Source: an uncultured Peptococcaceae bacterium (GTDB lineage Bacteria > Bacillota > Dehalobacteriia > UBA4068 > UBA4997). From it: DNA of 48,134 nucleotides. Positions 1-48,134 of the stretch are shown piece after piece. The DNA is taken from assembly GCA_947647555.1 (NCBI GenBank), contig CANSKT010000005.1, positions 1-48,134 of the forward strand. The letters are read 5' to 3'. Numbering within the stretch: the first letter of the stretch is position 1; each line of letters starts with the position of its first letter. The translations under genes were made by a program, and so were the position numbers. The notes beneath the pieces are model-generated. The model saw only the letters and a program-made list of their open reading frames with translations. It had not been told where the DNA came from and searched no databases.

Positions 1-62
<62 letters not shown>

Positions 63-68
63 AAAAAG

Positions 69-142
69 CGACGCAGATGGGGTTCGAACCCACGACCTCC
101 AGCGTGACAGGCTGGCATTCTAACCAACTGAACTACTGCGCC
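69..142 (-). tRNA. tRNA-Asp (GTC)
   Basis: The minus strand folds into a full cloverleaf. The acceptor is GGCGCAG/CTGCGTC with one G-U pair, and the anticodon arm CCAGC-CTGTCAC-GCTGG gives anticodon GTC (Asp). The T arm carries GTTCGAA. The 3' CCA is not encoded. Confidence 0.95.
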
Positions 143-146
143 ATAG

Positions 147-220
147 TGACCTGTAGGGGATTTGAACCCCTGAATGCCAGCGTGAAAGGCTGGTGAGTTA
201 AACCGCTTCTCCAACGTGCC
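147..220 (-). tRNA. tRNA-Glu (TTC) with two acceptor-stem mismatches
   Basis: The anticodon arm CCAGC-CTTTCAC-GCTGG gives anticodon TTC (Glu). The D, anticodon and T stems are intact. The acceptor strands GGCACGT and ACAGGTC pair at positions 1, 2, 3, 6 and 7 but leave two adjacent mismatches, A4/G69 and C5/A68. No CCA is encoded. Whether it is functional is uncertain. Confidence 0.88.
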
Positions 221-225
221 AAAAA

Positions 226-301
226 TGGTGATCCACCCGCGATTCGAACGCGGGACACCCTGATTAAAAGTCAGGTGCTCTGCCAACTGAGCTAGTGGAT
301 C
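226..301 (-). tRNA. tRNA-Lys (TTT), CCA encoded
   Basis: The minus strand gives acceptor GATCCAC/GTGGATC, discriminator A and an encoded CCA. The anticodon arm CCTGA-CTTTTAA-TCAGG gives anticodon TTT (Lys). All stems pair. Confidence 0.95.
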
Positions 302-307
302 ATACTC

Positions 308-383
308 TGGTGGACCATCACGGACTCGAACCGTGGACATTCTGATTAAGAGTCAGCTACTCTACCAACTGAGTTAATGGTCC
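308..383 (-). tRNA. tRNA-Lys (CTT), CCA encoded
   Basis: The acceptor GGACCAT/ATGGTCC is followed by A and an encoded CCA. The anticodon loop CTCTTAA gives anticodon CTT, decoding AAG (Lys). The anticodon stem has a 27-43 G/A mismatch at its outer end. This is the promoter-proximal tRNA of the cluster, so both lysine isoacceptors are made from one transcript. Confidence 0.94.
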
Positions 384-415
384 AAATCACGAAATGTAAT
401 CACATGCGCTTTAAT

Positions 416-444
416 ATTATAGAACAAGTAACGCCAGTTGTCAA
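416..444 (-). promoter_or_regulatory. Promoter of the tRNA cluster
   Basis: On the minus strand a perfect TTGACA (444-439) lies 17 bp from a perfect TATAAT (421-416), about 35 bp before the first tRNA. A full-consensus promoter fits a stable-RNA operon. Confidence 0.9.
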
Positions 445-642
445 GCTTTTTTGCAAAAAAAACCTGCAAATTTATAAAGAATTTTAGGCGTGTGAATGTG
501 ATAATGCCGAAATCTGGCAAAAACGGCGGATAAACGCTGAATATCGGTTAAAATGCAGGGGTTTGAGTGACAAACTTTTCGCGATTTTTTGGCGCGCGCC
601 GGGTATAATTGGCCTGATAATATCTGGCAGGAGGGGTTGTTT

Positions 643-1821
643 ATGCAAAATCGTGCGGTTTTTCGGGCATATTGCCTGCTTTTGGTTTTTTTAGTGATAT
701 TGTTTCTGGGAGTTTCAATGGCCCGGGCCTGGGCCATTCCGGAGCCGGGCGGAATAGAGCCGCAGCCGTCTGACGGCTGGCGTTTGGTTATACACCAGCC
801 TGACGGCCAACACCAGGAATACTGGTTGGCCGCAGAAACGCCGGCGGCAGCTGGAGAACTGCCGGGTTGGCAGTTGAATGAGCCCTATGTGCCGCTGCGG
901 CTGTTGGCGGAAAAGGCCGGGGCCTCTCTGGGCTGGTTTGAATATCATAATGGCAGTATCCATACCGGCGCTGCCGTTTGGTGGCAGGACGATAAGGGGG
1001 TAATTTTGCTGCCGGGTTGCAGTACGGTTTTTGGCGTGAGCCAGTCTGCGGACGAGCCGCTGGTACATAACATGCCGGAGTATGCCCGGCCCTTGCTTTT
1101 GCAGGACGTGCTTTGTCTGCCTTTGCAGCTGCTGGACACGCTTGGTTTGGATTATACCCTGCAAGCGGAGAATGCGCAGGTTGATATCTGGCTGAATGGT
1201 GATGTAATCGTTTTGGCAGAAAATGAAGCGGACGAGCAATATTATTATAATGAAGAAAAAGCCGCGCAGGCGCAGATAGAAAATATCTGGCAGGTCATGC
1301 AGCCGCATCTGGCAGACTTTTGGGCGGAGGAGTTGGGCAATCAGCTTCTGGCCGCGGCCGAAACCAGCTTTGACCCGGCGCTGTCCGGGCGTACGCAAAA
1401 TATTTTTTTGGCGGTGGAGTCTTTGCATGGCTGGCAGGCGGCGCCCGGCGCTGACTTTTCCTTTAATCAGACGGTAGGGCCGCGCACGCCGGAGCGCGGT
1501 TTTGAATTGGCGACGATTTTTGTCGATGGCGAGCCACAGCCGGGTTATGGCGGCGGTATATGTCAGGTTAGCAGTACCTTATACATGGCGCTGCGTCAAA
1601 CGGAGCTGGAAATTTTGGAAAGACATTCACATTCCAGGCCGGTTGCTTATGCGCCAAAGGGCGCCGACGCCACGGTGGTCTGGAATGCGCTGGATTTGCG
1701 CTGGCGTAATAATCTGGGCGCGCCGGTTTATCTGCTTTGTCGGATTGAGGGGAACCGGCTGCGCATAGAGGTCTGGCAGGGGAATGCGCCGCGTGAACTG
1801 CCACAAATTTTCAAAATTTAA
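643..1821 (+). CDS. VanW family surface protein
   Basis: A 392-residue protein with an N-terminal hydrophobic signal or anchor segment (about residues 8-30). A middle stretch (about 70-170) with YVPLRLLAEKAG resembles the copper-amine-oxidase-like N domains of Bacillota wall proteins. The C-terminal 125 residues form a VanW domain, with PGADFSFNQTVGPRT, GGGICQVSSTLY and ERHSHSRPVAY. VanW-domain proteins accompany some glycopeptide-resistance loci, but most are chromosomal envelope proteins of unknown activity, and no van genes are present here. The ATG at 643 is chosen because GGAGGGG lies 7 bp upstream; a TTG 54 bp earlier lacks a site. It is probably exported. Confidence 0.85.
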   Translation: MQNRAVFRAYCLLLVFLVILFLGVSMARAWAIPEPGGIEPQPSDGWRLVIHQPDGQHQEYWLAAETPAAAGELPGWQLNEPYVPLRLLAEKAGASLGWFEYHNGSIHTGAAVWWQDDKGVILLPGCSTVFGVSQSADEPLVHNMPEYARPLLLQDVLCLPLQLLDTLGLDYTLQAENAQVDIWLNGDVIVLAENEADEQYYYNEEKAAQAQIENIWQVMQPHLADFWAEELGNQLLAAAETSFDPALSGRTQNIFLAVESLHGWQAAPGADFSFNQTVGPRTPERGFELATIFVDGEPQPGYGGGICQVSSTLYMALRQTELEILERHSHSRPVAYAPKGADATVVWNALDLRWRNNLGAPVYLLCRIEGNRLRIEVWQGNAPRELPQIFKI

Positions 1822-1907
1822 GGAAAGACCTGTTCCGTAAAAATTTTTTCTAAAAAAGCCCCGGAAGTCCCATAATTAATAATAATTAATAATAAAGAAG
1901 AATTTTG

Positions 1908-1936
1908 TTGACAGTTCTGTTTTGAAATAGTATAAT
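1908..1936 (+). promoter_or_regulatory. Promoter of purA
   Basis: TTGACA (1908-1913) and TATAAT (1931-1936) are both perfect consensus with a 17-bp spacer, leaving a leader of about 57 nt before the purA ATG. I see no purine riboswitch core in that short leader. Confidence 0.9.
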
Positions 1937-2000
1937 TTTAAGTAAGAGAGCAGCAAGATTTTTGGCTCCAAGAATATTTCAGCAGAAAAGAGGAATGGAT

Positions 2001-3290
2001 ATGGCTTCATTAATTGTTGTAGGTTCGCAATGGGGCGATGAGGGGAAAGGAAAAATTACGGATTATCTGGCCAGTCAGGCGGATATGGTTTTGCGTTGTC
2101 AGGGTGGCTCCAATGCTGGCCACACAATTGTGGTTAACGGCAAAAAGCATGCGCTGCATCTTGTACCCTCCGGCATTTTTAATCCGGATACTATTTGCGT
2201 GGTTGGCAATGGTGTTGTTCTGGATTTGGGCATTGTGCTGCTGGAAATTAAAAAATTACAGGAGCAGGGCATTTCTACCAAAAATCTGGTAATCTCTGAA
2301 AAAGCGCATATTATTATGCCTTATCATTTTACAATGGACGATTATCAGGAGTCTTTGAAAGGCGATAAAAAAATTGGCACTACCAGGCGCGGTATTGGCC
2401 CTGCCTATATGGATAAGGTTGCCCGGCAGGGAATTCGGCTTATGGATTTGTTGGCTTGGCAGCCTTTTTTGGAGAAGCTGGATTATAATTTGAATGAAAA
2501 GAATGAGATTTTCCGCCGTGCAGGTCTGCCGGTGATTGAGGGCGAGATTAAGGAGCGCCTGATTGCTGATTTTGCTGTTTACCGGGAACAGATTACGCCT
2601 TATGTCGGCGAAACCATTTATCTGGTTAATGAGGCGCTGGAGGCCGGGCAGAAGCTGCTGTTTGAGGGCGCGCAGGGCTCCATGCTGGATTTGGATCATG
2701 GTACATATCCTTTTGTAACTTCCAGCAATACGGTGGCGGCCGGCAGTTGCAGCGGTGTAGGCATTGGGCCAACCAGAATTGATAAAATTCTGGGTATTGC
2801 CAAGGCGTACAGCACGCGTGTGGGCGAGGGGCCGTTCCCCACAGAATTGACCGGTGAGGCTGGAGATAATCTGCGCAATCTGGGCAATGAATTTGGCGTA
2901 ACCACCGGTCGTTCACGCCGTGTGGGCTGGTTTGACAGCGTTGTGGTGCGTTATAGCGCGCTGGTTAACGGCATGACGCATCTTTGCGTTACCAAACTGG
3001 ATATTTTGGATACTCTGCCGGAAATTAAAATCTGCACGGGTTATAGCCGGACGGGTGTAATTTTGAAGAAAATGCCCTCCACTTTGGAGGAACTGGCTAA
3101 ATGTAAGCCCATCTATGAAACGATGCCGGGCTGGCTGGCGGATACCAGCGGCTGCCGTCGGTTTGAGGACCTGCCGGAGAATGCCCAGAAATATATTTTG
3201 CGTCTGGAAGAACTTTGCGGTCTGCCGGTTGCCATGGTGGCCGTGGGCGCGGACAGAGAGCAGATTATTGTGCGCCAGTCAATGTTTTAG
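2001..3290 (+). CDS. purA: Adenylosuccinate synthase
   Basis: PurA joins IMP and aspartate using GTP to form adenylosuccinate, the first step from IMP to AMP, in the cytoplasm. The 429-residue length matches the family. Visible motifs are the GTP-binding loop GDEGKGK (12-18), GGSNAGHT with the catalytic His, QGSMLDLDHGTYPFVTSS, TTGRSRRVGW in the substrate loop, and TKLDILD near the guanine site. The ATG at 2001 follows AGAGGA by 6 bp and gives the usual N-terminus MASLIVVGSQWGDEG; the frame stays open upstream to a TTG at 1962. Transcribed alone from a strong promoter. Confidence 0.97.
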   Translation: MASLIVVGSQWGDEGKGKITDYLASQADMVLRCQGGSNAGHTIVVNGKKHALHLVPSGIFNPDTICVVGNGVVLDLGIVLLEIKKLQEQGISTKNLVISEKAHIIMPYHFTMDDYQESLKGDKKIGTTRRGIGPAYMDKVARQGIRLMDLLAWQPFLEKLDYNLNEKNEIFRRAGLPVIEGEIKERLIADFAVYREQITPYVGETIYLVNEALEAGQKLLFEGAQGSMLDLDHGTYPFVTSSNTVAAGSCSGVGIGPTRIDKILGIAKAYSTRVGEGPFPTELTGEAGDNLRNLGNEFGVTTGRSRRVGWFDSVVVRYSALVNGMTHLCVTKLDILDTLPEIKICTGYSRTGVILKKMPSTLEELAKCKPIYETMPGWLADTSGCRRFEDLPENAQKYILRLEELCGLPVAMVAVGADREQIIVRQSMF

Positions 3291-3370
3291 GAGTAAATAT
3301 TAAAATATTTTGATAGTATAAGGACCGGTAAATTAATCAGGGGAGTGTCTTAAACCGGGATTTTTAGGCC

Positions 3371-3386
3371 AACTGCAGGTGCAGTT
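3371..3386 (+). terminator. Possible weak terminator after purA
   Basis: AACTGC-AGGT-GCAGTT forms a perfect 6-bp hairpin followed by TATTTAATAATAT, which is T-rich but not a clean U tract. It is the only hairpin noticed between purA and the next gene. Confidence 0.35.
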
Positions 3387-3446
3387 TATTTAATAATATT
3401 GTAGCTCAATTTAATAATATTTTAATAAACAAAGAAGGGGTTGCTT

Positions 3447-4181
3447 ATGATGAGCCAGACTACGAGGGACCCTGCGCAGAGGCTGGAGTCCAAATGGCAA
3501 AAAATTTTGAAAGAATTCACTAAACGTCCAAGAGATGTGCAGACGGTACCAAAAATAAACCGGCCGGGGCGTTGGTTTTATGCCTGCGCACTGAATGGCA
3601 GTCTTTATGTGCGCCATGCTCAGGAGCCGGAACATCAGGAGCGTGCCTGTAAGCTGGTGCGTCAGCGGCATCTGTTGCGTGATGAATTTGAGCAGATGTT
3701 TGAACTGTATCAGCGCTGGAGCAAGGGCGAGAAGATTTGGGGGCGTGGTCACGCCAAGGCCGAACAGCCGGAGCCGAAGCTGCAAATTTATTGGTTTGGT
3801 ATATTTGCGGCGGTCTGGCCGTCCAAGCATAATTTTGGTGGTTTTAAACAGCAGGCCAGTCTGGAGCGTTGGCAGAAAATTATGGCGGAGTTTGCCAATA
3901 ATCCGCATGACGTGCGGACAATGCCTACTAATCGCCGCGCCAGCAAATGGTTTTATGTTTATGTGGAGAAAAACAGTCTGTATGTTGAAAAAAGCCGCCA
4001 TACCAAAGCGGAGGATTCTTGTCAGATTAGCCAAAGACGGTTTTTACGTCCCAGCGAGTTGGAGGATATGTGGATTTATTACCTGCGCCGCCGTGACGGT
4101 GAAAATATTTTCCGTGAGGCGACGGAGCGATGTCGCAATCAGGTTTACTGGTATGGTATATTTGCTGATTTAGGTTTGTAA
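3447..4181 (+). CDS. Unrecognised protein with a duplicated ~100-residue domain
   Basis: I do not recognise this 244-residue protein. It consists of two copies of one domain. Copy 1 spans about residues 12-125 and copy 2 about 137-243. Each runs through LE..WQKI..EF, then P.DV.T.P, then a WFY....N.SLYV strand pair, a basic stretch with R..L...E...M..Y.R...GE, and ends in YW[FY]GIFA. There is no signal peptide or membrane segment, and the charge is basic with many Trp and Tyr. The ATG at 3447 sits 6 bp after AAGAAGGGG; a second ATG follows at once. It stands alone with a short hairpin terminator. A nucleic-acid-binding role would be a guess. Confidence 0.7.
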   Translation: MMSQTTRDPAQRLESKWQKILKEFTKRPRDVQTVPKINRPGRWFYACALNGSLYVRHAQEPEHQERACKLVRQRHLLRDEFEQMFELYQRWSKGEKIWGRGHAKAEQPEPKLQIYWFGIFAAVWPSKHNFGGFKQQASLERWQKIMAEFANNPHDVRTMPTNRRASKWFYVYVEKNSLYVEKSRHTKAEDSCQISQRRFLRPSELEDMWIYYLRRRDGENIFREATERCRNQVYWYGIFADLGL

Positions 4182-4190
4182 ACAAATTAA

Positions 4191-4208
4191 GAAGCTCAAT
4201 AGCTTTTT
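4191..4208 (+). terminator. Terminator after the duplicated-domain gene
   Basis: AAGCT-CAAT-AGCTT, extendable by a G-U and an A-T pair, is followed directly by TTTT, 10 bp after the stop codon. Confidence 0.6.
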
Positions 4209-4255
4209 TCTGCCTGTCAGGGCGCTGTTGAACTTCTATATATATTAAATTTAGG

Positions 4256-4330
4256 TTGTCAATATCTTAAATAGATTGTCAATATCTTAAATTAGATTGT
4301 CAATAACTAAAAAATGTCGATATCTTTAAA
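4256..4330. repeat. Four ~20-bp tandem copies of TTGTCAATATCTTAAA
   Basis: Copies begin near 4256, 4276, 4297 and 4315. The first two match over TTGTCAATATCTTAAAT; the third and fourth are degenerate (TTGTCAATAACTAAAA, ATGTCGATATCTTTAAA). The 18-21 bp period is about two helical turns. The block ends just before the ndk ribosome binding site. The same core, mostly reverse-complemented, recurs near 17296, 17405 and 44640. Confidence 0.75.
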
Positions 4331-4348
4331 AACAGGAGGAAATTTTAA

Positions 4349-4747
4349 ATGGAAAGAACTTACATTATGTTGAAGCCCGACGCTTTGAAGCGCGGCGTGG
4401 CCGGGGAGATTATTTCACGTATTGAGCGCAAAGGCTATAAAATCGTGGAAGCAAAAACCATGCAGCTGGGAGAGGAAATTCTGAAAGAGCATTATGCGCA
4501 TATTGCAGATAAGCCGTTTTTCCCGGAATTGGTTGAATATATGACCAGCGGCCCGGTTTTGGCGATGATTGTGGAGGGTCCCGATGTGGTTCTGGGCATG
4601 CGCATTCTGATGGGCGCCACCAAGTTTGAAGAAGCTGCACCTGGCACAATCCGCGGCGATTATGCTTTCTGCACCACTGAGAATTTAATTCATGGTTCTG
4701 ACAGTGTGGAGAATGCAGAAATTGAAATTAAACGCTTTTTTCGCTAA
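4349..4747 (+). CDS. ndk: Nucleoside diphosphate kinase
   Basis: Ndk transfers the terminal phosphate of ATP to nucleoside diphosphates through a phosphohistidine. The 132-residue protein begins MERTYIMLKPDALKRG, with the conserved KPDA. It has the active-site segment NLIHGSDS with catalytic His115, and TIRGDYA ahead of it. The length is typical of short bacterial Ndk. The ATG follows AGGAGGAAATTTTAA. It lies 103 bp before pckA; no terminator is obvious between them, so co-transcription is possible. The 20-bp tandem repeats immediately upstream may be regulatory. Confidence 0.97.
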   Translation: MERTYIMLKPDALKRGVAGEIISRIERKGYKIVEAKTMQLGEEILKEHYAHIADKPFFPELVEYMTSGPVLAMIVEGPDVVLGMRILMGATKFEEAAPGTIRGDYAFCTTENLIHGSDSVENAEIEIKRFFR

Positions 4748-4850
4748 GGCGTAATTAATTTGCCGGAAAAATGGCCGTGCAAAAAATTCTTAAAAACTGA
4801 TGCAGGAAATATTATTTTGTAACTAAACGCAAAAAAAGGGGGAATTGGAT

Positions 4851-6428
4851 ATGAGCATGAGAGAAAAATTGGCCGAGGCTGGCTATATCAATCTGGGCGA
4901 AATTTTCGATAATTTATCACCGGCTTTGCTGGTGGAACAGGCATTGCGCCGTGGGGAGGGCGTGCTTTCCAGCACCGGCGCTTTGGCTGTGGAAACCGGC
5001 AAATATACGGGACGCTCGCCGGAGGACCGTTTTGTGGTGGAAGATGAAACCACCAAAGACACAGTGGATTGGGGCAAGATTAATAAACCTTTCTGTCCCG
5101 AGGCTTTTGCTGCGCTGCGCAGTCGGCAAAAAGCTTATTTGGAGGGGCGCGATGTTTTCGTTTTTGACGGCTACATCGGCGCTGACGAAGAATATCGTAT
5201 TCCGGTACGCGTGATTAATGAGTACGCCTGGCAAAATCTTTTTATTCATCATCTGCTGCGCCGCCCGACCAAGGAAGAACTGGCCAATTTTGAGCCGCAG
5301 GTTACACTGGTTTGCACACCGGGCTTTAAGGCCATTCCGGAATTGGACAAAACCAACTCTGAAGCTTTTATTATCCTGAACTTCACCAGTCAGGAAATTT
5401 TGATTGGCGGAGCCTCCTATGCTGGCGAGATGAAAAAATCCTGCTTCAGTTATATGAATTATATGATGCCGGAGCGCGGCGTTTGCCCGATGCATTGTTC
5501 CGCCAATATTGGCGCCGACGGCACCACCGCTTTGTTCTTTGGTCTTTCCGGCACCGGCAAAACCACCCTTTCCGCCGACCCCCTGCGTCAGCTGATTGGC
5601 GATGATGAACACGGCTGGTCTGAAAAAGGCATTTTCAACTTTGAGGGCGGTTGCTATGCTAAGGCAATTAAGCTTTCCCAGGAGGGTGAACCGCAGATTT
5701 GGAACGCTATCAAATTTGGCGCGGTAATTGAAAATGTGATTATGGACCCGGAAACTCGTCTGGCCGATTATGATGACGACAGCCTGACCGAGAATATCCG
5801 CACCGGCTATCCGGTTGATTATATTCCCGATGCTGTGCTTACCGGCAAAGGCGGTCAGCCCAAGGCTATTATCTTCCTGACGGCCGACGCTTTCGGCGTG
5901 TTGCCGCCGGTGGCAAAATTGGATCAGAACCAGGCCAGCTATTACTATCTCTCTGGCTATACTAGCAAGCTGGCCGGCACCGAGCGCGGCATCACCGAGC
6001 CGCAGGCTACATTCTCCGCTGGCTTTGGCGCGCCGTTCCTGCCCCGGGCTGTTGGCGAGTATGCTAAATTGCTGCGCGCTAACATTGCCAAATACGGCAC
6101 GGAGGTTTATATGCTGAACACCGGCTGGACTGGCGGCCCTTACGGCGTTGGTTCCCGTATGAAGCTGGCTTATACCCGGGCGATGGTTACCGCTGCTTTG
6201 AATGGCGATTTGGCTAATGTGGAATATGAAACCGACCCGATTTTTGGTCTGGCCGTGCCGAAGACCTGCCCGAACGTGCCGGAGGAAGTTCTCAATCCGC
6301 GCAACACCTGGGCGGATAAGGCGGCTTATGATGAGTCGGCTAAAAAGCTGGCGGCTTTGTTTGTGGAAAATTTCAAAACATATAATGGCGTGGACGCTGA
6401 TATTCAGGCGGCCGGCCCTGGCAAATAA
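4851..6428 (+). CDS. pckA: Phosphoenolpyruvate carboxykinase (ATP)
   Basis: ATP-type PEPCK interconverts oxaloacetate plus ATP with PEP, CO2 and ADP. In fermenters that make or use succinate it often runs in the carboxylating, ATP-forming direction. The 525-residue protein carries the P-loop GLSGTGKTTLS, the metal-binding LIGDDEHGW right after it, GRSPEDRF near the N-terminus, FNFEGGCYAK, and TGWTGGPYG. ATG 4851 follows AGGGGGA by 7 bp and is preferred to the TTG 6 bp upstream. A strong hairpin terminator follows the gene. Confidence 0.97.
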   Translation: MSMREKLAEAGYINLGEIFDNLSPALLVEQALRRGEGVLSSTGALAVETGKYTGRSPEDRFVVEDETTKDTVDWGKINKPFCPEAFAALRSRQKAYLEGRDVFVFDGYIGADEEYRIPVRVINEYAWQNLFIHHLLRRPTKEELANFEPQVTLVCTPGFKAIPELDKTNSEAFIILNFTSQEILIGGASYAGEMKKSCFSYMNYMMPERGVCPMHCSANIGADGTTALFFGLSGTGKTTLSADPLRQLIGDDEHGWSEKGIFNFEGGCYAKAIKLSQEGEPQIWNAIKFGAVIENVIMDPETRLADYDDDSLTENIRTGYPVDYIPDAVLTGKGGQPKAIIFLTADAFGVLPPVAKLDQNQASYYYLSGYTSKLAGTERGITEPQATFSAGFGAPFLPRAVGEYAKLLRANIAKYGTEVYMLNTGWTGGPYGVGSRMKLAYTRAMVTAALNGDLANVEYETDPIFGLAVPKTCPNVPEEVLNPRNTWADKAAYDESAKKLAALFVENFKTYNGVDADIQAAGPGK

Positions 6429-6443
6429 AATAGTTCTTTAATA

Positions 6444-6487
6444 ATATGGAGGTGGGTCGGTTTTTTGCGGCGCATCTCCATATTTTT
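6444..6487 (+). terminator. Terminator after pckA
   Basis: An 11-bp stem (6444-6454 with 6473-6483, one G-U pair) and an 18-nt loop run into TTTTTG. Confidence 0.75.
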
Positions 6488-6518
6488 GAACTTGGCATTC
6501 ATTAAGGAGTGTGATAGT

Positions 6519-7190
6519 ATGTCGTTGACTAAGCGTTTGGCTGTTATAGCTATTTTTATTAACATTATGTTGCTGTTTTTCTGTCCGGGCATTGCCTTTG
6601 TTGGTGAATATACCGGGTTGCGCGCATTGCTAAGTGTACTCATGGCCTTTGCGCCGCTGGTGGCGTTTGTGTTTCTGATTGTGGGCTGTGTGCCGGCTAA
6701 GGAAACCAGGTCTTCTCGGGCGGTCTGCCGCGTCGGCCTGTTCATTGTGGCTTTTAGCATTGCTTCCATGGCCTATTGCTGGGATTTTGGCCGCAATGGC
6801 GTGTATCCGCTGTTTGATGACTTGCAGACGGCTGATGTGCAGCGCGTGGGAATTTACGTTGGCACAGTGACCAATCAGAATATTACCATGGTTGAATTGG
6901 ACGAAACCGAGCGCGCCGAGGTTTTGGCGCTTATGCAGCAGGTTACCTGTCGCAATCCCCATGCTTCTGTTAAGCAAACCTCTGCGCAGGACAGCGGCTG
7001 TTTTAATTTTTTCGTGAACGGTGCAGAAGGTGATAATTTCTGCTTTGGGGTTTATCCGCCATATTATGTAGACTCACATGAAATCGCTTACCGGGCTGAA
7101 GATGAGCAGGTCTGTCAGCAGCTGGCGGATTTGTATGCGGAACTGCGGACAAAATATGAGCCGGCAGCTTTGGCGGCAGCCGGGGATTGA
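6519..7190 (+). CDS. Unknown membrane protein, first of a paralogous pair
   Basis: I do not recognise this 223-residue protein. Three hydrophobic segments near the N-terminus (about residues 7-30, 37-58 and 68-90) are followed by a soluble domain of about 130 residues. That domain has a P.Y.DDLQ stretch, ALMQQVTCRNP, FGVYPPYYV and an alpha-helical tail. It is a paralogue of the next gene, sharing LMQQ[VI]T.RNP, YPPYY, AYRA.DEQVCQQL and the final 27 residues almost exactly. ATG 6519 follows AAGGAG by 9 bp; an upstream TTG start would lie inside the pckA terminator. The five-base gap to the next gene indicates one operon. Confidence 0.72.
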   Translation: MSLTKRLAVIAIFINIMLLFFCPGIAFVGEYTGLRALLSVLMAFAPLVAFVFLIVGCVPAKETRSSRAVCRVGLFIVAFSIASMAYCWDFGRNGVYPLFDDLQTADVQRVGIYVGTVTNQNITMVELDETERAEVLALMQQVTCRNPHASVKQTSAQDSGCFNFFVNGAEGDNFCFGVYPPYYVDSHEIAYRAEDEQVCQQLADLYAELRTKYEPAALAAAGD

Positions 7191-7195
7191 TAGTT

Positions 7196-7852
7196 ATGAG
7201 CAATTTTAAAAGAGTGCTTTTTCTGGCGCTTTTACTCAATTTGCCCATGATAATATTTGCTTATGCTTTGGGATTTGGCAGTGGGCTAGAAAATATGTAT
7301 CATTGGGCATTGGCTGTTATATTTTTTACTTTTCTGGCCATACCCCTGCTGATTTTGGGTCTGGCTGTGCAGCGGCCCAAACTTTCTCGAATGATTGGCT
7401 GCGTGGGGCTGGTTATATTCGCTTTGGCGCTGTTCGGGCAGGTTGGCGGTTATTATTATAAGTTTAACGGTGTTTGGCAGCCGGAAAAATATGCCCAAAT
7501 GAACGAGCAGACAGAGCAGGTACGTCAGATTTTAATAGGTCAGGATAATTTGGCGATTGAGGAAGATGATTGGCCGCGTGTGCTGGATTTAATGCAGCAG
7601 ATAACCTATCGAAATCCTAATTACTGGATTAAATCCCCCGGCGATTTGTTGCCAGAGGCAAATTATAATTGTCGTTTTCTGGTTTGTTATGCTGATGATA
7701 GTTGTCAGAGTGTAATACTTTATCCGCCATATTATTTGGGCTATGAAAGCGCTTATCGCGCCGGTGATGAGCAGGTCTGCCAGCAGCTGGCGGATTTGTA
7801 TGCGGAACTGCGGACAAAATATGAGCCGGCGGCTTTGGCGGCGGCGGAATAA
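7196..7852 (+). CDS. Unknown membrane protein, second of a paralogous pair
   Basis: A 218-residue paralogue of the preceding protein, with the same plan: about three N-terminal membrane segments (residues 5-25, 37-58, 64-88), then a soluble domain. Sequence agreement is weak at the N-terminus and nearly complete over the last 27 residues, also at the DNA level, which suggests recent gene conversion or a partial duplication. ATG 7196 lies 9 bp after GGGGA; the TTG at 7187 overlaps the previous stop and is less likely. A 12-bp bidirectional terminator lies 20 bp after the stop. Confidence 0.72.
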   Translation: MSNFKRVLFLALLLNLPMIIFAYALGFGSGLENMYHWALAVIFFTFLAIPLLILGLAVQRPKLSRMIGCVGLVIFALALFGQVGGYYYKFNGVWQPEKYAQMNEQTEQVRQILIGQDNLAIEEDDWPRVLDLMQQITYRNPNYWIKSPGDLLPEANYNCRFLVCYADDSCQSVILYPPYYLGYESAYRAGDEQVCQQLADLYAELRTKYEPAALAAAE

Positions 7853-7869
7853 ATTTTGAAAAAAGCATA

Positions 7870-7964
7870 AGAAAAATAGCCGCCCGGTTTCGTAGACAGG
7901 TTGCGGCTATTTTTAAACATAAATCTTTTTTGGGCTGACCCGGTTTGATGATCAGCTCTTTGTG
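7870..7964 (-). ncRNA. Candidate orphan antisense RNA of a type I toxin-antitoxin locus
   Basis: On the minus strand a promoter TTAACA (7998-7993), 17-bp spacer and TAAAAT (7975-7970) lies about 95 nt before the terminator at 7872-7914. The predicted RNA contains a GCTGA...TCAGC hairpin and then the AAATAGCCGC stem. This copies the layout of the antisense RNA at 8300-8385, but no toxin reading frame remains opposite it. In-frame stops lie just before the stem where the toxin would end. The function is inferred. Confidence 0.5.
7872..7914. terminator. Bidirectional terminator, shared by the paralogue pair and a minus-strand RNA
   Basis: AAAAATAGCCGC (7872-7883) pairs with GCGGCTATTTTT (7903-7914), a 12-bp stem with T runs on either strand. 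The same AAATAGCCGC stem recurs in the terminator at 8305-8342. Confidence 0.85.
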
Positions 7965-7969
7965 CTTCT

Positions 7970-7998
7970 ATTTTAGTATAAAAGATTTTGATTGTTAA
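7970..7998 (-). promoter_or_regulatory. Promoter of the orphan antisense RNA
   Basis: Minus strand TTAACA-17-TAAAAT, each hexamer five of six to consensus. Confidence 0.55.
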
Positions 7999-8056
7999 TA
8001 ACTAAAAAACAGGCTATCATCAAAAAAGGAGGGGTGCATAGAATTAAAATGCAAAC

Positions 8057-8085
8057 TTGCTTTTTCATATTATTTATGTTAGAAT
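8057..8085 (+). promoter_or_regulatory. Promoter of the candidate toxin mRNA
   Basis: TTGCTT (8057-8062), a 17-bp spacer and TAGAAT (8080-8085). The predicted transcript starts near 8092 with GAAGAAAAGAGAATATTCG, almost the same 5' end as the opposing antisense RNA. Confidence 0.6.
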
Positions 8086-8159
8086 ATTTGAAGAAAAGAG
8101 AATATTCGTTCAATATGCGGCTGTCCCTCAAGGAACCACGAAGCGCAAGCGAAGTGATG

Positions 8160-8172
8160 AGAGGGTGACGTT
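8160..8172 (+). repeat. Direct repeat a in the toxin mRNA leader
   Basis: AGAGGGTGACGTT matches AGAGGGGTAGACGTT at 8353-8367, so the antisense RNA made across 8353-8367 can pair in trans with the toxin leader. The segment CCCCCT immediately after it (8175-8180) is complementary to the toxin Shine-Dalgarno AGGGGG (8202-8207). Confidence 0.65.
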
Positions 8173-8214
8173 ATCCCCCTCTATCGCTTACATAGGAGAA
8201 AAGGGGGTGCTGCC

Positions 8215-8310
8215 ATGATTTGGATAAGCATTGCCGCCCTGATTATGCAGGCTATTCAGCTTGCTGTTCAAGTGGCAGAGTTTTTGAAGAATAAAAGCGC
8301 ACAAAAATAG
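8215..8310 (+). CDS. Small hydrophobic peptide, candidate type I toxin
   Basis: A 31-residue peptide starting MIWISIAALIMQAIQ. Residues 2-24 form one hydrophobic helix with Gln in the middle, and the tail is basic (KNKSAQK). This is the usual form of Fst/TxpA/holin-like type I toxins, whose helices insert in the membrane. The ATG lies 6 bp after AAGGGGGT. That site can pair with CCCCCT at 8175-8180, which would hide it, as in other type I toxin mRNAs. The stop TAG is inside the terminator stem. An antisense RNA converges on the gene from the right. Identity to a named family cannot be confirmed by eye. Confidence 0.7.
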   Translation: MIWISIAALIMQAIQLAVQVAEFLKNKSAQK

Positions 8311-8342
8311 CCGCCCTCCTCGACAAAAGATAGCGGCTATTT
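8305..8342. terminator. Shared terminator of toxin mRNA and antisense RNA
   Basis: AAATAGCCGC (8305-8314) pairs with GCGGCTATTT (8333-8342). On the minus strand the stem runs into TTTTT, so it ends the antisense RNA well; on the plus strand the T run is within the stem. Confidence 0.75.
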
Positions 8343-8352
8343 AATGCCTGTT

Positions 8353-8367
8353 AGAGGGGTAGACGTT
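8353..8367 (-). repeat. Direct repeat b, within the antisense RNA
   Basis: AGAGGGGTAGACGTT on the plus strand; the partner of 8160-8172, with a two-base insertion and otherwise identical. Confidence 0.65.
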
Positions 8368-8390
8368 GAAAACGAATACCTCTTTTCTTT

Positions 8391-8419
8391 ATTATATGCA
8401 AAAACAGCCTGAAAGTCAA
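8391..8419 (-). promoter_or_regulatory. Promoter of the antisense RNA
   Basis: On the minus strand TTGACT (8419-8414), a 17-bp spacer and a perfect TATAAT (8396-8391). It is stronger than the toxin promoter, as expected for an antitoxin RNA. Confidence 0.8.
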
Positions 8420-8444
8420 TATTTTAATAAAAATATCTTTGTTA

Positions 8445-8466
8445 AATCTTACAAAAATGTAAGATT
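8445..8466. promoter_or_regulatory. Inverted-repeat operator upstream of bceAB
   Basis: AATCTTAC-AAAAAT-GTAAGATT is a perfect 8-bp inverted repeat. Its core TTACA-AAAA-TGTAA fits the TNACA-N4-TGTAA pattern that I recall for BceR-like response regulators. It lies about 115 bp before the ABC transporter start. The basal promoter downstream is poor (a TAAAAT near 8517 without a good -35 box), as expected for an activated promoter. No two-component genes lie in this window. Confidence 0.6.
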
Positions 8467-8581
8467 GGCGGCCGAAAATGCAAGGTAAAACTACTGGTAC
8501 GCGTTGGCTGGCTATGATAAAATAAAGGCATAATAAGCTATAAAATAAATGTGTAGTTGTTAAAAACGGAAAGGAGCTATT

Positions 8582-9373
8582 ATGTCAATTTTAGAGGTAA
8601 ATGATTTGCAGAAAATTTACACCACGCGTTTTGGCGGCCAAAAGGTGGAGGCGCTGCAAAGCGTCAGTTTTAAGGTGGAAAAAGGCGAGTGGGTGGCTAT
8701 CATGGGGGAGTCCGGCAGCGGCAAAACTACGCTCTTGAATATGGTGGCGGCGCTAGACAGACCAACCGGCGGCACGGTGCTTTTAGACGGTAAAAATCTG
8801 GCGCAGATTAAGGAAAGCAGTATTGCTGCTTTTCGGCGTGATAATTTGGGCTTTGTTTTTCAGGATTGCAATTTGTTGGATACATTCTCGCTGGCGGATA
8901 ACATATATTTGCCGTTGGTGCTGGCGGCCATGCCATATAAGGAAATGGCGGCACGGATTGTGCCGCTGGCGGAGCGGCTGGGGATTGCCGGGCTGTTGAG
9001 CAAATATCCTTATGAAGTTTCCGGCGGCCAGAAACAGAGGGCAGCCGTGGCCCGGGCGTTGATTACCCGGCCGCAGCTGGTGTTGGCCGACGAGCCAACC
9101 GGTGCATTGGACTCCCGGGCGTCTGATGAACTTTTAGAACTGTTTCAGCAGATTAATGAGGACGGCCAAACCATTCTGCTGGTGACACATTCGGTTAAGG
9201 CGGCCAGTTATGCCGGCCGGGTGCTGTTTATCAAGGACGGCCGGGTTTTCCACCAGCTATATCGGGCGGAGCAATCGCGCCAGCAGTTTTATCAGAAAAT
9301 TACCGAGGCATTAACGCTGCTGACCAGTGATGGTGCGGCCGAAAATATCGCCGGAAAGGGCGGTGTGGCCTGA
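8582..9373 (+). CDS. BceA-type ABC transporter ATP-binding protein
   Basis: The ATPase of a BceAB-like (FtsX-permease type) ABC transporter. Such transporters protect against, or sense, peptide antibiotics acting on lipid II cycle intermediates. The 263-residue protein has Walker A GESGSGKT (42-49), Q-loop Gln94 in FVFQDCNLL, signature VSGGQ (146-150), Walker B LVLADE (166-171) and an H-loop in LLVTHS. The ATG follows AAAGGAGC. Its stop codon shares one base with the permease start, so translation is coupled. Substrate cannot be read from sequence. Confidence 0.9.
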   Translation: MSILEVNDLQKIYTTRFGGQKVEALQSVSFKVEKGEWVAIMGESGSGKTTLLNMVAALDRPTGGTVLLDGKNLAQIKESSIAAFRRDNLGFVFQDCNLLDTFSLADNIYLPLVLAAMPYKEMAARIVPLAERLGIAGLLSKYPYEVSGGQKQRAAVARALITRPQLVLADEPTGALDSRASDELLELFQQINEDGQTILLVTHSVKAASYAGRVLFIKDGRVFHQLYRAEQSRQQFYQKITEALTLLTSDGAAENIAGKGGVA

Positions 9374-11475
9374 TGCGCGGTTTAGGTTTTTATCTGCGCC
9401 TGGCCGGACAGGGTATTGTAAAAAATGCTCGGGTTTACCTGCCTTATATTATTACCTGTCTGGGCATGGTGATGATGTATTATATTGTAGGCGCGTTGGA
9501 AAGCAGCAAAATTGTGGCCGAGATGCGCGGCGGCAGCACGGTTCAGGATGTTATGTCGCTGGGTGAAATGGTGATAGGCTTTTTCTCGCTGCTGTTTTTG
9601 CTTTATACCAATTCTTTTCTGCTGCGGCGACGCAAGAAAGAGTTTGGCCTTTATAACATTCTGGGCATGAGCAAACGCAATTTGGCCTGGGTGCTGCTGC
9701 TGGAGAATTTGATGGTGGCGGCGCTGGCACTGGTTGGCGGTTTGGGGCTGGGTATAGTTTTCAGCAAGCTGGCGGAACTTTCTCTGAGCCGTTTGCTGGC
9801 GGTGGGGCCAGATTTTGGCTTTGAAATTTCTATTGTGGCTATTATCAGCTGCCTGAAGCTTTATGGTCTGATTTTCCTGTTGCTGTTGCTAAACTCTTTG
9901 CGGCAGGTGCATATGGCGCGGCCGGTGGATTTGCTGCGCGCGCCCAATTTCGGCGAGCGGCCGCCGCGTGCTAACTGGCTGTTTGCGCTGCTGGGTCTGG
10001 TGTTGCTGGGCGTAGCTTATTGGCTGGCTGTCACAATCGAAGACCCGATTATGGCTCTGGGGCTGTTCTTTGTGGCGGTAATTTTGGTAATCATCGCTAC
10101 TTACCTGTTGTTTATGGCCGGTTCGGTGGCCTTTTGCCGGCTTTTGCAAAAAAATAAAAAGTTTTATTATCAGACGCGGCATTTTGTGGCCACGGGCAAT
10201 ATGCTTTTCCGTATGCGGCGCAACGGCGCTGGTTTGGCCTCCATCTGTATACTTTCCACCATGGTGCTGGTGATGATTTCTACCACGGGCTGTCTGTTCT
10301 GGGGCAAGGAAGACGCGCTTTTACAGCGTTATCCGCAGGAAATGATATTCTCGGTAAAAAATATTTATGATACGGATAATCCGGCCGACCCGGAATTTTG
10401 GGCGGCACGACAGCAATCGGTGGCGCAGTATCGCCTTATGATTGAGCAGGCAATGGCGGAACGCGGCTGGCAGGCGCAGAATGTTTTGGATTTTGTGCAC
10501 TTGGACGTGGCGGCCTTTAATCAGGAGGGGGAATTTCGTTTTGAGCCGGCGGTTTATGATGATGAAAGTTTTTTGCAGTCGTTTTCAGAGATAACAATGC
10601 TGCACTTTATTACGCTGGCGGATTATAATAATAGTATGAATATGGCGCTGGAGTTGCAGCCGAACGAAATTTTTATTTGTGAGGATTTGCAGCACCCATA
10701 CACGTTAACGAATTTGTATCTGCCACAGGCCTCGCAGCTGCCGGAATATCAGGTTAAGGCCACGCTGCCGGCTTTTCCGCCCACCTCAATCAGTGACAGT
10801 ATTTTGGGCGTGCAAGAACTTTGGCTGGTGCTGCCGGATATGGAGGCGCTGGAGGAGGTTTATGCAGCACAGGCCGGGGTATACCAGGAGGGGCGTTCAT
10901 TGGTTAGCTGGTATTATGCCTTTGATTTGCCGGAGGACGTTGACCCGGAGAACAGTATGGAAATAGTGGAACAGGTCTGGAATCAGGTTGACGAGCTTAA
11001 ATTTGCCGAGAGAGAGGCTGAATATCCGGTAAATTTATCTATTGGTTACAATGCGCGTGAAAGTGAGCGCGTTTGGTTTTACAGCATGAACAGCGGTCTG
11101 TTTTTTCTGGCGATTGTGCTGACGATTGTGTTTGTGACCGGGGCGCTGCTGATTATGTATTACAAGCAGCTGATTGAGGGCTATGAAGACCAGGCCGGTT
11201 TTGATATTTTGCGCAAGCTGGGCATGACGACCCGGGAAATTCGGCGCAGTGTTAACTGGCAGACGCTGATTTTGTTCTTCCTGCCGCTGCTGGTGGCCGG
11301 GATACATCTGGTTTTTGCTTTTCCAATGCTCTCGCAGCTGATTATGCTGTTTGGTGTAATGAATATAGCGCTTTTGAGCAAAATTTGTGTAATCTGTTAT
11401 CTGGTCTTTGCCATATTCTATATTCTGGCTTATCTGGTCACGGCGCGTCTTTATTATCGGATTGTCACCGCCTGA
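9373..11475 (+). CDS. BceB-type FtsX-like ABC permease
   Basis: A 700-residue membrane protein. Paired membrane segments fill the first 300 residues, including the FtsX-like region with RRRKKEFGLYNILGMSKRN. An external domain follows (about 306-545), and the last membrane segments contain the second FtsX-like stretch FDILRKLGMTTREIRR. Length and the large extracellular domain match BceB/VraG-type permeases, where that domain recognises the peptide. It is translationally coupled to the ATPase. The histidine kinase and regulator normally beside such genes are absent nearby. Confidence 0.88.
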   Translation: MRGLGFYLRLAGQGIVKNARVYLPYIITCLGMVMMYYIVGALESSKIVAEMRGGSTVQDVMSLGEMVIGFFSLLFLLYTNSFLLRRRKKEFGLYNILGMSKRNLAWVLLLENLMVAALALVGGLGLGIVFSKLAELSLSRLLAVGPDFGFEISIVAIISCLKLYGLIFLLLLLNSLRQVHMARPVDLLRAPNFGERPPRANWLFALLGLVLLGVAYWLAVTIEDPIMALGLFFVAVILVIIATYLLFMAGSVAFCRLLQKNKKFYYQTRHFVATGNMLFRMRRNGAGLASICILSTMVLVMISTTGCLFWGKEDALLQRYPQEMIFSVKNIYDTDNPADPEFWAARQQSVAQYRLMIEQAMAERGWQAQNVLDFVHLDVAAFNQEGEFRFEPAVYDDESFLQSFSEITMLHFITLADYNNSMNMALELQPNEIFICEDLQHPYTLTNLYLPQASQLPEYQVKATLPAFPPTSISDSILGVQELWLVLPDMEALEEVYAAQAGVYQEGRSLVSWYYAFDLPEDVDPENSMEIVEQVWNQVDELKFAEREAEYPVNLSIGYNARESERVWFYSMNSGLFFLAIVLTIVFVTGALLIMYYKQLIEGYEDQAGFDILRKLGMTTREIRRSVNWQTLILFFLPLLVAGIHLVFAFPMLSQLIMLFGVMNIALLSKICVICYLVFAIFYILAYLVTARLYYRIVTA

Positions 11476-11606
11476 AAATTGTGTATTAATTTGTGGATAG
11501 TGTGAAAAATTAAAAAAATACTGCAAGATTTTGTGGAAAAAAACGGTATTTATAGTGAAAACAAAAAATGTGATACACATAGTTGTGGAAAGTTGAGGTG
11601 AACGAG

Positions 11607-12341
11607 ATGAAGAAATTTTGGCAGATTATGAAAGCTATGGTGCTGGCCGTTTTCTGTATGGGGCTGCTGGTTGGCGGAACCTTTACCTGGAAAGGTTGGC
11701 AGTTATATCGTCAGGTTGTGGAGGAGCAGCCGCTGGCGCAGGTTGTGGCCGAGGTTCGGGCGGCGGAGAATTATACTCGCCTGGAACAGCTGCCGGATTT
11801 CTACTTAAACGCGGTAGTGGCCGTGGAAGATAAGCGCTTTTATCGGCATGATGGCATTGACCCTATCTCCATTTGCCGGGCGGTACTGGCTGATGTGCGA
11901 GCAGGCTCCTTTGTGGAAGGTGGCAGTACGATTACACAGCAGCTGGCCAAAAATCTTTATTTCACGCAGGAAAAGAAGTTGGAGCGCAAAATTGCCGAGG
12001 TATTTGTGGCCTGGGATTTGGAAGAACTTTGCGAGAAAGATGAGATTTTGGAACTTTATGTTAACGATATCTATTTTGGCGCCGGGTATTATTGCATTCA
12101 TGATGCCGCGCAGGGTTATTTTAACAAGCTGCCGGCAGATTTGACCGACGCAGAGTGCGCTTTGCTGGCTGGTCTGCCTAATGCGCCCAGCGTGTATAAC
12201 CCCAAGAAAAATCCGGAGCTGGCGGCGCAACGTCAGCAGCAGGTGCTTAAACGTATGGTTAAATGTAATATGCTGACCCCGGAAGAAGCCAGCGACCTGG
12301 TTATCTTGGCTCAGCTTTTGGAGGCCTTTGAAACGCTTTAA
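11607..12341 (+). CDS. mtgA: Monofunctional peptidoglycan glycosyltransferase
   Basis: A GT51 transglycosylase polymerising lipid II into glycan chains on the outer face of the membrane. The 244-residue protein has one N-terminal anchor (about residues 9-30) and then the GT51 domain. Motifs are VAVEDKRFYRHDG with catalytic Glu74, GGSTITQQLAKN (105-116), RKIAE (127-131) and LELYVNDIYFG. There is no penicillin-binding transpeptidase domain, so it is monofunctional. ATG 11607 follows GAGGTG. Three TTGTGGA-type motifs precede it. Confidence 0.94.
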   Translation: MKKFWQIMKAMVLAVFCMGLLVGGTFTWKGWQLYRQVVEEQPLAQVVAEVRAAENYTRLEQLPDFYLNAVVAVEDKRFYRHDGIDPISICRAVLADVRAGSFVEGGSTITQQLAKNLYFTQEKKLERKIAEVFVAWDLEELCEKDEILELYVNDIYFGAGYYCIHDAAQGYFNKLPADLTDAECALLAGLPNAPSVYNPKKNPELAAQRQQQVLKRMVKCNMLTPEEASDLVILAQLLEAFETL

Positions 12342-12354
12342 TAAGTTAAATATA

Positions 12355-12395
12355 ATAATAACAGCACAGGCGAACAAAACCTGTGCTGTTATTAT
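12355..12395. terminator. Bidirectional terminator between mtgA and the lipoprotein gene
   Basis: A 16-bp stem (12355-12370 with 12380-12395) around the loop CGAACAAAA, with AT-rich outer pairs on both sides, placed between convergent genes. Confidence 0.8.
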
Positions 12396-12396
12396 A

Positions 12397-12678
12397 TTAC
12401 ATATCCGCAGTTACATTGTTAACGCCATTGCTGCCGTTACCATAAGTGCCGGTGCCGTAGGTGCCCATGCTGCCGTTGCCGCCATTACTGCGGCTGGTGC
12501 CGTTGGTGGCGCCGGTATAGCCGCTGTTGGTGCCCATACCGGTATAGCCATTGTTGGTATAGCTGGTTGGCGTGCCGGTTGTGCCGTTGCCATTGCTGCC
12601 GGTTTTATTATTGCTGCAGCCGGCCAGCGTCGTCATGAGCAGCAATGCGGCGGCCATAAGATAAGCAAATCTTTTCAT
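12397..12678 (-). CDS. Small Gly/Asn/Thr-rich lipoprotein
   Basis: A 93-residue protein with a signal peptide and lipobox TLAGC (Cys21), so it should be lipidated by Lgt (encoded at 41541-42305) and anchored outside the membrane. The mature part is low-complexity: Gly, Asn, Thr, Ser and Tyr dominate, with GYTG, GTYG and NGGNG repeats and no recognisable fold. The start follows CGGAGGAAG. The complementary frame is also open, but the lipobox and ribosome site support the minus strand. Function unknown. Confidence 0.75.
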   Translation of the reverse strand: MKRFAYLMAAALLLMTTLAGCSNNKTGSNGNGTTGTPTSYTNNGYTGMGTNSGYTGATNGTSRSNGGNGSMGTYGTGTYGNGSNGVNNVTADM

Positions 12679-12804
12679 TATTAACTTCCTCCGTTTATAA
12701 AAATTTTTTCTAACTGTTTGTTAGTATGCAGCTTTTTGGAGAAAGTATAATATGAATTTTTTGCCATTTATATGCGAATTATAGTTGAAAATATAATGAA
12801 ATAG

Positions 12805-12834
12805 AAAACCCTCAGTTCGCAGCTGAGGGTTTTT
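12805..12834. terminator. Terminator after the nucleoside kinase-like gene
   Basis: AAAACCCTCAG (12805-12815) pairs perfectly with CTGAGGGTTTT (12823-12833). It can end transcripts from the minus-strand kinase gene; the plus strand also runs into T's. Confidence 0.75.
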
Positions 12835-12922
12835 GTTTTGGTGTTTTTTACTTAGAATAAAAATGTTTACCGTTTATATATTCTGCTAATATTATATTAT
12901 TAAAAAATATTATTGTCAATGT

Positions 12923-14629
12923 TTAAACTTCAAAAACGCTTTCGCCTAAAAATTCCTGTAACAGCGAATAGGCCGGTACGGCTTTGGGGTCTGCTGGCAC
13001 AAAGCAGTTAGCCAGTTTGAGCAGGCGGCGCGCTTCGGGATAGGCCGGGCTGATTTCTGGTATCGCCAGCAAATGTGGTATAATCATGGGCGCCAGCAAA
13101 GAAAATTCATAAATCAGCGAGGTGTTGAAATAATAATCGGCCGCGTCCTGAAAAGGGAAAATGTTCTTTTCTTCGCCGTTGCGTACTTTGTTCCAGGTCA
13201 GCAGGGTTTTTTCCGCAGAAATGTTGCGGAATTTAACATCACGCACCAAACGGCGTATTTCCCGGTTATCGCTGGTGGAAATCGGCATTAAATTATCCAG
13301 GCTCAATGTGGTCATACAGGAAATATAAATTTTTAATTTGTTGGCGGCCGGAATATCTTTGGTTAAAGCTTCATTAATACCATGAATACCCTCCACCAGC
13401 AGGATATTATTTTCGCCCAGTTCCACAGGGATAGTGCGCTCTGAACGGGTGCCGGTTTTGAAATCAAAAACGGGCATTTCCACCGGCTGACCGCTAATCA
13501 GCTGTAAAAGGTGTTGATTAAACAGTGGGGTGTCGATAGCGGTTACGGACTCAAAATCCGGTTGGCCGTCCGGCCCCAGCGGCGTGTCGGCATTGTTCAG
13601 AAAGTAATTGTCCATGGAAAGGGTGATGGGGCGCAGGCCCTGATTGCGCAACTCAATAGCCAGACGGTTGCAGAAAGAGGTTTTGCCGGAACTGCTGGGG
13701 CCGGCAATCAGTACCAGACGCACCGCGGGGAATTTTTGGAAAATCTGGTCGGCAATATGCTGCAAGTTGCGCTCCTGGCGAGCCTCGGACATGATAACTA
13801 GACTGTGAAAATCATTTTTTTCAACATAGCGGTTCAAATCGCTGCAATAATTGATATTCTGCATATTTGACCATTTGCTGTAATTGTCCAAAGTGGCGTT
13901 CAGGCTTTTGGGATAAGCCAGCTGGTTTTTATTGCGCAAATCGCTGGGGGTGTTGTAATAATCGGTGAGAATAAAGCCGTCTTCAAAGGGGCAAAGACTG
14001 AATTTTTCCAGATAGCCGGTGCTGGGCACCAGTTTGCTGAACATTTGGCGCGTATGGTTGCCGATAGAATACAATGTTGCCTGTTTATCCGGGATTTTAT
14101 AAAGCGTTTGCGCCTTGGCAAAATCACCGCAGGCTTTAAAATAGCCGATGCCCTCGTTTTTGTTGATGATATCCTTGCGAATGGGCAGGTTAGCCTTGGC
14201 TAATTCTCGCATTCTTTTTTCAATACGGGCAATATCGCTGGCGGCCAGAGGGCGACTGCTGCCGTCTTCTGCCAGACGGCAAAAACGGCCATAACGCAGA
14301 GAGTGCATAACAGTCAGCTGATGTTTGGGAAAAAGTTCAGCGGCCGCGGCAGAAAGCAGCAGCGCTAATGAGTTATGCACAATACGGCTGCCCATTGGCG
14401 AGGTAGCCTCCAGCCATTCAATTTCTGAGGAGCAATAAAGCGGATAATTTAAGTCTTTAAGCAGATTGTTAACAATCGCGCCCACGATTGGCGAGCGATT
14501 GGCGGACTGTTCTTCCGCATTGGGCAGAAGCATATCGGGCTTCAGCTGTTCCAGACGCAGGCCGGGCGTACAGCTTTGGGTATATTCCCGGCCGTTCTGC
14601 TGCCAGGTTATGGTAATCTGTTGTTTCAT
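12923..14629 (-). CDS. Nucleoside kinase fused to a ThrRS-like N-terminal region
   Basis: A 568-residue protein. The first half resembles the N-terminal TGS and second-additional (editing-like) domains of threonyl-tRNA synthetase: a beta-rich start, then VMHSLRYGRFCRLAEDG, KNEGIGYFKACGDFAKAQ and CPFEDGFILTDYY. The second half is a phosphoribulokinase/uridine kinase domain with P-loop GPSSSGKTSF, LSMDNYFLN, FDFKTG and LVEGIHGIN. This architecture is known in Clostridia and Thermotogae and is usually annotated as uridine or nucleoside kinase. The true substrate is uncertain. It is transcribed alone from a recognisable promoter. Confidence 0.87.
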   Translation of the reverse strand: MKQQITITWQQNGREYTQSCTPGLRLEQLKPDMLLPNAEEQSANRSPIVGAIVNNLLKDLNYPLYCSSEIEWLEATSPMGSRIVHNSLALLLSAAAAELFPKHQLTVMHSLRYGRFCRLAEDGSSRPLAASDIARIEKRMRELAKANLPIRKDIINKNEGIGYFKACGDFAKAQTLYKIPDKQATLYSIGNHTRQMFSKLVPSTGYLEKFSLCPFEDGFILTDYYNTPSDLRNKNQLAYPKSLNATLDNYSKWSNMQNINYCSDLNRYVEKNDFHSLVIMSEARQERNLQHIADQIFQKFPAVRLVLIAGPSSSGKTSFCNRLAIELRNQGLRPITLSMDNYFLNNADTPLGPDGQPDFESVTAIDTPLFNQHLLQLISGQPVEMPVFDFKTGTRSERTIPVELGENNILLVEGIHGINEALTKDIPAANKLKIYISCMTTLSLDNLMPISTSDNREIRRLVRDVKFRNISAEKTLLTWNKVRNGEEKNIFPFQDAADYYFNTSLIYEFSLLAPMIIPHLLAIPEISPAYPEARRLLKLANCFVPADPKAVPAYSLLQEFLGESVFEV

Positions 14630-14719
14630 ATTTCTAATACACCTCGATTTTAAGTTATTGATATTTAAACATTTAAACTTTGGACGATGTGAGTGTTGGA
14701 TATATATTTATTCTATTAT

Positions 14720-14748
14720 AGTATAATATAATTCCGCCCCAAATGCAA
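14720..14748 (-). promoter_or_regulatory. Promoter of the nucleoside kinase-like gene
   Basis: On the minus strand TTGCAT (14748-14743), a 17-bp spacer and TATACT (14725-14720). Confidence 0.65.
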
Positions 14749-14749
14749 T

Positions 14750-14780
14750 AAAAAAGCAGAAACATTGCGTTTCTGCTTTA
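14750..14780 (-). terminator. Terminator after the AGCS symporter
   Basis: AAAGCAGAAAC (14753-14763) pairs with GTTTCTGCTTT (14769-14779). On the minus strand the 11-bp stem runs into TTTTTT. Confidence 0.88.
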
Positions 14781-14803
14781 ATTACATAAATTTGAAAAGG
14801 AAT

Positions 14804-16234
14804 TTATTCGTGCCAGCGAGAAAAGAAATGTCTTGACTCCGCGGCAACCACGCCGGAAAGCGCCACCAGCGCCACCAGGTTGGGGAAAGCCATCAGGCCG
14901 TTTAAGGCGTCGGCCAGCGTCCAGACGGTATTCAGCGCCAGGAAAGGGCCAACCAGAACCGCCAAAATCCAGAGATAGCGGTAGATTTTAACGATGGCCA
15001 TATTACCGTCGGTAAAGTATTCCACGCAGCGTTCAGCGTAATAATCCCAGCCCAGAATGGTGGTGAAAGCGAAGAACATCAGGCTCAAGGTTACGCAAAG
15101 CTGGCCGATGAACGGGGCAAAGGACATGCCCTGAGCGAATGCATAGGAGGTTACGGCTACGCCCTCCAAACCCTCCTGGAACCAGGCGCCGCTGATAATG
15201 ATGGTCAGGCCGGTCATGGTGCAGATAATGATAGTGTCAATGAATACGCCAGTCATGGAAACCAGACCCTGTCTTACGCAGGAGTTGGTGGAAGCGGCAG
15301 CGGCAGCAATCGGGGCGGAACCAAGGCCGGCCTCATTGGAGAAGATACCGCGGCCAACGCCTCGTGAAATTGCTTCTTTCAGTACTGCGCCGGAGAAACC
15401 GCCAATCGCAGCAGTGCCGGTGAACGCGCTGCTGAAAATCAGCGCAAATGCTTCCGGAACTTTGCTGGCATTGCAAACCAGAATAATTACACAAACGATA
15501 ATGTAGAAAGCGGCCATAAAGGGAACCACAATCTCGGCTACTTTGGCGATACGCTTGATACCGCCGATGATAACCAGACCCACCAGGAAAGATACGATAA
15601 CCGCCGTTAGTACGGTAGCCCAGGTATAATTTATATCGCCGATTGAAAAAGCGATGTTGGCTTTGTTGGGGTCAAACAGGGCTTCAACTGCACCGGCCAC
15701 GCCGTTAATCTGGGTTACCGTGCCGATACCCAACACACCAGCGCTGGCGCCGAAGAAAGCAAACATTTTGGCCAACCAGCGCCAGTTTTTGCCCATGCCG
15801 CGCTCAATGTAATAGAAAGGCCCACCCAAAACGTGGCCGTCCGGTTCAATGGTGCGGTATTTAATCGCCAGAAGACCCTCGGCATATTTGGTGGCCATGC
15901 CGAAGAAAGCGGCCAGCCACATCCAGAACAGTGCGCCGGGGCCGCCCAGACAGATAGCGGTGGCTACACCTACAATATTACCAGTGCCGATGGTGGCGGA
16001 AAGTGCGGTACATAACGCGCCAAAACTGGTAACCTCACCCTCGCCGTCCTGTTCATTTTGGAACATATAGCGCAGAGCGCGCGGCAGGCGGAGAACCTGC
16101 ACCAGACCGCTGCGTACGGTCAGCAGGATACCGGTGGCAAAGATTAGCACCATTAATGGCCAATCCCAAATCCAGGCGTCAGCCACATTAATAAACTCAG
16201 CAAGTTTTTCGCCAAGTACCTTTAAAAAATCCAT
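14804..16234 (-). CDS. Alanine/glycine:cation symporter (AGCS family)
   Basis: A Na+-coupled amino-acid importer of the AGCS family in the cytoplasmic membrane, about 476 residues with 10-11 hydrophobic segments. Family signatures are SFGALCTALSATIGTGNIVGVATAI, described here by its GTGNIVGVATAI core, FWMWLAAFFGMATKYAEGLLA, GGPFYYIERGMG and GRGIFSNEAGLGSAP. Substrate is probably alanine or glycine. The frame opens with ATG-TTG-ATG; the second ATG (16234) is 8 bp from AGGAGG, while the first is only 2 bp away, so 16234 is preferred. Confidence 0.93.
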   Translation of the reverse strand: MDFLKVLGEKLAEFINVADAWIWDWPLMVLIFATGILLTVRSGLVQVLRLPRALRYMFQNEQDGEGEVTSFGALCTALSATIGTGNIVGVATAICLGGPGALFWMWLAAFFGMATKYAEGLLAIKYRTIEPDGHVLGGPFYYIERGMGKNWRWLAKMFAFFGASAGVLGIGTVTQINGVAGAVEALFDPNKANIAFSIGDINYTWATVLTAVIVSFLVGLVIIGGIKRIAKVAEIVVPFMAAFYIIVCVIILVCNASKVPEAFALIFSSAFTGTAAIGGFSGAVLKEAISRGVGRGIFSNEAGLGSAPIAAAAASTNSCVRQGLVSMTGVFIDTIIICTMTGLTIIISGAWFQEGLEGVAVTSYAFAQGMSFAPFIGQLCVTLSLMFFAFTTILGWDYYAERCVEYFTDGNMAIVKIYRYLWILAVLVGPFLALNTVWTLADALNGLMAFPNLVALVALSGVVAAESRHFFSRWHE

Positions 16235-16266
16235 CAACATAACCTCCTGTAAACTTTATGTTTTAA

Positions 16267-16295
16267 ATTTTAGCACATAAAACTGAAAAAAACAA
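16267..16295 (-). promoter_or_regulatory. Promoter of the AGCS symporter
   Basis: On the minus strand TTGTTT (16295-16290), a 17-bp spacer and TAAAAT (16272-16267). Confidence 0.6.
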
Positions 16296-16361
16296 TATTT
16301 TAAGGTAATGTATACAAAGAATTTAGTAAAAACTTAAAATTTAAGGCACGCCTGTTTGGAC

Positions 16362-16390
16362 TGGACAAATTGGGTTAATTGTGCTAAAAT
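16362..16390 (+). promoter_or_regulatory. Promoter of the DUF554 gene
   Basis: TGGACA (16362-16367), a 17-bp spacer and TAAAAT (16385-16390). Confidence 0.6.
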
Positions 16391-16465
16391 AAGCAAACAA
16401 TTTTAGTGTAAATGTATTTTTAACAGATATAAATAAGGTGTCTTGCTTTTAAGGGAGGGCTATTT

Positions 16466-17167
16466 ATGCTTTCAGTTTTTATTAACATGGGGACGATTTT
16501 GTTGGGCGGAATGTTGGGGCTGTTTTTTAACCGAAATTTCCCATCGCATATTGCTGATACGGTGATGAAAGGTCTGGCGCTTTGTGTGCTTTATATTGGT
16601 ATCAGCGGCGCTCTTGAGGGCAATTATATATTAGTGACCATAATTTCTGTGGCTCTGGGCGGCGCTTTGGGGGAATGGCTGGATTTGGACGGCCGTCTGA
16701 ACCGTCTTGGTCAGTTCCTGGAAGAAAAATTTGGCTCCAAAACAGCTTTGGCTGGTGCGCCGCGTAAATCGCTGGCGGAGGGTTTTGTTTCGGCCAGCAT
16801 GCTTTTTTGCGTGGGCGCTATGGCTATCGTCGGTTCTTTGCAAAGCGGTCTAACCGGCGACCACAGCACAATTATTGCCAAGTCGCTGATTGACGGTATC
16901 GCCGCTGTGCTGCTGGCTTCTTCTCTGGGCGCCGGCGTGTTGTTTTCGGCGGCCGCGGTATTTGTATATCAGGGCAGCATTGTATTGCTGGCGGAGATGC
17001 TGGAGCCGCTGCTGGACAGCGCTACCGTTGCAGAAATGTCCTGCGCTGGCTCGCTGCTGATTGTTGGTCTGGCTTTAAATATGCTGGATATCACCAAACT
17101 GAAAATTACCAACTACATACCAGCTGTATTTCTTCCTATTCTCCTCCTATATTTTTTTAAGTCTTAA
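16466..17167 (+). CDS. DUF554 family membrane protein
   Basis: A 233-residue integral membrane protein of the DUF554 (YdfK/YqgA-like) family, function unknown, possibly a transporter. It has about six or seven hydrophobic segments. Family features are the start with N.GT.LLGG..G, GLALCVLYIGISGAL, GGALGEWLDLDGRLNRLG, SMLFCVGAMAIVGSLQSGL and KSLIDGIAA. The ATG follows AAGGGAGGGC. It is convergent to nothing and is followed directly by the AT-rich repeat region; no clear terminator is seen. Confidence 0.88.
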   Translation: MLSVFINMGTILLGGMLGLFFNRNFPSHIADTVMKGLALCVLYIGISGALEGNYILVTIISVALGGALGEWLDLDGRLNRLGQFLEEKFGSKTALAGAPRKSLAEGFVSASMLFCVGAMAIVGSLQSGLTGDHSTIIAKSLIDGIAAVLLASSLGAGVLFSAAAVFVYQGSIVLLAEMLEPLLDSATVAEMSCAGSLLIVGLALNMLDITKLKITNYIPAVFLPILLLYFFKS

Positions 17168-17210
17168 CAATTTTTTAAATCTTGACAATTTTTTTTAATC
17201 TTGACAACCA
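17161..17210 (+). repeat. Three short direct repeats of CTTGACAATTTTTTAA type
   Basis: The units TTTTTTAAGTCTTAACAA, TTTTTTAAATCTTGACAA and TTTTTTTTAATCTTGACAA follow one another at about 19-20 bp spacing and lead into the longer repeats. Confidence 0.7.
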
Positions 17211-17572
17211 AGAGCCAAAGAGTGCATTGTGTAAATTGGTAATATAAAGTGAACTGTTTTTAATTTGTACGTGCATTTGCCAAGGATTTAAAAGATATTG
17301 ACAACCAAGAGTAAGATAGTGCAAAATGTTTTAAACTTTGTAGGCTAGTAATATAGAATTAAATATTTTTAATTTGTAAGCACATTTGCCAAGGATTTAA
17401 AAGATATTGACAATCAAGAGCCAAAGAGTGCATTGTGTAAGCTGGTAATATAAAGTGAAATGTTTTTTATTTGTAAGCGCGTTTGCCAAGGATTTAAAAA
17501 ATGTAAGCTGGTAATATAAAGTGAAATATTTTTAATTTGTATGCGCATTTGCCAAAGATTTAAAAAATGTAT
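17201..17572 (+). repeat. AT-rich tandem repeat block upstream of livJ
   Basis: Three long units begin with TTGACAA at 17201, 17298 and 17407 (97 and 109 bp apart). A partial fourth unit of about 65 bp starts near 17501 and lacks the TTGACAA part. Conserved blocks in each unit are TTGACAA.CAAGAG, GTAATATAAAGTGAA, TTTTTAATTTGTA, GCATTTGCCAAGGATTTAAAA and, in units 1-2, GATATTGACAA joining to the next. No gene is visible. The region is about 400 bp of noncoding DNA between the DUF554 gene and the livJ promoter. Confidence 0.85.
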
Positions 17573-17607
17573 ACAGTATATTTTGGTGGACGATGCCTGA
17601 AAAATGC

Positions 17608-17636
17608 TTGCAATTTTGTATAAACTGTTGTATAAT
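17608..17636 (+). promoter_or_regulatory. Promoter of livJ
   Basis: TTGCAA (17608-17613), a 17-bp spacer and a perfect TATAAT (17631-17636). The leader of about 80 nt can form either CACTG/CAGTG or TGTCC/GGACA hairpins around 17660-17680, which exclude each other. Confidence 0.8.
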
Positions 17637-17725
17637 ATCCTTAATATACAGCAGACAAATGTCCACTGCCAGAGGACAGTGTTTCGCTGGAAAGACAAAG
17701 CAAATTTTAGGAGGTTGTTATTGCA

Positions 17726-18946
17726 ATGAAAAAGTTATTAGCACTGGTTGCTGTTTTGGCGATGGCTCTGGCTATCTGCACCGCCTGCGGCGACGACAAC
17801 AAGACTGGCGGCAATGCTGACAATCAGCAGGGCAGCGGCAACAAGACCATCACGATTGGTATTTATGAGCCGGCTTCTGGTGAGAACGGCCCCGGCGGCA
17901 AGCAGGAAGTTTTGGGCGTTAAATATGCTCATTCCTTGCAGCCCACGGTGGAAATCAATGGTGAAACTTATGATATCAAACTGCAAGAGGTTGATAATCA
18001 GTCCGATACAACTAAGGCTGTAAGCGCAGCGCAGAATTTGGTTGCGGCTAACGTGTCCGTTGTTTTGGGCAGCTATGGCTCCGGCGTGGCTATTGCTGGC
18101 GGCCCTTACTTTGAACAGGCTCAAATTCCGGCTATCGGTATTTCCTGCACCAATCCGCAGGTAACAGAGGGCAACGATTATTATTTCCGCGTTTGCTTCC
18201 TGGATCCGTTCCAGGGCACTGTTATGGCCAACTTTGCTAAAGATGAAATGAAGGCTGAAACTGCTTTTGTAATCACTCAGCTGGGTGACGACTACTCCGC
18301 AGGTTTGGGTACCTATTTCAAACAGGCTTTTGAGGGCCTGGGCGGCACAGTTCTGGAAGCTCAGTTCCAGACTGGCGAAACTGACTTTAACGCTATTTTG
18401 ACCAATGTTTTGAACTCTGATGCTGACGTTATTTTTGCTCCTTCTTCCATTCAGACTGCTCCGCTGTTAATTCAGCAGGCTCGTCAGATGGGCATCACTA
18501 TGCCGATTTTGGCTGGCGATACCTGGGAGAATGAGTCTATTATCACCAATGCTGGCCAGTATGCAACTGAAGTATATTTGTCCACATTCTTTGATGAAAA
18601 CGATACTTCCAACCCGGCTGCTTCTGAATTTGTAACCGGCTTTAAGGCATGGTTGAACGCTGACCCCCAGAACCTGACCAACAATGGCGGCGGCGATGGC
18701 GTGGCTGCGGTTTCCGCTTTGGCGTTTGATGCTTATAATGTAGCTATTGAGGCTATTAAGTCCGCTAACTCCACCGTTGGCGCTGATATCCGCAACGCTT
18801 TGCCTGGTGTTGATTACACTGGTGTTACCGGTTCCATCACCTTTAATGAAACTGGCGACGCTAACAAAGATATGGCTTATGTTAAGACTATTGACGTTGA
18901 AAACGGCAACTTCAAATTCTTGAAGACACAGTCTGTTGGCGAGTAA
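17726..18946 (+). CDS. livJ: Branched-chain amino-acid ABC transporter, substrate-binding lipoprotein
   Basis: The extracellular receptor of a LIV-type transporter. The 406-residue protein has a signal peptide ending in an ICTAC lipobox (Cys21, with an unusual Cys at -3), then a Gly/Asn-rich linker and a periplasmic-binding-protein type I fold. Typical stretches are ITIGIYEPASGENG, DNQSDTTKAVSAAQNLV, VVLGSYGSGVAIA and IPAIGISCTNPQVTEGNDYYFR. Substrates are probably Leu/Ile/Val, but family members also bind other amides. The ATG follows AGGAGG. Codon choice favours C-ending and GCT/GTT codons, consistent with high expression. A terminator separates it from livH. Confidence 0.93.
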   Translation: MKKLLALVAVLAMALAICTACGDDNKTGGNADNQQGSGNKTITIGIYEPASGENGPGGKQEVLGVKYAHSLQPTVEINGETYDIKLQEVDNQSDTTKAVSAAQNLVAANVSVVLGSYGSGVAIAGGPYFEQAQIPAIGISCTNPQVTEGNDYYFRVCFLDPFQGTVMANFAKDEMKAETAFVITQLGDDYSAGLGTYFKQAFEGLGGTVLEAQFQTGETDFNAILTNVLNSDADVIFAPSSIQTAPLLIQQARQMGITMPILAGDTWENESIITNAGQYATEVYLSTFFDENDTSNPAASEFVTGFKAWLNADPQNLTNNGGGDGVAAVSALAFDAYNVAIEAIKSANSTVGADIRNALPGVDYTGVTGSITFNETGDANKDMAYVKTIDVENGNFKFLKTQSVGE

Positions 18947-18987
18947 TTTGCTTAAAACTTATCAGGCTATTAAGCTGTCTGGCGGCT

Positions 18988-19006
18988 GGCGAGCATTATG
19001 CTCGCC
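18988..19006 (+). other. Stable hairpin between livJ and livH
   Basis: GGCGAGC-ATTAT-GCTCGCC is a perfect 7-bp GC-rich stem, extendable by flanking pairs. It has no T run and may protect the livJ mRNA 3' end. Confidence 0.5.
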
Positions 19007-19039
19007 GGCTGTTGGCCGCTTTAATTAGCGCAGAAAAAA

Positions 19040-19093
19040 GCATTGATTTGCTGCTGAGCGAGTCAAATTCACCAGTAAATCAATGCTCTTTTA
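19040..19093 (+). terminator. Terminator between livJ and livH
   Basis: GCATTGATTTGCTG (19040-19053) pairs with CAGTAAATCAATGC (19073-19086) with one G-U, followed by TCTTTTATT. It probably lowers read-through into livHMGF relative to livJ. Confidence 0.75.
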
Positions 19094-19100
19094 TTCGCTT

Positions 19101-19129
19101 TTGACGGTTGTAATATCGGGAATTATTTT
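19101..19129 (+). promoter_or_regulatory. Possible promoter of livHMGF
   Basis: TTGACG (19101-19106), a 17-bp spacer and TATTTT (19124-19129), only four of six in the -10 box. Read-through from livJ may contribute. Confidence 0.35.
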
Positions 19130-19183
19130 TGGTTTTTAATCAGTATATGCTTATAAATTTTTAGGAATGAGGTGTTGCTGCCT

Positions 19184-20068
19184 ATGGATAACCTTTCTTA
19201 TTACATACAGCAGCTGTTAACCGGCGTTTCGGTTGGCGGTCAATATGCACTGATTGCGATTGGTTACACAATGGTTTACGGTATTTTGCGGCTGATTAAC
19301 TTTGCCCACGGTGATATTTTTATGGCCGCCGGCTTTTTTATGGTCTATGCTTCGGCCAGTCTGCCGTTGTATATCTCCATACCGTTGGTGTTGCTGCTTA
19401 CGGTTATTTTGGGTGTTTCTGTGGAACGTATTGCGTATAAGCCTTTGCGTCAGGCGCCGCGTATGTCGATTATGATTTCAGCGATTGGTGTTTCTTATCT
19501 GCTGCAAAATTTTGCCACATATTATACTGGCGGTTTGCCTCGCAGCTATCCCACCATTCCCTTTATCAGTGAGATTATTACGATTGGGACGGTTACTACC
19601 TCCTGGATCACACTGCTGACGCCGGTTTTGACATTGGCGCTGGTGATTGGTCTGGTGGCTTTGATTAAATATACCAAAATGGGTATGGCCATGCGTGCGG
19701 TTTCCAAAGATTTTGAAACTGCCCAGCTGATGGGTATTAAGATTAACAATATTATTAGTATTACTTTTATTATTGGTTCTTTTTTGGCTGGTGTTGGTTC
19801 CATTCTGTTCTTTACCAAATATCCCACGGTTTTGCCGACTATTGGCGCGATGCCTGGCTTAAAAGCCTTTGTGGCGGCGGTTTTCGGCGGCATCGGTTCT
19901 ATTCCCGGTGCGGTTGTGGGCGCGTTTGTTATCGGTATTTGTGAGAACATCATTAAGGCCATGGGGTATACCACATTCAGCGACGCCTTTACATTTGTGC
20001 TGCTGATTTTGGTATTGATTGTCAGACCCTCTGGTCTGTTTGGCGAAAAATCGACAGAGAAGGTGTGA
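19184..20068 (+). CDS. livH: Branched-chain amino-acid ABC transporter permease LivH
   Basis: The first of two permease subunits, 294 residues with about eight membrane segments. LIV-permease features are GGQYALIAIGYTMVYGILRLINFAHGDIFM (core INFAHGD), SAIGVSYLLQN, AVSKDFETAQLMGI, which contains the ATPase-contact loop, and KAFVAAVFGGIGSIPGA. ATG 19184 lies 9 bp after ATGAGGTG; a GTG at 19172 in frame is within the binding site. The gene is followed after four bases by livM. Confidence 0.94.
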   Translation: MDNLSYYIQQLLTGVSVGGQYALIAIGYTMVYGILRLINFAHGDIFMAAGFFMVYASASLPLYISIPLVLLLTVILGVSVERIAYKPLRQAPRMSIMISAIGVSYLLQNFATYYTGGLPRSYPTIPFISEIITIGTVTTSWITLLTPVLTLALVIGLVALIKYTKMGMAMRAVSKDFETAQLMGIKINNIISITFIIGSFLAGVGSILFFTKYPTVLPTIGAMPGLKAFVAAVFGGIGSIPGAVVGAFVIGICENIIKAMGYTTFSDAFTFVLLILVLIVRPSGLFGEKSTEKV

Positions 20069-20072
20069 GCAT

Positions 20073-21221
20073 ATGGCTAAAGATAATGAAAAAATCATAC
20101 AGCAGAATATGCTGAAGCCAGATGGCTTAAACCCGAAAGTTAAATATTCGATTGCCGCTGTGTTGTTGGCTTTGCTGCTGTTGGGCATCTGGTGGCTGGA
20201 GCAGATTTTGCCGCCGAGTTCAATTATATTTACGGTTCTGAAAAAAGGCGCTATTTATTCACTGATTGCCGTATCGCTTAATCTGCTGAACGGCTTTACA
20301 GGTTTGTTCTCATTGGGTCAGGCCGGTTTCATGCTGATTGGCGCTTATACCTATGCGGTTCTGACTATTCCGCCGGAATCCCGGGCGGCTGTTTACATGT
20401 ATTATGACGGCGGTATCATTGATTTCGCTCTGCCGGTGCCGGTGGCGATGCTGCTGGCCGGTTGTCTGGCCGGTCTTTGCGGCTTCCTGATTGGCTTGCC
20501 GGTATTGCGCTTGAAAAGCGACTATCTGGCGATTGCCACGCTGGGCTTTGCGGAAATTATCCGCGCCATTGTGCAGTATGATAAGCTGGGCCCGATTACC
20601 AACGCTTCAAACCTGCTGCGTTCTTTCCCTGTGTTCCGTTCCACACTGTTCCCGTTCATTGTGGCCGGCTTGTGTATTGCGGTAATTTGTTTGCTGATTA
20701 ATTCTTCTTATGGTCGCGCTTTCAAGGCTATTCGTGATGATGAAATTGCGGCCGAGGCTATGGGTATCAATTTGTTTGCGCATAAGGAAATGGCGCTGGT
20801 TACTTCCGCCTTTTTCGCCGGTATCGGCGGCGCGTTGCTGGCCATGTTCCAGATGATGGTGCAGGCCAGGGCTTTTACCTCGGCTATGACCTATGAAATT
20901 CTGCTGATTGTGGTAATTGGCGGTATTGGTTCGATTACCGGTTCGATTATCGCTTCTTTCCTGTTTATTGCCTGCTCAGAGTGGTGGCTGCGTTTCCTGG
21001 ACGAAGTTCAGATTATCAATGGTTTCCAGCTGCCGTTCATGCGCTCCGGTTTCCGTATGGTAGTTTTCTCTATTATTATCATGTTTGTGGTACTTTTCTA
21101 TCGCAAGGGTATTATGGGTACCAAAGAATTTTCCATAGACGGTATTTACAAATTCTTCCGCCGGCTCTTTACGGGCGAGGGCAAAAAACCTAAGGAGCAG
21201 AAAGGGGGCGGCGCGGCATGA
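20073..21221 (+). CDS. livM: Branched-chain amino-acid ABC transporter permease LivM
   Basis: The second permease, 382 residues. A hydrophilic N-terminal stretch of about 25 residues precedes about ten membrane segments. Features are YSLIAVSLNLLNGFTGLFSLGQAGFM (core FSLGQAGF), LRLKSDYLAIATLGFAEI and AIRDDEIAAEAMGIN, the loop that contacts the ATPases. ATG 20073 follows GAAGGTG; the frame is open to 20019 but no ribosome site supports an earlier start. The stop overlaps the livG start by four bases. Confidence 0.94.
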   Translation: MAKDNEKIIQQNMLKPDGLNPKVKYSIAAVLLALLLLGIWWLEQILPPSSIIFTVLKKGAIYSLIAVSLNLLNGFTGLFSLGQAGFMLIGAYTYAVLTIPPESRAAVYMYYDGGIIDFALPVPVAMLLAGCLAGLCGFLIGLPVLRLKSDYLAIATLGFAEIIRAIVQYDKLGPITNASNLLRSFPVFRSTLFPFIVAGLCIAVICLLINSSYGRAFKAIRDDEIAAEAMGINLFAHKEMALVTSAFFAGIGGALLAMFQMMVQARAFTSAMTYEILLIVVIGGIGSITGSIIASFLFIACSEWWLRFLDEVQIINGFQLPFMRSGFRMVVFSIIIMFVVLFYRKGIMGTKEFSIDGIYKFFRRLFTGEGKKPKEQKGGGAA

Positions 21222-22066
21222 GTGAGAACATATTGCATGTGGAAAATATAACCATGCAGTTCGGCGGCGTGGTGGCGGTCAACAATCTTTCGCTTGATGT
21301 AAATCGCGGCGAGATTGTGGCGCTGATTGGCCCGAACGGCGCCGGCAAGACCACGGCTTTTAATGTGATTACTGGTGTTTATGAGCCGACTAACGGCCGC
21401 GTGGATTTCTGCGGCGAAAATATGATTCAGAATTATCCCAAGGGCAAAATGGCGAAAAGCTATAAGGGAGAAAATCTGGGGCTTTATAAAAATAGTATTT
21501 CTAAAACGCCTGACCAGATTACCAAGCTGGGTATCGCCAGGACGTTTCAGAATATTCGCCTGTTTTCCGGGCTGACAGTTTTTGAAAATGTACTGATTGC
21601 CAAACATATGCGCGCCCGACAGAACATTTTTAGCGCAACTTTTCGTCTGAATTATAAAGAGGAGCAGCGCATGCGGCGCGAGGCCATGGAACTTCTGGAA
21701 ATTCAGGATATGGGTCATTTGAAAGATGACATTGCCGGTTCTCTGCCTTATGGTATTCAGCGTCGTCTGGAAATTGCGCGCGCGCTGGCCACGGAACCGC
21801 AGCTGTTGCTGTTGGACGAACCGGCGGCCGGTATGAACCCACAGGAAACGCAGGAACTGACTGATTTTATTCTGGAGATTAAGAATAACTATAATCTTTC
21901 CGTTTTTATGATTGAACACCATATGGATTTGGTTATGCAGATTTCCAATCGCATTTATGTGTTGGATTTTGGCAGCCTGATTGCGCAGGGTCTGCCGGAG
22001 GAAATCAGCAATAATCCCAGAGTTATTGAAGCTTATTTGGGGGTGAGCGACGATGCTGAAAATTGA
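21218..22066 (+). CDS. livG: Branched-chain amino-acid ABC transporter ATPase LivG
   Basis: One of two ATPases of the Liv importer, 282 residues. Walker A is GPNGAGKTT, the Q-loop region is ARTFQNIRLF, the signature-position sequence is LPYGIQRRLEIARAL (YG in place of SGG, common in LivG), Walker B is LLLLDEPAAGMNP and the H-loop is IEHHMD. It carries a longer than usual insertion with many Lys (YPKGKMAKSYKGE) after the first strand. Start ATG overlaps the livM stop (ATGA). Confidence 0.95.
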   Translation: MSENILHVENITMQFGGVVAVNNLSLDVNRGEIVALIGPNGAGKTTAFNVITGVYEPTNGRVDFCGENMIQNYPKGKMAKSYKGENLGLYKNSISKTPDQITKLGIARTFQNIRLFSGLTVFENVLIAKHMRARQNIFSATFRLNYKEEQRMRREAMELLEIQDMGHLKDDIAGSLPYGIQRRLEIARALATEPQLLLLDEPAAGMNPQETQELTDFILEIKNNYNLSVFMIEHHMDLVMQISNRIYVLDFGSLIAQGLPEEISNNPRVIEAYLGVSDDAEN

Positions 22067-22751
22067 ACACCTTTCCGTTAATTATGGTGGTATTGAGGCG
22101 GTGCGCGATATCTCCTTTGAGGTGCCGGAGGGGGCGATTATTACCCTGATTGGCGCGAACGGCGCCGGTAAATCAACCACTTTGCGCTCGATTGCCGGTT
22201 TGCTTAAACCAAAAAGCGGTTCTATCACCTATAACGGCGAGGAACTGATTGGCAAGCCAACCGACCAGATTGTGGGCCGCGGTATAACGCTGGTGCCGGA
22301 GGGGCGGCATGTTTTTCCGGATATGACCGTTTTGGAAAACCTGAAAATTGGCGCTTATCTGCGCAAGGATAATCTGACTGAGGATATTAAATGGGTTTAT
22401 GAACTGTTTCCCCGTCTGGAGGAACGCTCCTGGCAGGCGGCCGGTACGCTTTCCGGCGGCGAACAGCAAATGTTGGCGGTGGGCCGGGCTTTGATGAGCA
22501 AACCCAAGGTGATTATGATGGACGAACCGTCGCTGGGTCTGGCTCCGATTATCGTGCAGGGTATTTTTGATATTATTAAGGAAATTAATCGCCAGGGCGT
22601 TACGGTTCTGTTGATTGAACAGAACGCCAACATGGCGCTGCATATTGCGGATATTGGCTATGTTTTGGAAACCGGGCGCATTACCATGAGCGGCCCGGGC
22701 AAGGAACTGCTGCAAAATGATGATGTGAAAAAAGCCTATTTGGGCAAATAA
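22053..22751 (+). CDS. livF: Branched-chain amino-acid ABC transporter ATPase LivF
   Basis: The second ATPase, 232 residues, with Walker A GANGAGKST, signature LSGGEQQMLAVGRAL, Walker B VIMMDEPSLGLAP and LLIEQNA. The start is 14 bases inside livG, indicating translational coupling. It closes the liv operon and is followed by a hairpin terminator. Confidence 0.95.
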   Translation: MLKIEHLSVNYGGIEAVRDISFEVPEGAIITLIGANGAGKSTTLRSIAGLLKPKSGSITYNGEELIGKPTDQIVGRGITLVPEGRHVFPDMTVLENLKIGAYLRKDNLTEDIKWVYELFPRLEERSWQAAGTLSGGEQQMLAVGRALMSKPKVIMMDEPSLGLAPIIVQGIFDIIKEINRQGVTVLLIEQNANMALHIADIGYVLETGRITMSGPGKELLQNDDVKKAYLGK

Positions 22752-22782
22752 TAAGGCGGCGCGCGGTTGTCGCACCGATAAA

Positions 22783-22820
22783 AATAAGACACTTTCTATG
22801 CGAGAGTGCCTTATTCTTTT
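22783..22820. terminator. Bidirectional terminator after livF
   Basis: AATAAG (22783-22788) with CTTATT (22810-22815), one mismatch, then CACTTTC with GAGAGTG and the loop TATGC. TTCTTTTATTT follows on the plus strand. The stop codon of the convergent gene at 22811 lies inside the stem. Confidence 0.75.
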
Positions 22821-23221
22821 ATTTCTGTTTCCGGTGGCGCGGTGGCCTGTGTGTTTTGTGGGCTTTGCGCGTTCTGTGCACTCTGCGCGGCCTGCCAAAA
22901 GCGAATAAACTGGGGGCAATCCCACTGATTGAAAGGGGTCAGGGTGTTGATAACGCTTAAATTGCGTTGGGTCTGCTCCCAGACGCAGCTATAAAACAGA
23001 GCCGGGCAATATTCATCTTCCCAGGCGGCCAGCAGGTTATCTATCGCCCGGCCGACATGTTCGGCGCGCCGCCAGGCCAGACGTTTCTGCGCTTCTGAAG
23101 CCAGTTCGGCCTGTTCCAGGCGCTGCGCTGAATTTATTAAAATATCATAACTCTCGCTCATAACCTTTAGGCTATGCAGCGCCATTTCGCTCATTGGGCA
23201 TTTGGGCATATTTTTCATCAC
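22811..23221 (-). CDS. Unrecognised small soluble protein
   Basis: I do not recognise this protein of about 136 residues. The middle (residues 15-75) looks helical with heptad-like Leu and Ala (ILINSAQRLEQAELASEAQKR). Trp-rich segments follow (AAWEDEYCPALFYSCVWEQTQRN), and the end is a Gln/Ala/Pro-rich low-complexity tail. Cys-x-x-Met residues lie near the start. The start is uncertain: two adjacent ATGs follow AAAGAAGTG closely, and MPKCPMSE further in is possible. Its stop codon lies inside the bidirectional terminator shared with livF. Confidence 0.6.
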   Translation of the reverse strand: MMKNMPKCPMSEMALHSLKVMSESYDILINSAQRLEQAELASEAQKRLAWRRAEHVGRAIDNLLAAWEDEYCPALFYSCVWEQTQRNLSVINTLTPFNQWDCPQFIRFWQAAQSAQNAQSPQNTQATAPPETEIKE

Positions 23222-23296
23222 TTCTTTAATTTTGGCTTATGTTAAGGCGATTTTCCGCTTCAGATTGCAATATTATGATAATTCTGTAAATAAACA

Positions 23297-23325
23297 TTGT
23301 AAAAATTGCCAGCTTCTGTTATAAT
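23297..23325 (+). promoter_or_regulatory. Promoter of fhs
   Basis: TTGTAA (23297-23302), a 17-bp spacer and a perfect TATAAT (23320-23325). Confidence 0.7.
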
Positions 23326-23373
23326 AATAAAAATATCAACCTATATTATTCATATTAGAAAGGCGGAAAAAAT

Positions 23374-25131
23374 ATGTTAGACCCCAGAGAATATGCTGAT
23401 TGGCAGATTGCGGCCGAGGCGGAAAAAAATATGCCGAGGCCTTATGATTGGGCGGAGCGCTTGGGCCTGCTGCCGGAGGAGATTATTCCTTATGGCAAAG
23501 TGGCCAAGCTGGATTTTTTGAAGATTATGAAGCGGCTGGCCGATAAACCGGACGGCAAGTTTATTGAGGTTACGGCGATTACGCCGACTCCACTAGGCGA
23601 GGGCAAAAGCACAACCTCAATCGGTTTGATTGAGGGCTTGGGCAAGCTGGGTAAGCTGGCCGGCGGTTGTCTGCGTCAGCCGAGCGGTGGGCCGACCATG
23701 AACATTAAGGGTACGGCGGCTGGCGGCGGCAATGCCCTGCTTATTCCCATGACCGAGTTTTCTTTGGGGCTGACTGGCGATATTAATGATATTGCGAATG
23801 CCCATAATTTGGGTATGGTGGCGCTGAACGCCAGAATGCAGCATGAATATAATTATGACGATGCTACGTTGGCAAAGCGTGGGCTGAAGCGTTTGGATAT
23901 TGACGTGAACCGGGTGCAGTTTAACTGGGTTATCGACTTTGCGGCGCAGTGCCTGCGTAATATTGTGATTGGTATTGGTGGCAAGATGGACGGTTTTACC
24001 ATGAGCAGCCGTTTTGCGATTACCGTTTCTTCCGAGTTGATGGCGATTTTGGCCGTGGCCAGAGATTTGGCGGACTTGCGCGAGCGTATCGGCAACATTA
24101 TTTTGGCTTATGATAAGCAGGGACGGCCGGTTACCACCAAAATGTTGGAGGTTGACGGCGCGATGACCGCCTGGATGCGCAACACAATCAACCCGACCTT
24201 GTGCTGCACTAATGAGTATCAGCCTTGTCTGGTGCATGCCGGCCCGTTTGCCAATATTGCTATCGGTCAAAGTTCCATTATTGGCGACCGTCTGGCGCTG
24301 AAAATGTTTGATTATCATGTGACCGAGTCTGGTTTTGCTGCGGATATTGGTTTTGAGAAGTTCTGGAATGTGAAATGCCGTTTGAGCGGCCTGAAACCTA
24401 ATGTTTCCGTGCTGGTGGCAACTATCCGCAGTCTGAAAATGCATGGCGGCGGCCCGGCGGTTAAGCCCGGCGTACCGCTGGATACAGCCTATACCAGCCA
24501 GAATTGTGAGTTGGTGGAAAGTGGATTGGCTAATCTGCTGCATCATATTAAGACGGTGCAGAAATCGGGGATTAAGCCGGTGGTCTGCCTGAACTCTTTC
24601 CATACCGATACGCCGGAGGAAGTGGCTATCGTGCGCAGAGCCGTGGAAGCGGCCGGAGCACGTTTTGCCGTATCCGAGCATTGGTTGAAAGGCGGCGAGG
24701 GCGCTGTGGAACTGGCTCAGGCTGTGGTTGAGGCCTGTGAGGAGCCGGTTAATTTGCAGTATCTCTATCCGCTGGAAATGCCGTTGCGTCAGCGCGTGGA
24801 TTTGATTGCGCGTGAGGTTTACGGCGCGGACGGCGTGGACTGGACGCCGGAGGCAGAGGCCAAGGCGATTGCCTTTGAGCAGGACCCGGCATATAATGAT
24901 TTTGCAACAATGATGGTAAAAACGCATTTGAGTTTGAGTCATAACCCGACCTGGAAAGGCGTGCCGAAAGGCTGGCGTTTGCCGGTACGTGATGTTTTGG
25001 TTTATGGCGGCGCCCGTTTCCTCTGCCCGATGGCCGGCGATATTAGCCTGATGCCGGGTATGGGCAGCGACCCGGCTTATCGGCGTGTTGATGTGGATAC
25101 GGATACCGGTGAGGTTAAAGGTCTGTTTTAA
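23374..25131 (+). CDS. fhs: Formate-tetrahydrofolate ligase
   Basis: Fhs converts formate, THF and ATP to 10-formyl-THF; in fermenters it can run in reverse to make ATP and formate. At 585 residues it is somewhat longer than the common 556-residue form. Motifs are the P-loop-like [12 protein letters not shown] (71-81), [43 protein letters not shown] and DISLMPGM near the C-terminus. The ATG follows AAAGGCGG. fchA follows after 42 bp, so the pair likely forms a one-carbon operon. Confidence 0.97.
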
Positions 25132-25173
25132 CAAACAGCCGCTTTGGTTTGAATAAAATTAGGAGATAGTAAC

Positions 25174-25821
25174 ATGGATATTTTGGATTATAATACAATA
25201 AGTATGCCGGAGTTTGCGGCCAGGCTGGCCAGTTCCAGCCCTGTGCCGGGCGGCGGCGGTGCGGCGGCTTATTCCGGTTGTCTGGGTGTTTCATTGATTG
25301 CTATGGTGGCTAATCTGACGCTGGGTAAAAAGAAATACGCCGACGTTGAGCAGGAAGTACAGCAAATTCTGGCGCGTGCAGATGAATTGCGCACCACTTT
25401 GTTTGAGGGTGTGCCAAAGGATAGCGCTGCTTTCCTGCATGTGTCGGTGGCATATAAAATGCCGGAGGGCACGCCGGAGGAGCAGGCGGCCAAGAGCGCG
25501 GAGTTGTCCTTGCGCAGTAAAGCGGCGGCTGATTTGCCTATGGAGTTGGCGCGTTGCTGTCATGAGGGTTTGCAGCTGGCTGTGCGTATGGCGGAGATTG
25601 GCAGTCTGCTGGCTGTTTCTGACGTGGTTTGCGGCGCCGGGCTGCTGCTGGCGGCGCTTAAGGGTCTGTTGATGATGGTTAGCGTCAATCTGCCGTTGGT
25701 GGATAACGAGCAATATGTTCAGGCGATGCAGCAGGAATACAGCCGGTTGCTGGTGACTGGTACCGAGTTGGAGGCGCGAGTTAACGCTGTGGTGGACGCG
25801 CGCGCCGCCCAGGTACTGTAA
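25174..25821 (+). CDS. fchA: Cyclodeaminase/cyclohydrolase family protein
   Basis: A 215-residue FTCD_C-fold protein. Family members cyclise 5-formimino-THF to 5,10-methenyl-THF releasing ammonia, or hydrolyse methenyl-THF. The signature SSSPVPGGGGAAAYSGCLG lies at residues 20-38; the rest is helical and Ala/Leu-rich, as expected. Placement behind fhs suggests it feeds or drains the 10-formyl-THF pool. Which of the two reactions it favours cannot be told. Start ATG follows TAGGAGATAG. Confidence 0.9.
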   Translation: MDILDYNTISMPEFAARLASSSPVPGGGGAAAYSGCLGVSLIAMVANLTLGKKKYADVEQEVQQILARADELRTTLFEGVPKDSAAFLHVSVAYKMPEGTPEEQAAKSAELSLRSKAAADLPMELARCCHEGLQLAVRMAEIGSLLAVSDVVCGAGLLLAALKGLLMMVSVNLPLVDNEQYVQAMQQEYSRLLVTGTELEARVNAVVDARAAQVL

Positions 25822-25857
25822 GATATTTTAATTGAAAAAGGAGATTGCATTAATAAT

Positions 25858-26955
25858 ATGAAGCTGGGAATTGTCGGGTTGCCGAATGTGGGCAAAAGCA
25901 CCCTGTTTAATGCCATTACTAATGCTGGTGCGGAGTCTGCTAACTACCCTTTTTGTACGATAGAGCCGAATGTAGGCATGGTGGCTGTGCCCGATGAACG
26001 CTTGCAGGTTCTGACAGAGCTGCATAAATCGGCCAAAACGGTGCCGGCCTTTATTGAGTTTGTGGATATCGCCGGTTTGGTGCGTGGCGCCAGCCGCGGC
26101 GAGGGACTTGGTAATAAGTTTTTATCGCATATTCGTGAGGTTGATGCGATTGTGCATGTGGTTCGTTGTTTTGATAGTGAAACCATTGTGCATGTGGAGG
26201 GCAGCGTCGATCCATTGCGTGATATGGAAACTATTAATTTGGAATTAATACTGGCGGATTTGGAAACGGTGGAAAAACGCTGGGAAAAGGCTTCTCGTCT
26301 GGTGCTGAAAGGCGATAAATCCGCGGCGGCTGAAGCGACTTTGCTGGGCGAGTTGAAAAAGCTGCTGGAAGATGGCCGGTCGGCCAGAGCCTATGAGTTT
26401 TCTGCTGATGAGCGCGAGTTGCTGCGTGATATCAGCCTGCTGACGCTGAAGCCGGTGGTCTATGCGGCCAATATGGACGAAGCGGCTTTTGCCAATTATG
26501 AAACGGCCAATCCTTATTATCAGCAGCTGGCGGAGGCGGCAGCCAAAGAGGGCGCGGCGGTTTTGCCGATTTGTGCGGAGTTGGAGCAGGAAATTGCCGA
26601 ACTACCGCCGGAGGAGCAGGAAATTTTTCTGGCGGAAATCGGCCTGACAGAAAGCGGTTTGAGCCGTTTAATCCGCGTCAGCTATGACCTTTTGGGGCTG
26701 ATTAGCTTTTTGACAACCGGCGCCGACGAAACCAGGGCTTGGACGATAACGCGTGGCACTAAAGCGCCGCAGGCAGCCGGCAAAATCCATTCTGATTTTG
26801 AACGCGGCTTTATCCGAGCGGAAACGGTGGCCTATAAGGATTTAATGGCCTGCGGTTCCATGGCGAAGGCTCGGGAAAACGGTCTGCTGCGCAGTGAGGG
26901 CAAGGAATATGTGGTGCAGGACGGCGACATTATTCTGTTCCGCTTTAATGTTTGA
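25858..26955 (+). CDS. ychF: Redox-regulated ATPase YchF
   Basis: An Obg-family P-loop protein that binds ATP in preference to GTP and associates with ribosomes. The 365 residues begin [15 protein letters not shown] (G1 motif), then [27 protein letters not shown] (G3) and NMDE in the position of the specificity motif, typical of ATP-binding YchF. A TGS domain closes the protein ([21 protein letters not shown], described by its ends). The gap from AAGGAG to the ATG is unusually long at 14 bp. A new promoter lies 8 bp after the stop. Confidence 0.96.
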
Positions 26956-26963
26956 GAAAATAC

Positions 26964-26992
26964 TTGCAATATCTTAAACATTATATTATAAT
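26964..26992 (+). promoter_or_regulatory. Promoter of the candidate small RNA after ychF
   Basis: TTGCAA (26964-26969), a 17-bp spacer and a perfect TATAAT (26987-26992). The -35 region overlaps TTGCAATATCTTAAA, a variant of the repeat core found upstream of ndk. Confidence 0.75.
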
Positions 26993-26999
26993 ATATGAA

Positions 27000-27078
27000 G
27001 AACTAGGAGAGATTACCTGCGCAAAAATCGGGTAAATAGAAAAGGAACTGCCAAATAAAATGGCAGTTCCTTTTTTTG
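27000..27078 (+). ncRNA. Candidate two-hairpin small RNA
   Basis: A strong promoter is followed 80 bp later by a strong intrinsic terminator with no reading frame between. The predicted RNA has a 5' hairpin (TTACCTG pairing with CGGGTAA, one G-U) and then the 12-bp terminator stem. AGGAGAG is exposed near the 5' end but is not followed by a usable start codon. Confidence 0.55.
27043..27078 (+). terminator. Terminator of the candidate small RNA
   Basis: AAGGAACTGCCA (27043-27054) pairs with TGGCAGTTCCTT (27062-27073), followed by TTTTT. The opposing tsaC gene ends 12 bp further on. Confidence 0.9.
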
Positions 27079-27089
27079 TTTGTGAATTA

Positions 27090-28106
27090 TCATTGTCCTG
27101 CGGCGGCCTTGTTCAGCCGGTTCATGATGGCGATGCCTAGACCCTGCTCTGGGAAACGCTCGGCCAGCACCAAATCCGCCTGAATTTCATCTGTCCAGCG
27201 CAGGGCGGCGAACAGGTTTTGCGCCACCTGCGCCAAATTTTCACCCAGCAGAAAACAATGCTCTGCCCCGGCCAGACCGGTTAAGCCGTTCATGCTGGCC
27301 AGCACGGCAATGCGCGGCTCGTTTTTGCCCTCGTTCAGCAGTTGCTGATAATATTGCTGATAGGTGGTGAAAATATGTTCCGTCGGGCAAAGCAGTACTT
27401 TGGCTCTGGGCGCATAATGGCGGTATTTCATGCCGGGCGCTTTGGCAATACCACCGTTCACCAGACGCGTTTGTTCCGTCAGACCGGGTAATAAATCTGC
27501 AAGGTCGGCGGCGGTAATCACACCTGGCCGCAGAATGGCCGGCACCGGTGAGGCCAAATCCAGCACAGTGGATTCCAGCCCGGCCAGACATTCGCCGCCG
27601 TTGATGATAAGCGGAATTTTGCCCTGCAAATCATGCCAGACATGTTCCGCTTCGGTGGGGCTGGGACGGCCGCTCAAATTGGCGCTGGGGGCGGCCACCG
27701 CTATTCGCGAGTCCTGCAAAAGCTGCAAAGCGGCCGGGTGCGCCGGCATGCGCAGGCCGACTGTGGCAAGCCCCCCGGTGGTTTCCGGCGGCAGCAAACC
27801 GGGTCGCGCCGGCAGCACCAGCGTCAACGGCCCCGGCCAGAAATCACGCATTATCTGACGCGCCAGCGGCGTAACCTCGGCCAGTTCCTCGGCCTGTTGG
27901 GTCTGGCCGATATGCACAATCAGCGGATTGTCTGACGGCCGCCCCTTAACCTGATATATCTGGCGTACGGCGTTGGCGTTCAGCGCGTCGGCGCCCAGAC
28001 CGTAAACAGTTTCTGTGGGAAAAGCCACCAGCTGGCCGTCTGCCAGCAGCTGTGCGGCGTTGCCCAAATTATAATCCGGAAAATAATCTATAATTCTGGT
28101 TTCCAT
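27090..28106 (-). CDS. ywlC: L-threonylcarbamoyladenylate synthase (Sua5/YwlC type)
   Basis: Makes threonylcarbamoyl-AMP from Thr, bicarbonate and ATP for the t6A modification at position 37 of ANN-decoding tRNAs. The 338-residue protein has the YrdC domain (about 1-200), with PTETVYGLGADA, KGRPSDNPLIVHI, and SANLSGRPSPTEAEHV. A Sua5 C-terminal domain (about 215-330) follows a linker containing PGMKYRHYAP. Length matches the two-domain form. It is last in a minus-strand run from prfA/prmC, 24 bp after the flavodoxin gene. Confidence 0.95.
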   Translation of the reverse strand: METRIIDYFPDYNLGNAAQLLADGQLVAFPTETVYGLGADALNANAVRQIYQVKGRPSDNPLIVHIGQTQQAEELAEVTPLARQIMRDFWPGPLTLVLPARPGLLPPETTGGLATVGLRMPAHPAALQLLQDSRIAVAAPSANLSGRPSPTEAEHVWHDLQGKIPLIINGGECLAGLESTVLDLASPVPAILRPGVITAADLADLLPGLTEQTRLVNGGIAKAPGMKYRHYAPRAKVLLCPTEHIFTTYQQYYQQLLNEGKNEPRIAVLASMNGLTGLAGAEHCFLLGENLAQVAQNLFAALRWTDEIQADLVLAERFPEQGLGIAIMNRLNKAAAGQ

Positions 28107-28130
28107 TTTATCGCCCCCAAAAGGCTACTT

Positions 28131-28631
28131 TTAAATTTTGGTATGTATAATTTCCTGATAGTGAAAATCCTGTTCTGCAAACTGGCGGCATAAATCGGCG
28201 TAAAAAGCTACGGCTCCGGCAATTTCTTCTTCCGTAGGGTGGCCTTGGCGTCCGCCGCCGAACAGTGAAACAGGAAAGAAATTATAATATCCGCGGCAGC
28301 CGTATACACCTAAAATAGCTGCTTGTTTAGCATCAGCAATTTCCTTGAGTTTTTTGAAGCGTGCCGCTCCTGGAGCACCAGAAGTGAAAATTATAAAAAT
28401 CCGCTGGTCATTTGGCATATGACGAGCGGCATATTGCAGGATTGGCTTATAAAATTTTTCCATAAAAACGCCGGAGGCAATGCCTACCACGTCATAGTAT
28501 TGCCAGTCAATATTATTGTTGCCTATTTCTCTGACATCAATAAGTTCCACAGGATATTGAGCAGCAATTGCATCTAGCAGTTTTTTGGTGTTGCCCTGAT
28601 GACGTGAGCAGTATATAATGGCAGTTTTCAA
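28131..28631 (-). CDS. Flavodoxin family protein
   Basis: A 166-residue flavodoxin-like protein. The N-terminus AIIYCSRHQGNTKKL is the FMN phosphate loop (S/T-x-GNT form), IASGVFMEKFY matches the second loop region, and FTSGAPGAARFKKL the third. It probably carries electrons or acts as an NAD(P)H-type reductase; the partner is unknown. The start is TTG, 9 bp after GGGGAGGA. It sits between prmC and the Sua5 gene, which is not a usual member of that cluster. Confidence 0.85.
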   Translation of the reverse strand: MKTAIIYCSRHQGNTKKLLDAIAAQYPVELIDVREIGNNNIDWQYYDVVGIASGVFMEKFYKPILQYAARHMPNDQRIFIIFTSGAPGAARFKKLKEIADAKQAAILGVYGCRGYYNFFPVSLFGGGRQGHPTEEEIAGAVAFYADLCRQFAEQDFHYQEIIHTKI

Positions 28632-28657
28632 ATAGTTGTCCTCCCCAAATAGGTTTA

Positions 28658-29506
28658 TTATAGTGGTTTGCGTCCCTGTACCCAGCGGTCTAGCCCGGCC
28701 AAATCCTGTCCGGTTTGGATTTCTATAAAACCGGTTTGCTGTAAAAGCTGGCTGACGGCCGCAGCCTGTTCACAGCCAATTTCCAGCAGCAAATAAGCGC
28801 CCGGCCGCAGATAATCAATTACGCCCTCGGCCAGCAGGCGGCGGTAAAAATCCAGACCGTCCACTCCGCCAAAAAGAGCCAGTGCCGGTTCCTGCCGCAC
28901 ATCTTGGGGCAAATCCGCATCATTTTCGATATAGGGCGGATTGCTGACAATTAAATCATATTGCTGCTTGTCCGGAGGGGGCAGGGCGGCCAGCAAATCG
29001 CCGGCGAAAAAAGTAATATCCAGCTGATACTTGGCGGCATTTTGTCTGGCCACGGCCAACGCCGCCGGGCTGATATCGCAGGCGCAGACCTGCATTTGAG
29101 GGCGCTCCGCTTTAAGCGTCAAGGCGTATGCGCCGCTGCCGGTACAGATATCGGCCAGCGCGCCGGGCTGATTTTTCGGCAAAAGCCGCAAGGCCTGTTC
29201 AATGACCGTTTCGCTGTCCCAACGCGGAATTAACACGTCTGGGGTAACAATTAATTCAAAGTCCCAAAAGGGCTGCAAGCCGGTGATGTACTGCAAGGGC
29301 CGGCCGGTGGCGCGTTGCTGCACGGCCAGTTGGATAGCTGCGCACTGCGCCGGGTTCAGGCTGGCGGCATTTTTTTGCACCAGCTGGCGGCGCAATTCGG
29401 CAAAGGAAAGGCCGGTATAATGGCTGCAAAGCCAAAGCAGTTCATGCTCGGCGTTGTCCGGCGGCAGGAGCGGCAGCAACCGGGAAAATAATTCTGGCAG
29501 GGACAT
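28658..29506 (-). CDS. prmC: Release factor glutamine methyltransferase
   Basis: PrmC methylates the Gln of the GGQ motif in RF1 and RF2 using SAM. The 282 residues comprise a helical N-terminal domain and a Rossmann methyltransferase domain with ADICTGSGAYAL (SAM loop) and the diagnostic IVSNPPYIEND. The ATG lies 5 bp after the prfA stop, with GGAG inside the end of prfA. Its substrate gene is therefore directly upstream in the same operon. Confidence 0.96.
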   Translation of the reverse strand: MSLPELFSRLLPLLPPDNAEHELLWLCSHYTGLSFAELRRQLVQKNAASLNPAQCAAIQLAVQQRATGRPLQYITGLQPFWDFELIVTPDVLIPRWDSETVIEQALRLLPKNQPGALADICTGSGAYALTLKAERPQMQVCACDISPAALAVARQNAAKYQLDITFFAGDLLAALPPPDKQQYDLIVSNPPYIENDADLPQDVRQEPALALFGGVDGLDFYRRLLAEGVIDYLRPGAYLLLEIGCEQAAAVSQLLQQTGFIEIQTGQDLAGLDRWVQGRKPL

Positions 29507-29511
29507 GGGGT

Positions 29512-30579
29512 TTACTCCACGGCTTTCAATTTTTCAGCCTGGTCGGTGGTAATCAGGGCTTCAATGATTTCGTCCAGAAAACCCTGCAAAATGCTGTCCA
29601 GCTTGTGGAGTGTCAGGCCGATGCGGTGGTCGGTGACGCGGCCCTGCGGAAAGTTATAAGTGCGGATACGCTCGGAGCGGTCACCGCTGCCTACCATGCT
29701 TTTGCGCAAATCGGCTTCAGAACCATGTGCTTCCTGTTGCATTTTTTCCAGTACGCGGGCGCGCAGAACTTTTTCTGCTTTTTCCCGGTTTTTATGCTGA
29801 TTTTTTTCGTCCTGACAGCTTACGACAATACCGGTGGGGATATGAGTCAGACGAACGGCGCTTTGTGTGGTGTTAACGCACTGGCCGCCGGGGCCGCTGG
29901 CGCAGAAAAGGTCAACCCGAACATCGCCGGGGGCAAATTCAAGTTCTACTTCCTCGGCTTCCGGCAGTACGGCTACCGTGGCCGCAGAAGTGTGGATACG
30001 CCCGGAAGACTCAGTTTCCGGCACGCGCTGCACGCGGTGTACGCCGCTTTCAAATTTCAGTTTGCTATATGCGCCGCGTCCCTCCAGCAGGATTACCATT
30101 TCCTTGATGCCGCCCAGGTCGGTATAGCTGGAGGAGAGTATATCCTGGCGCCAGCCCATGCGGTCGGCGTAGCGGCTATACATTTTCTGCAAATCGCCGG
30201 CAAAAAGCCCGGCTTCGTCGCCGCCGGTGCCGGCTCGGATTTCCAGAATGACGTTTTTGTCATCGTTGGGGTCTTTCGGCAGCAGCAAAATTTTCAGCTG
30301 CTGCTCCAGCTGGGCGGCGGATTCGCGCTGTTCTTCCAGTTCCTGCTGCGCCAGTTCGCGCAGTTCAGCGTCCTTTTCTTCGTCCAGAATAATTTTCGCA
30401 TCGTCGATTGCCGTTAAAGCGCTGCGATAAGCGCGGTAAGTTTCCACCACCGGCTCCAAATCGGCATGCGCTTTCATCAGCTTCTGCCAGTTGGCCTGGT
30501 CGGCAATGATTTCCGGTTTGGCAATTTCTTCAGTCAGTTCATTATAGCGTTCTTCAAGGGCTTGTAATTTTTCTAACAT
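29512..30579 (-). CDS. prfA: Peptide chain release factor 1
   Basis: RF1 reads UAA and UAG stops. The 355-residue protein has the GGQ peptidyl-hydrolysis loop ([17 protein letters not shown]), the stop-recognition tripeptide region [14 protein letters not shown], typical of RF1 and not the SPF of RF2, and [24 protein letters not shown] poor ribosome site (AGGAAAAAA) precedes the ATG. The gene is in a cluster rpmE-yqhQ-prfA-prmC. Confidence 0.97.
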
Positions 30580-30674
30580 ATTTTTTTCCTCAAAATTATC
30601 TTATTTCTTCCTTATTATATGCATTAAGCAGTTTGGTCACGCTTGGCCGTCGCCTTTTCCTGTTTTAATTTATC

Positions 30675-31592
30675 CTAGCTTATCAGAGTGTGCGGAAGCG
30701 TATTTTTGGCGGCGCCGGGAAAGGCCGGAACCAGCAGCAGAGAGGCCATGGCCACCTCTATCTGGGCGGCGGTGGGTTCTTTGGTGGTGATTTTTTGCAG
30801 CCAAAGACCGGGCGCCGTCAGAACACGTATGATTGGATTGTTGGGGTACTTCAGGGGCAGGCGGAAAACCTCATAGGCGATACCCATTACCAGCGGCATG
30901 GCCACGATTTTGGTTAAAATACGCTGCACAGGATTATAATTGCCGATAAATGTAAAAACAATTATCATCAGCAGCAGGCTCATGAAGATAAAACTGGTGC
31001 CGCAGCGGCAATTCAGGCGCGATTGGCGCTTGATGTTGCTAACGGTCAGGGGCAGGCCGGCCTCCCAGGCGTTGATGGTTTTATGTTCCGCGCCATGATA
31101 TTGGAAGACCCGGGCGATATCCGGCAGGCGGCTGATGGCCAGCACATAGGCCAGAAACAGTCCGATGCGGATTAACCCCTCCAGCAGACTGCGGCCGAAA
31201 GGCCCCACATATTGCAGTGAGAAAGAAGCCAGACAGACCGGCAGTATAACGAAAAAGAGAATGGTTAACAGCAGCGCGCCCACAATGGCCACGGCCATTT
31301 CTTTCCAGCTCATTTGTTCTTCTTCTTCCTCGCCGGACTGAAAGGCCGACCAGGTCAGGGTGCCGAAGCCGATATACATTGACTCGCAAAAGGCCACGAT
31401 GCCGCGCAGCAGCGGCAGTTTCAGCAGCGGTATGCGGTCAGTCAGTTTACGCCGGTGCGTTTGTTTATAGACGATACGGCCGCCGGGCGTGCGCACGGCC
31501 ATGGCGTAACCCTGCGTACCCTGCATCATTACGCCCTCAAGCAGTGCCTGGCCGCCAAAATATTCCGGGACAGGCGTTTTTTTGTTGTTCAT
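30675..31592 (-). CDS. yqhQ: DUF1385 membrane protein (YqhQ)
   Basis: A 305-residue protein of the DUF1385 family, commonly found between rpmE and prfA in Bacillota; its function is not established. Family signatures are GGQALLEGVMMQG at residues 14-26, a run of about four membrane segments from about 95 to 245, FQYHGAEHKTINAWEAG (often read as metal-binding because of its His and Glu) and SRLNCRCGTSF. The ATG follows AGAGGTTA. A terminator lies between rpmE and this gene. Confidence 0.93.
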   Translation of the reverse strand: MNNKKTPVPEYFGGQALLEGVMMQGTQGYAMAVRTPGGRIVYKQTHRRKLTDRIPLLKLPLLRGIVAFCESMYIGFGTLTWSAFQSGEEEEEQMSWKEMAVAIVGALLLTILFFVILPVCLASFSLQYVGPFGRSLLEGLIRIGLFLAYVLAISRLPDIARVFQYHGAEHKTINAWEAGLPLTVSNIKRQSRLNCRCGTSFIFMSLLLMIIVFTFIGNYNPVQRILTKIVAMPLVMGIAYEVFRLPLKYPNNPIIRVLTAPGLWLQKITTKEPTAAQIEVAMASLLLVPAFPGAAKNTLPHTLIS

Positions 31593-31634
31593 ATAAATTA
31601 ACCTCTTTTTTAGGAGTGTGGAATTTAATTATTG

Positions 31635-31667
31635 AAAAACAGGCGGCGAGAAAAAACTCTCACCGCC
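31635..31667 (-). terminator. Terminator after rpmE
   Basis: On the minus strand GGCGGTGAGA (31667-31658) pairs with TCTCGCCGCC (31651-31642), one G-U, followed by TGTTTTT. Confidence 0.75.
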
Positions 31668-31688
31668 CGAAAAATGCCGCTCATTGAG

Positions 31689-31892
31689 CTATTTAATGCC
31701 GTATTTTTTCTTGAATTTATCAACCCGGCCGCCGGCTTCTACCATTAAACGCTTGCTGCCGGTGTAGAAGGGATGGCATTTGGAGCAAACTTCCACTTTA
31801 ATCGCTTTGGAAGTGGAGCCTGACATGAATTTGTTGCCACAGGCGCAGGTTACCTCAACCTCCTGATACTGCGGATGAATACCTTCTCTCAT
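31689..31892 (-). CDS. rpmE: Ribosomal protein bL31 (zinc-binding form)
   Basis: A 67-residue bL31 with the four Zn-binding cysteines in CAC and CSKC (Cys16, 18, 36 and 39), HPQYQEV near the start and [10 protein letters not shown]. This is the C+ form, normally used in zinc-replete cells. ATG 31892 lies 6 bp after AGAGGTG; the GTG three codons earlier is inside that ribosome site. Confidence 0.95.
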
Positions 31893-31980
31893 TCTGTTCA
31901 CCTCTTTCCGCCTTTGCTTGGGCGTTATCTTAGCCAGCCCAGTCTGTCCGGACTGGAGCTAATCTACATTTTTAATAAGC
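31893..31980 (-). promoter_or_regulatory. rpmE leader with a hairpin, possible autoregulatory site
   Basis: Between the promoter and rpmE lies a leader of about 90 nt containing CCAGT-CCGGACAG-ACTGG followed by more GC-rich sequence. L31 leaders in several phyla carry predicted protein-binding motifs; a match here has not been shown. Confidence 0.3.
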
Positions 31981-31986
31981 TTTTCA

Positions 31987-32015
31987 ATTATAGCACAGTT
32001 AAAGGCAGATGTAAA
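31987..32015 (-). promoter_or_regulatory. Promoter of rpmE
   Basis: On the minus strand TTTACA (32015-32010), a 17-bp spacer and a perfect TATAAT (31992-31987). Confidence 0.75.
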
Positions 32016-32158
32016 GAGTTTATGACGATTTTTTTTCATATAAGAAACAATTTTTTAGGCGGATTTTTATGCAAATTTTGGCATAAATATAATTTAGCAA
32101 TATTTGGTCTGTGGTGATGGGCCGAGGCAAAAAAAATTTTATATTTTGGCGATTTTTT

Positions 32159-32186
32159 TTGTAAAAAGACTGGAATTATTTATAAT
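32159..32186 (+). promoter_or_regulatory. Promoter of the Mrp operon
   Basis: TTGTAA (32159-32164), a 16-bp spacer and TATAAT (32181-32186). A second TATAAT lies at 32194. The predicted leader before mrpA is about 255 nt and holds no supported gene. Confidence 0.6.
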
Positions 32187-32290
32187 GGAGTGCTATAATT
32201 ATTATACACATGGAGAGGTAGCCCCTGGTGATATTCTGCATGAGTTTTTTTTAGGGTTATTAAATTTTAATATTTTTTCATTATGTTTGG

Positions 32291-32325
32291 CCGCTTCTGG
32301 GGGTGGCTTCAGCAAAGCGGTTTTT
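32291..32325 (+). terminator. Terminator-like hairpin in the Mrp leader
   Basis: CCGCTT (32291-32296) pairs with AAGCGG (32315-32320), an inner CTG pairs with CAG, and TTTTT follows at 32321-32325. It lies about 100-130 nt after the predicted transcription start and 125 bp before mrpA, the position of an attenuator. Confidence 0.5.
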
Positions 32326-32448
32326 AGAGATGGCTTTTTCAGTAAGGTTTATAATCTGTTAAGAAGAGGGCTTCTTTAAAGGGTAAGTTTTTTCCGGGAA
32401 CTTTTTGGCGGCAGCCAGGCCGTAAAAAAATACGGAGGTGTAGGGAAA

Positions 32449-34917
32449 ATGCTTTTGGGCTTGGTTTTACTCCCCTTTGCAGCGGCTTTTTTAATGCCGT
32501 TGCTCTATAAGATTTTTGGCACAAAAATTGGCTGGGTGGCCACATTGGTACCCCTTTATATTTTTGCGTCATTTTTGTCGTTGTTGCCGCGCGTTAACGC
32601 CGGCGAACAGATTGCCACAACGCTGGCCTGGATTCCCTGGCTGGGCGTGGATTTGGCGGTGCGGTTAGATGGACTTTCGCTGCTTTTTGTTCTATTAATC
32701 AGCGGTATCGGTCTGGCCGTAATGATTTATTCAATTTTTTATTTACATCATGACGAGCGCCTGGGTAATTTTTATACCTTTATTATGCTGTTTATGGGCG
32801 CTATGTTTGGCGTTTGCACATCAACCAATCTGGTGTGCATGTATCTGTTCTGGGAATTAACCTCTGTGTCCTCTTTCCTGCTGATTGGCTTTTGGTATGA
32901 AAAGGATAATCCGCGTTTGGGTGCGCAAAAAGCCTTGCTTTTAACTATGGGCGGCGGCTTTTGTATTCTGGCGGCCATTCTGCTGCTGCAAAGCGTGGCG
33001 GGCAGTTTGAGCATTGACGAACTGCTGGCGGCTAAGGATATTATTCAGGAAAGTTCCCTTTACCCGGTAATAGTGGTGCTGCTGTTAATTGGCGCTTTTG
33101 TAAAAAGCGCGCAGGTGCCGCTGCATATCTGGCTGCCGACTGCTATGGAGGCGCCCACGCCGATTAGCTGTTATCTGCACTCGGCCACGATGGTTAAGGC
33201 CGGTATTTACCTGATTGCCCGTATGACGCCTATTTTGGGCGGCACGGCGCTTTGGGGCGGTATTATTACCGTGGTTGGCCTGACCAGCCTGACCTTTGGT
33301 TCGCTGATGGCTATTCGTCAGTTTGATATGAAAGGTATTTTGGCCTATTCAACAATCAGTCAGCTGGGTCTGATTATTTCACTGTTTGGCTTTGGTACAG
33401 AAGCGGCGATTGCGGCTGGCCTGTTCCATTTGCTGAACCATTCAGCCTTTAAGGGCAGTCTGTTTTTGATGACCGGTATTGTTGACCATCAAACCGGTAC
33501 CCGTGATGTACGTTTGTTAAAAGGTCTGGCAAAGGTGATGCCGATAACGGCGCTGGTTGCCTGTATCGGTTCATTCTCCATGGCCGGTCTGCCGCCGTTT
33601 TCCGGTTTCCTCAGCAAGGAACTCTTTTTAGAGGCCGCGTCGCAGGCGCATGCTTCCAATCTGGCCTTTATGGGCGATTTGGCTTACTTAATTCCATTTG
33701 TGGCCGTGGTTGCCAGCATCTTTACCTTTGTTTATTCGGTTGCCTTATTCTTTAAAATATTTATTGGTAAACAGGTTACCACTACCTCTCCGAAATATCC
33801 CAAGGAAGCAAAATGGGGCATGCTGTTGCCGGCTTTGTGTCTGGTCAGCCTGAACATTATCGTGGCGATTGCTCCGCAGGTGTTTGTTGATAATTTAATC
33901 AGCGGTGCTATTTATACCGTAACGCAGACGCATTATCATCTGCATGTTGCATTCTGGCATGGTCTGACTCCGGCCTTTATTATGACCTGTATTATAATAC
34001 TGTTGGGTCTGGTTGTTTACTTGAATTATGACTGGGTTAAGAACCTGTTCTTGTCCTATCGCAGCAAAATCGGTGCGGAAAGCGCTTATCAGACTTTCCT
34101 GCATGGTCTGCCGGAGGTGGCCGGTAAATTTACTAACTGGCATATCAATGGTAAGCTGAACGATTATATGGCCTGCACGATTAGCGGCGCGTTGCTGTTT
34201 ATTTTGGGTTCAATGATTTATTTCAATGCCTGGAGTAATATTGACATTTCTGATTTGGCGCCGGTGGATTTGCTGGAAATCAGTTTGGCCTTTGTGGCAT
34301 CTATGGCGGCGCTGGGCGTTTGTCTGTTCAAGCGGCGTATCTGGTCAATTCTGGCTTTGAGTGTAGTTGGCTTCTGCGTATCATTCTATTTTGTAATCAT
34401 GCGCGCGCCTGACCTGGCGTTGACCCAGCTGATGGTGGAAACAATCAGTACGGTTTTGTATCTGCTGGTACTTTACAAGCTGCCTTACGGCATGATTGCG
34501 GATAATCCGCCGATGTCTAATGGTCGACGTACCGTAAATGCGCTTTTGGGTGTGTTGGTGGGCTTTATGGCCTGTACGGTAACTTTGCTTGGCCAGGGCT
34601 GCAAATATTTTGATACGATTGCCTGGTATTATAATGAAAATGCTTTGCCGTTGGCCGGCGGTAATAATATTGTAAACGTAACGCTGGTTGACTTCCGTGG
34701 CTTTGATACGATGGGCGAGATTACCGTGCTCAGTCTGGCGGCTATTGGCGTGTTTGTCATGATTAAGCTGGGCCGTGAGCATTTGTATGACCGCCATGGT
34801 ATGCAGCATGACCACCAGACGGCAACTGCCTTTAATGATACTGGTAACGATACGGTGGTAATCCAGACCGATAGCTATTTCCTGGACGAAAATGATTTCC
34901 CGATTAGCCCATTATAA
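32449..34917 (+). CDS. mrpA: Mrp Na+/H+ antiporter subunit A
   Basis: The large subunit of the hetero-oligomeric Mrp antiporter, related to NuoL of complex I. The 822 residues comprise the Proton_antipo_M core with about 14 helices, the conserved FWELTSVSSFLLIGFW, Lys in KSAQVPLHIWLPTAMEAPTPISCYLHSATMVKAG (core VPLHIWLP...AMEAPTP), and LNHSAFKGSLFL. A C-terminal part follows with MbhD/DUF4040-like APDLALTQLMVE and an MbhE-like end. This is the usual full-length MrpA of Gram-positives. The ATG follows GGAGGTG. Confidence 0.95.
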   Translation: MLLGLVLLPFAAAFLMPLLYKIFGTKIGWVATLVPLYIFASFLSLLPRVNAGEQIATTLAWIPWLGVDLAVRLDGLSLLFVLLISGIGLAVMIYSIFYLHHDERLGNFYTFIMLFMGAMFGVCTSTNLVCMYLFWELTSVSSFLLIGFWYEKDNPRLGAQKALLLTMGGGFCILAAILLLQSVAGSLSIDELLAAKDIIQESSLYPVIVVLLLIGAFVKSAQVPLHIWLPTAMEAPTPISCYLHSATMVKAGIYLIARMTPILGGTALWGGIITVVGLTSLTFGSLMAIRQFDMKGILAYSTISQLGLIISLFGFGTEAAIAAGLFHLLNHSAFKGSLFLMTGIVDHQTGTRDVRLLKGLAKVMPITALVACIGSFSMAGLPPFSGFLSKELFLEAASQAHASNLAFMGDLAYLIPFVAVVASIFTFVYSVALFFKIFIGKQVTTTSPKYPKEAKWGMLLPALCLVSLNIIVAIAPQVFVDNLISGAIYTVTQTHYHLHVAFWHGLTPAFIMTCIIILLGLVVYLNYDWVKNLFLSYRSKIGAESAYQTFLHGLPEVAGKFTNWHINGKLNDYMACTISGALLFILGSMIYFNAWSNIDISDLAPVDLLEISLAFVASMAALGVCLFKRRIWSILALSVVGFCVSFYFVIMRAPDLALTQLMVETISTVLYLLVLYKLPYGMIADNPPMSNGRRTVNALLGVLVGFMACTVTLLGQGCKYFDTIAWYYNENALPLAGGNNIVNVTLVDFRGFDTMGEITVLSLAAIGVFVMIKLGREHLYDRHGMQHDHQTATAFNDTGNDTVVIQTDSYFLDENDFPISPL

Positions 34918-34952
34918 GAGCCGGAAACGGATATCAAGGAGGTTAGAGAGTT

Positions 34953-35498
34953 ATGAGTCCTGAAAATCCTAATATGGCCAATCTGGGCGAAGTGCAGCCG
35001 ATTGCGGAAAAACGCAAGGAGCGCATTGAAACCAGCAAGCTTTTGGAGGCTGTGGAAAAAAATTATCAGCCTAAAGGCGGCGGTATTAACAATATTTTGC
35101 TAAAAACCGCTTCTCTGATTTTGATTTGGTTTATCATGTTGACCAGTCTTTATATTCTGGTGGCTGGTCATAATGCCCCGGGCGGTGGCTTTATTGCTGG
35201 CTTGATGGTATCCGGCGGCATGGTTCTGATGTATTTGTGTTTTGGCAAACCTTTTGTTTCCAACACCAGAGTAAATTATCGTCTGTTTTTGCCGATTGGC
35301 CTTTGCTGCGCATTGGGCACCGGTTTGGGTGGGCTTTTTATGGGTAAGCCGTTTTTAACCCATGCCTTTGGTCATGTGCCGTTGCCTTTCTTCGGCGATT
35401 GGGAGCTGACCTCAGCCTCCGTTTTTGACTTCGGTGTTTTTCTGGTGGTTATTGGCACCTGCCTGACAATTATAATGAACATTGGTGAGAACAAATAA
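34953..35498 (+). CDS. mrpB: Mrp antiporter subunit B
   Basis: A 181-residue MnhB-domain protein with four membrane segments. The diagnostic GHNAPGGGFIAGLMVSGGMVL follows the first helix. An N-terminal hydrophilic extension of about 50 charged residues is longer than in typical MrpB (about 140 residues). The gene lies 35 bp after mrpA with its own GGAGG. Confidence 0.94.
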   Translation: MSPENPNMANLGEVQPIAEKRKERIETSKLLEAVEKNYQPKGGGINNILLKTASLILIWFIMLTSLYILVAGHNAPGGGFIAGLMVSGGMVLMYLCFGKPFVSNTRVNYRLFLPIGLCCALGTGLGGLFMGKPFLTHAFGHVPLPFFGDWELTSASVFDFGVFLVVIGTCLTIIMNIGENK

Positions 35499-35519
35499 AA
35501 TTTGTAGAGGTCTTGGCTT

Positions 35520-35867
35520 ATGGAACTGTTAATTTCAATTTTAATCGGCATACTGTTCGCCATTGGCACCTATATGATGTTGAGCCGTAAGCTTTTGCGT
35601 ATTATCATCGGTTCAGCGTTTATGTCGCATGGCACGCTGTTAATGCTGATGACTGTGGGCAAACTTAAACGGGGCGCGCCGCCGATTGTGGTGAATGGTG
35701 TGGAAAATCCGGTTTATGTTGACCCAATTCCGCAGGCATTAATTCTGACGGCTATTGTTATTGGCTTTGCCACAACAGCCTTTGCTCTGGTTTTGGCGTA
35801 TCGCTGTTATCAGGAGCTGGGTGTGGACGATACTGAACGAATGAGGGGTAATTTTGATGAGCACTAA
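35520..35867 (+). CDS. mrpC: Mrp antiporter subunit C
   Basis: A 115-residue NuoK-like subunit with three membrane segments. The loop DPIPQALILTAIVIGFATTA is the family hallmark. Its end overlaps the start of mrpD by 11 bases. Confidence 0.95.
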   Translation: MELLISILIGILFAIGTYMMLSRKLLRIIIGSAFMSHGTLLMLMTVGKLKRGAPPIVVNGVENPVYVDPIPQALILTAIVIGFATTAFALVLAYRCYQELGVDDTERMRGNFDEH

Positions 35868-37365
35868 TTTAATTACTTTGCCTATCATTATCCCGATGTT
35901 GACTGCCATTATCTGTATGTTTTTACATGGTCGGGATATCAGATTGCAAAGAGTTGTGGCTGGTATTTCTGCCCTGGTATCTTTGGGCGTGGGAGTCTGC
36001 ATCTTCAGCCGGGTTATAGATGGCGAAACAGTTTTGGTGTTTACGGCCTCCGGTTGGGCCGCACCTTTTGGCATTGTGCTGGCAGCAGATTTGTTATCGG
36101 CAATCATGGTAACCATGGTATCGCTGGTATCAATAGCCTGTTTGTATTTCAGCTTTGTGTCATTGGACAGCGCGCGTGAGGAGAACTATTTTTACCCGGT
36201 TTGGTTCTGCATTATGATGGGTGTTAATGGTTCATTTGTCACCGGCGATATTTTCAACCTTTACGTTATGTTTGAAATTATGCTGATGGCCAGCTACGTG
36301 CTTTGTGTTTTGGGCTGCTCGCATGGGCAGCTGCGCGAGTCCTTTAAGTATTTGATTGTTAACATGCTTTCATCTACCATTTTTGTAATCGCTCTAGCCC
36401 TGCTTTATGGTATGATGGGTACTTTGAATATGGCTGACCTTTCTGCCAAGATTGCCACATTGGAAGACCAAAGCCTGGTAACCGTCTGCGCTATGATTTT
36501 CTTCGTGGTGTTTGGCTTAAAGGGTGCGGTATTTCCGCTTTATTTCTGGCTGCCGCGTACATATGTGGAACCACCGGCGCCGATTGCGGCTATGTTTGGC
36601 GGCGTTTTGACCAAGGTTGGCGTTTACTCCATGATTAGAGTTTTTACGCTGATTTTCGTGGGCAATGTTGCTTATACGCATAATATTATTCTTATTGTAG
36701 CGGCGCTTACCATGATGTTGGGTGTTTTCGGTGCGGTTTCCCAGTTTAATTTCAAACGGATTTTGTCCATTCATATTATCAGCCAGGTTGGTTATATGAT
36801 TATGGGTTTGGGTCTTTATACCGTTTGGGGTTTGGCCGGTTCAATTCTGCATATTGTACATAACATGGTGGTTAAAACCGGTCTGTTCCTGTTCGAGGGC
36901 GCTACGGAGGAAATTACCGGAACCGGTGAACTGAAAAATATGGGCGGTCTGCTCAGTAAATATCCCTGGCTGGGTTGGGGCTTCTTGGCAGCGGCCATGT
37001 CTTTGGCTGGCGTGCCGCCGCTTTCCGGCTTCTTTAGTAAATTTGTGCTTTTGCGTGCTTCTGTGGAGGCCGATAACTATTGGATTATGGCGGCTGCGTT
37101 GATAACCGGTTTCTTTACGCTGTTTTCCATGGTTAAGATTTTCTTTTACACATTTTGGGGCGAGCCTAAACCTTTGCCGGAAAAGGCTGCCACCATTAAT
37201 TATGGCAAGCTGCTGCCCAGCTGCTTTATGTTGGTTTTGGTTTCTGTTGGTTTGGGTGTGGCATCGCAGCCGGTTATTGAAATTGCCATGCGCGCGGCAA
37301 CTCAGCTGATGAATCCGGAAATTTATATCAATGCAGTTATGGCAGTTCCCGGTATTCGGGGCTAA
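35857..37365 (+). CDS. mrpD: Mrp antiporter subunit D
   Basis: A 502-residue NuoN/NuoM-like subunit of the Proton_antipo_M family with about 14 helices. Conserved features are FNLYVMFEIMLMASYVL with the functional Glu, LKGAVFPLYFWLPRTYVEPPAPIAA (core FPLYFWLP) with the conserved Lys, and HIISQVGYMIMGLG. ATG 35857 is preferred over the preceding in-frame TTG because GAGGGG lies 8 bp before it. Overlap with mrpC implies coupled translation. Confidence 0.95.
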   Translation: MSTNLITLPIIIPMLTAIICMFLHGRDIRLQRVVAGISALVSLGVGVCIFSRVIDGETVLVFTASGWAAPFGIVLAADLLSAIMVTMVSLVSIACLYFSFVSLDSAREENYFYPVWFCIMMGVNGSFVTGDIFNLYVMFEIMLMASYVLCVLGCSHGQLRESFKYLIVNMLSSTIFVIALALLYGMMGTLNMADLSAKIATLEDQSLVTVCAMIFFVVFGLKGAVFPLYFWLPRTYVEPPAPIAAMFGGVLTKVGVYSMIRVFTLIFVGNVAYTHNIILIVAALTMMLGVFGAVSQFNFKRILSIHIISQVGYMIMGLGLYTVWGLAGSILHIVHNMVVKTGLFLFEGATEEITGTGELKNMGGLLSKYPWLGWGFLAAAMSLAGVPPLSGFFSKFVLLRASVEADNYWIMAAALITGFFTLFSMVKIFFYTFWGEPKPLPEKAATINYGKLLPSCFMLVLVSVGLGVASQPVIEIAMRAATQLMNPEIYINAVMAVPGIRG

Positions 37366-37386
37366 TTCCGGTGAGGAGGCAGTGTT

Positions 37387-37872
37387 ATGCTGGTTAAAGT
37401 AATGTTATACCTGGTGCTGGCGCTGGTTTGGGTTGGCCTTACCGGCGAGGTTACTCTGCCCGCTTTTGTTACGGGCATAATCATAGGCATCATTATTATG
37501 AAGATTTACGGCGAGCGCTCTCTGCGCAGTCTGCAAATCAATGTGCGTCATATTTGGCCGCTGATACAACTGTTTTTCATTTTTGCCTATGAACTTTTGG
37601 TTGCTAATCTGACCGTTTTGGTGAAAGTTTTCTCGCCCAAGCTGAATATCAAGCCGGGCATTATTAAAGTTCCGATTGATATTGAGGGGCCGTTCTGGAT
37701 TACTACTCTGGCTAATATGGTGACTTTAACGCCGGGCACATTGACGGTGGAGGTTTCTGCTGACAATAAATTTTTCTATGTGCATTGCTTGAATATTGAT
37801 AATGAAGCAAGCGTTATTTCCAGCATTAAGGATACCTTTGAGAAGAAGATTTTGGAGGTGTATAAACCGTGA
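37387..37872 (+). CDS. mrpE: Mrp antiporter subunit E
   Basis: A 161-residue MnhE protein: two or three hydrophobic segments in the first 80 residues, then a hydrophilic part with TTLANMVTLTPGTLTVEV, the family signature, and a beta-rich end. GGAGG precedes the ATG. Its stop overlaps the GTG start of mrpF. Confidence 0.94.
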   Translation: MLVKVMLYLVLALVWVGLTGEVTLPAFVTGIIIGIIIMKIYGERSLRSLQINVRHIWPLIQLFFIFAYELLVANLTVLVKVFSPKLNIKPGIIKVPIDIEGPFWITTLANMVTLTPGTLTVEVSADNKFFYVHCLNIDNEASVISSIKDTFEKKILEVYKP

Positions 37873-38354
37873 GCTGGCTTAGAATTCTGGCTGGTGAGGC
37901 CACAGATAATGCTTTTTTGGATAAATTGACATTTTTGCCGATTTGTCTGGATATTGCCATGGTGATTTGCGCCTTTAACTTTTTGGCTTTTCTGTTCCGC
38001 GTTTTGCGAGGGCCGGCGGTTGCTGACCGCGCCGTGGCAATGGACTCCTGCGGAACGGCCGTTATGGCTTTGATTGTAATTTATTCCATGCGCCAGGGTA
38101 CGGATTTATATATGTCCTGCGTTTTGGTAATTGCCATTTTGGGCTTTATTGGTATGGTGGCTTTGAGTAAATATATTCAAAGTGGTAACATTGTTAATAA
38201 TACCAACATTATTTTGAATGTTACAGAAGCCGAGGATTTGAAAGAGGAAGCTGACGCGGCCGAGGTTCTGCATCAGAAGATGGAGCAGGCCATTCAAAAG
38301 ACGGCAGAGAAGAATGTGCGAAATATGCGCAAACAGCTTAATCGTAAGAAATAG
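37869..38354 (+). CDS. mrpF: Mrp antiporter subunit F, with C-terminal extension
   Basis: MnhF/PhaF-type subunit with three membrane segments and the motif RVLRGPAVADRAVAMDSCG, followed by LYMSCVLVIAILGFIG. At 161 residues it is well over the usual 90; the extra 55 or so residues are a charged, probably coiled-coil tail (EAEDLKEEADAAEVLHQKME). Start is GTG, overlapping the mrpE stop by four bases; the first 18 residues before the first helix are also extra. Confidence 0.93.
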   Translation: MSWLRILAGEATDNAFLDKLTFLPICLDIAMVICAFNFLAFLFRVLRGPAVADRAVAMDSCGTAVMALIVIYSMRQGTDLYMSCVLVIAILGFIGMVALSKYIQSGNIVNNTNIILNVTEAEDLKEEADAAEVLHQKMEQAIQKTAEKNVRNMRKQLNRKK

Positions 38355-38371
38355 GCAAGGAGGGCGCAGAG

Positions 38372-38740
38372 ATGTCATTATTTTTAGAAATTATAGTTTC
38401 GCTTTTAGTTTTGGCCGGTACGCTGTTTTTGCTGGGCGGTGCGGTTGGTATTTTGCGTTTTCCTGATACATATTGCCGTATGCATGCGCTGGGCAAAGGC
38501 ACCACAATGGGCATTATCTGTTTTATGCTGGCTGCTTTTATTTATTTTGCCTGGTCGGGCGTTTCTATTTGCGTACAAAGCCTGTTGGCGCTGTTGTTCA
38601 TTGCCATATCCTCGCCGGTTGGCGGTCATATGATTTCCAAAGCAGCTTATCATTATGGCGTACCGCTTTGGAAAGGTTCTGTGCGTGATGATTTGCAGGC
38701 TGACTGCGAATTTATTCGTGAGGATAAAGCAGATTATTAA
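38372..38740 (+). CDS. mrpG: Mrp antiporter subunit G
   Basis: A 122-residue MnhG protein with three membrane segments. Family motifs are GILRFPDTYCRMHALGKGTTMG and SSPVGGHMISKAAYHYG. With A to F it completes the seven-subunit complex. The ATG follows AAGGAGGG. Confidence 0.95.
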   Translation: MSLFLEIIVSLLVLAGTLFLLGGAVGILRFPDTYCRMHALGKGTTMGIICFMLAAFIYFAWSGVSICVQSLLALLFIAISSPVGGHMISKAAYHYGVPLWKGSVRDDLQADCEFIREDKADY

Positions 38741-38742
38741 AC

Positions 38743-39105
38743 ATGTTCAATTTATTTATGCTGCCGCTGGTGATTTTTCTGGCTTACGTTCTTATCACCA
38801 GAAACAAATATCAAAACCGAAAGGGCGCTGGCGCTTTCTTCTTTGAAGATGATAAAATGGTGCTTAATTCCGCCTTGCCTTATCCGATATCCATTGGCGA
38901 TATTGACCATGTGGAATTGAAATATAATTCCTGGGAATTGAAGCAAACAATGTCTTACAACATGTTTATTAAGGTTGTAAGAAAAAACAATAAAAGCAAA
39001 ACGGTATTTTATCGGGGTTATGGCACGGCGAAGCTGGCCTATCCGGCAGATATGGCGGCCGCTCTGGAAGCCCGGGGCGTGCGTTGCCTGTTAATAGACG
39101 GTTAA
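38743..39105 (+). CDS. Unknown small membrane-anchored protein, cotranscribed with mrp
   Basis: I do not recognise this 120-residue protein. One membrane segment (about residues 3-18) is followed by a soluble domain with alternating beta-like stretches (GAFFFEDDKMVLNSALPYPI, DHVELKY, SYNMFIKVV, KTVFYRGY) and a short C-terminal helix. This order resembles a small PH-like domain, but that is only a guess. It starts two bases after the mrpG stop, and the operon terminator follows it. It may be an accessory protein or simply a passenger. Confidence 0.7.
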   Translation: MFNLFMLPLVIFLAYVLITRNKYQNRKGAGAFFFEDDKMVLNSALPYPISIGDIDHVELKYNSWELKQTMSYNMFIKVVRKNNKSKTVFYRGYGTAKLAYPADMAAALEARGVRCLLIDG

Positions 39106-39137
39106 AAAACTGCGTTTCATATTGAAGCAGTTTTTTT
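39104..39137 (+). terminator. Terminator of the Mrp operon
   Basis: AAAAAACTGC (39104-39113) pairs with GCAGTTTTTT (39127-39136), with an inner TTCA/TGAA; T's continue. The stem starts at the last base of the previous stop codon. Confidence 0.88.
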
Positions 39138-39174
39138 ATGAACACATAGCGAATGGCAGGTTATAATTATAGAA

Positions 39175-39765
39175 TTAAATAAGTATTTGAATGGCGCAGA
39201 TAACCAGAATTGCGGCCATAGCCAAATTGAATGGACGGAAATATTTTCTGATAAAGTTTTGCAGCAGGCCGCCGGCCAGACCCCAGGTTAAAAAGCCGCT
39301 GGCGCCAATCAAGGTTAAAATCAGCGCATTGCCGGCGGCGAAAAGCGGATTTTTGCTGACCGGCAGAACATAGGCGGAAAAAACCGTAAGGCCGTACATA
39401 TAAATTTTGACATTGATGAACTGTAAAGCCATGCCTTGCAGGAATGAAGCCTGACGTCCGGCTGCATTATCCGGCTGGCTTTTGGCGATATGCCAGGCCA
39501 ACCAGAGGATATAGGCGGCGCCAAGGTAGGTTAAGATAGTGGTAATGCCAGGCAAAAACTGCGCCAGTCCCCAGCAGAAAATTCCGCAGATACTCATTAC
39601 GCAAAGGAAACCAACGGCGATGCCATAAAGCACTTTTTTTCCCTCATGCCAGCTGTTTTGGGCAATGGCGTGCAGGGATAGAATGTTATTGGGGCCGGGA
39701 GTGAAAGCGGCAACCGCGGCATAGGGCAGATAGGCGAGGACGGTGGGAAGTAAAATTTCTAACAT
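39175..39765 (-). CDS. LysE family amino-acid exporter
   Basis: A 196-residue LysE/RhtB-type exporter with six membrane segments. The N-terminus has AAFTPGPNNILSLHAIAQNSWHEG; TPGPNN is the family signature. The middle contains LGAAYILWLAWHIAKS. Substrate unknown. The ATG follows GGAGATTAA. It is divergent from the LysR gene at 39918, which may control it. Confidence 0.92.
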   Translation of the reverse strand: MLEILLPTVLAYLPYAAVAAFTPGPNNILSLHAIAQNSWHEGKKVLYGIAVGFLCVMSICGIFCWGLAQFLPGITTILTYLGAAYILWLAWHIAKSQPDNAAGRQASFLQGMALQFINVKIYMYGLTVFSAYVLPVSKNPLFAAGNALILTLIGASGFLTWGLAGGLLQNFIRKYFRPFNLAMAAILVICAIQILI

Positions 39766-39799
39766 GATTTAATCTCCTTGGCAAAATATTATTTGAAAA

Positions 39800-39811
39800 A
39801 TATTGCAATAT
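39800..39811. promoter_or_regulatory. Palindrome in the lysE leader, possible regulator site
   Basis: ATATTGCAATAT is a perfect 12-bp palindrome just downstream of the predicted lysE transcription start, in the 152-bp divergent region. It contains a T-N-A LysR-like arrangement but could be chance in AT-rich DNA. Confidence 0.35.
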
Positions 39812-39826
39812 GTTTTCTTATATAGT

Positions 39827-39855
39827 ATAATACTGCAAAATAATACTTTTGTCAA
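39827..39855 (-). promoter_or_regulatory. Promoter of the LysE exporter gene
   Basis: On the minus strand a perfect TTGACA (39855-39850), a 17-bp spacer and TATTAT (39832-39827). Confidence 0.7.
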
Positions 39856-39917
39856 ATTAATGCTTTTTAATTAATGTATCAAAAAGTTTTAAGTATTGGT
39901 GTTTGCGGAGGTGAACT

Positions 39918-40871
39918 ATGGAGTTAAAGTATCTGGAAACATTTCAGCGTATTGTGCAGGAGGGCGGTTTTGCCAAAGCTGCCGCCAGTTTAAATTATAC
40001 TCAATCGGCGATAACTTTTCAGGTGGCCCAGCTGGAGCAGGAACTTGGCACGCAGCTTTTTGAAAAGGTGGGGCGGCGTATGGTTCTGACTAAAGCTGGC
40101 GAGCAGTTGCTGCCTTATGTTAAAGGGGTTATGGAAGCTTTGGAGCGCATGCAGAATTTTCAGGCGGATTTACGGGAATGTCGTGGGGATTTGCAGATTG
40201 GGCTGGGTGAAACCTTGCTTTGCTATAAAATGCCGCCTGTTTTGCGTGAGTTTCATCGCCGTGCGCCGCAGGCTCGACTTTTTTTGCGCTCCATGAATTG
40301 TTACAGTATTCGCGATGAACTTTTGCAGGGCAGTTTGGATTTGGGGCTTTTTTATGATGATGTTGGCGGTTTTGGCAATAATTTGCTGTCCCTGCCTTTG
40401 GGGGCTTATCCGTTGGCGTTGGTGGCGGCGCCGGAAGTGGCGGAGGCTTATCCTGATTTTTATACGCCGGGACAGGATTTGGCCCTGCCTTTTATTATTG
40501 ATGAACCGGATTGTATTTTTCGGCAGATATTTGAGGATTATCTGCAACGCAAACAAATTCGTCTGGGGCATACGATTGAACTTTGGAGTATTCCTACAAT
40601 TAAAAATCTGGTGATTGGTGGGCTTGGTATCAGCTTTTTGCCGCGCTTTACGGTGCAGGAGGAGTTGGCCAGCGGTCAGCTGCTGGAAATTGAGTTGGAT
40701 AAAAGCATGCTTGCCACTGAACGAATTAATGCGGTCTGCGCCAGACATAAAAATAAGTGGGTAAGCCCACTTATTTTTATGTCTGGCGCAGACCGCATTT
40801 TAGTAAATTATAAAACCGCCGTTTGGGCTGATAACCTGACCGGTGATAAATTTACTTTCCGGGGAGATTAA
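39918..40871 (+). CDS. LysR family regulator with an altered C-terminus
   Basis: A 317-residue LysR-type transcription factor. The winged helix (residues 1-60) contains GGFAKAAASLNYTQSAITFQ and LEQELGTQLFEK. The effector domain (about 88-285) has GLGISFLPR near its end. The family-typical HKNKWVSP lies at about 277-284. The next residues are not LysR-like: the frame passes through a 34-bp perfect inverted repeat and then reads 72 bp antisense to the end of the SDR gene. So the last 10-15 native residues appear to be lost and replaced by 33 others. ATG follows GGAGGTG. It probably regulates the divergent LysE gene. Confidence 0.85.
   Translation: MELKYLETFQRIVQEGGFAKAAASLNYTQSAITFQVAQLEQELGTQLFEKVGRRMVLTKAGEQLLPYVKGVMEALERMQNFQADLRECRGDLQIGLGETLLCYKMPPVLREFHRRAPQARLFLRSMNCYSIRDELLQGSLDLGLFYDDVGGFGNNLLSLPLGAYPLALVAAPEVAEAYPDFYTPGQDLALPFIIDEPDCIFRQIFEDYLQRKQIRLGHTIELWSIPTIKNLVIGGLGISFLPRFTVQEELASGQLLEIELDKSMLATERINAVCARHKNKWVSPLIFMSGADRILVNYKTAVWADNLTGDKFTFRGD
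40728..40799. repeat. 34-bp perfect inverted repeat with a 4-base loop
   Basis: Arm 40728-40761 is the exact reverse complement of 40766-40799, separated by TAAG. The left arm encodes the end of the LysR protein (INAVCARHKNKW). The right arm ends exactly at the stop codon of the convergent SDR gene. Either a real fold-back serving as a shared 3' hairpin, or an assembly artefact. Confidence 0.95.
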
Positions 40872-41534
40872 CCAGGATACGGCCGCGGCGATATCTTCCG
40901 GCTGACCCAAACAGCCCAGCGCCGTTTCTTCTTTTAGGGCGGTAATTTCCTCCGGGTTGAGCCGGCTGTTCATTTCCGTGTCGATAACGCCGGGGGCGAC
41001 GCAGTTAACGCGGATTTGCGAGGGGCCAAGTTCTTTGGCTAACGCTTTGCTTAAGGCAATCAGCGCGCCCTTGCTGGCAGAATAAGCGGCCTCACAGCTG
41101 GCCCCCACCAACCCCCAGATTGAAGCAATATTGATGATAACGCCGTTTTTCTGGTGTATCATGTGCGGCAGTGCGGCCTGAATACAGTTAAACGCGCCGT
41201 CTACATTGACCGCAAAAATGCGCCGCCATTCGGCTGGGGTGATATCGGTGAGCAGGCCGAAATGTCCAATGCCGGCATTGTTGATGAGGATATCCACGCC
41301 GCCAAAATGGCTTTGTGTCTGGGCGAAAAGTTGGGCGACGGCTTCCGGTTGGCTGATATCGGCCGGCAGAGCCAGCGCCTGACCGCCGTTTTGTTGAATT
41401 TGTTGGCAGACTTGGGCGGCTTTATCGGCCTGCTGCTGATAGTTGACGATAACGCGGCAGCCGTCTGCCGCCAAACGCAGGGCAATAGCCTTGCCGATAC
41501 CGCGGCTGGCTCCGGTTACTAATGCAGTGGGCAT
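40800..41534 (-). CDS. SDR family oxidoreductase (FabG/YmfI-like)
   Basis: A 244-residue short-chain dehydrogenase with the NAD(P) loop TGASRGIG, NNAG, catalytic Ser in IASIWGLVGAS, and YSASK with Tyr and Lys. The stretch WGLVGASCEAAYSASKGA and RVNCVAPGVIDTEMN are close to clostridial YmfI-like proteins, which reduce the 5-aminopentanone on EF-P; FabG (3-oxoacyl-ACP reductase) is the alternative. It follows lgt after six bases, so it is in one operon with it. ATG follows GGGAGGTAA. Confidence 0.88.
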   Translation of the reverse strand: MPTALVTGASRGIGKAIALRLAADGCRVIVNYQQQADKAAQVCQQIQQNGGQALALPADISQPEAVAQLFAQTQSHFGGVDILINNAGIGHFGLLTDITPAEWRRIFAVNVDGAFNCIQAALPHMIHQKNGVIINIASIWGLVGASCEAAYSASKGALIALSKALAKELGPSQIRVNCVAPGVIDTEMNSRLNPEEITALKEETALGCLGQPEDIAAAVSWLISPESKFITGQVISPNGGFIIY

Positions 41535-41540
41535 AAAATG

Positions 41541-42305
41541 TTACCTCCCTGGTGTTGGTTGGTCTGGCGCCGGCCAACGCCTGTTAAAGTATAATAAAAG
41601 CAGACCGGCTGCAATGCCGATAATGCTGATAACCTGCGCCATTTGCAGAGGGCCGAGCATCAGGCTGTCCGTGCGGAAATGCTCAATGCAGAAGCGGCCA
41701 CAGGAATAGAAGATAAGATAGCAGGCCGCGATATCGCCGGTTTGCCGCAGGGCGCGCGGACGACGCAGGGTTAAAAACAGCAGCAGGCCAAAGCCCAGCG
41801 CGTCCCAGATACTTTCATAGAGGAAGGTGGGGTGGCGATATGCGCCGTCAATGAACATGGCCCAGGGCAAATCGGTTTCATAACCGTAGGCCTCCTGATT
41901 GAAAAAATTACCCCAGCGGCCGATGGCCTGCGCCAGAATAAGGCCGGGGGTGATGATATCAGCCCAGAGCCGAAACGGCACATTCTGTTTGCGCGACATG
42001 ATGAACAGCACCAGCGCGCCGGCCAGTATGGCTCCGTGAATGGCCAGTCCGCCATGCCAGATGGCGATGATTTTTTCCGGGTTATGGCTGTAATAGGGCC
42101 AGTTGAAAGCGACGTAATAGAGCCGCGCGCCTACCAGACCCAGCGGTACGGCGGCCAGCGCCAAATCCAGCAGGTAATCGAAGCTGATTTGGTGGCGAAG
42201 CGCCAGTCGCCAGCTGATAAATACCGCCAGAATAATGCCGCTGACAATTAAAATGCCGTACCAGCGCACGGTGAGCGGCCCGATTGTAAAAGCTATTGCT
42301 GACAT
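41541..42305 (-). CDS. lgt: Prolipoprotein diacylglyceryl transferase
   Basis: Lgt moves diacylglycerol from phosphatidylglycerol to the lipobox Cys of prelipoproteins. The 254-residue membrane protein has about seven helices, the signature GRWGNFFNQEAYG, and HGGLAIHG with conserved His and Arg. Substrates in this window include LivJ and the small lipoprotein at 12397. ATG follows AGGAGGATTAGC. Confidence 0.96.
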   Translation of the reverse strand: MSAIAFTIGPLTVRWYGILIVSGIILAVFISWRLALRHQISFDYLLDLALAAVPLGLVGARLYYVAFNWPYYSHNPEKIIAIWHGGLAIHGAILAGALVLFIMSRKQNVPFRLWADIITPGLILAQAIGRWGNFFNQEAYGYETDLPWAMFIDGAYRHPTFLYESIWDALGFGLLLFLTLRRPRALRQTGDIAACYLIFYSCGRFCIEHFRTDSLMLGPLQMAQVISIIGIAAGLLLLYFNRRWPAPDQPTPGR

Positions 42306-42452
42306 GCTAATCCTCCTTGTTTATCCTTTTATTTTAGCTTAAAAAAAGCAATTTGTCCATGTTTTTTTTATGAAAAATGACGGCGGCCGGGGCATAATCC
42401 GGCGGAAAATGGGGATATATATTGTTAGGTTAGAAAAAAGGAAGTGTGTGGC

Positions 42453-43244
42453 TTGAAGCTGATTTTACGAGCGGCGGCTTTGACTGCCGGGATTTTTTTC
42501 TGGGCAAATGCCGGCGTGCCGGCAACAGCGCAGACGGCTCCGGCTGATTTTTACAGGCAGGCGGAGGCTGGCTGGCGGTTGTATGTGGCGCAGCCGGGCG
42601 ATAATTTTTTAATATTGGGGCGGCGTTTGGGCTATGCGCCGGAACTTTTGGCGGCTTTAAATAATCTTTCGGCCGGTTATTGCTGTCAGGGCGGTGAAAA
42701 TTTGCGCCTGCCGCAGGGTTTGCCTTTTGATGAGGTTTGGCTTGACGACGCTGACCGCAGTACGACGGCGGACGGCGCCGGGCGGCGTTTGGCCAGCCGC
42801 GGCGGTGTGAATGGAGCGGATAGTAGGGCGCTTTTAAGCGGCCAGAAAACATGGGCGGCTCCTCTGCTGGTTAAAGGCACGGTTACCTCTGCTTTTGGCA
42901 GCAGCCGCAGCAGCACCGGGCCGCATCATGGTTTGGATATTGCCGTGCCTAAGGGAACGCCGATTTTGGCGGCGCATGGCGGTACGGTTTTGGAGGCCGG
43001 CTGGAAGAATGATGTTTATGGTTATGCCGTGGTTTTGGAGCATGGCAACGGTTGGCAGACGCTTTATGCGCATTGCAGTCAGGTTTTGGTGACGCCGGGG
43101 CAGCAGGTGCGTCAGGGGGAGCGGATTGCGCTGGTTGGCTCCACCGGCAACAGCACCGGGCCGCATTTGCATTTGGAATTGCACAAGGACGGTGCGTTTT
43201 TGAACCCGGCGGATTTTTTTACCGGGCTGCTGCTTGAGGTTTAA
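42453..43244 (+). CDS. M23 family metallopeptidase with LysM-like domain
   Basis: A secreted peptidoglycan peptidase of about 263 residues. It has a signal peptide (MKLILRAAALTAG...ATAQT), a LysM-like segment (about 45-90: YVAQPGDNFLILGRRLGY to LRLP) and a Gly/Arg linker. A complete LytM/M23 domain follows, with Zn ligands in HHGLDIAVPKGTP and HLHLELHKDG and the catalytic His in YAHC. All M23 residues are present, so it should be active. TTG 42453 is preferred: it lies 8 bp from AAGGAAG and gives a normal signal peptide; GTG 42444 overlaps the ribosome site. Confidence 0.9.
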   Translation: MKLILRAAALTAGIFFWANAGVPATAQTAPADFYRQAEAGWRLYVAQPGDNFLILGRRLGYAPELLAALNNLSAGYCCQGGENLRLPQGLPFDEVWLDDADRSTTADGAGRRLASRGGVNGADSRALLSGQKTWAAPLLVKGTVTSAFGSSRSSTGPHHGLDIAVPKGTPILAAHGGTVLEAGWKNDVYGYAVVLEHGNGWQTLYAHCSQVLVTPGQQVRQGERIALVGSTGNSTGPHLHLELHKDGAFLNPADFFTGLLLEV

Positions 43245-43268
43245 GCGGCAAATTGATTTTATTAATAG

Positions 43269-43297
43269 AAAAAACCGGCTGGGTGGCCGGTTTTTTT
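43269..43297. terminator. Bidirectional terminator between M23 gene and dapL
   Basis: AAAACCGGC-TGGGTG-GCCGGTTTT with T runs on both strands, between convergent genes. Confidence 0.88.
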
Positions 43298-43301
43298 GTT
43301 G

Positions 43302-44510
43302 TTATTTTTGGAAGTATTTTTTCAAACGCTCGGCTGCTTCCTGCGTGTCTTGCAGACTGCCAAAGGCTGTCAGGCGGAAATAGCCCTCTCCCTGCTGGCC
43401 GAAGCCGGAACCGGGGGTGCCGATGATGTTCAGTTCGTTTAACAGCAGGTCAAAGAACTGCCATGAGGTTTGGCCGGCCGGCGTTTTCAGCCAGATATAG
43501 GGGGAGTTTTCACCGCCGGTGCAGCTGAAGCCCAGATTCAGCAGGGTATCGCGGATAATTTTGGCGTTTTGCAGGTAATGGTTGATGACCTGTTTAACCT
43601 GCGCCTGCCCCTCTGGGGTGTAGATGGCGGCCGCGCCGCGCTGAACGATATAGGGAACGCCGTTGAATTTGGTGCTTTGGCGGCGGAACCAGAGGGCGTT
43701 CAGGCTGGTTTCAGCAGCGGCGCCGTCTGGGTTTTGGCCGCGCAAGGCCTGGGGAACGACTGTCCAGGCGCAGCGAGTGCCGGTGAAGCCGGCTGTTTTG
43801 GAGAAGCTGCAAAATTCGATTGCACATTCCTGCGCGCCGGGGATTTCATAAATGGACTGCGGCAGGGAGGGGTCTGTGATGAACGCTTTATAGGCGGCGT
43901 CATAGAGGATAATGGCCTGATGTTCCCGGGCGTAGTTTACCCAAGCGGTTAACTGCTCTTTGGTGAAAACCGCGCCGGTGGGGTTGTTGGGCGAGCAGAG
44001 GCAGATTAAATCAGCGTGCCAGTCCGGCGGCTCCGGGCAGAAGCCGGTTGCTTCTGTGCAGGGCAGAGTGCGCACCTGTCGGCCGGCCATAATGTTGGTG
44101 TCGATGTAAACGGGATAGACGGGGTCTGAGACGGCTACCACGTTGGCGGCGCTGAAAATATCACCGATATTGCCGGAATCGCTTTTGCTGCCGTCGCTGA
44201 CAAAGATTTCAGAGGGTTGCAGCTGTACGCTGCGTGGGGCGTAATCATTTTGCAAAATGGCGTTAATCAGAAAATCATAGCCCTCATAGGGGCCATAGCC
44301 GCGAAAGGTTTCTGCGGCCCCCATTTCCTGCACGGCCTGCTGCATGGCCTGCACTACTGCCGGGCAAAGCGGCTGGGTGACGTCGCCGATGCCCAGACTA
44401 ATCAGCTTTGCCTGGGGGTGGGCCTTTTGATACTGCGTCCGTTTATCGGCAATTTCTGCAAAGAGATAGCTTTCGGCCAGTTTGTTAAAATTGTCATTAA
44501 TATAAACCAT
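43302..44510 (-). CDS. dapL: LL-diaminopimelate aminotransferase
   Basis: DapL converts tetrahydrodipicolinate directly to LL-diaminopimelate using Glu, bypassing the acylated DAP route, for lysine and peptidoglycan. The 402-residue PLP enzyme has ISLGIGDVTQPLCP, FRGYGPYEGYDFL, SDGSKSDSGNI, SPNNPTGAVFT and the PLP lysine in SFSKTAGFTGTRCAW. The start ATG is weakly supported (AAGGAAAAAATC upstream). It is a single-gene transcription unit behind a good promoter. Confidence 0.96.
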   Translation of the reverse strand: MVYINDNFNKLAESYLFAEIADKRTQYQKAHPQAKLISLGIGDVTQPLCPAVVQAMQQAVQEMGAAETFRGYGPYEGYDFLINAILQNDYAPRSVQLQPSEIFVSDGSKSDSGNIGDIFSAANVVAVSDPVYPVYIDTNIMAGRQVRTLPCTEATGFCPEPPDWHADLICLCSPNNPTGAVFTKEQLTAWVNYAREHQAIILYDAAYKAFITDPSLPQSIYEIPGAQECAIEFCSFSKTAGFTGTRCAWTVVPQALRGQNPDGAAAETSLNALWFRRQSTKFNGVPYIVQRGAAAIYTPEGQAQVKQVINHYLQNAKIIRDTLLNLGFSCTGGENSPYIWLKTPAGQTSWQFFDLLLNELNIIGTPGSGFGQQGEGYFRLTAFGSLQDTQEAAERLKKYFQK

Positions 44511-44570
44511 TTTTTGATTTTTTCCTTTCTGTAATAATCTGTTTTGACGTGCATAATCTTAATCTATATT

Positions 44571-44599
44571 ATTATAGAAGATTGCGGCTGGATATGCAA
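44571..44599 (-). promoter_or_regulatory. Promoter of dapL
   Basis: On the minus strand TTGCAT (44599-44594), a 17-bp spacer and a perfect TATAAT (44576-44571). Confidence 0.8.
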
Positions 44600-44644
44600 G
44601 CTATACCGCTTTTGTATTCAGAATTTTTTCATTAATTTAAGATA

Positions 44645-44673
44645 TTGACAAGCCAGGAAAAGATTAGTAAAAT
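44645..44673 (+). promoter_or_regulatory. Promoter of the SLH surface protein, overlapping the dispersed motif
   Basis: A perfect TTGACA (44645-44650), a 17-bp spacer and TAAAAT (44668-44673). The -35 box is part of TAATTTAAGATATTGACAA (44633-44651 region), the reverse complement of the ndk upstream repeat. Confidence 0.8.
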
Positions 44674-44709
44674 ATAAATTAACATGAATTAAGAGGAGGT
44701 TTATCTTTA

Positions 44710-47034
44710 ATGAAGAAAAAGGTTTCAGCTATTTTGTTGGTTTGGCTGGCGGCTTTTTGTCTGCTGCCGGGAATGGCCAGGGCAGAAATTAAGGAGTGTA
44801 ATGTGCCGGATATTAGTTGGTGGCTGTATAATCTGGCCGATGACCAGGGGCTGACTGATAAATCCTATGAGGATAAGGCCAAGGTAATGGTTTTCTTAAA
44901 CAGAACCTGCGCTAATTCTCAGGCCAGCATCAGAGCGCTGGCGGCCAGCAAATGGGCAACAGACGACAGGATTCAGATAATTGCGGTTTGCCTTAATGGT
45001 ACTGATGAGCAAATTCAGCAATTTAAGAACACATATGCTGCAAATTGCGGCAATATAGTTTTTGCCAAATCTAACAACAATCTTAATGTTTGGAATGATT
45101 ATATGAGCGCCTGCGGTATAAATGGAGGCGGCTATCCTTTTAATTTTGCAATTCTTAACGGTAAAATTCTTTATACCTGGGATACATGCAATAGCATAAG
45201 GGATTATGATACTGTTTTTAATAAGTTATTAAATGAAGAAGTTCCTGACGTTTATCAGTTTAAAATCAACGGCGTTGAAAATTATACAGAGGCTTATGCT
45301 GTTTTGGCAGAGTTAAATGCGCACCGTATGGCCAATGGGCGGCCGCCATTATATATGGACGAAAAATTGCTGGAGGCGGCCATGCAGCGCGCGGCGGAAA
45401 GCGCTGTTTATTATGGCGGCCCGGAGCATACCCGGCCGGACGGCAGTGTTGGTTTGACGATTATCCAGGGCAATGTGAATAAGGCCGAGAATATTGCGGT
45501 TGGGTATAGCAACGCTTCGGCGGTTATGGCCGGCTGGAAAAGTTCACCGGGACACAATGAAAATATGCTGAATAATATTATGACGGCGGCTGGTGTTGGC
45601 TGTTTTGAATATAATGGCGTTAAATACTGGGTGCAGTTGTTTTCCTCTGCTGACCCGAGTATGGCCTCAAAGCCTGCTGAAAATCCGACCGTGCTGCATG
45701 ATATTCTGGCGCTGCCGCAGTATCTGAAATTGCAGGCTGCGCCGGCGGCGCTAACTGTGCAGCCGGGCGAAACAGCAGTTTTAAAGCTGAATAATTCTAA
45801 TTTAAATTATAACAATAAAACCGGGGTTATTCAGGCTACTTATGCTAAGATAAGCAATGAGAATGTGGCGAGCGTTACCCTGGCCGGCGAGCAAGTTCAG
45901 GTTAAAGGTCTGGCGGACGGCGTGACTACGCTTAAACTGGGCGGCGTGGCTTCGCGTGCGGCCGGCGCGCCTTATACGATTGAAGTTAAGGTTACTGTGG
46001 GCGACGGTGTGGAAACGCCGGGTGGTGATACGGAAACACCGGGCGGCGATACGGAAACGCCGGGTGGCGATACGGAAACGCCGGGCGAGAAGTTTAAGTT
46101 GACACTTAATTCTGATAAGGGTAATATTGGCGGCACCGGTAAGGAGATTATGTCGGTTGACGTTGTGCAAGGCAAGGCGTATCGTTTGCCGACTGCCAGC
46201 AAGTCCGGTTTTACGCTGCAATATTGGAGCGACGGTAAGAATAATTATAAGGCGAACACGGATTATGTGGTGGCGCATGATACCGAGTTAATTGCTGTTT
46301 GGCAAAAATATACCGGCGGCAGTTCTGGCAGTCATCGGCCGGGCAATACTACTAAGCCGACCCAGCCGGAAAAACCAACAGAGCCGACGAAACCTACCGA
46401 ACCTAACAAGCCAACCGAGCCGAGTAAGCCGGGCAACAGCCTTAAGCTTTCAGCGGCGGAGTTGAATGCGGCCGTTGGGGAAGTTACGGCGAAATATGCC
46501 GATGTTAAGACAAACGACTGGTATGCTGAAGCGGTAGCTTTTGTGTATAAGCAGGGCATGATGAACGGTTTGGGCGATAACCGCTTTGCGCCGGGTGAAA
46601 AGACTACGCGCGCAATGTTGGTAACCATGCTGTATCGTTTGGAGAAAGACGCTGGCGGCAGTGCGGCAACAAAATTCTCCGACGTGCCGGCCGGACAGTG
46701 GTTTAGCGACGCGGTTAACTGGTCGGCCAGCGCCGGCGTGGTGAACGGCCTGGAAAATGGCAAATTTGCGCCTAATGATAATATTAGCCGTGAACAGCTG
46801 GCGGTAATGCTGTATCGTTATGCCCAGCTTAAAGGGTATGATGTTAGCGTTAAGGGTGATTTGAGCAAGTTTGATGATAATGGCAGCGTTGCGGCCTGGG
46901 CTAAGGAGCCTCTGCAGTGGGCTGTGGGCAGCGGTTTGATTAATGGCAAAGGCGAGGGTTCTCTGGAGCCGGGCAGTAATGCTACACGCGCCGAGGTTGC
47001 TACTATGTTGATGCGACTGCTTAATCAGGACTAA
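44710..47034 (+). CDS. SLH-anchored surface protein with thioredoxin-like and CAP domains
   Basis: A 774-residue exported protein. In order: signal peptide (1-25, cleaved after MARA); a thioredoxin/TlpA-like region (about 30-175) in which the active site reads NRTCANSQ, so only one Cys of a CxxC is present; a CAP/SCP domain (about 190-325) with EHTRPDG, GHNENMLN and YWVQLFS; a beta-sandwich, Ig-like part (about 335-430); three to four GGDTETP repeats; an InlB/Flg_new-like repeat (about 460-535, with YWSDGKNNY and ELIAVWQKY); a Lys/Pro/Thr/Glu linker; and three SLH domains (about 596-640, 655-700, 719-770). The SLH triplet binds pyruvylated wall polymers. The ATG follows AGAGGAGG. Confidence 0.9.
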   Translation: MKKKVSAILLVWLAAFCLLPGMARAEIKECNVPDISWWLYNLADDQGLTDKSYEDKAKVMVFLNRTCANSQASIRALAASKWATDDRIQIIAVCLNGTDEQIQQFKNTYAANCGNIVFAKSNNNLNVWNDYMSACGINGGGYPFNFAILNGKILYTWDTCNSIRDYDTVFNKLLNEEVPDVYQFKINGVENYTEAYAVLAELNAHRMANGRPPLYMDEKLLEAAMQRAAESAVYYGGPEHTRPDGSVGLTIIQGNVNKAENIAVGYSNASAVMAGWKSSPGHNENMLNNIMTAAGVGCFEYNGVKYWVQLFSSADPSMASKPAENPTVLHDILALPQYLKLQAAPAALTVQPGETAVLKLNNSNLNYNNKTGVIQATYAKISNENVASVTLAGEQVQVKGLADGVTTLKLGGVASRAAGAPYTIEVKVTVGDGVETPGGDTETPGGDTETPGGDTETPGEKFKLTLNSDKGNIGGTGKEIMSVDVVQGKAYRLPTASKSGFTLQYWSDGKNNYKANTDYVVAHDTELIAVWQKYTGGSSGSHRPGNTTKPTQPEKPTEPTKPTEPNKPTEPSKPGNSLKLSAAELNAAVGEVTAKYADVKTNDWYAEAVAFVYKQGMMNGLGDNRFAPGEKTTRAMLVTMLYRLEKDAGGSAATKFSDVPAGQWFSDAVNWSASAGVVNGLENGKFAPNDNISREQLAVMLYRYAQLKGYDVSVKGDLSKFDDNGSVAAWAKEPLQWAVGSGLINGKGEGSLEPGSNATRAEVATMLMRLLNQD
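46012..46088 (+). repeat. 21-bp tandem repeat within the SLH gene
   Basis: About 3.6 copies of a 21-bp unit encoding ETPGGDT, differing only at third positions. A likely site of copy-number variation. Confidence 0.9.
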
Positions 47035-47047
47035 AAATAGACAAACA

Positions 47048-47082
47048 ATTTCCGGCTGTGTTTTTATAATGCAGCCGGAAAT
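47048..47082 (+). terminator. Hairpin after the SLH gene
   Basis: ATTTCCGGCTG (47048-47058) pairs perfectly with CAGCCGGAAAT (47072-47082). Only a weak T run (GTATTATT) follows. Confidence 0.6.
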
Positions 47083-47111
47083 GTATTATTAAGAACAAAT
47101 GGGGTTTTTAT

Positions 47112-47873
47112 ATGGGTAAGGAATTTAACTGGCGCGACGAGGTGCCGGAGGGCTGGGTGCCGCTGATTGAGGCTGATGAATGGCTGCGAGAGAGTTTTGA
47201 TGAGTTTTCTAATGAGTATGAGCCGGTGCCGGCGTTTTTAATTCAGGACTTGCGCGGCGGTAATATGGAGCGTCTGCGGCCAATCTGTGCGCTTTATGGG
47301 GAGCCAGGTTTGCAGCTGCTGGCCGGTTTGCAGGAGATTGATAAGGCCAGTCTGGATACGTCGCAGATTGAAACACCAAGTGGGACGGCTTATGCCGGCT
47401 ATTTCTTTGCGGCTTATCAGGGGGATACGCCGGAGAGCCAGCAGGCGGCGGCCACGGCGGCTTATGCTTACATTAAACAGGTTAATCGGATTTATCGGCA
47501 GGAATTTAACGAGCCGGAGCCGCTGGACGAGGACGCGCGGATTGAGATATCCACCGGGGCGGCTGGCCGGGCGCTGGCCGAGGAAATGCATCAGGCCTGG
47601 GTGCATAATCTGGATATACCGGAGGTGGAAATTGGTTATAGCCTGCGCGAGTGGTTTGCGGAATTGCCGCTGCTGCCGGAATGTAATGATTTAAGCTGTT
47701 TTCTGGACGAAGCGCTTTACCATATTAATAATGATTATTTGCTTTCTTATTATTTCCAGTGGCCGTTGACCGGGCGCAGCGACGATAATCCGTTTTTGCC
47801 GCATTTTCTGCTTTGGAAAATGGGTTTGGAAATTCATTTTCCGGCAAGAAACCGGGTTGTGGTTACGATATAG
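47112..47873 (+). CDS. Unrecognised acidic soluble protein
   Basis: I do not recognise this 253-residue protein. It has no signal or membrane segment, is strongly acidic (many Glu and Asp), and is rich in Trp, Tyr and Leu. Visible stretches are WVPLIEADEWLRESFDEF, then ICALYGEPGLQLLAGLQEID, an Ala-rich helical middle (QAAATAAYAYIKQVNRIYRQE) and FLPHFLLWKMGLEIHF near the end. No catalytic motif is evident. The ATG follows TGGGG weakly. A 14-base palindrome GCTATTAAAATAGC follows the stop. It lies next to an rRNA operon. Confidence 0.68.
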   Translation: MGKEFNWRDEVPEGWVPLIEADEWLRESFDEFSNEYEPVPAFLIQDLRGGNMERLRPICALYGEPGLQLLAGLQEIDKASLDTSQIETPSGTAYAGYFFAAYQGDTPESQQAAATAAYAYIKQVNRIYRQEFNEPEPLDEDARIEISTGAAGRALAEEMHQAWVHNLDIPEVEIGYSLREWFAELPLLPECNDLSCFLDEALYHINNDYLLSYYFQWPLTGRSDDNPFLPHFLLWKMGLEIHFPARNRVVVTI

Positions 47874-47898
47874 GGTCATTTTGGCTATTAAAATAGCG

Positions 47899-47907
47899 TG
47901 GTATAAT
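47899..47907 (+). promoter_or_regulatory. rRNA operon promoter P1 (extended -10)
   Basis: TGGTATAAT is an extended -10 element (TGnTATAAT) with a perfect TATAAT at 47902-47907; the -35 region is weak. It lies about 110 bp upstream of P2. Confidence 0.5.
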
Positions 47908-47949
47908 AGATTTTATTTAGTGCATAATATAGGAAGAAACAGGTTCTTG

Positions 47950-47987
47950 AAAAAAAACTGGAAAAAAATATAAAAAAATTGAAAAAA
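47950..47987 (+). promoter_or_regulatory. Phased A-tracts, likely UP element
   Basis: Four A-tracts of 6-8 bases at 47950-47957, 47962-47968, 47972-47978 and 47982-47987 have centres 9.5-11.5 bp apart, close to the helical repeat. They end just before the P2 -35 box, the position of an rrn UP element. Confidence 0.75.
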
Positions 47988-47991
47988 GGTG

Positions 47992-48020
47992 TTGACAAAA
48001 GCAGCAAAAGGTGTTATTAT
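47992..48020 (+). promoter_or_regulatory. rRNA operon promoter P2
   Basis: A perfect TTGACA (47992-47997), a 17-bp spacer and TATTAT (48015-48020), preceded by phased A-tracts. Confidence 0.85.
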
Positions 48021-48027
48021 ATATAAG

Positions 48028-48134
48028 CACTCGCCAAACGGCACAGCACAAAAGCCTGAGCCGCCCGGTGAGATGAGAGAAACAGGTCTTTGAAAACTAA
48101 ATAGTGAGCAGCCAAGTTCAAGCAAGAGATAAGT
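48028..48134 (+). other. rRNA operon leader; 16S rRNA expected just outside the window
   Basis: The transcript contains GAGAAACAGGTCTTTGAAAACT, described by its core TCTTTGAAAACTAAATAG, which is the boxA-like and pre-16S leader sequence common to Bacillota rrn operons. No mature 16S sequence is reached before the window ends at 48134. Confidence 0.82.

Follow-up and report, generated by a model that had tools for sequence, protein, structure and literature searches.

A promoter-like site and a shared terminator hairpin between the convergent ychF and sua5 genes of a Peptococcaceae bacterium: a possible orphan gene start resembling a small RNA gene

Type I 3'UTR-derived small RNAs, of which MicL, DapZ, MicX, RsmW and, in Lactococcus lactis, ArgX are named in the available portion of PMC7821165, have a promoter placed just past a coding sequence, a short transcript and a terminator shared with the mRNA. 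A second described arrangement concerns convergent genes, between which a shared terminator is nothing unusual; according to the accessible part of PMC7566282, the two-sided terminators between such genes carry an A tract before the hairpin and a T tract after it. The place considered here, between ychF and sua5 in a 48,134-nucleotide stretch of DNA from an uncultured Peptococcaceae bacterium (the window), resembles both. By its arrangement, the candidate RNA encoded there would be a type I 3'UTR small RNA as that class is presented in PMC7821165, but the members named there are characterised RNAs, whereas the candidate is known from the sequence of two sister species. Its hairpin is likewise flanked by A and T tracts; what sets it apart from the two-sided terminators of PMC7566282, as far as the accessible part describes them, is the promoter-like site separating it from one of the genes. 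A literature search with the terms ychF, Sua5, small RNA and intergenic brought up, in the text available for the matches listed, nothing on an RNA at this place. The features of the locus are as follows.

25858-26955, plus strand: ychF, encoding a GTPase with a YchF-GTPase_C domain (Pfam PF06071, PF01926)
26964-26992, plus strand: promoter-like TTGCAA-17-TATAAT (hexamers 26964-26969 and 26987-26992; 10 of 12 consensus matches)
26998-27076, plus strand: predicted short RNA, its start deduced from the position of the -10 hexamer and its end from the terminator, both from sequence only
27005-27009, plus strand: AGGAG, Shine-Dalgarno-like, with no ATG, GTG or TTG 3-12 bases downstream
27013-27035, plus strand: weak 5' hairpin TTACCTG/CGGGTAA (arms 27013-27019 and 27029-27035, 9-base loop)
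27038-27076, either strand: two-sided intrinsic terminator hairpin (16 pairs, loop of 7, T tail)
27090-28106, minus strand: sua5, encoding threonylcarbamoyl-AMP synthase, convergent to ychF (Pfam PF01300, PF03481)

The identities of ychF and sua5 are borne out by Pfam, and the two genes face each other across an intergenic stretch with a GC content of 29%. The ychF stop codon is separated by 8 bases from the -35 hexamer, which is defined by consensus match only. A TTGCAA-17-TATAAT promoter immediately after ychF had been proposed in a preliminary description of this DNA, and such a site is indeed found there. A promoter match of at least 10 of 12 occurred in 6.2% of 2000 shuffles of the ychF-sua5 intergenic stretch, and an exact TATAAT with a 17-base spacer in 0.65% of 2000 such shuffles; the candidate promoter beats what shuffles usually yield. 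Both hexamers are identical in the near-identical genome of a sister species, G001.

As a genomic control we used a sample of 326 kb out of 2.17 Mb, composed of the C1-C4 stretches and the window, in which genes were called by reading-frame length, without a gene finder. In this sample, promoter matches of at least 10 were present in 10 of 60 convergent strand tests, versus 1.9 expected from shuffles, while the corresponding figures for the upstream sides of genes were 30 of 70 where the genes diverge and 24 of 101 in tandem (sense) order. The surplus over shuffles in convergent stretches indicates that at least some of these matches are real. Terminators were found in 26 of the 60 convergent strand tests. 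Promoter-to-terminator units devoid of a long frame numbered four in the 326 kb, namely the candidate at 26998, a tRNA gene, a toxin-antitoxin-like stretch on C2 and window positions 12685-12922; thus, this arrangement, although uncommon, has parallels.

The unit at 12685-12922, placed on the minus strand of a convergent intergenic stretch, has a TTGACA-17-TATAAT promoter (12 of 12), a better match than that between ychF and sua5, and a terminator within 60 bases; about 105 bases, including the terminator, are absent from G001. At 17168-17413 of the window, repeated TTGACAA-containing units lie between convergent genes, and the length of this array differs between the present genome and G001.

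Folding of positions 26990-27090 gave -28.4 kcal/mol (z -4.82), a signal accounted for by the terminator hairpin, which on its own reaches -22.8 kcal/mol, a stability attained by 0 of 2000 shuffles. The preliminary description regarded this element as a 12-bp terminator dedicated to the RNA. A hairpin with a T tail does exist at 27038-27076, but its stem comprises 16 pairs instead of 12, and it is the one terminator-like hairpin found in the interval between the convergent genes, ending in a U tail whichever strand is read, that of the minus strand being provided by the A tract at 27040-27044. It is probably common to ychF on the plus strand and sua5 on the minus strand, and a dedication to the RNA is not borne out. 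As one plus-strand hairpin occurs between the two genes, a transcript starting at the candidate promoter would share its terminator with the ychF mRNA, as type I 3'UTR small RNAs do. The statement that a promoter and a terminator so close together leave little other explanation likewise fails, since two-sided hairpins stand at the end of sua5 in G006 and G007 too; the hairpins of these two genomes are unrelated in sequence and come without the ychF-sua5 promoter. With sua5 terminator-ended in these genomes as well, the promoter is what has been added locally. The 5' hairpin was found at the place proposed for it, and its stem is identical in G001, but its stability (-5.6 kcal/mol) does not rise above chance, being equalled in 405 of 2000 shuffles and in 779 of 1463 window stretches of comparable GC content. 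Production of a short RNA, some 78 nt long, is plausible.

An AGGAGAG near the 5' end had been considered a possible mimic of a ribosome-binding site. The AGGAG is there, in the position that it would have before a regular gene, yet none of ATG, GTG and TTG comes after it. When Shine-Dalgarno motifs were counted as AGGAG, GGAGG or AAGGAG within 30 bases of a promoter, such a motif accompanied 15 of the 86 intergenic matches to the promoter consensus (score of at least 10) in the 326-kb sample, and in 14 of these 15 a start codon stood 3-12 bases past the motif, the ychF-sua5 site being the sole exception. The missing start codon suggests either a gene start whose gene was lost, or a promoter and an AGGAG of chance origin. 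Since the AGGAG has the placement of a gene start while the start codon is lacking, a lost or decayed gene start is a serious rival to a small RNA gene. The absence of a reading frame was confirmed, as no ATG, GTG or TTG frame of at least 25 amino acids is confined to the proposed RNA; neither a start codon after the Shine-Dalgarno motif nor a conserved frame, by which a protein-coding mRNA would be recognised, was found in it. The 5' part also resembles the start of a gene on C38 (TTGCAA, ATAATATATGAAG, TAGGAG, ATG); at a genome-wide E-value of 0.48 we do not claim a common origin.

A DNA search of 61 genomes, including the present one, gave one real match elsewhere, in G001 (94% over 127 bases). 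The element thus occurs in the present genome and in 1 of 60 relatives, with about 95% identity, which makes 2 of 10 genomes of the family and 2 of 35 of the order, the present genome being included in both counts. As for the neighbouring genes, searches located ychF in 34 of 36 genomes and sua5 in all 9 of the genus and family members searched. Oriented flanks were compared for 16 of 30 ychF loci. That other genes fill the ychF-sua5 site in relatives supports an orphan gene start: in G007 a short gene pair, brnT/brnA-like by eye, lies between ychF and sua5, and in G006 an integrase-like gene (by eye; L162, 2482-3648) directly follows ychF. Within about 1.5 kb downstream of sua5, ychF was not found in G002-G006, G008 and G009, the G009 locus consisting partly of N.

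Among the 36 genomes of the order that were searched, ychF identity is bimodal, amounting to 71-74% in some families and 44-50% in another, which may reflect two ychF lineages or a transfer.

The 3' end of the G006 integrase gene resembles the sequence of the 5' hairpin by eye (GCAAAAA, then TCGGGTA). An attachment site or integrase remnant was nevertheless dropped as an explanation, the likeness to G006 being probably a coincidence; the genome holds no other copy beyond chance-like scores. Plasmid and phage sequences gave short matches only (E 0.1-0.4), of which the one examined, from Enterococcus, lies inside a reading frame, and an exact scan of viral contigs for the 5' hairpin returned 0 matches.

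A covariance model was built from the two near-identical copies, so that distant relatives could be missed; it scored these copies at 111.4 and 110.8 bits, and nothing elsewhere in the 61 genomes exceeded 40.7 bits. Some match at E up to 0.1 was obtained in 29 of the 61 genomes. The best alignments fit the terminator far better than the 5' hairpin, the five weaker matches examined from those listed owed their scores mainly to the terminator, and the terminator by itself, when read from the other strand, reached 33.5 bits. A covariance search for the two hairpins in related genomes, suggested earlier as a check, thus returned a full score only in the present genome and G001. A conserved small RNA was rejected on these grounds, given that the DNA searches among the relatives, within the family and within the order pointed to the same two genomes. 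Nor was a structured conserved family seen, the 5' structure being at chance level and the stems showing no change between the two copies. The preliminary description had named the lack of a conserved 5' hairpin as evidence against its proposal, and a hairpin of chance-level stability, known from two sister species only, comes close to that. In Rfam, nothing in the region attained the gathering score, and 25 matches at E up to 10 stayed below threshold; the likeness of ncr1015 (RF02449; 29.8 bits versus a cut-off of 60) and of rli40 (RF01472; 24.1 bits versus a cut-off of 100) lies in a terminator-like 3' hairpin.

Compared with its G001 counterpart, the ychF-sua5 intergenic stretch differs by 7 substitutions in 129 aligned bases (a rate of 0.054), and there are indels both in the T tract and close to the stop codon of ychF. 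The 7 substitutions spare the hexamers and stems; they affect the spacer, 5' leader, loops and 3' edge. Such a distribution fits an RNA under selection, but with so few changes it is not decisive. At the fourfold sites of five neighbouring genes, differences are more frequent (86 of 636) than among the intergenic bases. However, among 41 fully aligned intergenic stretches (2 partly aligned ones were set aside), 12 had a higher and 28 a lower rate. The rate of the ychF-sua5 stretch is ordinary, and no special conservation is shown.

Several explanations have to be weighed against these results. One possibility, which we regard as open to considerable doubt, is a functional small RNA of the type I 3'UTR class, with its own promoter past the ychF frame, the ychF terminator, and pairing in trans through positions 27000-27040. 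The rarity of promoter-to-terminator units without a long frame, of which one in the sample is a tRNA gene, argues for it, as do the unchanged stems and hexamers in G001; the chance-level 5' hairpin, the restriction to two near-identical species and the ordinary substitution rate argue against it. In a duplex scan of 309 gene starts the best value, -32.0 kcal/mol, was also reached by 5 of 100 shuffled queries. The duplex in question is a 14-base exact complement to the last codons of a deacetylase-like gene, which precedes a nucleotidyltransferase/HepT-like pair (names taken from translations, without a family search). G001 keeps 13 of the 14 complement bases as coding sequence and the following gene pair is not there; we do not take this site for a target, and the scan brought out none that was convincing. 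That the site is not transcribed at all seems unlikely to us. A promoter match arising by chance in AT-rich DNA, next to a hairpin that is a plain shared terminator of ychF and sua5, would agree with the 6.2% of shuffles that do as well, and with the ordinary sharing of terminators by convergent genes reported in the accessible part of PMC7566282. However, TATAAT at an exact 17-base spacing is found in just 0.65% of shuffles, convergent promoter matches exceed the expectation (10 of 60 versus 1.9), and G001 retains both hexamers.

An improbable variant combines gene loss with function: a young, lineage-specific trans-acting small RNA formed from the 5' end of a gene since lost, which would have kept the promoter and the ribosome-binding site, captured the ychF/sua5 terminator, and acted through AGGAG binding to the anti-Shine-Dalgarno end of 16S rRNA or to pyrimidine-rich mRNA. 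Translation of a tiny protein from a non-standard start is very improbable. The only candidate start, CTG at 27017, stands 7 bases after AGGAG, a good spacing, and opens a 13-codon basic frame whose initial 13 residues G001 shares; but this conservation amounts to one synonymous change over a very short stretch and carries no weight, and the stop codon, at 27056-27058 in the terminator loop, is absent in G001, where the frame continues through the terminator. Even less can be said for an antitoxin RNA of a type I toxin-antitoxin pair. Candidate modules of this kind occur elsewhere in the present genome, but the strand opposite the proposed RNA has no short hydrophobic frame with its own promoter, and its sole small frame (27013-27093, 26 amino acids) overlaps the end of sua5 and, by eye, is out of frame in G001 through differences in the T tract.

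At 8215-8307 of the window (plus strand) lies the frame of a 31-amino-acid hydrophobic peptide, with a Shine-Dalgarno motif upstream, and a minus-strand promoter match, TTGACT-17-TATAAT at 8419-8391, faces it; together they look like a type I toxin-antitoxin module. The peptide family has 7 places in the present genome, 1 in G001, 3 in G006, 5 in G007 and 0 in the 6 other genomes of the family. Its copy on C1 has no Pfam match and belongs to a 505-base stretch that is 98% identical in G001.

The explanation we prefer, to which we would give a probability of roughly 0.45, is an orphan gene-start signal, possibly the leftover of a lost gene, giving a short lineage-specific by-product RNA that ends at the shared terminator. 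According to this proposal, an orphan promoter with a ribosome-binding motif lies between the convergent ychF and sua5 genes; if the promoter works, RNA polymerase would start near 26998-27000 and halt about 78 bases further on, at the hairpin that would terminate both genes, ychF on the plus strand and sua5 on the minus strand, and the product would be a short RNA without a usable start codon. Most likely, the signal would derive from a small gene lost in the ancestor of the two sister species, or from a recently arisen promoter. AGGAG and the terminator stem are only 28 bases apart and no remnant of a coding sequence came to light, so that the missing start codon is the one sign from which gene loss is read. 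The RNA would more likely be a by-product than a selected regulator. The lower rate of intergenic than of fourfold change speaks against a by-product, though many intergenic stretches are as low or lower. What the data show is the promoter-like site, a two-sided terminator, an AGGAG lacking a start codon, an occurrence restricted to two sister species and a substitution rate that is ordinary; transcription, gene loss and lack of function are all matters that we infer. The elements pointed out in the preliminary description are real but were over-read, and a short RNA may well be made.

If the candidate were a functional small RNA, it would add one more lineage-restricted member to a known class. 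If, on the other hand, it is the remnant of a gene start, it would provide a small example of how promoter and terminator leftovers can mimic a small RNA gene, and a warning for small RNA predictions made from sequence alone, in which a terminator lying between two genes that converge must not be taken for a dedicated one.
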